Origin: a virus
DNA length: 40,194 nucleotides
Strand: one strand, 5' to 3'
Virus record (IMG/VR): IMGVR_UViG_3300027659_000077
Coordinates: 1 to 40,194 of that record
The translations under genes were made by a program, and so were the position numbers. Under the pieces are notes generated by a model, which saw only the letters and a list, made by a program, of their open reading frames with translations, was not told the DNA's origin and made no database searches. The number at the start of each line of letters is the position of its first letter. Position 1 is the stretch's first letter. Positions 1 through 40,194 of this stretch are shown here, one piece after another.

Positions 1-3000
1 ATGGGTCATCAATTGGATGATCTTTGAGGTTTCTATATTCAGCCTCAAGTTGATTTAACCTATTCTGATCAAATGCTTCCTTTCCACCAAGGGTCACCTC
101 TTCAAACTTAACAGCACCTTCATTGCGGAGATAATCCATAACAGCGCCTTTAGGTACTTTGCCGTTATTCTCCGCTGCAAGACGATCAATTTCTTCTGTG
201 ACGCCAGACCACTTTACTTCCTCTGGACGCGCATTTTGAGGGTTATAAATAATTGCATTTAATTGCTGTGGGGAAGCAAACGCACCCTGCACTTTTTGAT
301 CAATAATTTGCTGTAACCCTGAATAAAATCCTTTTTCAGAGGTTGGATACCTCTCTGTTTTTGTTGCTGCTTCTGGAATTTCAGCCTCTGGCATCGCGTT
401 AAATAGCGATTTATTGTAGTCGAGAGGCATCTTTGATCCAGCGGATGGTTTTAAATCAGAATATGCGTCAACTCGCCTTCCGCGAATAAGCGTGCTTGGG
501 TCGCTACGCTTTGCGTCCTCTTTTTCCGCTTTCGTCATCTTCTTTTTCGGAACAACAGGGAGATCAATCGTTACTGGATTGTAATTGGCGCGTCCGGTGG
601 CGTCTTTATTTGTTATTTTTAGGAAGGCGTCAAAAATGTAACGCTTTTCCATCGCTTTGTCAAAATCTGGATCAAGATTTTTATGCCGGATTCTTGCCGC
701 TTGTTCTGAAATAGGGTCTAGCGGAACTCCGCCAACATCTGGATTATTTCTCCAATTTTTCATGTATTGCGACAAGTCGCCCATGAAATTATCTACGTTG
801 TAGCCCCAGTTTTTAAGCAGTTCTGGTTTATGTTTTAACAGCAAATTCGCCTTGTCTCTTGCGCCAGATTTGTTAAACTCTGTGAAAAGCCAGTTGCCAT
901 CTTTACTAAATTGCAGGCCGATTTGAACACCTTCATGGATCTTTGGTGAAAACGCTTCATATTGACCTCTGCTATTGAGTCTAGCCGAGTATGTGCCAAT
1001 AGTTGGTGTTCCTTCACCATCGTTAATCAGACCGATTGCCATTCCGATCTTTTCTTTAATTGAAAACGGAAGGATATTTTCTGGCAACGCAAAAATAGCT
1101 TCAAGTTGTTTGTTAGTTGGAACTCCTCTGAACGATGTTCCCTCGGCATTTGACCGCATTCCAAGATTAGGATTATCTGCGTCTAAAAGAGTTTGATCCA
1201 ACAGAATGTTTCGTTGAACTTGTTTTGCCTGCTCATTTTGAGCCTTGCGTATTGACCTATTTATTTCGACGGGTTTCCCGTCCGCTCCGTAGGCAATATG
1301 TTTGGCAACTCGGAGTTTTCCTCCTGTGGGTATCTGTATGTTTGCGGCTTCAGGCGGCAATTCGCCAAATCCTTTAGTTTTTACCACTTCCCCGCTTCCA
1401 TCGTTTTGCCATTCGCCTTCGTAGGCGTTAGAATCAGCCATGACATTTGACGAAATAACATTCCCGTCAGCGTCAACCACCTCAATCATCCTGCCAGTTT
1501 TGAACACTCCATCGTCTTTTGCGTAGTGTTCCGCTAGGACGCGATCATTTTTAATGTCGGATGGTTTGACAGCAGGAGCCATGTCGCTGCCATCGTGTGG
1601 CGACATAACGCCGTTAAACCGCTCCAGAGCGAGTTGGTTCTGACGCACCCTAGCCATTTGCTCTGGCGTGAATTTGGCCCCTGTTAGCGGAGTATATAGG
1701 CTTTGCCCTCCACCTAACCCAAATACAGTTTTAACAGACCGAGCTAATAGATTGTTTTCATAGCTAATTAACGCCCAATCCGCTAAATTCTGCCTAGCGG
1801 AATTTAACCTAGTATTCCCATAGAGTCCAGCAGACCTCGCTTCGGACAAAACTTCGCCCTGCATGTATTTTGCAACAGCATTAACATCAAGATTGTCCTT
1901 TTGAAAATCCCATAATCCCTGTCTTTTAGCAAAATCAGCTTTTTGTTTGTAAGTTTTGTTTTTAAGGTAGTTGTTTACAAACATCGTATTCAACGCTTCT
2001 GTGTCGTATACGCCGTCAACCTCTCTCAGCGTTGTCCCATCAACATCCACATATTTTTTACCAAATAACTCATCTCGGAGACCTTGAGTTAATTCACGAT
2101 ATTCCTTGTAGCCCTGCAAGGCGTGATCCACTTCATGGTTCATCACCCAAATAAATTTTTTGCCTGTGTCTTCCGCTTTTTCGCGAATCTTATCTGAGTT
2201 GATTACTACAGTGTCTTTTAAAGGATCGAAAAATGTTCCAGCCGTTGGTTTGCCAGCGATTTTGCCGTTTGGTAGTTGCACCTGACCATTTGATTTAAAT
2301 GTAGCTCCGGCATTTTCAGCAAACGCTCTTGCCGACTCTGGGTCGATGTTTGGATTGCGAGGAACACCAGTAACTGGATCTGTAGACAGCAAATGATCTA
2401 TAATCTGCTGAGTAGTCATTACTCGCAACTGCACGTTTCTGTTGGCAAAAACAGTTCCGTTCAGTTGATTCTGGTTATTCGTTATCGAGGCAATGACTTC
2501 GCGAGCGTAAGCCTGACGTGTTTGAGGATTGGCGCGAAGGTTTTGTTCGTACTCGGCTTTTCTCCAAGTAACTTCTTTCGCTAAATCAGTTCCTTCTTTT
2601 CCGTTTTTCTTGTCGTCTGGAATAGCGGCATATTTTGCCGTAGCCTCGTCTAGTTGTTTTTTGCTCTGCGCGACAACAGCATCAAATGAAGCTAATGAAG
2701 ATATTTCGTTCCTGTCGGCTTCTGGCATCTTTTTGAGAACATTGTAGTTCTCGAAATCCTGTCGCCTGTTCTCCCTTGCAACGTCTTTTGGATTTTTACC
2801 CACAAGAGAGTGCATGTATGACGTAGGATAATGTATTAACAATCCTTCAGCAATTGTGTGTCCCATTTCTGTCGCGTCCGCCCCATCATAAACTCCAATA
2901 GCCGCAGCAAGAGTTCCAGTATGGACGGCATCTTTAATGTGATTTGCCGCCCTGTCTCCGACCCACCTAGCAACAGATTCGTTTTTAAAAGGGACTTTGA

Positions 3001-4567
3001 GCGATGGAACATAACTAACGAGTCTCGTTGCGGCAGACGTTTCCGGCATCTTTCTTGCACGGGTAAACATATCTTCAAAGCCTCCCCCTGCCGATGCTTT
3101 CGCTTTGCTTAAATCTGAAATAATTCTTGGCGCAAGTGGCAACGCTCCTATTCCTGCTCCCTTAACAAATCCCCAAAGCGCATCTCCATCGTCAGCCTCA
3201 AAAGCGCCAACAGCGCCACCAACAACAGGAGCCGTTAAAGACATGCTTTTCAAAGGAATTCTCTTTTCAGCAATTTCTCTTAATGGTTCTGGCAATTTTT
3301 CGAGCAGTTTTTGCGCTTTTTCAACTCCAGTGTCGATTTTATCTGCTGTCCATCCAGCGGCTTTGCCAACAACACCCTGTTTAGACGCCCTCTCAGCCGC
3401 TATAGCGATTTTTTCCGCTTCAGTAAGGTTTTTGCTTATCCCCGCGAATTTTGCTGTCTTTTTAGCTAAATCAAACGCTTTTCCAGCAACAGAAAATTGA
3501 TTCCCAAGCGGAGTAACAAAACCAGCGAAAATGTCCATTTCTTCCGTTGGTTTTGTCTCCATGTTATATTTTATTGCTCTATCAATATAATCTTTGGACA
3601 AAGAGGCGTCTCGTTCTTCTTTGTATTTGACAGCTTCCTCTCTGCTCATTTCAGGATTTTCAGCGATGATGCTGTCAACTGACCCGCTGAGTTGAGAAAC
3701 AAATGCCTCAATAGTATTGCGTCCTGCTGGAGAATTAATAAGTCGCGCAGTCAAATCAGGCGTTACCTCATAATCTTGTGCCTCAGTTGTCTCGATAGCA
3801 TCTCTGCTTCGATAGCGTTTTCTTGATTCTTCTGGCGTGATTAATCCTAACTTTTCTTGCGCGGCATCAGTATATGGATTTCCTGCAATCCAATTTTTTT
3901 TTCCTGATTGCCATATTTGTTCTGCTGTCCCGCCAATCGATCCAGCAATAGCCTTAATCGCTTGAACGTCTTCTGGCGGAAACATTCTCTCTAGCGGAGA
4001 TCTCTTTCTTCGTATTTCTAACTCCTCTGGAGTATATGTGTTTTTTAAAGCAATTTCCGCAATTTGCCCTGCGCCTTTGACGAAACCTTTCGCCATAGGC
4101 AAGAGCGAGGTCGCAGCAGATTCAGCACCCTCCCAAAAAGACTCTGACATAGGTCTAGCCTTGTCATAATCATACATTATGTCCACCTGAGCAGGAGTTT
4201 TTTCAAACCACTTTGGAAAATTCTTGATTTTTAGCGGGTCTGTCTCCGTTTTTGCTATATTAGCAAGCTCAGGAGTTATTTTTTTAAAACCGACTTCATT
4301 CAGCGTTTCGTAAACAGGCTTTACTGGCGCGTTTTCTTCAGAAAATCCACTAATCAATGCGTCAAATTCTGGCAAAGCACTTTTAAAAGCAGGCGCAGAT
4401 GCAGGACTAGGCAACGCCGAAGGAATTGCCGCTGGAATCCCGACAACAGGCTTTTGTTTTGGAATGGCAACAGGCTCTTTTTCTGGTTCTTTTTCAGCCT
4501 CTTTTTCTGGCGCCCCGCTTTCGTCAAGCTGTTTCAGCAACGCATCAAATTCAGCGAGAGAACTCAT
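1..4567 (-). CDS. Giant large-polyvalent-type phage protein with HEVDH motif (C-terminus cut by window edge)
   Basis: An open minus-strand frame runs from an ATG at 4567 to the left edge: 1522 full codons with no stop that I could find. Frame checkpoints at 4567, 2137 and 139 agree. Residues 1-90 are Pro/Glu-rich and contain EFDALL-type repeats. Residues about 440-480 are Gly/Ala-rich and hydrophobic. HEVDHALQG at residues 811-819 has the HExxH zinc-metallopeptidase pattern, and E905 or E909 (EVLSEARS) is a candidate third ligand. Residues about 1410-1485 (FYSGLQQII... then GKVPKGAVMDYLRNEG) resemble the segment typical of phage large polyvalent proteins, which are thought to be packaged and injected with the DNA. 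The start overlaps the TAA of the 648-aa gene (TAATG), and AAAGGA lies upstream. Its place at the end of the virion cluster fits an ejected protein. Proteolytic activity is an inference from one motif. Confidence 0.85.
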   Translation of the reverse strand, partial: MSSLAEFDALLKQLDESGAPEKEAEKEPEKEPVAIPKQKPVVGIPAAIPSALPSPASAPAFKSALPEFDALISGFSEENAPVKPVYETLNEVGFKKITPELANIAKTETDPLKIKNFPKWFEKTPAQVDIMYDYDKARPMSESFWEGAESAATSLLPMAKGFVKGAGQIAEIALKNTYTPEELEIRRKRSPLERMFPPEDVQAIKAIAGSIGGTAEQIWQSGKKNWIAGNPYTDAAQEKLGLITPEESRKRYRSRDAIETTEAQDYEVTPDLTARLINSPAGRNTIEAFVSQLSGSVDSIIAENPEMSREEAVKYKEERDASLSKDYIDRAIKYNMETKPTEEMDIFAGFVTPLGNQFSVAGKAFDLAKKTAKFAGISKNLTEAEKIAIAAERASKQGVVGKAAGWTADKIDTGVEKAQKLLEKLPEPLREIAEKRIPLKSMSLTAPVVGGAVGAFEADDGDALWGFVKGAGIGALPLAPRIISDLSKAKASAGGGFEDMFTRARKMPETSAATRLVSYVPSLKVPFKNESVARWVGDRAANHIKDAVHTGTLAAAIGVYDGADATEMGHTIAEGLLIHYPTSYMHSLVGKNPKDVARENRRQDFENYNVLKKMPEADRNEISSLASFDAVVAQSKKQLDEATAKYAAIPDDKKNGKEGTDLAKEVTWRKAEYEQNLRANPQTRQAYAREVIASITNNQNQLNGTVFANRNVQLRVMTTQQIIDHLLSTDPVTGVPRNPNIDPESARAFAENAGATFKSNGQVQLPNGKIAGKPTAGTFFDPLKDTVVINSDKIREKAEDTGKKFIWVMNHEVDHALQGYKEYRELTQGLRDELFGKKYVDVDGTTLREVDGVYDTEALNTMFVNNYLKNKTYKQKADFAKRQGLWDFQKDNLDVNAVAKYMQGEVLSEARSAGLYGNTRLNSARQNLADWALISYENNLLARSVKTVFGLGGGQSLYTPLTGAKFTPEQMARVRQNQLALERFNGVMSPHDGSDMAPAVKPSDIKNDRVLAEHYAKDDGVFKTGRMIEVVDADGNVISSNVMADSNAYEGEWQNDGSGEVVKTKGFGELPPEAANIQIPTGGKLRVAKHIAYGADGKPVEINRSIRKAQNEQAKQVQRNILLDQTLLDADNPNLGMRSNAEGTSFRGVPTNKQLEAIFALPENILPFSIKEKIGMAIGLINDGEGTPTIGTYSARLNSRGQYEAFSPKIHEGVQIGLQFSKDGNWLFTEFNKSGARDKANLLLKHKPELLKNWGYNVDNFMGDLSQYMKNWRNNPDVGGVPLDPISEQAARIRHKNLDPDFDKAMEKRYIFDAFLKITNKDATGRANYNPVTIDLPVVPKKKMTKAEKEDAKRSDPSTLIRGRRVDAYSDLKPSAGSKMPLDYNKSLFNAMPEAEIPEAATKTERYPTSEKGFYSGLQQIIDQKVQGAFASPQQLNAIIYNPQNARPEEVKWSGVTEEIDRLAAENNGKVPKGAVMDYLRNEGAVKFEEVTLGGKEAFDQNRLNQLEAEYRNLKDHPIDDP

Positions 4568-6513
4568 TATTTTTGTCCTTTAGTATATTCTTGTAAAATG
4601 CTTTTAGAAGCTGCAAGCAAGTTTTGAATTTTTGCGTCGATTCTTTTAGTCGCAGCAGGATCTTTTGATCCTATTTTTATTTTTTCACCTTCAAGCGCAG
4701 CCGCTGCGTCTCGATTTCCAGACATAACCGCATCAACTTCATCTTTTGTTGGAGTTGTATCAAAATCTGCGGCGATAGGTTCCCACCTCAATCCGCGAGA
4801 AATTGCTGCATCCTTGTAAAATGGAATAGCTTCGCGATTTGCTGCTTTTTTCGACAACAGAGTAAGTTTGCTTGCCATCCTTTTCATAGAATTTTCATCT
4901 GCTTCTGTAAGGATTTTTCCAAGCCCACCTTTATCTTTTAAAAATTCAGGACTGTACTTTGCAAAGAATGCTTGCGACGAACGAATCAGTTCTACATCGC
5001 CCTCCCTAACAGCAACGCCTTCGTCAATCATTTTTTGGAATGCGTTAATTGCAGCTATGTCACCGAATCCATTGTGATCTTCTAATCCTGCTTCTACTGC
5101 GGTCTTTTTTTTGCTTAACTCGCGTGCGCTTGCGTACATTGGATCTGCTACCAATGCTTTCCTCAAAGATAAATTGTAATCACCTTGTTCTTTGTCGTAT
5201 GGTGGGCGAGGAAGATTTAACTCTTTTTGTTTTTGAAGATCAGCTTCGCTCAATGGGTCTCTTTTTACTTCCCAGACGCCTTTTATTGGCCTTCCAGCCA
5301 TTTGTGAAGCAACAGGATTTATGACGTCTTTGTGGTATTCAATTTTACCTTTCGATTGATATCCATCGTATGCTCGCAAAGCCTCGGATTCCGCCTCTTC
5401 AGGAGTGTTGATAAACCCGCTGCGCGGAGCTTTTCTTGCTTGAGCAACTGGAGCAACTGGAGCAGGAGCGGTTGTTGCCGAAGCAGGACGTGACGCCATC
5501 TGCGTAGACGGAAAATTCATTTCAGCAAGACCTTGAGACGGCGCAACGCTTGTTGGAACGATGACTGGTGACGTTACCGATCTTTTTTTCTCAACAGTAG
5601 TAAATGGGATCCCTTCTGGGATAACATTGAAAACGTCCGATCGTGGATCAAAATTTAAATCAAATGCAGGAGCCTTTAAAGGGATTTCAGCAGGCGGAGT
5701 TATTCCTGCGCCTGTTGATGCCATCAAGTATTTTGGATCAATATTTGATAAATCGTAAACCTGTTGCTGCGTTTCAACTTTTGGAGCGTTATTTATGTTT
5801 GCAAATATGTTTTCTGCAAAAATGCTAGGTTTGAAATCCCTGCTATAAGCCGGATTGTCAAATGAGTCTGGCTTTATTTGACTAAGCGGATTTTGGTTTA
5901 ATGCATTTGAAAACTCATCTAATTGATCTTTAACTTCAGGAGCAAATAACGAAGGGGAGGTTTCAGGCGCTGGGTCTCCTGTTGGCAAATCTGCATTTTG
6001 ACCATTAACAACAGGCTGGCTTGATGACTCTTCACTTTTATTTTTAAAAAACGAACTAGCGTCACCCAAAACTGAGTCAATTCTGTCTTGCTTATCTTGA
6101 TTCAATTTGTCAATCCTTAAATTGCGCTCATCAATTCCCAACAAGCGCAACGGATCATTTTGTCTTTCTTCAATAAGCGCCCGTTTTTCTTCAAGTTTTT
6201 CCGCTAACTCAGCTAGGCGGAGTTCTTTTTTTAAAGCAAGCTCTTCTTTTTTTACTTCTACAGCATCTTTTTTGTTGTACCCTTCAAGCACAAGTGCTGA
6301 AGCCGCCATTACCCCCTTTTCAATCCCCTGAGCAACCAATTCAGGATGCGCGTTAGGAATCTGCCAAGCAGGAAGCGGTTTGAACGAAATTGGACTCTGC
6401 ATGCCGCCTGTAAACGACAACGGCTTTAGGTCAGCCAGAGTCTGGCTGTTGTCTAATTTAGGCAACGCTGGAGCAAAACCAAAGCCCCCTGTTTGTAGGG
6501 ATAGCGATGGCAT
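4567..6513 (-). CDS. Coiled-coil internal virion / ejection-type protein (648 aa)
   Basis: No firm family is recognised. The N-terminal 70 residues include KPLSFTGG and HPELVAQGIEKGV (56-68), both nearly repeated in the 122-aa protein at 7770-8138. Residues 80-118 form a strongly charged Lys/Glu heptad-like coiled coil. The middle (about 170-370) is Pro/Asn/Ala-rich and low complexity. The C-terminal 250 residues are mainly helical and contain AINAFQKMIDEGVAVREGD, a pattern I recall from long phage virion proteins. The ORF ends by overlapping the start of the giant protein by one base and starts 3 nt after the preceding gene, so all are probably co-translated. An internal virion or ejectosome component is inferred from position and composition. 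Confidence 0.75.
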   Translation of the reverse strand: MPSLSLQTGGFGFAPALPKLDNSQTLADLKPLSFTGGMQSPISFKPLPAWQIPNAHPELVAQGIEKGVMAASALVLEGYNKKDAVEVKKEELALKKELRLAELAEKLEEKRALIEERQNDPLRLLGIDERNLRIDKLNQDKQDRIDSVLGDASSFFKNKSEESSSQPVVNGQNADLPTGDPAPETSPSLFAPEVKDQLDEFSNALNQNPLSQIKPDSFDNPAYSRDFKPSIFAENIFANINNAPKVETQQQVYDLSNIDPKYLMASTGAGITPPAEIPLKAPAFDLNFDPRSDVFNVIPEGIPFTTVEKKRSVTSPVIVPTSVAPSQGLAEMNFPSTQMASRPASATTAPAPVAPVAQARKAPRSGFINTPEEAESEALRAYDGYQSKGKIEYHKDVINPVASQMAGRPIKGVWEVKRDPLSEADLQKQKELNLPRPPYDKEQGDYNLSLRKALVADPMYASARELSKKKTAVEAGLEDHNGFGDIAAINAFQKMIDEGVAVREGDVELIRSSQAFFAKYSPEFLKDKGGLGKILTEADENSMKRMASKLTLLSKKAANREAIPFYKDAAISRGLRWEPIAADFDTTPTKDEVDAVMSGNRDAAAALEGEKIKIGSKDPAATKRIDAKIQNLLAASKSILQEYTKGQK

Positions 6514-6516
6514 ATA

Positions 6517-7263
6517 TTAAACCCCGCCAAACGTGATATTAGAAGTGTTTGGAAGCTGGAATGCGTTTCGGCCTGAGCCTGTTTTATTGGTTTCTTGCGC
6601 TTGCGCATACGCTCCTGCTCCAACTTTCTTTTCTTGGGATGGCCCACCATATCCCGCTCCGCCTGAAGAACCCATTTGTTGGCGCATTGCAGCAACAGGA
6701 TTGAATCCGCCGCCGCCTACGGCTTGCCGTGCTGATTGATCCATTTGAGACCCAGCTTCACCCATTTGAATTGGGTTAGTTTCAGTCGCAGATTTGTTCA
6801 TTTGAGCAACCTGAGACTGAGCATTAATCTGTCCTAGTCTCCCTTGCTCTTGAGCTTTTCCAAGAGCCTTATTATAATCTTGGATATTACCAGCTTTTAT
6901 TGCCCCTGCTCTGCCTGCCTCCGCTTTGTCCAATGCTGCTTTGTCTTCTGCTGCTTTTTTAGCCGCTGCATCAGCCGCTGCTTTTTTAGCTGCATCAGCC
7001 GCTGTTGTGTCTGTAGGCGTTGAGGGTTTTGGATCTGTAGGCGTTAAAGGTTTTGGATCTGTAGGCGTTTTTGGCTTACTTAAATTTGCCATATAAGCGT
7101 CATACCCCATCCCATAATTATTATCATATAATCTCTTTAACTCAGCACTCCTTGAAGGCGTTGCTGCGTTATGATAATCTGCATATGCTTTATTTGCTTG
7201 TTCTTCCCATATTCTTTTTGGATCGTTTCGATAAGCAAAAAAATCTTCATTTCCAGTAGCCAT
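6517..7263 (-). CDS. Ala/Gly/Gln-rich virion-associated protein, 248 aa
   Basis: The start is set at the ATG at 7263 (MATGNEDFF), not the longer upstream form. It has GGAGG eight bases upstream and follows the previous stop as TAA-T-ATG. Residues 60-80 carry a threefold PTDPKP repeat, then an Ala/Lys-rich helix (AADAAKKAAADAAAKKAA). The C-terminus is Gly/Gln/Ser-rich and ends ITFGGV. GGGGFNPVAAMRQQ and the final TFGG match the neighbouring 166-aa protein (GGGGIFDLVAARQQQ and TFGGN), so the two look like diverged duplicates. The function is unknown. Composition and position between nozzle and giant protein suggest a small internal virion protein. Confidence 0.7.
   Translation of the reverse strand: MATGNEDFFAYRNDPKRIWEEQANKAYADYHNAATPSRSAELKRLYDNNYGMGYDAYMANLSKPKTPTDPKPLTPTDPKPSTPTDTTAADAAKKAAADAAAKKAAEDKAALDKAEAGRAGAIKAGNIQDYNKALGKAQEQGRLGQINAQSQVAQMNKSATETNPIQMGEAGSQMDQSARQAVGGGGFNPVAAMRQQMGSSGGAGYGGPSQEKKVGAGAYAQAQETNKTGSGRNAFQLPNTSNITFGGV
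7010..7069 (-). repeat. 24-bp in-frame tandem repeat, about 2.5 copies
   Basis: On the plus strand the core tctgtaggcgtt occurs at 7010, 7034 and 7058, exactly 24 bases apart, with the intervening bases almost identical. It encodes the TPTDPKP repeats of the 248-aa protein. The repeat keeps the frame, so copy-number change would only lengthen a Pro/Thr linker. Confidence 0.85.
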
Positions 7264-7264
7264 A

Positions 7265-7765
7265 TTAGTTTCCTCCGAATGTTGTTTGCGGTTGAATTGA
7301 TCCAGAAGCGGATGCAACCTTGTTTAAAAGATTTGTAGTAACTGGATTTACTGGATTTTCTTGTAAATTCGCTTGTGTTTTAGGCAAATATGCTGATGCA
7401 GACCCAAGGTTTTCTGCTTGTTGTTGTCTTGCTGCAACCAAGTCGAAAATTCCGCCTCCGCCTGTTGCTGCATTCGCTCCAGACATTGCTTGTTGATAAG
7501 CCAGTTGCTTAATCGAATCGTCCTTAGCCGTCTGGTATTGATTCATCTTTTGCAATTCTTGCATTGCATTTTGAGAACCCACCTGACCCGCTTGTTGAGC
7601 GGCTTGCATTTGAGTATTATAAATCATCTGCTCCTGCGCTTTTTTGGCTTCTTCTTGAACTCTTTTTTGTTCCGCCAATTGTTGCGCCATTAAATCGACT
7701 TGTCGCGTTTCGTTAGCAATTTCAGCAGATGATTTTTGGTAAGGTTTAGGTGATGATCCGCCCAT
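7265..7765 (-). CDS. MGGS-start Gln-rich virion-associated protein, 166 aa
   Basis: The protein starts MGGSSPKPYQKSS, continues as a Gln/Ala-rich helix (about residues 20-100) and ends in a Gly-rich stretch followed by TTFGGN. The N-terminal MGGS plus Lys/Pro pattern is shared with three other small proteins here. I know similar Gly-start N-termini from internal proteins of podoviruses. Its GGGG...VAA.RQQ block and TFGG end mark it as a paralogue of the next gene downstream. The start ATG sits in CTAATAATATGGG and has no Shine-Dalgarno. The function is unknown; an internal core or ejection role is inferred. Confidence 0.7.
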   Translation of the reverse strand: MGGSSPKPYQKSSAEIANETRQVDLMAQQLAEQKRVQEEAKKAQEQMIYNTQMQAAQQAGQVGSQNAMQELQKMNQYQTAKDDSIKQLAYQQAMSGANAATGGGGIFDLVAARQQQAENLGSASAYLPKTQANLQENPVNPVTTNLLNKVASASGSIQPQTTFGGN

Positions 7766-7769
7766 ATTA

Positions 7770-8138
7770 TTAGTATTGTTTTTGGTTTTGTTTTAGATAA
7801 CTCAAAATTTCTTCCATCCAGTTTTTATCTGTAACGCCTTTTAACTCTTCGGGTGTTTCAGAGAAATTTGGTTCAACGCTAGATTGATCTGCTGCTGGAG
7901 AAGTTTTCAAGGAATTTATTTGGTCTTTTCTTGCTTGGTTATATTCATCCATCGCCACAGCACCCGTTATTGAAGACCCCGCGCTTTTTACCCCTTTTTC
8001 AATCCCCTGAGCAATCAATTCAGGATGGCCGGATTCAATAGAATATGGCTTTTCAGCTTGAAAATAATTTGGCGTCTGATTGCCAGAAAAACTCAATGGC
8101 TTGCTGCTTGCAGATGGTGAAGAATTAGAGCCGCCCAT
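7770..8138 (-). CDS. MGGS-start protein sharing a module with the 648-aa protein, 122 aa
   Basis: The protein begins MGGSNSSPSASSKPLSFSGN. Residues 38-50 (HPELIAQGIEKGV) repeat the 648-aa protein almost exactly, and the DNA of this segment (plus 7990-8027) differs from 6311-6348 at only 2 of 38 bases. The rest is charged, with a helical C-terminus ending KQNQKQY. The start lies in AATTTTATGGGC without a Shine-Dalgarno. It looks like a truncated paralogue or a separate short form of the longer protein's N-terminal module. The function is unknown; a virion role is inferred from its neighbours. Confidence 0.7.
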   Translation of the reverse strand: MGGSNSSPSASSKPLSFSGNQTPNYFQAEKPYSIESGHPELIAQGIEKGVKSAGSSITGAVAMDEYNQARKDQINSLKTSPAADQSSVEPNFSETPEELKGVTDKNWMEEILSYLKQNQKQY

Positions 8139-8149
8139 AAAATTTATTG

Positions 8150-8371
8150 TTATCGCCTTTCTTTAAATGCGTCAACATCTTTTGTGATTCCCCACGTCCC
8201 ATTTGACCAGATCCGTATTTGGTCGCTTGTGAAGTGCATTATTTTTCCCCCGTCCCGCATTACAACAGCAAATATGTCATTGCTCCATGTTCCGCCGCTT
8301 TGAACATAAAACAAAAACCCATCACCAAGCGGGGTAACAACCTCCACAGGCGTTTTAAATTCGTGAATCAT
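8150..8371 (-). CDS. Small conserved-type phage protein, 73 aa
   Basis: This small beta-rich protein starts MIHEFKTPVEVVTPLGDG and ends KERR. Its N-terminal coding part overlaps the end of the PAPS-reductase-like gene by 17 bases, which suggests translational coupling. Its composition (VVTPLGDGFLFYV, HFTSDQIRIW) looks like a small SH3-like or beta-barrel protein of the type common near phage accessory genes. No function can be assigned. Confidence 0.6.
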   Translation of the reverse strand: MIHEFKTPVEVVTPLGDGFLFYVQSGGTWSNDIFAVVMRDGGKIMHFTSDQIRIWSNGTWGITKDVDAFKERR

Positions 8372-9206
8372 CGTTATTCCAAGTTGGTTTGAATCCTAAG
8401 TCAGGGAATACCATATCTTCGTATGGCGCTTTTTCACTCATGTTTGTTATCGTTGCTTGCAGCTTCGGGCAATACGCAAATTTTTCTTTCGAGTGCCTAT
8501 CAATGCAATTCAAACAAGTTGGAATAAAATCTGCGTTTTTTGACTTATCCTTTTTGTGATCCCATCCTGTGATGTTTTTTTCGTAACGATTTTCGTCAGG
8601 TGGAACGCATGACGTTTCAAGGTATTCATAAATGTCATCGTCAGTCCAGTCGCGCATCAAGTACAGACTCATTGGCGCTCCATCAACATACCGAATATCC
8701 ATTGAAAGCGGGACGTGTCCTTTAATCGGATCAGTGTCGCAATTTTTAGTTCCTATCCATGCTGCCGACCAAGGCCAATTTATCCCTCCTGTAGGTCTAG
8801 CAAGGAAATCTACCCCACAAAGATACTTCTCGTCAGCAATCGGCCTTTCTGTTCCAAGGGACAGCACAATACAATTCTTGCCCCATTGGAAGTACTTCAA
8901 TAGGTCAAATCTGATTTTATTTGCTGCTGTCAAATCTGGCCCGTCAGCCAGAGCAACTTTAGATGGCAAATATTCGTGAACCTCAAGATTCCAATCTTTA
9001 ATCAGCCTGTCGCTATATTCATATCGTTCTCGAAATGCTGGCTCTCGAAATTGAACAACAGGAAGATCAATTCCGGCTCGGAATTTTAGCAAATGCAAAA
9101 GAGCAGTAGAGTCTTTTCCTCCGCTCCAAAGAATCACCGAATTATTCCATTTTTTGTGCCACGCTTTTGCTTTATTTACTGTTTTATTTATTAAATTTTT
9201 ATCCAT
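8355..9206 (-). CDS. PAPS-reductase-family PP-loop protein, 283 aa
   Basis: The PP-loop SGGKDS at residues 28-33 is diagnostic of the N-type ATP pyrophosphatase / PAPS reductase family, which activates substrates through adenylation. Conserved-looking family segments follow (ARPTGGINW, MRDWTDDDIYEYL). A C-terminal CLNC plus a later Cys (AYCPK) could bind metal or take part in redox chemistry. The length fits phage members of the family. The substrate is not evident: assimilatory sulfate reduction, DNA or tRNA thio-modification and an unrelated adenylation are all possible. The gene lies alone among virion-type genes, so it is an accessory insertion rather than part of a pathway operon visible here. 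Confidence 0.85.
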   Translation of the reverse strand: MDKNLINKTVNKAKAWHKKWNNSVILWSGGKDSTALLHLLKFRAGIDLPVVQFREPAFRERYEYSDRLIKDWNLEVHEYLPSKVALADGPDLTAANKIRFDLLKYFQWGKNCIVLSLGTERPIADEKYLCGVDFLARPTGGINWPWSAAWIGTKNCDTDPIKGHVPLSMDIRYVDGAPMSLYLMRDWTDDDIYEYLETSCVPPDENRYEKNITGWDHKKDKSKNADFIPTCLNCIDRHSKEKFAYCPKLQATITNMSEKAPYEDMVFPDLGFKPTWNNDDSRI

Positions 9207-9230
9207 TTATTTTTAACATGATTTTATTTA

Positions 9231-9752
9231 TTAAATGATAACTGCCGCTGCTATTGTTCCAGCAAGCGCCAAGCCTCCGCCAGCATACGCGCCTGTTGTT
9301 GCATTTTGTCCTGCTGCATTTTGACCCCTGACGTTCATTACCGATTGTCTATAATTATGCCAATCCTCATCGTTTTTGTTTAGCATATTAGACGTCGAAC
9401 CCATCATCTGATTTATCCAATCCGTAGTGGATTGTTGATTAGCCAAAGCGCCAGTGTATCCGCCTTGACGCATATTTTCGCGCTGTTGGAACGCGCCCAT
9501 ATTTTGAGCAACGCCAGCTTGAACCGCTTGAGCAGGATCAATTCCTGCTGTGGGCGCTGTCCCCAATGCTTGTTCCGTTGCCGCTAAATCGCGTTCTCTA
9601 AATTTTTTCCCCTGCTCTGTAGCGGCATCAAAGAAACCTGATTTTCCAATAGTGGAATCCTGCAATCCGCTTTGGAGGTATTGTTGCATTCCAGCTTTTT
9701 TAGTCCAATCTTGCAACTCGTTTTGCCAATAAAATGGATTTTGATTAGCCAT
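9231..9752 (-). CDS. Small virion-associated protein with C-terminal hydrophobic segment, 173 aa
   Basis: The start MANQNPFYWQNELQDW lies in CTAATATGG, immediately after the previous stop (TAA-T-ATG). The N-terminal NPFYWQNELQDWTKKAGM closely resembles the last 19 residues of the preceding protein (NPNYWQNQMAQWSKKTGF). The middle is Gln/Ala/Gly-rich, and the C-terminus from about residue 155 is hydrophobic (GGGLALAGTIAAAVII), suitable for membrane insertion. The features fit a small ejected virion protein, but no family is recognised. Confidence 0.7.
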   Translation of the reverse strand: MANQNPFYWQNELQDWTKKAGMQQYLQSGLQDSTIGKSGFFDAATEQGKKFRERDLAATEQALGTAPTAGIDPAQAVQAGVAQNMGAFQQRENMRQGGYTGALANQQSTTDWINQMMGSTSNMLNKNDEDWHNYRQSVMNVRGQNAAGQNATTGAYAGGGLALAGTIAAAVII

Positions 9753-9753
9753 A

Positions 9754-10128
9754 TTAGAATCCTGTTTTTTTGCTCCATTGAGCCATCTGATTTTGCCAAT
9801 AATTAGGGTTCATTCCTGCTGCTTGCTCGTTTTGCAAATCTTCTCTCATTTTTGCACCCGTTGGATTCATTGTGCGTTCCAGTTCCTTGCTTTTGTAAGC
9901 GTTAATGGCAGCAACTTGACTCATTGTATTTAGAGCGCCAGATGGCCCATAAATGTCAATCTGACTTGTTTCAATCGGTTGAGCGGAACGCATCAATTCA
10001 ATTTGGTTTTGACGTTCCAAAGCGTCTCGTCCAGCCTGACCTTGCATCTGAAGCAACATCGTTTGTGCTTTGTTGTCAGATGGTGGTGGCGGTTCTGCGG
10101 CTGATGATCCTCCCATAAGTCCTCCCAT
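9754..10128 (-). CDS. MGG-start virion-associated protein, 124 aa
   Basis: Two starts are plausible. The ATG at 10128 gives MGGLMGGSSAAEPPPP, and the ATG at 10116 gives MGGSSAAEPPPP with GGGAGGACTT just upstream, a good Shine-Dalgarno. I list the longer form. A Pro-rich N-terminus is followed by a Gln-rich helix. The C-terminus YWQNQMAQWSKKTGF is nearly the same as the N-terminus of the next gene, as if one protein had been split or a block duplicated. It belongs to the MGGS group of small putative internal virion proteins. Confidence 0.7.
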   Translation of the reverse strand: MGGLMGGSSAAEPPPPSDNKAQTMLLQMQGQAGRDALERQNQIELMRSAQPIETSQIDIYGPSGALNTMSQVAAINAYKSKELERTMNPTGAKMREDLQNEQAAGMNPNYWQNQMAQWSKKTGF

Positions 10129-10132
10129 AATG

Positions 10133-10525
10133 TTATATAGTATATAGTTCTCTGTGCATTCGCACAAGTCCTAATTTGTTCATTGTTTCTTCGGGGAAAT
10201 TCCCAATTTCTCCGCTGTTGTTGATGTTATCAAATGGAACTCCAACATATCCTGTTTTGCCTGAAATTTGCATCGATGCACGCCAATCGCTCATTACCTG
10301 AACAACGTCTCTTGGTCTGGCTACTTCAGGATGGAAAGCAGGATAATAAACAGGCAAATAAATAGTATCTCCATAACCAAAACATGTATCCCCCCTGTAT
10401 AAAGCGGTTACTGTTGTGGCTGAGTTTGGCATTATGTGATGATTGAATGATTTTGCGAAGCCCTGAAGCTTAACAAAATCTTCTGATGTTGGATTCATTA
10501 CCCTGTATGTTATTTGCTCTCTCAT
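10133..10525 (-). CDS. Hypothetical phage protein, 130 aa
   Basis: A compact globular protein (MREQITYRVMNPTSEDF...) with Tyr/Pro-rich stretches (YLPVYYPAFHPE) and a C-terminus LVRMHRELYTI. I do not recognise its family. A small acyltransferase-like or capsid-associated fold cannot be excluded. It sits between the tail nozzle group and the MGGS proteins. The start is AATCAATCTATGAG, with no Shine-Dalgarno. Confidence 0.65.
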   Translation of the reverse strand: MREQITYRVMNPTSEDFVKLQGFAKSFNHHIMPNSATTVTALYRGDTCFGYGDTIYLPVYYPAFHPEVARPRDVVQVMSDWRASMQISGKTGYVGVPFDNINNSGEIGNFPEETMNKLGLVRMHRELYTI

Positions 10526-10536
10526 AGATTGATTTA

Positions 10537-10776
10537 TTATGTTGAAACTACGATTTTATCTTTATTCAAAGATTTAAAAGCAAGCGATTGCTGTAAAATT
10601 ATTTGATGCCTCGTTACCGAATTTGAACAAACAACGCAAGGCAAACAATCGTTTGTGTTGTTGGATTCAATTGGAATGCTGCTGTAAAGCGGAATAATTC
10701 CATCATTACCAAAAGGCGATGCGTATAGATTTGGAAAAGAAACCACCTTTTCACTAGCTTGAACAATAGTTGGCAT
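10537..10776 (-). CDS. Hypothetical protein, 79 aa
   Basis: A short protein starting MPTIVQASEKVVSFPNLYA, with a CLPCVVC cysteine cluster near the middle and a C-terminus NKDKIVVST. It starts 3 bases after the nozzle gene's stop and precedes the 130-aa gene. No family is recognised. The spacing supports it as a real gene of the operon. Confidence 0.6.
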   Translation of the reverse strand: MPTIVQASEKVVSFPNLYASPFGNDGIIPLYSSIPIESNNTNDCLPCVVCSNSVTRHQIILQQSLAFKSLNKDKIVVST

Positions 10777-10779
10777 AAA

Positions 10780-12912
10780 TCAACAAGGATGGGTGTTGCG
10801 GTATTGTTGTGCGGCGTTTGTTGCTTGTTGTAGGGCTAACTCTCCGGCACTGTCATTTGCGTCCTGTAGCGATACATAAGACAAATATGATGCGGTTGCT
10901 GTTGCTGATACAGCAGGAGTTGAATTTGTGCAAGTCAAAGTTACAGTTCTGGTCTGTGAACTCGACCATGAAGTCAATTGGTTTCCAGCCTGCTCTTCAG
11001 GAGCCGGACTTAATTGAATAGAAATCGAAACACCATCTTCGCCAACAACACATGGAGTTGTTTCTATGTGGCTTTTCCGACCAAAAGATGGTTCGCTCCA
11101 AGGATCCTGATACATCCTCACTGAATCAACGCCAAATCCACCGCACCACTCAACCAAAAATGAGAATGCCTTGTCTACATCTAAAGTTAGATCAGATTCG
11201 CATGAAGTGCTGCTTATTCTCTTTGTGACGTTTTCAGTAATTAGCCTCCGATATTGAGTTTGCAAGAACCCAAGAGCGGCGATCTCATCCGCTTTTTGGC
11301 TAGTGTCATATTGATACTTTTCAGTAACAGCAAGTAGTCTGCTTTCAAGAATTGGGATGTATGATCCTTTATTTCCTTTGTAGGAAACCTTAACGTCTAC
11401 AGTTCCGGCAATTTGAGTGCAATCTAACTCTCCGTACACTAATTGCTTCAAATCCATTTCATCGCCTAAAAGAGCGGTTTCAAATTGGCAATAAATTCTA
11501 TTTACCCTCTCATTAGTCGTTCCATCCTGATTAATTTCTAGGTATGTGTCGTAGCGTTCAGGCACAAAAGCCTCCCAAAGGTGATTGAATGACCCATCGT
11601 TGGTGGATGAATAGTCTACTGAAAACGCAAAACACCTCGGAACACTATTAATTGTGTTGGTTGCCCATTGCACGGGTCTAATCCCTGTCCATACGCCTGC
11701 CCATGCGGGAAATCGAGATTGCGTCCATTCAGAGGCAGCGGCGTAATCAAGCACCATTGTTGCGCTGTTAAGAGGCTCAAGGTATGGTATTGAATACAGA
11801 AGGTAATTTTCAAAAGTTGCGGAACAAATTCCAGTATAATCAGGAGCCATTAGCCTTTTTGCTTTTGCCATTTCCACGTCTTTGTAAAGCACCTGAGAAC
11901 TCAGATAAGATGACGCCGCAACGTCAATGCTGATTAATCCGCCTTGTGAATACCACCACATCAATCCGGCTTGCAGAGTAATAGACCTTCCAGCAACGCA
12001 ACCTAAATTTGGCAACAAAGTTTGTTGGAAATTGGCAGTAGTTGCCCATTGAGTTCTATCTAATACTCCAGATGCCAAAGAATACGTTGATTGCTCGGTA
12101 AAAACATACAGGCGCGTATCGTTATTCTGACCAACGTGATCTTGCATTGCGGTCACAGGTCTAGCAACGCTGAAATCACCTCTTCCAAAGCCAGATTCGC
12201 GTTCAGACCAAGACAACGGATTAGCTAAATCACTGGCAAAAATAATATTTCCATTTGCAACCCACAATCTGTTTCCTGAAAAAGCCATCCAAAAACCAAT
12301 CGGCATTGCGTCCGCATACAGACCAGTCAAATTTGAGCCATCCCAATAAACAGGCGTATTTATGCCATCCTGAATAATCAAAACCCTATGCGATGGGGTT
12401 ATTGTTGTTCCACCAGTTGAATTTACGCTTGCAGACTGCGTTGCAACACACATGTTGACATTTTTAACATCAGCATCTAATTCGACCCCTTTTAACTGGT
12501 AATCAACCCATGATTTTGGCTGCACAAGAGGAAACGGAGACCAATACACTTTGCCATCAACGCAGAAAACAGCAAATGATTGCTCTGTTAATTCAACTTC
12601 AAGACCATCAGGCCAATAAATTGTTGCGTTTCGAGTGACATATTTTCCGCTATCATTTAAAGTTGTAAAAGCCGCTTTTGCTTGTTTGTTTGCATTGAAA
12701 ATGATGCCGCCTTGGAAATTACCAGACGGCAAAGACAATTTCATCTTAAAACCATTTCGAGTCTGAATAACTCCGCCTCGGCAATTAACATTCATGCCGA
12801 ATTTGTATTGATCTTCAGGCAACGTCCAAGGAGACCTGACGCTATTCATTCCATGAATCCAATTTGCGGTAGATTTTACTAACCGCCCAGCTTTGATGTT
12901 ATCAGATTTCAT
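10780..12912 (-). CDS. Tail nozzle / stabilization-type protein (T7 gp12, P22 gp10 role), 710 aa
   Basis: The N-terminus WIHGMNSVRSPWTLPEDQY followed by GMNV..RGGV.QTRNGF is the opening I associate with podovirus tail-tube (nozzle) beta-propeller proteins. Further blade-like segments follow (SGNRLWVANGNIIFASDLANP, LYVFTEQSTYSL). The length fits the family. The last 60 residues (TCTNSTPAVSATATASY... ALQQATNAAQQY) form a Thr/Ala-rich beta plus helix tail that may be an add-on. The gene directly follows the adaptor candidate, as gp12 follows gp11 in T7. The product would form the distal tube through which DNA leaves. Confidence 0.75.
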   Translation of the reverse strand: MKSDNIKAGRLVKSTANWIHGMNSVRSPWTLPEDQYKFGMNVNCRGGVIQTRNGFKMKLSLPSGNFQGGIIFNANKQAKAAFTTLNDSGKYVTRNATIYWPDGLEVELTEQSFAVFCVDGKVYWSPFPLVQPKSWVDYQLKGVELDADVKNVNMCVATQSASVNSTGGTTITPSHRVLIIQDGINTPVYWDGSNLTGLYADAMPIGFWMAFSGNRLWVANGNIIFASDLANPLSWSERESGFGRGDFSVARPVTAMQDHVGQNNDTRLYVFTEQSTYSLASGVLDRTQWATTANFQQTLLPNLGCVAGRSITLQAGLMWWYSQGGLISIDVAASSYLSSQVLYKDVEMAKAKRLMAPDYTGICSATFENYLLYSIPYLEPLNSATMVLDYAAASEWTQSRFPAWAGVWTGIRPVQWATNTINSVPRCFAFSVDYSSTNDGSFNHLWEAFVPERYDTYLEINQDGTTNERVNRIYCQFETALLGDEMDLKQLVYGELDCTQIAGTVDVKVSYKGNKGSYIPILESRLLAVTEKYQYDTSQKADEIAALGFLQTQYRRLITENVTKRISSTSCESDLTLDVDKAFSFLVEWCGGFGVDSVRMYQDPWSEPSFGRKSHIETTPCVVGEDGVSISIQLSPAPEEQAGNQLTSWSSSQTRTVTLTCTNSTPAVSATATASYLSYVSLQDANDSAGELALQQATNAAQQYRNTHPC

Positions 12913-12915
12913 TTT

Positions 12916-15900
12916 CTAAAACATTACCGGATCAGTGTCATCGCCGTATGTAATGTTATTTATTTGCGGCGGACTCATTGCATGCCCTTCCATGCTTTCA
13001 TGTTGATTTCTCAAATAATTGATAGAAATCGACCAATATTTTTGAGCCTGTTCCATGAAATCTTTATCTTCCAAATCACAGGCATGAACGGCTGCAATAA
13101 TTGCCCTTTCGTTTTCAAGAGGGATATAATCGTATACGCTAGTTATTGTTGGGTGAGAAACGCGATAAATAATTCTAGCCCAAGCGCATTGTTTTCCAAT
13201 CCTAATCCGGCGATACTTTGGATTAGTTTCGGTTGGGTGGTACTGCCCAACGAGAGCCATATCATTGCTTCTTCCGTAGTCTAAAGCATAAAGGCTGACA
13301 TATCCAAGAGTCTCTGGTTTTTCAATGTGCAAAATACTTTTTACAAGTATCGGAGGAAGTATAGAATCAGAAAAGAATGTGCTGTTTTCTGAGTCGCCTG
13401 AAGTTAAGTATTCAATTCTTCCTGTTATTGATTGAACAGCCAAAGCATGCGACCTAGTGTCGTAAAGTTCTAGGGAATTTGAGTCTATTGGGCGAGCGTA
13501 ATAGTATTGAGGCATTGCCATCGTGCTTTGAACAAGTGGATTTGGCAAATTATCATTTAAATTCGGCCTAACTGTCACTTGTTCGCCTATTTCAAAAATA
13601 GAAGAATTACAAAGTATTCTTGTTGATAAAATAGGAGAAAAATTCCTAACAATATTTATGCTCATTTGACCAATTGGCAATGTCGGAATTCCTGCATTTA
13701 CAAACGAAATAGGATTTCCAGACATATCTTTTACAGATACATTATTTCCGGAAATTGATATAATGTAGTCAACTCCAGCGGACAATGGGTATGGTATGTT
13801 TCCTGTAGACGAAAACTGAACAGTCATGCCTTCAGTCAAAAATTCAACATTTGATAATCTAATTAAATCATTATACGCTAAAACATAAGACGGCATTCGT
13901 ATTCCAAAATACGATTGACCTGATCCTATTGTTGTTATGTTAATTAATCCGGTAATAGATGGAGATGCTGTCGCGTTTGCCAAAGAATTGAAAAGCTGCA
14001 CTGTAGAATTATCAACTTTTCTGGCGTAATATTTTGTTGTATTATTAACTCCTGTCGGAAGTAAATAATCTGATGCCAAATACATTGGTTGACCAGTTAA
14101 AATCCCTGAAAAATCCCCTGCCCAATTACTGTTAAAAGAAACTCCAAACGGACGAGACAAAACAACGTAAAAATTTCCTGTTGACGCGCTTGTCAATGTA
14201 ACTGGACTGAAATCAGCATTAACAACAGTAAAATTGCCAGTTATTTTGTTTAACGGCGCTTCAGCCCTGTATGCCGTTCCAGCAACAAGAGGAGATGGAA
14301 GCGTACCAGTTGAACTAAATTCAACAAAAACGCCTGTAGATGGCGTTATAGTTACAACAGGCTTGCTTGTATATCCAGTTCCTTGAGTAACTACAGTTAC
14401 AGTGGTTACATTTCCAGCGTATGAAGTAATATTAGCGCCTGACGCAGCGCTCGGAGTTGCAACCGGAACGCTATAATTGAATTTAAAAGGGTCAAGAACA
14501 GTAGCAACCATCGTTCCCGATGCTGTGGTTGCAGTTATTGATGATAATGTTTGATATGTAAAATTATTGTTGTCAACTACTGTGATGGATGCATTTGTAA
14601 CATTATACATTGTTGCATTTGTTACTCCAGAAATAGTCACAAGTTGTCCTGTTTGCCACCCATGACTTGTAAGAACGCAACTTGCCGTTGTTGTTCCAAT
14701 CGTTCCCACCAATTGCAACGCAGGAATTGATCTGTTTAATGGCGGAAGCGTAATTGCTATCGTTTGATTGTATCCAGAAGACAAGGCGTCTGCCCCGCTT
14801 ATTTGAACAGTTTGGTTGTTTGAATACCCGTGTCCTGTCGTAATAATACAAGTGGCAACCCCCCCTGTCTGCGTTAAATTTGTTGCTATAATTTTATTAA
14901 CAATAGAATTGATTGTAGCGTTAGCCGTTGCGCCAGTTCCGCCTCCGCCTGTTATTTTAACTTGTGGAGGTTGAGTATAGCCAAACCCGCCGCTAGTTCT
15001 TGTAAATGAAGAAAGAAAAGATGTTTGAATTGTGCAAGTTGCGGTTGCATTTGTTCCTCCAGTAGGAGCCGCGCCAATAATCACACTTGGAGCAGATGTA
15101 TACCCAAGACCAGCAGAAGTGATTACAATTGAAGCAACCTGAAATGTCGTTGATCCGGCAGCGTCAGGAGCCATTACAGCATATCCTGTAGCAGGATAGG
15201 TTGTTTGACCTGATCCAACTGGAGCGTCAGGTGGACTTGAGAAAGTTACGTTAGGAGTTGAGGTGTATTTAGTTCCTCCAGCACCAATTGTTACTCCAAT
15301 AACTGAACCAACAACATTTGCGTTAAAAGCAGCGCCATTACCTGAAGGTGCATCAATATTTAATCCAGATGCAGTTATTTGACTTACTCCGCCAGTTGTT
15401 GACGTTGCCGAAAGAAGTTTTACAATTGAATTAACGCCCGTTCCATCATCTGTTAAAATGATTGGATTGATCAAAATCCCATACGAAGAAGAAACCGCAT
15501 CTTGAAGGGTTGTATGAACAGAAATTGTAAATGTATCAATTACATTTGCAAAATAGTTCTGACCCGCAATAAGCGGAGTTGGCAAAGTTCCTCCGGCGGT
15601 AAATGCCTGAACTTGATCTCCGGTTGAAAAATAATGAGGTATTGCAAAAGCAAAAAGCGTCTGAGCGGCTATGTTTTTGCGAATGTCTGTATTGAACGCT
15701 CCGCTGCGCCCACTGCATAAAATCTGATTTGTCCTGTTTTGCGCGTCTAACAGTGTTGGGTATACGGCAATATTATAAGAATCAATCGGCTGACCAAAAT
15801 ATGTTGTGTTGAAAGCAAGCGGAGTTGGAAGAGCGCCATCTGCTGCCGAAATAACAACAGTAGGAACAGACGTGTATCCACTACCTCCAATTAACCCAGT

Positions 15901-16956
15901 AAAACCAGTTACAGAATCGCCTGTAAGAACAGCAGTAACTGACGCCCCCGCTCCACCACCACCTAAAAATTGAATTGCAGGAGGAGTTAAATATCCTGTT
16001 CCTGAACTGATTAAATTAACAGCAGTTATTATTCCTCCTGAAATCGTTGCTGTTGCAGATGCTCCGCCGACAGAAAATGTCAATTCATTTGGCGAATCAA
16101 CAGTAACAGGAGGAATAGAATTAAATGCAACAACAGTATTCAACCCAACTTCTCTTGAATCCGTTATATTTATAGAAGATGAACCTAAAATACTTTGCAA
16201 AAATATTGGGTTTGTCGCTGATGATGCATCAATTTGAGATTTATAAAGCTGAATTGTGTTTGAATCATCGACTCCAACATAATATGTCGTTCCAGCGTAA
16301 ATAAAATTAGGAATAACGCCTGATCCGACTGAAAGCACAACAGATTGGCCTGATTTTAATTGATGAGGATTTATTGAAAGAAATCTTGTTAGTGGATCAA
16401 TTTTTATTTCGCGAGTCTGAATTGTGATTCCATCAGGCTCGATGCTTCCCAACGGGAAATCGCTTTGGGAATGGATTGAAACCAAAATCCCGTCAACAGA
16501 AGTCCCGTCTTTCATTTGTGACCGGAGTGGGCGGTTTTGTGAATCTGTTCCTATCACCCTTATTTGACCTCCAGCGTCAGCAGAATGCTCTGAAACAGCC
16601 ACAAGCTGGCTTGGTTGCCGTATATCCATTACAGTCGCAACAAACCCCCTGTCATCCCATGCCCAATCGACAGGGTTATACATGCCCCCCTTGTTTACAT
16701 GATACTGAAAAAGCCGTCCGCGAAAATATGTCGGAGATCCATCAATATTTACGCCAAGCGGAACTTCAATGCCGCGAGGAAGCGTAATGGTCTGCCCATC
16801 CCAACCCGTGCAAACATCGACTTCCTGTGTGGTATGGAAATAATGACCAGACTCCATTAAAGTCTGGACTGCCTGCGTGAGCTTGCGGAAAACCTTATTT
16901 TTATCAGTTGTGGCGAGAATCTCCGAAGCCTCGTCAAATATTTGCGAGACAAACAT
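12916..16956 (-). CDS. Enlarged tail adaptor-type protein with repeated beta modules, 1346 aa
   Basis: Residues 1-40 (MFVSQIFDEASEILATTDK...) are helical and about 40-170 are beta-rich, as in podovirus tail adaptors. The last 60 residues are again helical (ERAIIAAVHACDLEDKDFM). The nozzle gene follows directly. Between the ends lie roughly 1000 residues of repeats. One class reads GxGYTSxPxVxI, with about six copies between residues 300 and 880, several followed by GGGGTGATANATI-type glycine runs. A second class reads LPxPLxAGxxYY...DA. A third, near residues 755-800, reads HGWQTGQLVTISG... ITVVDNNNFTY. T7 gp11 is about 200 aa, so this would be a core adaptor carrying a very large insertion. 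It could instead be a fibre-like tail protein. The adaptor role is an inference. Confidence 0.7.
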   Translation of the reverse strand: MFVSQIFDEASEILATTDKNKVFRKLTQAVQTLMESGHYFHTTQEVDVCTGWDGQTITLPRGIEVPLGVNIDGSPTYFRGRLFQYHVNKGGMYNPVDWAWDDRGFVATVMDIRQPSQLVAVSEHSADAGGQIRVIGTDSQNRPLRSQMKDGTSVDGILVSIHSQSDFPLGSIEPDGITIQTREIKIDPLTRFLSINPHQLKSGQSVVLSVGSGVIPNFIYAGTTYYVGVDDSNTIQLYKSQIDASSATNPIFLQSILGSSSINITDSREVGLNTVVAFNSIPPVTVDSPNELTFSVGGASATATISGGIITAVNLISSGTGYLTPPAIQFLGGGGAGASVTAVLTGDSVTGFTGLIGGSGYTSVPTVVISAADGALPTPLAFNTTYFGQPIDSYNIAVYPTLLDAQNRTNQILCSGRSGAFNTDIRKNIAAQTLFAFAIPHYFSTGDQVQAFTAGGTLPTPLIAGQNYFANVIDTFTISVHTTLQDAVSSSYGILINPIILTDDGTGVNSIVKLLSATSTTGGVSQITASGLNIDAPSGNGAAFNANVVGSVIGVTIGAGGTKYTSTPNVTFSSPPDAPVGSGQTTYPATGYAVMAPDAAGSTTFQVASIVITSAGLGYTSAPSVIIGAAPTGGTNATATCTIQTSFLSSFTRTSGGFGYTQPPQVKITGGGGTGATANATINSIVNKIIATNLTQTGGVATCIITTGHGYSNNQTVQISGADALSSGYNQTIAITLPPLNRSIPALQLVGTIGTTTASCVLTSHGWQTGQLVTISGVTNATMYNVTNASITVVDNNNFTYQTLSSITATTASGTMVATVLDPFKFNYSVPVATPSAASGANITSYAGNVTTVTVVTQGTGYTSKPVVTITPSTGVFVEFSSTGTLPSPLVAGTAYRAEAPLNKITGNFTVVNADFSPVTLTSASTGNFYVVLSRPFGVSFNSNWAGDFSGILTGQPMYLASDYLLPTGVNNTTKYYARKVDNSTVQLFNSLANATASPSITGLINITTIGSGQSYFGIRMPSYVLAYNDLIRLSNVEFLTEGMTVQFSSTGNIPYPLSAGVDYIISISGNNVSVKDMSGNPISFVNAGIPTLPIGQMSINIVRNFSPILSTRILCNSSIFEIGEQVTVRPNLNDNLPNPLVQSTMAMPQYYYARPIDSNSLELYDTRSHALAVQSITGRIEYLTSGDSENSTFFSDSILPPILVKSILHIEKPETLGYVSLYALDYGRSNDMALVGQYHPTETNPKYRRIRIGKQCAWARIIYRVSHPTITSVYDYIPLENERAIIAAVHACDLEDKDFMEQAQKYWSISINYLRNQHESMEGHAMSPPQINNITYGDDTDPVMF

Positions 16957-16965
16957 AAGATTTAA

Positions 16966-17292
16966 TTATTTACGGACGTTGCCTTCTTCAGCGATAGACT
17001 GCATGAAAGCGTCCATTTCCGGCCCACCTTCGCTTGGAGGCATTCCTTCAGGAGCCATTTCCTGCATTGCGGCATCGTATTGTTGATTTACGTTACTTGC
17101 AAGCTGATTAAACAATTCAGTAAAGCTATTTAGCATTTGATTTACTTGATCAAATTGCGCCTTGGGAATCGTAAGCATTACTTGATCTTCTTGCGGCATT
17201 CCTGCGTCAGGAGGCATTGCTTCTGGAGGCATTCCCATGTCCCCTTCAGGTGAAGGCATTTGTTCTGCTGGTAGCATAGTTTTGTCGGTCAT
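16966..17292 (-). CDS. Met/Pro-rich small phage protein, 108 aa
   Basis: The protein has Pro/Met-rich ends (MPSPEGDMGMPPEAMPPDAG and EGMPPSEGGPEMD) flanking a helical core around residues 40-75 (PKAQFDQVNQMLNSFTELF). The start is AATAATATGAC without a Shine-Dalgarno. It lies between the adaptor and an acidic protein. Similar Met/Pro-rich small proteins occur in podovirus tail regions, but I cannot name a family. Confidence 0.65.
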   Translation of the reverse strand: MTDKTMLPAEQMPSPEGDMGMPPEAMPPDAGMPQEDQVMLTIPKAQFDQVNQMLNSFTELFNQLASNVNQQYDAAMQEMAPEGMPPSEGGPEMDAFMQSIAEEGNVRK

Positions 17293-17313
17293 ATTATTTG
17301 TTTCTTCTGATGT

Positions 17314-17691
17314 TTATTTTGATTCTTCGGCGTCTTCTAGTCCTTTGTCAATAGCTGACTCGTCATCTTTTTCCGTTTCGCCTTTTTCTTCATAAGAGTC
17401 GTCGCTTTCCATTGGCTTTATGCCATGTATTTCAAGCTCGACAGAATAAGTTTTTTTTGTTTCGCCGTTTTTTGTTGTTTCCTCTTGTCGTTCCATAATT
17501 TTTTTGAAATGGATGACTGCCGTCCCTGATTTTGGAAGGTTTTTCAAACTTTCTTTGCCGGAAAAATAAAGGCATGGATAGTGCGTGCTTTCTTTTCCCT
17601 CATCAGAATCCATCCCGTCCATAGACATTGTTTTCACTGATTCGCCTAAATCAGAAAACCCATCTGGTAATTTATATTTTGTGTGTTCCAT
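17314..17691 (-). CDS. Acidic hypothetical phage protein, 125 aa
   Basis: The N-terminal half carries a beta-rich core (YPCLYFSGKESLKNLPKSG, AVIHFKKIMERQEE) and the C-terminal third is very acidic (ESDDSYEEKGETEKDDESA). The start follows the previous stop as TAA-T-ATG. No family is recognised; the core could bind protein or nucleic acid. Confidence 0.65.
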   Translation of the reverse strand: MEHTKYKLPDGFSDLGESVKTMSMDGMDSDEGKESTHYPCLYFSGKESLKNLPKSGTAVIHFKKIMERQEETTKNGETKKTYSVELEIHGIKPMESDDSYEEKGETEKDDESAIDKGLEDAEESK

Positions 17692-17692
17692 A

Positions 17693-18349
17693 TTAAATAT
17701 ACTGCAATGTGATCATGTGACCGGATTGAGCAACAGCAGTGCTTGTGTCTGATGGGTCTGCAACAATTGCGCAAGTTATAGCCGTGCTAAATAAAATTCC
17801 GTTTATTGGTATTGCGTTTTGAAATGGCGTATTTCCACTTGTGTCAACAATACAAATTGTAAGGAAAGATGGCGTTGTTCCAACAGTAACTGATGCGCTG
17901 TTGTAAAATTTTAAATATGCTGGATAACATCCAATTCCAGAATCAACTCTGTTAGGAGAAATTTGCACTCCAAAAAGAGTTGAAATGCCGGACTTAACGG
18001 CTGTTGTCGTTAATGCGCCGTCAGAAACAATATCTATAGTGTTTGGAATCCCTGTAGATGTTGATGTAGAAATAGAAACTTTTGGCGCTGGATCATCGTA
18101 GATACAAATCAACGAATCGGCTGCATTGTAGCCGCCTGTTGTTGTATCTTTTTGAAGAACAAGAATGCCAGTTCCAGAAGTCCATGACGTGTATCCAAGA
18201 CCGGATGCTGAAACGGCATAAATCAACGTGTTTGTCGTTTGATCAATAACCGCCATCAGCCTGTTTATTAAAAACGGGGAAACACCAGAAAAATCTAATG
18301 TTTTTGAGGCTGGAGTGAATACAGGGTTTGTGGTAAGTACAGTTTTCAT
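17693..18349 (-). CDS. Beta-rich virion protein, 218 aa
   Basis: A Ser/Thr-rich, beta-type sequence starting MKTVLTTNPVFTPASKTLDFSG and ending HMITLQYI. The segment SASGLGYTS resembles the GxGYTS motif repeated in the 1346-aa tail protein. The start overlaps the stop of the 285-aa gene by four bases (ATGA). A minor virion or fibre-associated protein is inferred from composition and location. Confidence 0.65.
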   Translation of the reverse strand: MKTVLTTNPVFTPASKTLDFSGVSPFLINRLMAVIDQTTNTLIYAVSASGLGYTSWTSGTGILVLQKDTTTGGYNAADSLICIYDDPAPKVSISTSTSTGIPNTIDIVSDGALTTTAVKSGISTLFGVQISPNRVDSGIGCYPAYLKFYNSASVTVGTTPSFLTICIVDTSGNTPFQNAIPINGILFSTAITCAIVADPSDTSTAVAQSGHMITLQYI

Positions 18350-19203
18350 CCGAAAATAAGAGCGTTTACAATGGAGTTAGTGTTTATTGTTATACCAGCA
18401 TTACCAATAACATTTCCAGAAATATTTGCATCTCCAGATAGCGTAGCATCAACAATATTGATTGAGCTTACAAATGTTGGGGCCAAAGCTCCGTTGCTTT
18501 GCAAAAGTTGATTTGCTGTTCCTGATGCAAAAGCGGTTGTTGCAACATTAGATTGGTATGGAACAGATCCAGCCGTTCCGGCGTTAAGAGACGTTGCTTT
18601 TCCCGCCAAAAGACTTGCTTGAGTCAACCAAGTTGGAGATGCAGTTCCATTGCTTGACAAAATTTCACCAACATTTCCTGTTGCAGTAAAATCTGTGAGG
18701 TTAATCGAACTTTGCCACAAAACTTGACCAGCAGATCCTCCACTAATGGCATTGGCAATTAAAGTGGCGGATGGATTTTCCCAAGCAAGCGTTCCTCCAT
18801 GAGAAACAAGAACCTGATTATTTAATCCGGCTGGCAAAAATGCCGTTGTATCAACAGCCGATTGGTAAATTATTGATCCGGCAACTCCGCCAATCAAATT
18901 GCCTTGAAATGTTCCGCTAAAAGCGCCATTAAAAACAAGATTAGCAGGGTCAAATACTCTAATTATGTAGCAAAGCAATCCTTCTCCTGCATCTCTTGGA
19001 ACTCCAAGAATTGTGGCAGTATTGTTAGGGTCGCAAGGAATATTCCACTGCACTCTCCTATTTACTACAGTTTTTGTAATTGTTCCGTATAAAGCCTCAA
19101 CAAGATTATCAATCAAGCTTGGCACAGACTCGCTAGAAACACTTGGATACGGAATATCTTTCCGGCACGCTCCGCTATAAGCTGAATTATCGTGATTAGA
19201 CAT
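18346..19203 (-). CDS. Fibre-like virion protein, paralogue of the 486-aa protein, 285 aa
   Basis: Residues about 1-95 (YPSVSSESVPSLIDNLVEAL, then QWNIPCDPNNTATILGVPRDAGEGLLCY) align closely with the N-terminus of the 486-aa protein, so the two genes share a duplicated domain. The C-terminal part has three or more copies of a fibre-type repeat (GxAGSxxYQS...TAF...N..L.S.G..AxT). This fits a trimeric fibre shaft or a short tail appendage. The common N-terminal domain is probably the docking part and the different C-termini the exposed parts; this is an inference. The start ACTATGTC lacks a Shine-Dalgarno. Confidence 0.75.
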   Translation of the reverse strand: MSNHDNSAYSGACRKDIPYPSVSSESVPSLIDNLVEALYGTITKTVVNRRVQWNIPCDPNNTATILGVPRDAGEGLLCYIIRVFDPANLVFNGAFSGTFQGNLIGGVAGSIIYQSAVDTTAFLPAGLNNQVLVSHGGTLAWENPSATLIANAISGGSAGQVLWQSSINLTDFTATGNVGEILSSNGTASPTWLTQASLLAGKATSLNAGTAGSVPYQSNVATTAFASGTANQLLQSNGALAPTFVSSINIVDATLSGDANISGNVIGNAGITINTNSIVNALIFG

Positions 19204-19206
19204 AGT

Positions 19207-20667
19207 TTAGCGTATTCTTAAAGCTGTTATTGTTCCTTTTGCAGAAGGATTGTTTGCGCCATATACACAAAAAGCATTCAAATAATATGTTGCTCCAACA
19301 GATATATTAACTCGGCTTTGTGCTATCGGTAAATGAACAACGCCAATGGTGGTTGACATTGTCATCGATGGAACCCAAATTTGCACGTTTCTATCTGGAA
19401 GCGTTGCGTCCCAATTTGAAGCGGCAGTATGAACTGCCCCCCTTGCAGTTGTAAAAAGGGTTGTTGCAGTTGTTGTATTGCCAATAATAATAATAGAACC
19501 CCAGATCAACCAATCTCCAGCCGTTAATGCTATAGATGTTGGATTGATCCACGCCCCAGCAGGAGTTGCAAACGTAGCCGTTCCAGTTGCTGTAATTATT
19601 TGACCAACTTCACCAGATGCGGCGTTGCTTGCGTTTGTGATGCCAATCAAAGGAGCATTCAACGATGTAGCTTTTATTTGACCATTAACTTCCAACTTTG
19701 TTGTAAGCGCAGTTGTCGTTCCGATACCTACATTTTGAGCGGAATCTATAGTTACAGCAGATGTAGCGGCTCCTGTTTTGAAAATTAATGTTCCACCAGC
19801 GGTTGAAGTCCCAATGCTGTTTGCTCCCGCTTTAGTAAACGACACGTCATCACCTGTTGTCGCAACTCGGAATGTTCCGGCGGATCCTACAACATCCATT
19901 CTTCCGGTAGGAACTGACGCAGTCCCTATGCCAATGCTTGCGATTGTGTTTATGTTTCCAGTAACAGATGAATTTCCAGTAACAGATGAATTTCCAGTAA
20001 CAGATGAATTTCCAGTAACAGATGAATTTCCAGTAACGCCAATGTTTCCAACGACATTTAATTTATCAGTTGGAGAAGCTGTCCCGATTCCAACATTCCC
20101 TGCGTTTGTAATTACAAATGGCGTTGTTTCTGATGGCTCATCCTCGATTAAAAGACAATTGCCAGTTCCAGTTTGCGTTATTTTTAACGCAGGAAAATTG
20201 CTTGACGTTGTTATGACGGCATTGCCAGTTATTGATGGATTTGCAAATGTAGTGGAAGAAAACGATCCTCCTGTAAATGCGCCAGTTAAAGTTCCAGAGT
20301 TTATTGTTGGGGCATTTATTACTGGAGACGTTAGCGTTTTATTCGTTAAAGTTTGAACATCTGTTGTTGTAACAACCCCTGATGGGCCAGCCGTGTCCCA
20401 TACGCGCAGAAAATAACACAACAACCCCTCTCCAGCGTCTCTAGGTATATTGAAGATAGTTGCGCTCTTGTTTGGGTCGCATGGAATGTTCCAAACCACT
20501 TGACCGCTTGTGACGTCTTTTGTTATTTGCCCGTATAAAGCGTCTATAAGGTTGCTAATAAGGCTCGGAACAGATTCCGCTGAAGCGCTGGGGTATGGAG
20601 TGTCTGTGTCGCACACGCCGCTATAAACGCCATTATCGCCCCATCCGCTATTGCATCCACAAGACAT
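19207..20667 (-). CDS. Fibre-like virion protein with GIGT and NSSVTG repeats, 486 aa
   Basis: The N-terminus (about 1-95) matches the 285-aa protein. NVGIGTASPTDKLNVVGN, SIGIGTASVPTGRMDVVGS and NVGIGTTTALTTKLEVNG are three copies of the beta-prism repeat common in phage tail fibres and tailspikes. Between the first two lies an exact 18-bp tandem repeat encoding NSSVTG. The C-terminal 150 residues form a beta-rich globular tip ending GTITALRIR. I see no S74 chaperone-type C-terminus, which many GIGT fibres carry. A minor tail fibre or spike is the best reading. Confidence 0.78.
   Translation of the reverse strand: MSCGCNSGWGDNGVYSGVCDTDTPYPSASAESVPSLISNLIDALYGQITKDVTSGQVVWNIPCDPNKSATIFNIPRDAGEGLLCYFLRVWDTAGPSGVVTTTDVQTLTNKTLTSPVINAPTINSGTLTGAFTGGSFSSTTFANPSITGNAVITTSSNFPALKITQTGTGNCLLIEDEPSETTPFVITNAGNVGIGTASPTDKLNVVGNIGVTGNSSVTGNSSVTGNSSVTGNSSVTGNINTIASIGIGTASVPTGRMDVVGSAGTFRVATTGDDVSFTKAGANSIGTSTAGGTLIFKTGAATSAVTIDSAQNVGIGTTTALTTKLEVNGQIKATSLNAPLIGITNASNAASGEVGQIITATGTATFATPAGAWINPTSIALTAGDWLIWGSIIIIGNTTTATTLFTTARGAVHTAASNWDATLPDRNVQIWVPSMTMSTTIGVVHLPIAQSRVNISVGATYYLNAFCVYGANNPSAKGTITALRIR
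19955..20037 (-). repeat. 18-bp tandem repeat, four exact copies plus an 11-bp partial
   Basis: On the plus strand the unit tttccagtaacagatgaa starts at 19955, 19973, 19991 and 20009, identical each time, with an 11-base partial copy from 20027. It lies inside the 486-aa fibre gene and preserves the reading frame, encoding repeated NSSVTG. Perfect identity implies recent expansion or active slippage. Confidence 0.95.
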
Positions 20668-20669
20668 AA

Positions 20670-21224
20670 TTAAGAATTTCTATTTTCAGTTAAAAGATAC
20701 GGAATCGTTTTTTGATTGTATCTGCTCATTTCAGAATAAACAAGGTTTATAAAAGCATCCCATTGCGTTGGGTAAATTGTCTGGCAACCAAGCGATGACG
20801 TTGTATTGTAGCCGCCTTTATGGATATTTATTGCAACTCCCATAGAATCGCCTTCGCCGTCTCTCGTTACCGGAACAGATTCTTGAGGGTTTGCAGGTCG
20901 CAACGCAGGGTAACCGCCATCCGGCTTAGAAATGCCGTGATTCCCTTTTTTGTATCGATGCACGCCAGTTTTAAGTGAAGCGATGCCTTTTCTAAAAACG
21001 CTTGGATCTGTATTGGCATTGAAGGTCGCGTGAACGCTTGGCGAAAGTAAAATAATCGCATCGTCGTAAATTCCTCTATCGTTTTTCCCCTTCTCGCCCA
21101 TCGTGTCAAGATAGTATCCACGGCTTCCGATTAAACAGACCTGATCTGTAACGCCAGCAGAACGCAGCATCTTTTGAGACGCTTCGCGTTTTTGCTGTGG
21201 GCGAGAAGGTGGGGCAATTGGCAT
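20670..21224 (-). CDS. Putative endolysin with LD-transpeptidase-like H...SxGC motif, 184 aa
   Basis: The C-terminal half contains INIHKGGYNTTSSLGCQTI, with H135, S144 and C147, resembling the His...SxGC catalytic core of YkuD-type enzymes that act on peptidoglycan stem peptides. Upstream are DDAIILLSP and TGVHRYKKGNHG. No muramidase EDT or amidase zinc triad is visible. It follows the small holin-like gene by three bases (TAATAATG), in a row of membrane-protein genes, which supports an endolysin role. Whether it cleaves or transfers cannot be judged from sequence. A non-lytic cell-wall enzyme in the virion is the alternative. Confidence 0.65.
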   Translation of the reverse strand: MPIAPPSRPQQKREASQKMLRSAGVTDQVCLIGSRGYYLDTMGEKGKNDRGIYDDAIILLSPSVHATFNANTDPSVFRKGIASLKTGVHRYKKGNHGISKPDGGYPALRPANPQESVPVTRDGEGDSMGVAINIHKGGYNTTSSLGCQTIYPTQWDAFINLVYSEMSRYNQKTIPYLLTENRNS

Positions 21225-21226
21225 TA

Positions 21227-21403
21227 TTATTTGCCTTTACGAATCACGTTTATCAGCCCTACCGCACCAAGCCCCGCCGCAAGAATTGCTTCCTGCAAAG
21301 ATGGATCGAGCTTAATGCCTACCGCTGTTGCAATTAGCAAAATTCCGCGCCATGTGCTATTGTCGCTCATTTTTTCGAGCAAAATATCGATTACTTTTTT
21401 CAT
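21227..21403 (-). CDS. Small holin-like membrane protein, 58 aa
   Basis: I translated this short frame directly from ATG 21403. It starts MKKVIDILLEKMSD, continues WRGILLIATAVGIKL, then AILAAGLGAVGLINVI, and ends RKGK. The two hydrophobic stretches around a short hydrophilic turn (DPSLQE) and the basic end are characteristic of small phage holins of this kind. AGGAACAAAA precedes the ATG, and the start overlaps the lipoprotein stop as ATGA. It lies immediately before the putative endolysin. Confidence 0.75.
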   Translation of the reverse strand: MKKVIDILLEKMSDNSTWRGILLIATAVGIKLDPSLQEAILAAGLGAVGLINVIRKGK

Positions 21404-21582
21404 TTTTTTGTTCCTATTGGTTCTGGTAGTTCTTGGGGAAGTGTGTATGTGAATCGTCCGTATTGAGTCTCTATGCTAAATCCTAATGATTGCGCTGCAT
21501 TTTGGCATGACGTTAAAAATGCCATAGCCAAAAACGAAATAGCGCAAATCCCAAAAACAATCATTAAATTTTTAAATTTCAT
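21400..21582 (-). CDS. Small lipoprotein, Rz1-like spanin candidate, 60 aa
   Basis: It has a charged N-terminus and a hydrophobic core ending in the lipobox LTSC (Cys26), so it should be a signal peptidase II-processed lipoprotein with a mature part of about 35 residues (CQNAAQSLGFSIE... PQELPEPIGTKK) ending in prolines and lysines. Tiny proline-containing lipoproteins beside holin and endolysin genes are typical outer-membrane spanin subunits. That supports a Gram-negative host. It overlaps its neighbours on both sides by four bases. A dedicated inner-membrane i-spanin is not obvious here. Confidence 0.7.
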   Translation of the reverse strand: MKFKNLMIVFGICAISFLAMAFLTSCQNAAQSLGFSIETQYGRFTYTLPQELPEPIGTKK

Positions 21583-21755
21583 TTTTTCGATTTTACAAGT
21601 TTAATTATAGAAAGGATTGAAGCCGTTGCTGACAACAAACAACAAACCCACGCTGCTATATGCGGCACTTCTGGAATCGCGCTGAAAAATAAAAACACAA
21701 TACTTGCTGCTGATCCAATTAATGCCCCGCTTCCGTTTGTTGGTGGGTTTTGCAT
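21579..21755 (-). CDS. Two-TM small membrane protein (second holin or antiholin candidate), 58 aa
   Basis: The start at ATG 21755 (MQNPPTNGSGALIG) is chosen over an ATG five codons upstream because it follows the previous stop as TAAAATG. Two hydrophobic segments (about 9-28 and 33-54) are joined by AIPEVPH, and the end is basic (KLVKSKK). Its size and topology fit a holin-type or pinholin-type protein. Its position at the head of the lysis row supports this, but the assignment rests on topology only. Confidence 0.65.
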   Translation of the reverse strand: MQNPPTNGSGALIGSAASIVFLFFSAIPEVPHIAAWVCCLLSATASILSIIKLVKSKK

Positions 21756-21756
21756 T

Positions 21757-22071
21757 TTAATTAAAAGCAAAAATGTAATTTTTCGCTGCTGCCGGAGCGG
21801 CTCCTGCTGTGATTAGCTTGTACTCTCCGGTTGGCAAAAAATTTGCATCAAAGCGAATAAGACCACCATTTTTTAAGATAAAAATTCCTGATGTTCCGGT
21901 TGGCGTAAATCCGCTAATTCCTAAATACATGTCAGTATCCGATAAATTTTGAATCAAAATAAACGAATTTGCTGATGTTATTGTTGTTAGTGTTGTTGGA
22001 ACTGTTTGCGAAATAGCAATTGTTCCAGCAGTTGTTGTCAACTGCCCAAGGTTGATTGGTAATAGTGCCAT
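21757..22071 (-). CDS. Small beta-rich virion protein, 104 aa
   Basis: The N-terminus is Thr/Ile-rich, and the core (SFILIQNLSDTDMYLGI... KNGGLIRFDANFLPTGEYKL) resembles the small beta-sandwich proteins found beside phage fibre genes, possibly a decoration or fibre-attachment protein. The start TTAATTTATGGC lacks a Shine-Dalgarno. It sits between the 832-aa virion protein and the lysis genes. The function is unknown. Confidence 0.65.
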   Translation of the reverse strand: MALLPINLGQLTTTAGTIAISQTVPTTLTTITSANSFILIQNLSDTDMYLGISGFTPTGTSGIFILKNGGLIRFDANFLPTGEYKLITAGAAPAAAKNYIFAFN

Positions 22072-22074
22072 AAA

Positions 22075-24573
22075 TTAAGACATTGCCTCCTGACAAATTA
22101 AATGTGCGCCCACGTTAGCTCCGACTGCAAAAGAACTGTCTCCTAAAATTGTTGGACTTGTTACTCCTAAAGGATGACTTACAACAACATCAAGAGAATC
22201 GTTTACTTGCAATACAGGATATGTTCCATTTAATGATGTTGGAGTAAATGAAGAAAAAGTAATTTGATCTCCTACACTTAACCCATGCGCTTCGCGGTAA
22301 CTTACAATAGAAAAAGTAGCAAAAACATTTATAAGTCCGGTAGTTGATGCTGCGTTACTCGTTGTAACATAAACAAGATTTGGAGACGCAACAGTATCCG
22401 TAAATATTTTTGTTATTTTTGTTCCAGAAACCCAAGTGGTTCCTGACGAAATGTTCATTCCAACGATCAGTCCTGCTGCCGCTGCTGGAGTTAATGTAAA
22501 AACAAATAAACCAGTAGTTGTCGTTGCTGCAAAAATTAATGATTTGCAATTTATTGAGCTTGTTTGACCTCCGGCAACATTTGTTGCTCTTGTTGATACT
22601 GCAAGAGTCAGAATATCAGGGGATGATCCTGATATTGAGTTAAAAAGTGGGAAGAAATCTGTTAAATCAATGTTTTGTAGTCCAACTCCTCCGTTTGGAG
22701 TTGTTTGAGCATACACAACTTCTCCTGAAGTGCTAATTAATGCCGTAGAATCAACGTCTCTTGTTGCAAACGAATTTGCAGAACCAAGTTGCGCCAACGG
22801 CTGAAAATCCGATCCTGTAAGAACCGGAGGATTGTCTGGCGCTGTTGCGATCAACTCAACAATGCAAAGCGCATCAGAACTAACTACAAGTGATTTTGGA
22901 AGAAGTTGACCCCTGTTTACTTGCCCAATAACAAAATATTGATTTGTGTATGCAGTGGACGAAGTCAGCACTGTTGTATTTGCTGGATTATTTAAAAGGA
23001 CTGTAGTCGCATTTATAATTTCAACTATTTTTGTCGATTGTGGCAAATATATTGATGAAATTAATGCTCCGACAGTAAATGTTCCTGCGCCAACTTTAAT
23101 AATTGGAGATCCGGCAGTAAATGTAGTAACAGTAACGGCGCTTCCAAGATTGGGAGCAATAGTCAATGCTTTCGTTGATTCAATATATTGACCATCACAA
23201 AAATTTATTGTTGTTGATCCGCTGGACGTTATTTTACCAACATAATATTTCAAATCTGTTCCTAAATAGTAAACTGATCGCCCGACCCATTGATTTGTGT
23301 CCCAAACAACACCAGTTGAACTAATTTTCCCGTAAGGGAAGCTTGGTATTGTTGAATTTGTAATTGTAATTGAAGATGGAGAAACGTATGTGTAGGCATA
23401 TGTTGCGTTTGAAACCCCAGTCCACCCTGTCAAGACAACGCTATTTCCTGAAGCAACAGGCAACCCATGCTGCTTTTTAAAAGTAATTGTAGAAGTTGAT
23501 CCCACAACTGTAAAAGTTTGCACCGGAGGCAAAAAGTAAGCTGTGTTTGCTACTTGAAGTTGTGTTGTTGTAGCCGCTTGAATCGTCGCTTGAGCAACTG
23601 CTGGCCCACCGATATTAGAAAACTCTTGCGTTCCCATTGTTCTCGCTTGGATCGAAAGAACTGGAAACCGAGTTGCATTTGGAGTAATATATCTCCGAGG
23701 AACCGCCGAGTTCATTCCATAAGAATATGTGAATCCCCGCTGTTCGTCGTATTCGCCCTCTACAATGACTGAAACTCCATAATGATACATTGTAGCCGCT
23801 GCCGCACTAGTGCTTGTATTTCTTTGCTCGTAGCGCACAGGAAGGTTGCCTGTGCGAGACCAAGGAGAAACGCCTGCTGCGGTTCCAATAACGCCTCCGC
23901 CATAAACTGAATTATTTCCTGCGCCAATTTCATGCAGAATAAATGGCTCGCCATTGATTAAAAGACCCCACCTCAAGCATCCAGCGCCATACCAAGCGTA
24001 TTCAAGCCAAAGCATCTGAATTAAATTCCAATCGATTTGATTTTTTATACCATGAGGGTCAGACCAGTTTGTAAAATCAACTTTAACATCTCTAATAGCA
24101 GTTGAGCTTGCGGTTCCGTTTGGATAAAAATTTGAATCACTTCTAATGACACATTTTATTCCAGCCGGATTGCCTGTTGAAGCTGGCCCCTGCTCAAAGA
24201 AAATTCCATTGCTGTCATCAAAGAATCCAACTCGCTGATATTGATCAGATGAAGGCGCTCCAAAATTTACAGCAGTAGCCATAAACATCCCTTTTCCTGG
24301 CTGATAACGATGATAAGGTCTTGATTGTCTTATTGTTAGCGCACTCGGATTGCTTGCTCCAGATGGGATAAACATTGCGCATCCTCCGGCCCCTGCTAGG
24401 TGAGTGATTGCGCCTCCATTTGCAGTGAATTCTTCCCACCGCATTGGCTGTTTTCCATATTCAAAATCAGCGTCATAAATATTTTGATGTTTGCTGATTT
24501 TAAGACGCCCCATCACGTCTTTGAGTCGTTTCGAGTAGTCCTGACGAGATGCGTTAATGGTAGAAAGGCTCAT
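22075..24573 (-). CDS. Large virion structural protein with tail-type beta modules, 832 aa
   Basis: The first 320 residues (KISKHQNIYDADFEYGKQPMR, later YQRVGFFDDSNGIFFEQGP and a WLEYAWYGAGCLRWG block) match a virion protein type I know from marine and freshwater podoviruses and myoviruses, probably located at the tail or particle surface. The rest is Ser/Thr-rich with two copies of a small module: KQHGLPVASGNSVVLTG... and REAHGLSVGDQITFSSF.... This module type also occurs in the 1346-aa tail protein and the SUMF1-like protein. A minor structural or fibre-base protein is inferred. Confidence 0.7.
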   Translation of the reverse strand: MSLSTINASRQDYSKRLKDVMGRLKISKHQNIYDADFEYGKQPMRWEEFTANGGAITHLAGAGGCAMFIPSGASNPSALTIRQSRPYHRYQPGKGMFMATAVNFGAPSSDQYQRVGFFDDSNGIFFEQGPASTGNPAGIKCVIRSDSNFYPNGTASSTAIRDVKVDFTNWSDPHGIKNQIDWNLIQMLWLEYAWYGAGCLRWGLLINGEPFILHEIGAGNNSVYGGGVIGTAAGVSPWSRTGNLPVRYEQRNTSTSAAAATMYHYGVSVIVEGEYDEQRGFTYSYGMNSAVPRRYITPNATRFPVLSIQARTMGTQEFSNIGGPAVAQATIQAATTTQLQVANTAYFLPPVQTFTVVGSTSTITFKKQHGLPVASGNSVVLTGWTGVSNATYAYTYVSPSSITITNSTIPSFPYGKISSTGVVWDTNQWVGRSVYYLGTDLKYYVGKITSSGSTTINFCDGQYIESTKALTIAPNLGSAVTVTTFTAGSPIIKVGAGTFTVGALISSIYLPQSTKIVEIINATTVLLNNPANTTVLTSSTAYTNQYFVIGQVNRGQLLPKSLVVSSDALCIVELIATAPDNPPVLTGSDFQPLAQLGSANSFATRDVDSTALISTSGEVVYAQTTPNGGVGLQNIDLTDFFPLFNSISGSSPDILTLAVSTRATNVAGGQTSSINCKSLIFAATTTTGLFVFTLTPAAAAGLIVGMNISSGTTWVSGTKITKIFTDTVASPNLVYVTTSNAASTTGLINVFATFSIVSYREAHGLSVGDQITFSSFTPTSLNGTYPVLQVNDSLDVVVSHPLGVTSPTILGDSSFAVGANVGAHLICQEAMS

Positions 24574-24578
24574 TGCAA

Positions 24579-24610
24579 TTTATAGGTAAATGTTTTTATT
24601 TGATTGTCAA
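24579..24610 (-). promoter_or_regulatory. Weak promoter candidate before the 832-aa gene
   Basis: The gap between the esterase fibre and the 832-aa gene contains TTGACA (minus strand 24610-24605) and TATAAA (24584-24579). The 20-base spacer is longer than the usual 16-18, so the match to a sigma70-type promoter is imperfect. The region is simply A/T-rich, and chance is a real alternative. Confidence 0.2.
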
Positions 24611-24617
24611 AAGTTTT

Positions 24618-26855
24618 TTACACTGTTGGACGAGTTGTTTTATATGGGTGACCAGCAGGAAGCAAAGAGACTAGATTCCATTTCCAAGCTATGTATCCTT
24701 CCATCTTTTGCCTGTCCGTTGTTGTAAGCGTTGATGAGTAAGAAATCACTTCGCGCACAATGCCATCCCAAGGCGATAAAATCTGACGCAAAGAGCCAAG
24801 AGCGTAGCCTGCAACAGTATTTGCGCTTGCGGAACTAGCAGAAATAAATCCTGTGGAGGTGTACAGTTGCGGAAGAACAACTCTGTTTGTCCCGTCAGCA
24901 GAAACTTGTGTTCCGTTTAAGAAAAATGGGCCAGCAAGAAAAGTGTTGTTTGCAAACGATTGCGATAAGCTTGTTCCAAAAAAGCAATTTCCGTTTCCGC
25001 TTCCGCCATCTATTGCTGCGCCAAATACTGGCATAAATCCGTATGCGCCATTGTAAAAAACATTGCCGCCTTCATATTGACAAACAATGAAAACATTCCT
25101 GTAATCCCGTGTCGTAACTTGATTCGTTGAAAACAATCGTTTTAAACCAGTAAAGCGAATTGCATTCATTCCATTCACTGTAGCAAGAGATGGCTCTTCA
25201 CCAGAATTAGAAATAGCGTGATTTGCTATGCTAGATTTATCGCGCCATTGCGTAACGAGAGATCCGCTTAATGTGAGCGTATTGTTATCTGCTCCATCCA
25301 ACCAAAGATTGATTGTTGCACTTGCGTTTGTGGGACTCCAATAGTTGTTTGGAGCAGCAACTGCATTGCCAAGGGAAGATGGGATAAATGCAGCTTGTTT
25401 AGAGCAAACTACAATCGTGTTGGAGTATGTTATTTGTGCATACGCAAACACATATCCGCTGATGTTAAAGCAAGGAGTTTCTGCACTCCAAGTTCCGTTT
25501 CCATTATTCGTAGTTGTCGCTGTGAGCCATGTCCTGTTTTGCCAGTCTGCTGTTTCAAGAGCATAGTAAATTTGAATCGCTGAAATGTTAGCTGAGTCTG
25601 ATGGGGTAACAGTGACCTTTGGATAGCCAGTATTAGCCCCAGAAGCAACAAGGCTAGAAATAGTATTTGGGCTAGAAGGCCAAGTAGCAATCGTTCCTTT
25701 CAGCTTATGGTCGAACCACAGTTGAATGTTTTGCTCCAGACCAGTAATGTCGTGATTAGCATTTACTCGGAAAGCATAACTTCCAGTTACTGGAGACACT
25801 TCAAAATTGCGGAATCCTCTGTCAAAGTTTCCATGAAAGTCATTTGTGCTTGTTAGCCACAGAACAGGTGCAGTTGAGCTTTTAGAGTAGGATTGCGGCT
25901 CAAGAGTCGTTATGTAATAGTTGTTACCATCTGTGAAAGTTGGCTCAACATAAGGCAAAGCATACGGAAATACATCAAAAGTCTTCCAATAATGGATCCA
26001 TCCATTGCCATAGACCGCAATGACGGCTTTAATGTCTGGCTCAATAGACATATTATAAGCAACTTGACCCCCCCAAGAATTGCCCCAGAATCCAATTTTA
26101 GTAATATCAATATCTGTTGTTAAAGATTTGACATACGCCAATACCCTTCTTGGCATTGCAAACCAGTAGTACATATCCTGATTGCGAACATCAGCTATAG
26201 TTGCAATAGACGCTTGACTGGTGTAATTTGCATTAGGATTAACGTATTGGTTTAACCTATTTAATTCTGTTGGATAAACAGTCATTAAATTGGTTGGATA
26301 CGGAGCGATTGTTCCGCCAAATGTTCCGCGCCAGTCGTATTGGATGACGGCATACCCAAGATTTGCGTAGCTAGTATAATCAGCAACACTTGAACCCCAT
26401 CCACCAGAAAAAATAAAACATGGAAGGTTTCCCGCTCCACGCAAAGAAGACTTTACTTGGTATTTAACGTAAATACGGATCGTTGACCCGTTAATCGGCA
26501 TGTCAATAAATGAGTTTTGCGTAAAAACACCATTTAAAGTTGCTGATGAAATTATAAATTCGTTAAATGCGCCAGTTGTTGGGTTATAGTTGTTATATTT
26601 TGACCCAACTCTCCAAATAGAAAGAACATCAGGAACTATTTCAGAATTTGTATCTGCACGATACCAAGTTCCGTTTTTTGGGTAAATTAAACTTTGATTA
26701 TTTACACCTTGTTTTCCAAATCCAGTTGCATTTGGGCTATATGATGGAGTTCCATCATTTACGCCTGTAGGAAGATCGTTTACAGACGCATTTAATACTT
26801 GTTGTCCTTGGACAAAATCTATTTTTCCAGATAATGGATTTAACCTAAATGGCAT
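24618..26855 (-). CDS. Virion fibre with alpha/beta-hydrolase (esterase) and LamG-like C-terminal domain, 745 aa
   Basis: The N-terminus MPFRLNPLSGKIDF resembles that of the collagen-like fibre and is probably a virion docking peptide. Residues about 100-390 form an alpha/beta hydrolase of acetyl-xylan-esterase or S9-like type. The nucleophile elbow GNSWGG has S260, with D339 (TSTNDFHG) and H368 (NANHDITG) in the expected order for a triad. Residues about 520-745 (NLWLDGADNNTLTLSG... YIAWKWNLVSLLPAGHPYK) look like a LamG-type carbohydrate-binding domain. A tail-bound deacetylase or esterase acting on host surface polysaccharide is the natural reading; the substrate is unknown. Its start overlaps the end of the 54-aa gene by 11 bases. 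Confidence 0.8.
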   Translation of the reverse strand: MPFRLNPLSGKIDFVQGQQVLNASVNDLPTGVNDGTPSYSPNATGFGKQGVNNQSLIYPKNGTWYRADTNSEIVPDVLSIWRVGSKYNNYNPTTGAFNEFIISSATLNGVFTQNSFIDMPINGSTIRIYVKYQVKSSLRGAGNLPCFIFSGGWGSSVADYTSYANLGYAVIQYDWRGTFGGTIAPYPTNLMTVYPTELNRLNQYVNPNANYTSQASIATIADVRNQDMYYWFAMPRRVLAYVKSLTTDIDITKIGFWGNSWGGQVAYNMSIEPDIKAVIAVYGNGWIHYWKTFDVFPYALPYVEPTFTDGNNYYITTLEPQSYSKSSTAPVLWLTSTNDFHGNFDRGFRNFEVSPVTGSYAFRVNANHDITGLEQNIQLWFDHKLKGTIATWPSSPNTISSLVASGANTGYPKVTVTPSDSANISAIQIYYALETADWQNRTWLTATTTNNGNGTWSAETPCFNISGYVFAYAQITYSNTIVVCSKQAAFIPSSLGNAVAAPNNYWSPTNASATINLWLDGADNNTLTLSGSLVTQWRDKSSIANHAISNSGEEPSLATVNGMNAIRFTGLKRLFSTNQVTTRDYRNVFIVCQYEGGNVFYNGAYGFMPVFGAAIDGGSGNGNCFFGTSLSQSFANNTFLAGPFFLNGTQVSADGTNRVVLPQLYTSTGFISASSASANTVAGYALGSLRQILSPWDGIVREVISYSSTLTTTDRQKMEGYIAWKWNLVSLLPAGHPYKTTRPTV

Positions 26856-27009
26856 CCTCTGGTCTTTCTGGAAGCTGCGAAATATCGACTTCTTCTATTC
26901 GTTTTGCAATTATTCCAGCAGGAGGTTGCCAATCTTCCAGATTTCCGTTCCACACAATCGTGTTTACTAGCCAACCACCTTGTTCATCAATTAACGCATA
27001 CCCGTTCAT
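26845..27009 (-). CDS. Small YALIDE-type phage protein, 54 aa
   Basis: This short frame was translated from ATG 27009: MNGYALIDEQGGWLVN, then TIVWNGNLEDWQPPAG, ending LPERPEDAI and a TAG stop. The pattern YALID..G..VN.IVW.G...W.PP.G is one I recognise from many very small phage proteins next to fibre genes. Their role is unclear; fibre assembly or attachment has been suggested by position. It follows the collagen-like fibre by 4 bases and overlaps the start of the esterase fibre. Confidence 0.8.
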   Translation of the reverse strand: MNGYALIDEQGGWLVNTIVWNGNLEDWQPPAGIIAKRIEEVDISQLPERPEDAI

Positions 27010-27013
27010 ATAA

Positions 27014-29140
27014 TTAAAAATACGTTACAATTACAACAACGCCATTGGCCCCCGCTCCGCCTGCGCCTGAAGTAAATCCAAAGGCGCAACATCCTCCCCC
27101 GCCGCCGCCGCCGCCATAATTTGCTCCAGAGCCACCATTCCCGCCATTTGAAGATATTGAGCTTCCTCCTCCAGCGCCTCCTCCGCCACTATGCACATAA
27201 GACCCAGTAATAACCGACCCAGCAGATCCTGCTCCGCCTCCTGCGGTTCCACCAGCAGAAGTTCCGCCAGAAAGAGCATTCCCAAGAACAGCCCCGCCTG
27301 CTGCGCCAGCAAATTGCGCTGTTGGAGTCGAGGCGGTATCTTGACCTCCGCCACCTCCACCACCAGCAGGGGAAACTTGAGTGTTTGCGCCAGCAGATCC
27401 TGCGGCATTACTCCCTCCATTACCTCCTCCCCCACCAATCCATACGCTCCTGTTGCTTGCAGAGCCAGCACCTCCACTTACGCCTGCTCCAGCACCCGCG
27501 CCTGCTGTTACCCAAGTTCCGAACGAAGAGCTACCTCCTGCGACTCCGATATTTGTTGCCCCGTTAATGATCGTGACTCCCGCTCCCCCTGCTCCACCCA
27601 AGCCAATGCTGACAGCTTCTGTTGCGTTTAATATGGATGCAGGGATGCCTGTTCGCACAGTGTATCCACCTCCGGCTCCTCCTCCTCCGCCTTGTGGGCC
27701 AGCAGAAACTCGTCCGCTGCTTCCGCCTCCTCCACCAGCAATAACTGTTACATCAACACTTTTTGCTCCTGATGGTTTCGTCCATGTGCCTGTTGACGTA
27801 AAGATTTGAACATCGCTTGTTGCTGATCCTCCGGCTGGCCCCGTAGCTCCGGTCGCCCCGATGCCTGTTGCGCCTGTCGCCCCGAATCCGGTGGAACCAG
27901 TTGCGCCTAAGCCAGTTGCACCTATCAAACCAGTGGCTCCGGTCGCGCCAAAACCAGTGGAACCAGTTGCGCCTAAACCAGTTGCGCCTTGCAATCCAGT
28001 GCTCCCGCTCGCTCCCTGAACGCCAGTTGCGCCTGTCGGCCCCAACTGATTAAACATCACTTGCATTACTGTGATGATTACCGATGGGATTGCTGGTGCT
28101 GGTGCAAGCGAGGTATTATGGTCAATACCAATATTAGTATTGTCAGTAGACCACATCAATTCGACGTAATCTGTAGCAATGAAATTGTCCATGAAATCCC
28201 ATGCCGCTACCACATAAGGAGAATTTGATGGAACAGTAACTCTTGTTGCAGAATCTGGAACATCAGTTCCATTTTTTCTAAGCCAAATCTGCACAGTATT
28301 TCCAGACCCACCTCCACCATTGTTGTGAAGTTGCGCTGAGAATTGAATGTCGTATGTTCCAGCAACAGTAAATGTAATTTGCGATCCACTAACAACTGAT
28401 ACACCACGTTCACCAACGATGTTATTTAACGTCATTGGATATGCTGTGCTGACTGCCGTTGCTGTTTGATCAACATTAGAATAGTACGATCCATAGTAGC
28501 CAGAAGCCCCGCCAACGCCTTGCAGCCCAGTGGCGCCGACCAAGCCAGTACTTCCAGTAGCTCCGATTCCTGTGCTACCAGTTGCACCTAAACCAGTTGC
28601 GCCTGTCGATCCGACTAAGCCAGATGCTCCTTGCACGCCCGTGCTTCCGGTTGCGCCACTTCCAGTTGCGCCAACCAAACCAGTTGCCCCAAAATCGCCT
28701 GTCGCTCCCACCAAACCAGTTGCGCCTAAACCAGTTGCGCCCTGTAATCCGGTCGCGCCGTTCAATCCGGTAGCGCCCTGTAATCCGGTCGCGCCTACCA
28801 ATCCGGTCGCTCCGGTAATTGATGCTCCGGTGGCTCCGGTCGATCCAGTAATTGATGCTCCAGATGCTCCGGTTGCGCCTTGTGTCCCAATCCCGCTGGC
28901 TCCGGTCGCTCCGTCCAAACCTGAGCTTCCCTGTAATCCGGTAGCGCCGACCAATCCGGTAGCGCCGACCAAACCAGTTGCGCCTAAACCAGTCGCGCCG
29001 ACCAATCCGCTCGCGCCTGTGGCTCCGACCCCTGTGGCTCCTGTCGGCCCACCAGATGGCCCCGTAGCTCCGGTTGCGCCGAATCCTGTATTTCCGGTAA
29101 AATCCAATTTACCTGTGAATGGATTGAATTTTAAACCCAT
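27014..29140 (-). CDS. Collagen-like tail fibre with glycine-rich tip, 708 aa
   Basis: The domains in order are as follows. Residues 1-14 are a docking-type peptide ([14 protein letters not shown]). About 20-214 are a collagen-like GXY block dominated by GAT, GLV, GLQ and GST triplets. About 215-366 form a beta-rich globular domain resembling C1q/TNF-like heads ([23 protein letters not shown]). About 367-438 form a second collagen block. About 440-708 form a tip opening with [17 protein letters not shown] and continuing as very Gly-rich loops. Glycine-rich tips of this kind form receptor-binding polyglycine lattices in some phage adhesins, so this is a likely receptor-binding fibre. The many Y-position threonines are potential O-glycosylation sites. 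Confidence 0.88.
28499..29083 (-). repeat. Collagen-like GXT repeat block
   Basis: This is a degenerate 9-18-bp repeat encoding [12 protein letters not shown]-type triplets in the fibre gene. A shorter second block lies at about 27827-28042. Opposite-strand frames over this DNA appear open because of the repeats and are not genes. Confidence 0.9.
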
Positions 29141-29144
29141 AAAA

Positions 29145-29396
29145 TTAAGAGATTGTTACTCGGACTAGATTTGCATCATTTGCTGTTGGCGGCTGAACTG
29201 AATATGTCAGAGTCAATGTTGCAACAACAATAGTTGCTTTTTTATAAACCACAGTAGCGATATTGTTAGTTGCTCCGTAATACGTCACAACGAGATCGTC
29301 GTAGTCTGGAATCTGAAAACCTTGAAGACCTGTAAGAGAATCAAGAACAAGATGTCGATATTTTGCTGTATCTAAACTGGATGGTACGTCACTCAT
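29145..29396 (-). CDS. Small virion-associated protein, 83 aa
   Basis: A small protein ([19 protein letters not shown], then [20 protein letters not shown], then [14 protein letters not shown]) whose central pattern IPDYD...TYYG.TNNI.TV.YKK resembles small phage proteins common beside fibres. It lies between the capsid and collagen fibre genes, just after a strong hairpin. The start AATAATATTATGAG lacks a Shine-Dalgarno. The exact role is unknown. Confidence 0.7.
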
Positions 29397-29416
29397 AATA
29401 TTATTTAAGCTGATTC

Positions 29417-29443
29417 GGTGGGAGGTTGGGGCTTCCTCCCACC
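29417..29443 (-). terminator. Strong hairpin just after the capsid gene
   Basis: A perfect 9-bp stem (GGTGGGAGG / CCTCCCACC) has a 9-base loop and begins 33 bases after the capsid stop. No U-tract follows on the minus strand, so it is an incomplete intrinsic terminator. It could be a partial terminator or a 3'-end stabiliser that keeps capsid mRNA abundant relative to downstream genes. Confidence 0.7.
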
Positions 29444-29475
29444 AGTATCAACCTACTTTTATAGGTCTGCTTGTA

Positions 29476-30678
29476 TTAGCAAGCAGTAGGAGCGCCAGCA
29501 AATGCGCAACGCTTGAACAGAACGGGGCATACGTTCTGTGGACGAATCGGTTGAATTGCCCTAGAGATTTGGTAAATATGCTGACCAAAATCTCCGTATA
29601 GGTTGCAATCATTATCACGGAAATATGTCCATTCAAGCTCACCCATAGCAAGTTGCGGAGCGAAACGGAATGTTCCTTCGCCAACGTAACTTTCTGGGAC
29701 GAGACGCTTGAAAGAATCGCCAGCGATAACGAATCCAATTTCAATATCTGCTGCCACCCAAGCTGGATTGCGGCGTTGCGCAAAGCCATTGGTAACAGCG
29801 GACGAGATGATTGGATTGATTAGTTTGACGTTTCCGTTGCTGTCAAAAAGATCAGTAGAAAGCGCACGGAGAGGCTGTTGGTCGATGCCAAAAGCGAAGC
29901 CACGATAGCCTTGGAACTGATAACCTTGAATGCTCTCTTCGCCGAGCTTGAAAGAACCAGCCGTGAGGTAGTTCAAATCTTCTTTTACGTCAGCGTCATT
30001 GCGGATGCTTTCGATGGCATCAGCAGAGAGCATGACTTGGAAGAACTCGCCTTGTTTGTTCGCAAATGGCTCTGCAAGCATTTCCTCGCGGAGGAAAGTG
30101 CCAATGCGATAGAGCGTAGCGAAGTTAAGAGGCGCGTCAGGCACAACTTGAGCAAACTTGGTGTTAATTTGCTGCATGTCGCCAGTAAGATTGCTTGTGA
30201 AAGCCGTTGTGGACTTCACAACATACTTAACGCCAGATTGAATCAAGAACTGATAGCGAATATCAGCATTGATCAACTGTAGGATAGTTTTCTCAAGCGA
30301 AACTTGCGCTTGGAGATAACTTCCTTTGAACGCCGTCCTAGCTTGCTTTACGCAAACGCGAGGGCCAGCGCCACGCAGGGTTTGGAGCGAAAACTGATAC
30401 TCAGTCGAACCGACTTGATCAGGATTTGCACCAACTCCACATAGAGTTGTGTCATCAGCGAAGACAGGCGATGCAAGCGAAGCCGCTGGCACTGCCATTT
30501 CCTCAACAACGGAGCGCACAACGTCCGAAACATTCGGAAGAGTGCCGCCATCGATGCTGTTGATGTATGGTGATTTGCGAGCCAGAACTTTAGCGATCTG
30601 GCCGATGATGCGATTAACATCTTTGGATGCGAAATTTTGAATTGTCGCAAGTGGAATACAGTTATTAGTATTAGACAT
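29476..30678 (-). CDS. Major capsid protein (HK97-type, inferred), 400 aa
   Basis: The size, the position after portal and scaffold, and the composition fit a podovirus major capsid protein. Its body contains an N-terminal helix region (VNRIIGQIAKVLARKSPYI), a long middle helix (YLQAQVSLEKTILQLINADIRYQFL) and late beta segments (GTFRFAPQLAMGELEW). It has seven cysteines, four in the last 50 residues including the final one, which is unusual and might support cross-linking. A strong hairpin follows. The start is AAAATTATGTC with no Shine-Dalgarno. The fold is not shown by sequence alone. Confidence 0.8.
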   Translation of the reverse strand: MSNTNNCIPLATIQNFASKDVNRIIGQIAKVLARKSPYINSIDGGTLPNVSDVVRSVVEEMAVPAASLASPVFADDTTLCGVGANPDQVGSTEYQFSLQTLRGAGPRVCVKQARTAFKGSYLQAQVSLEKTILQLINADIRYQFLIQSGVKYVVKSTTAFTSNLTGDMQQINTKFAQVVPDAPLNFATLYRIGTFLREEMLAEPFANKQGEFFQVMLSADAIESIRNDADVKEDLNYLTAGSFKLGEESIQGYQFQGYRGFAFGIDQQPLRALSTDLFDSNGNVKLINPIISSAVTNGFAQRRNPAWVAADIEIGFVIAGDSFKRLVPESYVGEGTFRFAPQLAMGELEWTYFRDNDCNLYGDFGQHIYQISRAIQPIRPQNVCPVLFKRCAFAGAPTAC

Positions 30679-30709
30679 AATTTTTTATTTTTGAGTTTAG
30701 TTAAGTTAA

Positions 30710-31696
30710 TTAAGGGTTTTGACCAAGGCGTAAGCCAAAGCCAGCTTCACGAATATCGGGTCTGCGGTAGCCGCGATTGAGAACAGAGCAGGATTCAGGG
30801 CTAACTAGCCATGCACCACCTCGCACTCGACGCGCATTAAGCGAAACAGCGTCATCGAAACACCATTCAAATACGTTTCCGCTCATATCATAGAGAGAAA
30901 GCTCATTTGCGGTTTTTGTTCCGATTGCAACGGCTTCACTCGCATTGCTCCTCGACCAAGCCACAGTATTAGCAGTATTGCTGCCGGAATATGTGTACTG
31001 ATGCGTTGAAGCGCCACCAATCGCTGCCCACTCCCACTCGATTTCCGTTAGAAGGCGGAAGCCAGTGTTCGCAGAAACTACCGAAGGAACGATTTCACCA
31101 GTTTTATATGGGATCGAAGCTACGATTGCGGTTGTGGTTGTAGCTGGAGTGACAGTTGCGTTAGAAACAGTGTAAGTGAACGTATTATAATTCACAACTG
31201 TAACAGCGGCACTGGTCAGATTGTATCCAGATTGAGTTGCTCCTGCAACAGTAACAATATCGCCTGTAACCAGCGTGTGCGGGTTTGTGGTGACTGCTGT
31301 TGCAATTGTGGTATTGCGCGTGATGCTGGTGACTGGTGTTGTCGTTTGATAAACAGGAGTGAGTCCGCCTGTCAGAGCAGTTTTTGCGTTACACCATTTT
31401 AGAGCATCATACCAATTCACCTCTTCAACAGGAGATGTTGCGGCGTTGCCAGAAGGCTCCGACGAAATATCATACCCATTTGCGAGAGCATAGGTTTTTA
31501 CTGTGATCCACTCCGCGCTGGAAACTTCTTTTGTGCCGATTTTAAAAGTCGATACAACTTGGTTTCCAAACGAAGTCCAACTCGGCAGTGTTCCGCCAGT
31601 GATGGAGACCATAGTCGTTGTTTGTGACCATGCTTCTGCACCAAATAGGGACAATGCTGCGATTCCGACTAAAAGGAATTTTGTGATTGATTCCAT
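30710..31696 (-). CDS. Secreted SUMF1/FGE-fold protein with inserted phage-tail module, 328 aa
   Basis: The start at ATG 31696 gives a signal peptide (MESITKFLLVGIAALSLFGA, cut near AWSQ). The formylglycine-generating-enzyme (C-type-lectin-related) fold is clear from MVSITGGTLP, TKEVSSAEW, PVEEVNWYDALKWCNAK, GFRLLTEIEWEWAA, ELSLYDMSGNVFEWCFD, RRVRGGAW and FGLRL. A block of about 60 residues (about 122-178; TLVTGDIVTVAG... VTVVNYNTFTYTV) interrupts the usual loop between TPVYQT and YKTGEIVPSV and matches a module of the 1346-aa tail protein. Only one Cys lies where active FGE has its Cys pair, so catalysis is doubtful. A surface-display, adhesin or lectin role is more likely. The fold also hosts diversity-generating variable regions in other phages, but no such element is visible here. 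Confidence 0.85.
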   Translation of the reverse strand: MESITKFLLVGIAALSLFGAEAWSQTTTMVSITGGTLPSWTSFGNQVVSTFKIGTKEVSSAEWITVKTYALANGYDISSEPSGNAATSPVEEVNWYDALKWCNAKTALTGGLTPVYQTTTPVTSITRNTTIATAVTTNPHTLVTGDIVTVAGATQSGYNLTSAAVTVVNYNTFTYTVSNATVTPATTTTAIVASIPYKTGEIVPSVVSANTGFRLLTEIEWEWAAIGGASTHQYTYSGSNTANTVAWSRSNASEAVAIGTKTANELSLYDMSGNVFEWCFDDAVSLNARRVRGGAWLVSPESCSVLNRGYRRPDIREAGFGLRLGQNP

Positions 31697-31752
31697 GTTT
31701 GTGTGTTCTGTTGTGTTGTTTGTTTTCCCTTTGGTTGAAACACCCATTTGGG

Positions 31753-31816
31753 AGCGACAACCTAGAGGCTGAAGACAATCGTTGCAGATTGAATTCGTAT
31801 TGGTTTTGTTGTCGCT
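31753..31816 (-). promoter_or_regulatory. Nested inverted repeats in the SUMF1-like gene leader
   Basis: The 234 bases between 31697 and 31930 are the longest untranslated gap in the window. They hold a 9-bp inverted repeat, AGCGACAAC (31753-31761) with GTTGTCGCT (31808-31816), enclosing CAATC / GATTG (31776-31780, 31787-31791) around a 6-base loop. Another hairpin, CTTGC / GCAAG, is at 31883-31899. I see no clear promoter or U-tract. A structured 5' leader or regulatory RNA is possible; chance pairing cannot be excluded. Confidence 0.4.
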
Positions 31817-31930
31817 TTCCGGCACGTTGAAAGCTATTTTTTCGGCCTGATTAGAAGTTTTTTTTGGCTACTTCCAGAGCCACTTGCATACGGAGCAAGC
31901 ACACCGAGTTGAGAGTCTTTTAAAACAAAC

Positions 31931-32632
31931 TTAATCTATCGTCAAGTGTTTTTTAAATTTTCTTTTCTTTTTTTCAGGAGCAGGAATTTCCTCTGTTTTT
32001 GGTTTTTGAGCCTCTGCTTTTTCAATTTTTGGTTCAGGAATATCAACTTCAATTTTCCCGTCTATGATCCGTTGCATTAACTCGGATCTTTTGATATCCG
32101 ATGATTTAACGTGGTGAACTTTTTCTAAAATATCACCTAGTTTTGACGTCTTCAAAATATCGAATTCTTTTAACAACATGTTCCCCTCGCAGATCGGTTC
32201 TTGAATAAAAATCTTAATTACATTTTCAGCGTGTTCTTTGCTTGCATAAAACAAATACGCCATAGCGTCATGATTAACATAAAGAGTATCGTTTTTGACT
32301 TTATCTTCAGCGTCTTTTGGTTTGAAGAATTTATTGACAACATCGTAATCGACCATCCACCCACCTCCGGCGGCATGGAGAGCGCACCAACGGACGTAGC
32401 GAGCAACGATCCAGTCAAACCTGACGAGCAAATCTGATGGCAATGTTTTAGCAACAGACATTAGTTTTTGCTGTAACTTGTTGTACATCGTGCTGCATTG
32501 AGAATGGCTTCGGTTGAGCATTTGGCAATTCCATCCGTTAGCTTCCCAACTGCGCTTCCATTCATTTGCGCAAGAAAACTCTTCGTTTTGATTAGATTGA
32601 GAAATGCTCTGATAGTATGAGTAAATAATCAT
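31931..32632 (-). CDS. Glycosyltransferase, GT32/DXD-sugar type, 233 aa
   Basis: The start at ATG 32632 follows the preceding stop as TAA-T-ATG. Residues 71-98 (RFDWIVARYVRWCALHAAGG, then GWMVDYDVV) carry the pattern of the DXD sugar-binding glycosyltransferases: an acidic-Arg helix, a Gly-rich turn, and D-Y-D at 95-97. The N-terminus IIYSYYQS fits the first strand. The C-terminal 50 residues are a Pro/Lys/Glu linker ending in basic KKKRKFKKH. With the adjacent GT-A gene it forms a pair inserted between scaffold and capsid. The target is unknown; virion proteins are the obvious candidates. Confidence 0.78.
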   Translation of the reverse strand: MIIYSYYQSISQSNQNEEFSCANEWKRSWEANGWNCQMLNRSHSQCSTMYNKLQQKLMSVAKTLPSDLLVRFDWIVARYVRWCALHAAGGGWMVDYDVVNKFFKPKDAEDKVKNDTLYVNHDAMAYLFYASKEHAENVIKIFIQEPICEGNMLLKEFDILKTSKLGDILEKVHHVKSSDIKRSELMQRIIDGKIEVDIPEPKIEKAEAQKPKTEEIPAPEKKKRKFKKHLTID

Positions 32633-32633
32633 A

Positions 32634-33614
32634 TTAGTATGTTTTGTATCCAACGTGAAATACTGGCGTTCCTAAGTCAATGTTAGCACTGTGACCAGAT
32701 TCTTTTGCTCTTTTGCAAAATGCAGCGTCCCCACCTCCAACACTGTCAAATGGGCGGAAATAATCGTAGTCGTAATTCGGAGAGTTTACTTTTAAAGAGT
32801 CTCCGTATTTTTCTTTAATGCTTTGAAAAACTTTTCTGTGGACAAGCATGCAACCGCTCCCGACCCAATCAACTTCAACGATTGCGTCTTCATATTCTTT
32901 TGCTCTTTCAGCAAGAGATTGATTACTGCACATTAAAAAAGACTTTTCTTGCCGACCGAAATACGCTCCGCCTATCAATGTTTTACCTGAACCAATGAGC
33001 CGATGTAGAATATGTCGCTGCAATGGCACGTCACCAATGTTTTGAGCGGAATGAACCCACGATCTCATCCAATGCGGTCTTCCGATACATGGAATAATGT
33101 CTGAATCAATAAACCAAAGCCACTTTGCGTCAGTCTGGAGGAATTTATTGATCAGGCGATTCTTTCCATGTTCAGAATCTCCAATACTCATGTCCTGACG
33201 CAGTTTGTCGCGCCCGAAATCTTGCCCCAAACTGAAACAAACAGCCGCTGTTACTGGGTTTGTTGATCTATACCAAGGCCAAGCCATAAAAATATCTCGT
33301 CCTGAAAACTCGCAACGATAACTCGGCATTCCTTCCTGTGAGCGTGATTCAATTATTGTGTCTTCTTTTGTTTCTTCAACAATGTCTGAACTTTTAATTT
33401 CAGGAATCTTGCTTAAAACCTCATCAACTTGCGGCTTTGCCTCTGGTTTTGGTTCTGAGGGCGCTGGCGGCTGTTTAGGAGCATTAACAGGCATGCTAGG
33501 AATAACCTTTCCATCTGCTGTCATTGCGGGAGGAATAGGAGTATGGAATGGATTTGGAGAATCCATCGCTCCAAGCGTGACCGCTTCCATTCTGGATATT
33601 TTTATTGTAGCCAT
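32634..33614 (-). CDS. GT-A-fold glycosyltransferase with Pro-rich N-terminal extension, 326 aa
   Basis: Residues 1-95 are Pro/Glu-rich and probably flexible (PPAPSEPKPEAKPQVDEV). The catalytic part has WLWFIDSDIIP (D-S-D at 170-172, nucleotide-sugar/metal binding), VDWVGSGCMLVHRKVF, and a C-terminal GGGDAAFCKRAKESGH... FHVG acidic/His segment typical of GT2-like phage glycosyltransferases. CCGGAGAATAAAA precedes the ATG, one of the few Shine-Dalgarno-like sites here. The neighbouring downstream gene is a second glycosyltransferase. Confidence 0.8.
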   Translation of the reverse strand: MATIKISRMEAVTLGAMDSPNPFHTPIPPAMTADGKVIPSMPVNAPKQPPAPSEPKPEAKPQVDEVLSKIPEIKSSDIVEETKEDTIIESRSQEGMPSYRCEFSGRDIFMAWPWYRSTNPVTAAVCFSLGQDFGRDKLRQDMSIGDSEHGKNRLINKFLQTDAKWLWFIDSDIIPCIGRPHWMRSWVHSAQNIGDVPLQRHILHRLIGSGKTLIGGAYFGRQEKSFLMCSNQSLAERAKEYEDAIVEVDWVGSGCMLVHRKVFQSIKEKYGDSLKVNSPNYDYDYFRPFDSVGGGDAAFCKRAKESGHSANIDLGTPVFHVGYKTY

Positions 33615-33616
33615 TT

Positions 33617-34936
33617 TTATTCTCCGGCCTCATCGAGACCGAGATCAATGGCATCTGAAGGATTCATTTTGATCCGGTCGTTCAAGGTTTGAGTTTTGTT
33701 TTGAGAAACCGAAGCAACACTTTGGCGAGGCATTCTTGATGCTCCTTTTAGTTTGCTGTTTTCTTCTGCCAACCGCTTGATTGCCGTTTCAATTTTGTTT
33801 CTGTAAGCCTGTTCACGCTCAAGCTCCGCAACAAGTCTATGGCTCAATACTGCCGCTGCCGCTACTGCCGCTTTTTCTTGTGCGCTATTTGGGCGAAGTG
33901 CAGCCATGTATTTTTCTTCGTAACCTTTTACTTCATTGTTGTGGTAATTGATTTTTTCAACTTGTTCTTGCGTAGCGCCTTGAGGAATTTCCTTGTACCT
34001 TGCCCACTCGGCTTTGTTTTGTTGAGTTATTTCGTTAGCGTAATTGTATGCAATGCTTGTTTCTGCTTCCTTGTACTCTCGTTCATAAGTTTCCTTCATT
34101 TCCAAGATTTCGCGAGAGTGAGTATCCATATACTCAATTTGTTTTGCTCGGTCTTCGTTTAACGAATAACAAGATAAAAGATTTTTCTTTAGGTCTTCAG
34201 CTTCTTTGAGCGGCAGTCGATCAATTGCATTTTCTTTCCACCAATGCTGGTCGATTTTTTCCGGCCCACCCTCCTGTTTTATTTTTTCAATTACGGAATC
34301 CGGCGCTCCGTTTGACTTCATAATTGAATAGATATTTTCGTGAGCAGAAGATAACGGAGCGTCAAATTTTTCTTTGAAATTCCTGTCGTTTTTCAACTCA
34401 AAAACAGCGCGAAATTCTTTTAATTGTTGGTAATCTTCTGGCGCTTGAGCTTGCCCTTGTTGCTGCAACGCTTGCTCGTAAGCTGATTGCAATTGCGTTG
34501 CTTGCTGCTTGTAGGTTGTTGCCGTTTCTTGCAGCTTCCTCCAGTTACTTTGATTTTTTTCGGAGAGGTTGCGCGGCTGTTCGATTGCGGCGATTTCTGG
34601 ATCGACTTGGAACTGGCTTTGTTCGGGGTTGACAGAAGTCTGATTGCCGTTCCCATCAGGAAGTACCCTAGTTTGAACTGCGTTTTCGTCGGTAGTAGGC
34701 GCAACAAGTGGATCATTACTTGCATTGTCGGTCTGGTTTTCGGAGGGAGGTTGTTCTGCGCTTGTTTCGCGTTCGGCTTCATCGAGTAGGTTATCTATTG
34801 ATTGATCTAATGATTCTGAGATTGGATCGGCGTCGAGTCTTGCGGCTCCCCCGTCACGATTTGCTGCTGTTGGTTCAGGTACAGAGTTGTCAATTTCCAA
34901 TTCTGCGTCGAGTGCTGTGTCTATGTTGTCTTCCAT
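33617..34936 (-). CDS. Scaffold-like protein, 439 aa
   Basis: It has an acidic Asp/Glu/Asn/Gln-rich N-terminal 120 residues, then Gln/Glu/Lys-rich coiled-coil helices (WRKLQETATTYKQQATQLQ, later helices at about 250-400), and a short basic patch (KGASRMPRQS) before an acidic end. Low complexity, high charge, few hydrophobics and location between portal and capsid are the usual marks of podovirus scaffolding proteins. Three accessory genes separate it from the capsid gene, which is unusual. Confidence 0.75.
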   Translation of the reverse strand: MEDNIDTALDAELEIDNSVPEPTAANRDGGAARLDADPISESLDQSIDNLLDEAERETSAEQPPSENQTDNASNDPLVAPTTDENAVQTRVLPDGNGNQTSVNPEQSQFQVDPEIAAIEQPRNLSEKNQSNWRKLQETATTYKQQATQLQSAYEQALQQQGQAQAPEDYQQLKEFRAVFELKNDRNFKEKFDAPLSSAHENIYSIMKSNGAPDSVIEKIKQEGGPEKIDQHWWKENAIDRLPLKEAEDLKKNLLSCYSLNEDRAKQIEYMDTHSREILEMKETYEREYKEAETSIAYNYANEITQQNKAEWARYKEIPQGATQEQVEKINYHNNEVKGYEEKYMAALRPNSAQEKAAVAAAAVLSHRLVAELEREQAYRNKIETAIKRLAEENSKLKGASRMPRQSVASVSQNKTQTLNDRIKMNPSDAIDLGLDEAGE

Positions 34937-34944
34937 ATTTATAT

Positions 34945-35184
34945 TTACATTGATGTGAACGCTGCCGACGAGGCATCATCCGGTTTGTTTTCGTCTGAAA
35001 TTATGTCATCAAGTTGGCGAAGCATAAACTCGCAACCTTCCTTGTATGATGCGGCAAGAGCATATTCCTCGATGCTTTTCCCCTCAAGGACAGGAAGGCG
35101 AGAACGCAAAAATTCTTTAAGCTTGCCGTTGGTTTGTTTGTCGTATGCGCGAAAGCGCGAAGAGTCAGATTTATCCCATGTCAT
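34945..35184 (-). CDS. Small hypothetical head-region protein, 79 aa
   Basis: The start at ATG 35184 (MTWDKSDSSRFRAYDKQTNG) is preferred over one 20 codons upstream because the upstream residues look like untranslated A/T-rich leader (AAATAAATATG). The helical part (EFLRSRLPVLEGKSIEEYALAA) may be a small adaptor or scaffold partner. No family is recognised. The 66-base gap before it (35185-35250) is A/T-rich with no evident motif. Confidence 0.6.
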   Translation of the reverse strand: MTWDKSDSSRFRAYDKQTNGKLKEFLRSRLPVLEGKSIEEYALAASYKEGCEFMLRQLDDIISDENKPDDASSAAFTSM

Positions 35185-35250
35185 ATTTATTTTATTACTG
35201 ATTATTGATTGATTTGTTTTTAATTGGTTTTGAAATCCCGTCAACGGCTT

Positions 35251-35655
35251 TTACAACCCTGAGTTTATTGCATCCCATGAAGAAACAGGCTTTTGTTTTG
35301 GAACAGAAAAATACCTGTCTCCATATTTAATAATTTCAAATCCACGTTGAGCTTCTGAATCAACAGCCATCTGATGAGTTGGGTGTTTTGCTCCTTTTAA
35401 AAGCAAATAACTATCTTGAGGAACTCCGTATTTTTCAATTTCTTCAGAAGTTGATTTCCTGACTGATCCCATATGCCCCTTGTTTGGCCCCTCTTCTTGT
35501 GATGGTTTATATCCTGCTGTCTCTGCGCTTAAATAATCATAATCGGAACCATCAGCATCAAATGGAGCAGAAACAACTCTAGACCTATCCATTTGAACTT
35601 CTGGAGAGTAAACGGATTTTGGATCGTTTCCTGATGTTGCGTTTGATCCTCCCAT
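35251..35655 (-). CDS. MGGS-start head-region protein, 134 aa
   Basis: It starts MGGSNATSGNDPKSVYSPE and contains SSWDAINSGL at the end, with a globular stretch KYGVPQDSYLLLKGAKHPTH. The MGGS start is shared with three proteins of the ejection region, although this one follows the portal gene directly. The start AATTTTATGGGAGG lacks an upstream Shine-Dalgarno. The function is unknown; virion assembly or an internal protein is possible. Confidence 0.65.
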   Translation of the reverse strand: MGGSNATSGNDPKSVYSPEVQMDRSRVVSAPFDADGSDYDYLSAETAGYKPSQEEGPNKGHMGSVRKSTSEEIEKYGVPQDSYLLLKGAKHPTHQMAVDSEAQRGFEIIKYGDRYFSVPKQKPVSSWDAINSGL

Positions 35656-35659
35656 AAAA

Positions 35660-38053
35660 TTAATTTGCTGTTGATGGTCGAGGAGGAGCCGCTGCGTTTC
35701 CTATCACCGACGATTGATTGGGTGTTTGTGAAGTGTAATTTTCTTGAAGCATTTTTTCTCTCGCAACACTTGGAGGTCTTCCTCCACCCATTGCTGCCGG
35801 AGCTACATTTGGGTCTGGAGGTTGAACCTGACCATTTGTTAAATGCTTGTTGGCTTCCATCATTGCCATTTTGTATTTCTGGACAACTTCTTTTGGCGCA
35901 CCTTTAGCTTCTGCCGCCCCAACGTGACCAGCGAAATGTTTCAAAGCCGCCGTCAATGACCCTGCCGCTTCAGGAGGCAATGCCCCCTTGGGAACATTCA
36001 TAATAACAGGCATTAGCTTTTGCATCATTGTTTCGAGATGCACAATGTCGTTATCGCGAGGCGACACAGGAATATCCTGACCAGCAATAATGCTTTGCAA
36101 TTCTATGACTTGTTGCCGAGTTGCCTCGATAGCAAGTGCTTCAACCTGATCTTTCGGAAGGATAACTGCGTTTGCCGTTGTTTCTCCAAGTTTTCGCACC
36201 CAATCCAATTTGATAAGTTCGTCTTGATTGATGTTAGGATTGCCCGTGTAGCGAGCAATCAATGTATCAAGGATCACGTTGTCCTGTGGCGTTGTGTCCT
36301 GCATCAACTGGCTGGCAGGAGAGAATGCCATGATCATAATGTCAGATGGCGGAATATTTCTCATCATCATGTTAAGGCAGCAAGCAACAGCATCCTCATC
36401 TAAGTGCGGAGGAAGGTCGAAAGGCACAAGGAACGTAGGCAATGGAATGTCACTCTGCTCAAAAGCATCGACTATTTCTTTCCTTGCCCATGTTGCGTTC
36501 GGGTTCTGCTGGCGTTGAAGTTCCAACAACATCATCAAATCTGACGCCGCTTTGATATTTTCAGGATGGCAAATGCCCCGCTGCATTCTTTGGACAGCAA
36601 GAGAAAATTGTCGAGCGAAGCGAGTCAGAACGCCTTCGCGCAACTGGTTCTCGATGGCGGCAACTCGGTTGACTTCAGATGCCGTCTTGCTTCCTCCTGA
36701 ATTTACAGGAGGCGAAGGCAAAAATGTCCCAACCTGAATCTCAGCTAATCCGCTAACAAATTGATCGAGCCGCAAGAAATCCTCTACATCCGCTGGCAAC
36801 TGCTGTGGCACAACTTCAAACCCTTCCGAAACGTAAGCCACAGGATGGGCTACTGTGAGCGGAGGAACGCCAACCTTGGCATTCGGCCCCTTCTTCAGCA
36901 GAAGCATTCCTTTCAAGTAGGTGTTGTCGATAACAAGGTTTCGCGCTTTATCTACGGCAACGTGCGTGTTGTAAAGATCGCGTCCTGCCCCACGGCTCGA
37001 CATAAGGTTGCCGCTACCAATCTCGACAGAGAACAACGCAATGCAATCGCTCATGTTATTGTATCGATCAACCTGAGTGCAAATCTCCTTGCCGGATTTA
37101 TCGTCAAACAAAAATCGGCTGATCTTCCCGTGCGGTTCGCGAACAAGAATCTCTCCAAGCTCGACATATTTTGCATCGTTTTCAAAACTCGCTCCGTAAG
37201 ATCCCTCTCTTACCCAATCCTCGACCCTGCGAGCGTCATCGTCAGCGTCAAGCGTCCTTCCTGCCGGAACTGCATTGTTTATCGAATCTACAAGGTTTTT
37301 GATATGCCATCCGGCGGAAGCTGAAATCTCAGGGTCTTCAAGCACTGGCAACAACTCGGCAATCTGATAACGTCTTTTCCTTGCCCAGATTGGAGTTTGA
37401 TCTGCTTGTTGAGGCGTTTCGATGGAGAAGAACGTGTAGTCTTGCCGCAAGAACTCAGGCTTCCAATCGCGAGTGTCATCCCAACACAAACCGCAAAAAC
37501 CAAAGGTAGTATTTTCATGCACAACTTGGGCTACAGTGTCATCAAATCCGCTCCAGCCGCGAATGCACTTGGTTATTTCTTGTCTAAAAACATCTGTTTT
37601 ATGTTCTGAATCAATGCTTTCTATTGGATACTTTGTAAATGTAAGCGTTGCCGATTGCTCGATAACTTGCCTAAATGGAGGCTCGATTCTTGCGCACATT
37701 GTTGACAAGAACCCTGTCGGTCGATTGCTGCGCCAGTTCTGCCCCATCGACTCCAACTTCTTGTTGCTGTAAGGAGGCTCAAGATTAAGTTTTTTCTGGA
37801 TCAACTGGTTCTTGCGATTCCTCTCGACGTTCTGTTGTTTAAGACGGCGATACGCAGAATGCGCTTGGGCAGCATCTTTGAATGTTCTGCGAACCTGAAG
37901 CGTCTCAGGATTGACAGTGTCTGCCGTCCCAATATCAGGATCAACAACATCCAAATTCAATGTGCGAGGTTTATCGTTAGTGTCTGCTACGCGAGCAGAT
38001 CTGTTAACGTATGCGTTTGAAATTCGTGGATCGAGAGGCTTGAGAGTTGCCAT
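35660..38053 (-). CDS. Portal protein, 797 aa
   Basis: Its length, gene order (before scaffold and capsid) and segments such as MCARIEPPFRQVIEQSATLTF, DTVAQVVHENTTFGFCGLCW, VDKARNLVIDNTYLKGMLLL and GGSKTASEVNRVAAIENQL are those of podovirus head-tail connectors of the 700-800-aa class. It would form the dodecameric DNA channel at the capsid vertex. The C-terminal 100 residues are Pro/Gln/Asn-rich (QVQPPDPNVAPAAMGGGRPP) and probably extended. The start follows the previous stop as TAA-T-ATG. Confidence 0.88.
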   Translation of the reverse strand: MATLKPLDPRISNAYVNRSARVADTNDKPRTLNLDVVDPDIGTADTVNPETLQVRRTFKDAAQAHSAYRRLKQQNVERNRKNQLIQKKLNLEPPYSNKKLESMGQNWRSNRPTGFLSTMCARIEPPFRQVIEQSATLTFTKYPIESIDSEHKTDVFRQEITKCIRGWSGFDDTVAQVVHENTTFGFCGLCWDDTRDWKPEFLRQDYTFFSIETPQQADQTPIWARKRRYQIAELLPVLEDPEISASAGWHIKNLVDSINNAVPAGRTLDADDDARRVEDWVREGSYGASFENDAKYVELGEILVREPHGKISRFLFDDKSGKEICTQVDRYNNMSDCIALFSVEIGSGNLMSSRGAGRDLYNTHVAVDKARNLVIDNTYLKGMLLLKKGPNAKVGVPPLTVAHPVAYVSEGFEVVPQQLPADVEDFLRLDQFVSGLAEIQVGTFLPSPPVNSGGSKTASEVNRVAAIENQLREGVLTRFARQFSLAVQRMQRGICHPENIKAASDLMMLLELQRQQNPNATWARKEIVDAFEQSDIPLPTFLVPFDLPPHLDEDAVACCLNMMMRNIPPSDIMIMAFSPASQLMQDTTPQDNVILDTLIARYTGNPNINQDELIKLDWVRKLGETTANAVILPKDQVEALAIEATRQQVIELQSIIAGQDIPVSPRDNDIVHLETMMQKLMPVIMNVPKGALPPEAAGSLTAALKHFAGHVGAAEAKGAPKEVVQKYKMAMMEANKHLTNGQVQPPDPNVAPAAMGGGRPPSVAREKMLQENYTSQTPNQSSVIGNAAAPPRPSTAN

Positions 38054-38054
38054 A

Positions 38055-38633
38055 TTATGTGTTTAGCCAGCAATTATCTGGCAGATTGCCGGATTTGTCC
38101 AGCGTATCTTTGTCGAAGAAAACAGCGCTCCGATTGTCATGCCTCATCATCCTGCACCCGCCAAGCTTTGTACTTGTCTTTGTGTCTTTGCCTTGCCTTA
38201 TGCTTGCGGACAGGCGATCTGCTGCCGCAATGCAACTCCGGCATCCCTGTCTCCAGTTCGCATTGTTCGGACAGGAAAGACATATGTTTGCGCGTTTTTC
38301 CGCCTCTTCCTCCGTAACAAGAGGATGAGGCTTTTTGCTGTGAAGAATGTTTTTTGCCCATGTCTGTATGTCAGTTAATAGCTCGCTGGCTTGACTTGGT
38401 TTATTTACAGATGTTACCACCACCATGTCAACACCATGACAAAACGTAGGCCAATTTGAACAAATGTAACTGTTCACGTCTCCTTCAACGTCTCCAGATG
38501 GAAGGCTATTCTCGGCGCGGTAATCTTCAGTAATCTTAATCAAATTCGCGTAAGAATACCCGTTCAACCTAACGTCCCCGTCATAGTAATGCCATCCACT
38601 TGGCGGTATTAAGCCGATGATAGGTTTTGCCAT
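38055..38633 (-). CDS. Cysteine-rich phage protein, 192 aa
   Basis: The N-terminal half starts MAKPIIGLIPPSGWHYYDGDV and is globular. The second half holds paired cysteines, ICLSCPNN...RQGCRSCIA and LGGCRM, arranged like a zinc-binding motif, and ends NCWLNT. It could be a DNA-binding or redox protein, but no named family is recognised. It directly precedes the portal gene and follows the GP88-like gene, suggesting a functional link with the latter. Confidence 0.65.
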   Translation of the reverse strand: MAKPIIGLIPPSGWHYYDGDVRLNGYSYANLIKITEDYRAENSLPSGDVEGDVNSYICSNWPTFCHGVDMVVVTSVNKPSQASELLTDIQTWAKNILHSKKPHPLVTEEEAEKRANICLSCPNNANWRQGCRSCIAAADRLSASIRQGKDTKTSTKLGGCRMMRHDNRSAVFFDKDTLDKSGNLPDNCWLNT

Positions 38634-38635
38634 AA

Positions 38636-39298
38636 TTAAATTGCTTTCTTCTTTTTCCCTCTGGTGAAATTTTCTAACAACGCAAAAGGATTTTTACCAT
38701 ATGCAGCAAAGTAATCGTTTGTGTCAATTATTAATCCAAGAGTAGCAGCTTCGGCTTCACTCCATACAACCCTTGCGTATTTTAAACCATGCTCCGCAAT
38801 CAGATGATCGTGCTTTCCTCCCATCGATGCCTGCAACTCAAAATTATTTGGAATGCATCCCAACCTGTTAACCCAAAGGTTAACCGATTTTGTAAACGCC
38901 CAAAAATGAACTTCAGGATGGCGCTCCATAAAAATCAACCAACCATCAAAATAATCCTGAGAAAAGAAATCTCCAGCAGAATGGATCCGCACGCGCTTCA
39001 CCTTCTTCGGCATGCATTCCAACACGTCAGCCACCTCAGATGGCTTTTTACCTTTAACAGCATCGAAATTGCACCACAACCGCTTCCTTACACTCGGATA
39101 CCTTTCAGTCATCGCCGAATAACATTTGAATTTCTGGTTTGGCCCATCCCACATTTTGCCTGAATCTTTATCCACCTTTGCAAGGCATTCGTCCGCCGCC
39201 GGACAACTCCACCCGCTAGGCAAATTCCAAGAATACGCTTCTGGATCGAAAATGTATCTGTTCACCTTGGTGAACGCTGGCTTCATGGGTTTACTCAC
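38636..39298 (-). CDS. GP88-like phage protein, 220 aa
   Basis: The GTG start at 39298 is supported by AAGGAGG just upstream and by a GTGA overlap with the ParB-domain gene; an ATG four codons in is the alternative. Conserved-looking elements are SGWSCPAADECLAKVD, QKFKCYSAMTERYPSVR, VRIHSAGDFFSQDYFDGW, HFWAFTKSVNLWVNRL and ASMGG, which resemble the phage gene-product-88 family (function unknown). The Cys residues may bind a metal or cluster. The C-terminus is basic (RGKKKKAI). Tight coupling with ParB and the Cys-rich gene suggests a small accessory operon ahead of the head genes. Confidence 0.72.
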   Translation of the reverse strand: MSKPMKPAFTKVNRYIFDPEAYSWNLPSGWSCPAADECLAKVDKDSGKMWDGPNQKFKCYSAMTERYPSVRKRLWCNFDAVKGKKPSEVADVLECMPKKVKRVRIHSAGDFFSQDYFDGWLIFMERHPEVHFWAFTKSVNLWVNRLGCIPNNFELQASMGGKHDHLIAEHGLKYARVVWSEAEAATLGLIIDTNDYFAAYGKNPFALLENFTRGKKKKAI

Positions 39299-39864
39299 CT
39301 TGCCTCCTTCAACAGGCGCTTAACTGCTTCTGCATGGTCTGGCAAATCGTATTTCTCGCAGTACTTGTTCAAATCTTTGATTAGGTTTTTGTACACTTCC
39401 ATCTCGTACACCAATACCAATTGCTTCATGCCATTCAGGTCTTCAGGTTCGCTTTCCGATATGCTTTCCTGCATGCCCACATTCTCAAGATCCTCCATCG
39501 AAAATCCAAGCATCTCCAAATCAATTTCGGTTTCTTTTAGATCAGCCAACTCAATCTTCAGCATTTCCTCATCCCATCCGGCATTCAACGCGATCCGGTT
39601 GTCTGCAATCACAAACGCTCTCTTCTGCGTCTCTGTCATATGACCAAGCCGTATGCATGGAACTTCTTTAAGACCCAACTTCCTCGCCGCCTCAAGCCTG
39701 CCATGCCCAGCAATAATATCGTCGTTATCTCCAATCAATATCGGGTTGTTGAATCCAAACTCCCTTATGCTTCCAGCAATCTGAGCCACTTGAGCATCGT
39801 CATGCGTCCGGCTGTTCTTTGCGTATGGTATCAGCTTGTCTGTTTTTACTGTTTCGATTTTCAT
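39295..39864 (-). CDS. ParB/Srx-domain protein, 189 aa
   Basis: The start at ATG 39864 (MKIETVKTDKLIPYAKNSR) gives an ATGA overlap with the preceding gene; a longer form would need the less likely upstream ATG. The ParB N-terminal domain is clear: LIPYAKNSR, SIREFGFNNPI, IIAGHGRLEAARKLG (GHGR 53-56) and FVIADNRIALNAGW. Phage ParB-like domains act as nucleases or CTP-binding partners of DNA methyltransferases. No methyltransferase is adjacent, and the C-terminal part (about 110-189) is a short acidic helical tail rather than an HTH. DNA binding or nicking near packaging genes is an inference. Confidence 0.85.
   Translation of the reverse strand: MKIETVKTDKLIPYAKNSRTHDDAQVAQIAGSIREFGFNNPILIGDNDDIIAGHGRLEAARKLGLKEVPCIRLGHMTETQKRAFVIADNRIALNAGWDEEMLKIELADLKETEIDLEMLGFSMEDLENVGMQESISESEPEDLNGMKQLVLVYEMEVYKNLIKDLNKYCEKYDLPDHAEAVKRLLKEAR
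39303..39309 (-). promoter_or_regulatory. Strong Shine-Dalgarno for the GTG-start GP88-like gene
   Basis: AAGGAGG lies 4 bases before the GTG at 39298, inside the end of the ParB-domain gene. It is one of very few clear Shine-Dalgarno sites in the window and decides the non-ATG start. Confidence 0.8.
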
Positions 39865-40124
39865 AATTTGGTTAAATACACTGGCGTGTTTTCGCCTATC
39901 CACGCATTCTCAACATTGAAGTGAAAGTATTCTTCAGCCTGCTCTTCATCCATCTCACGGCACAAGATCTCGATGCACTTGTCTCTGTCGTAGATTGCAA
40001 ACCTTGTGTTGAATTGCTGACCGATTCCAAGGAACGCTTCCTCAAAGCCATCCGCCAGCAGTATGTCGCTGCTCTCATCTCCTAAGTACTCCCCCACTGC
40101 TTCAACTATTTCTCCTTCTGTCAT
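39861..40124 (-). CDS. Small conserved phage protein, 87 aa
   Basis: The start at ATG 40124 is chosen because it follows two stops as TAATAATATG; an in-frame TTG 14 codons upstream is the longer alternative. The pattern GFEEAFLGIGQQF...YD..KCIEIL...AEEYFHFNVENAWIGENTP matches a very widespread small phage protein of unknown function. Its stop overlaps the next start (ATGA). The 70 bases to the right edge are discussed under rejected items. Confidence 0.8.
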   Translation of the reverse strand: MTEGEIVEAVGEYLGDESSDILLADGFEEAFLGIGQQFNTRFAIYDRDKCIEILCREMDEEQAEEYFHFNVENAWIGENTPVYLTKL

Positions 40125-40194
40125 ATTATTAATCCGAAAAATCCATGTATTCCATTGTTGAATCAACTATTGATTTATATTCTCTCCGGTACTA

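Follow-up and report, generated by a model that had tools for sequence, protein, structure and literature searches.

The window analyzed here, a 40,194-base IMG/VR virus record, carries on its minus strand a 328-aa open reading frame (ATG at 31696, stop at 30710) that encodes a formylglycine-generating enzyme (FGE)/C-type-lectin fold interrupted by a beta-barrel module (Table 1). The sole Pfam match of the protein is to PF03781 (FGE-sulfatase), which covers residues 45-324 with an E-value of 9.3e-21 and a score of 75.1 bits against a gathering cut-off of 23.3. AlphaFold2, supplied with a 53-sequence alignment, modeled the full protein with a mean pLDDT of 92.2 and a pTM of 0.89, and the Foldseek neighbors of this model are TvpA (2y3c), CarF (5aoh) and FGE structures. 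An initial reading made from the letters alone (the sequence-only reading) had assigned the protein to the SUMF1/FGE fold and had described the FGE cysteine pair as not evident, and both points are borne out. The positions of the copper-binding cysteine pair are occupied by Val298 and Cys303, such that the pair is not intact in the window protein, and neither position is a cysteine in the L003, L004, L007 and L010 types. An active formylglycine-generating enzyme was rejected as a candidate because the two active-site cysteines are not both present. No catalytic domain was found in the 328-aa protein, and with its catalytic cysteine pair broken the protein is most likely non-enzymatic.

The FGE fold is interrupted after TPVY116 and picks up again at Y197KTGE. 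The split in this loop had been recognized in the sequence-only reading, but its length had been put at about 60 residues; comparison with L009, a phage homologue free of the insert, gives a net insertion of ~74 aa. In the AlphaFold2 model, residues ~116-196 form a separate all-beta unit of seven strands. A profile derived from the insert matches a 1346-aa virion protein of the window twice, at residues ~692-737 (domain E 1e-7, 25 bits) and 753-815 (domain E 7e-10, 33 bits), compared with a background that never exceeded 7.4 bits when each ORF of the window was shuffled 50 times, in agreement with the earlier suggestion that the pattern recurs in this tail protein. Looser copies had been proposed for an 832-aa virion protein, and these are taken as real because the iterated profile matches that protein twice, at residues ~351-413 (E 6e-12) and ~752-793 (E 6e-11).

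A 41-member profile of the module has a single match in the PDB, to residues 192-258 of the phi92 endosialidase (4hiz; E 6.4e-6). Folded alone, the insert is modeled with modest confidence (pLDDT 78.5), and its top Foldseek matches are the endosialidases 4hiz, 3ju4 and 1v0e (endosialidases fill ranks 1-7) together with the FCCH domain of Uba1, at weak E-values (5e-3 and above; 5e-3 to 1e-2 for the endosialidases), probabilities near 1 for most and TMq values of ~0.5-0.7. In a viral structure library the full model matches many fiber and baseplate proteins over an insert-sized stretch, and the best insert-only matches to phage fiber and baseplate models have an rmsd of 1.5-2.4 over 79-92 columns. 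The insert itself scores below the Pfam gathering thresholds for PF12195 (14.7 bits, cut-off 35) and PF16190 (14.0 bits, cut-off 29.5). Both the family profile and the fold mark the insert as a homologue of the endosialidase beta-barrel/E1_FCCH type, and profiles, AlphaFold2 and Foldseek agree that it matches phage structural modules in alignment as well as in fold.

Table 1. Features of the cassette, its flanks and the related modules. Coordinates refer to the window unless a contig is named.
Feature	Position	Strand	Evidence
Chimeric FGE/C-type-lectin-fold protein ORF, 328 aa	30710..31696	-	translation, Pfam FGE-sulfatase, AlphaFold2
Signal-peptide-like N-terminus, residues 1-24 (MESITKFLLVGIAALSLFGAEAWS)	31625..31696	-	hydropathy, comparison with 19 homologues and 34 window proteins
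FGE/CLec fold, N-terminal half, residues 29-116	31349..31612	-	Pfam, homologue alignment, AlphaFold2
Inserted beta-barrel module, residues 117-196	31109..31348	-	homologue alignment, module profiles, AlphaFold2, Foldseek
FGE/CLec fold, C-terminal half, residues 197-328, Val298 and Cys303 at catalytic Cys positions	30713..31108	-	
Putative major capsid protein gene, 31 nt downstream of cassette	29476..30678	-	size, conservation, position
Conserved structured leader RNA, upstream of cassette	31806..31911	-	comparative RNA analysis
Further leaders	L002 7775-7876; L192 9764-9865; L151 9786-9890; and others		
Variable slot	window 31931-33614; L009 4879-6797; L136 5284-5880; L153 9031-9777		
Homologous module, first copy in 1346-aa virion protein, residues 692-737	14746..14883	-	profiles
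Homologous module, second copy in 1346-aa virion protein, residues 753-815; also PF16190	14512..14700	-	Pfam, profiles
Homologous module in 832-aa virion protein, residues 351-413	23335..23523	-	iterated profile
Homologous module in 832-aa virion protein, residues 752-793	22195..22320	-	iterated profile

A signal peptide had been thought to precede the fold, and the N-terminus of the protein is indeed signal-peptide-like. Its maximum 12-residue hydropathy is 2.66, versus at most 1.41 in the 34 other listed proteins of the window, and a short hydrophobic N-terminus of the Sec-signal type is present in all 20 family members (maximum 12-residue hydropathy of 2.1-2.9). Judging from this hydropathy and its conservation, the protein is probably exported. 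Codon differences between close relatives are mostly synonymous (synonymous versus nonsynonymous, 99 vs 11 for L005/L008, 20 vs 5 for L099/L101 and 19:4 for a further close pair, with L003/L004 left out of the comparison on account of indels). Such ratios indicate that the gene is under purifying selection, and we therefore regard the protein as functional. A diversity-generating retroelement (DGR) was considered and rejected, since no reverse transcriptase (PF00078) was found in 16 carrier or related records, many of them incomplete, and no C-terminal hypervariation was found between close relatives, whose differences are not concentrated toward the C-terminus.

The cassette ends ~30-50 nt from the same downstream gene in every carrier. 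We call this the putative major capsid gene from its size, conservation and position; the relatives that were found with it share ~78-89% identity, and its product has no Pfam or PHROG match. In a capsid-gene tree of related phages, the cassette is present in 19 and absent from 60 of the 79 informative phages, a distribution that needs at least five changes. Close pairs reveal the corresponding empty sites (L002 versus L192/L193, with flanks 91-93% identical; L009 versus L145/L147, 86-93%; L006 versus L177, 90-94%). The chimera gene is an accessory gene of the moron type, a present/absent insertion among otherwise collinear phages, and its absence from the 60 phages indicates that it is dispensable. 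Recognition of the gene as an accessory cassette is new here.

Where the cassette is present, its start codon replaces the capsid start codon behind a common leader, and in relatives that lack the cassette the same leader RNA precedes the capsid gene. For its expression the cassette seems to rely on this leader in place of a promoter and terminator of its own. Compensatory changes across 17 leaders, that of the window among them, preserve two hairpins together with a pseudoknot that pairs the second loop with a downstream strand, and the structure is asserted for P1, P2 and the first pseudoknot only. An independent RNAalifold run with nine sequences found changes on both sides in 11 of 19 pairs. 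An additional pseudoknot (GGC:GCC / GCACC:GGUGC), picked out by eye, is likely. The leader RNA has no match in Rfam and possibly represents a new family of phage leader RNAs. Because the cassette sits behind the structured leader RNA of the capsid gene, its expression is probably late and strong, as that of the capsid gene would be.

Upstream of the leader, between the scaffold-like and capsid genes, lies a variable slot whose glycosyltransferase-like genes and SAM methyltransferases differ among relatives, with Pfam support that is weak for the former and clear for the latter. These genes would fit a surface-modification neighborhood, but modification of the virion could equally be their role. 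Elsewhere in the window, a 745-aa protein (24618-26855, minus strand) combines an alpha/beta-hydrolase-like N-terminal half with a virion-protein C-terminal half (phrog_10356), and its Abhydrolase_6 and Peptidase_S9 matches both fall slightly under the cut-off. The putative capsid gene had 135 metagenomic relatives in one scan, and no relatives of this gene or of the putative portal gene (35660-38053, minus strand) were found among 50,697 deposited phage genomes. A capsid profile likewise had no match in 388 Verrucomicrobiota genomes. The window phage belongs to an uncultured phage group, and with no isolated relative among the 50,697 records there is therefore no published phenotype to borrow.

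The bacterial homologues of the scaffold are mainly from Verrucomicrobiota, and five genomes contain 14-33 FGE-type stretches each (counted as fragments). In an unrooted tree from which the insert columns were left out, all 19 phage sequences group as a single clade (support of 99) among Verrucomicrobiota branches. This placement is consistent with capture of a bacterial-type gene, and transfer of the FGE gene from bacteria to phages is the likely direction. The loop at the insertion site is 14-39 aa long in 74 of 75 bacterial homologues and 92-97 aa long in the phage members. The one outlier, L062 (ORF 5335-7749 from a Chthoniobacteraceae MAG), has a 118-aa insertion in the same loop that we consider unrelated to the barrel module, since the module profile matches no protein on the bacterial contigs examined; the L062 protein suggests that this FGE loop tolerates insertions generally. 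A search of the 388 Verrucomicrobiota genomes, with up to five candidates per genome scored among the matches listed, found no full-length insert-bearing FGE protein, while held-out insert-bearing phages used as a positive control scored 1e-118 to 1e-142 and better. Given the short bacterial loops and the outcome of this search, the idea that the insertion pre-existed in bacteria was rejected.

The barrel module itself is present in six of the 388 genomes, in a prophage-like gene cluster and in large multi-copy proteins, and lies outside any FGE fold in all six loci examined. L201 (262-2925) and L202 encode large proteins of bacteria in which the module occurs in several copies without an FGE context. 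In a tree of the modules, whose deep branches are weakly supported, the FGE inserts cluster together beside modules of the type carried by the 1346-aa protein. L009 lacks the insert and yet is sister to the insert-bearing L002 (support of 98), and because the L009 loop resembles the bacterial form, the insert was more probably lost through recombination or allele replacement than through a simple deletion. Taken together, the loop lengths, the genome search, the scaffold tree and the agreement of the block with phage structural modules support the chimera model of the sequence-only reading, in which a captured bacterial-type FGE gene was rebuilt with a phage module. Of the two outcomes named in that reading as fatal to the model, the same insertion in bacterial homologues and a block unlike the tail module, neither was seen.

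What might such a protein do for the phage? The explanation we prefer, at a probability of about 0.45, is that this accessory gene encodes an exported, non-catalytic lectin-like protein that acts on the envelope or surface of the infected cell, with exclusion as its most likely benefit. Behind the capsid leader, the protein would be produced late and in large amounts, which is the step we hold with most confidence, and it would then be exported through the host Sec pathway, after which the lectin fold and/or the barrel could bind an envelope or extracellular glycan. In the last and least confident step, the surface or periplasm of the infected cell would be altered so that a receptor is masked or incoming tails are blocked (superinfection exclusion). 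Glycan binding at the envelope is suggested by the best relative of the barrel, which binds polysialic acid; the endosialidase beta-barrel is both a polysialic acid site and a hotspot for host discrimination (PMC12632334). Counting against a glycan-binding role, E1-FCCH, another relative of the barrel, does not bind glycans. Superinfection exclusion is perhaps the best guess among several functions possible for an exported late protein, and T4 gp61.3, which is exported to the periplasm and inhibits the tail lysozyme gp5, offers a precedent (PMC7650644). A doubtful further idea is that the protein serves as a self-recognition decoy, in which late, capsid-level export of a captured host-type lectin bearing a virion-type glycan-binding barrel covers receptors. 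Neither superinfecting phages nor released progeny would then be titrated on infected cells or debris, and the cassette would be gained and lost through swapping at the capsid leader.

It is possible, if on balance unlikely, that the protein works in the envelope toward lysis, release or host physiology (e.g., by binding the cell wall or outer membrane) rather than exclusion. Exported lysis factors are common among phages of diderm hosts, and both the export-type N-terminus and the location of the gene in the late structural region would suit such a function, but the protein lacks a recognizable catalytic domain, the gene is dispensable and no adjoining lysis gene was recognized. Somewhat less probable is a virion-associated decoration or adhesion protein whose lectin fold binds glycan while the barrel docks to the particle, in the manner of Hoc-type or tail-associated adhesins. 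The cassette immediately precedes the capsid gene in all carriers, the inserted module recurs in virion proteins of the same genome, and FGE-superfamily proteins elsewhere are phage receptor-binding or DGR target proteins (PMC5883640), all of which speak for a place on the particle. The conserved signal-peptide-like N-terminus, however, predicts export from the cytoplasm, the compartment of particle assembly, and most close relatives lack the gene despite conserved flanking genes. The structural, surface-display protein envisaged in the sequence-only reading is thus not supported.

We consider it highly improbable that the gene is a DGR target encoding a hypervariable receptor-binding protein. 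C-type lectin folds are regular DGR targets (PMC8144416) and the best solved relative, TvpA, is a DGR protein, but the 16 carrier and related records, many of them fragments, yielded no reverse transcriptase, and the close-pair differences are mostly synonymous without enrichment at the C-terminus. Least probable of all is a genuine formylglycine-generating or EgtB-like enzyme that carries an additional domain; membership in PF03781 would accommodate it, but Val298 and Cys303 stand at the cysteine-pair positions, the four types named above have neither cysteine, and the nearest folds are TvpA and CarF rather than FGE enzymes.

The chimera suggests that phages captured a host-type secreted fold and later fitted it with a module from their own structural proteins. 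The position behind the capsid leader RNA points to a slot in which a captured gene would be expressed at the level of the capsid gene, and if superinfection exclusion, the benefit favored here, proves to be true, the cassette would represent a new route by which phages convert a tail-type module into a surface factor that is exported. The insert-free homologue and the cassette-less genomes provide natural controls for the chimera.

Among the papers searched, no publication describing this architecture was found. The FGE part has the same scaffold as Treponema denticola TvpA (2y3c), which is its best PDB match by sequence (9e-17) and fold (1.1e-16). Unlike the chimera, TvpA is a cellular DGR target without a beta-barrel insert, and unlike TvpA, the chimera was found with neither a reverse transcriptase nor hypervariation. 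Microcystis phages also encode FGE/C-type-lectin-fold proteins (LMM01 A0A7F1; phrog_18508, annotated 'kinase'), which rank first in BFVD (E 1e-12), although tblastn matches to them are confined to the C-terminal FGE-fold part and leave the insert unmatched. As an exported phage protein implicated in superinfection exclusion, T4 Spackle gp61.3 resembles the chimera by functional analogy only, and its fold is unrelated. The barrel shares its fold with E1_FCCH (PF16190), the first catalytic cysteine half-domain of ubiquitin E1 (TMq ~0.7), and PF16190 scores 29.0 bits on the copy in the 1346-aa protein, slightly under the 29.5 cut-off; E1_FCCH is a eukaryotic enzyme domain with no functional link to the chimera. 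By profile (E 6e-6) as well as by fold, the beta-barrel of the phi92 and K1F endosialidases (4hiz, 3ju4, 1v0e; PF12195) belongs to the same module type, and it too is an insertion in another domain, a beta-propeller. The endosialidase barrel, however, is carried by a virion tailspike enzyme, whereas the carrier of the barrel in the chimera is probably an exported, non-catalytic lectin fold.
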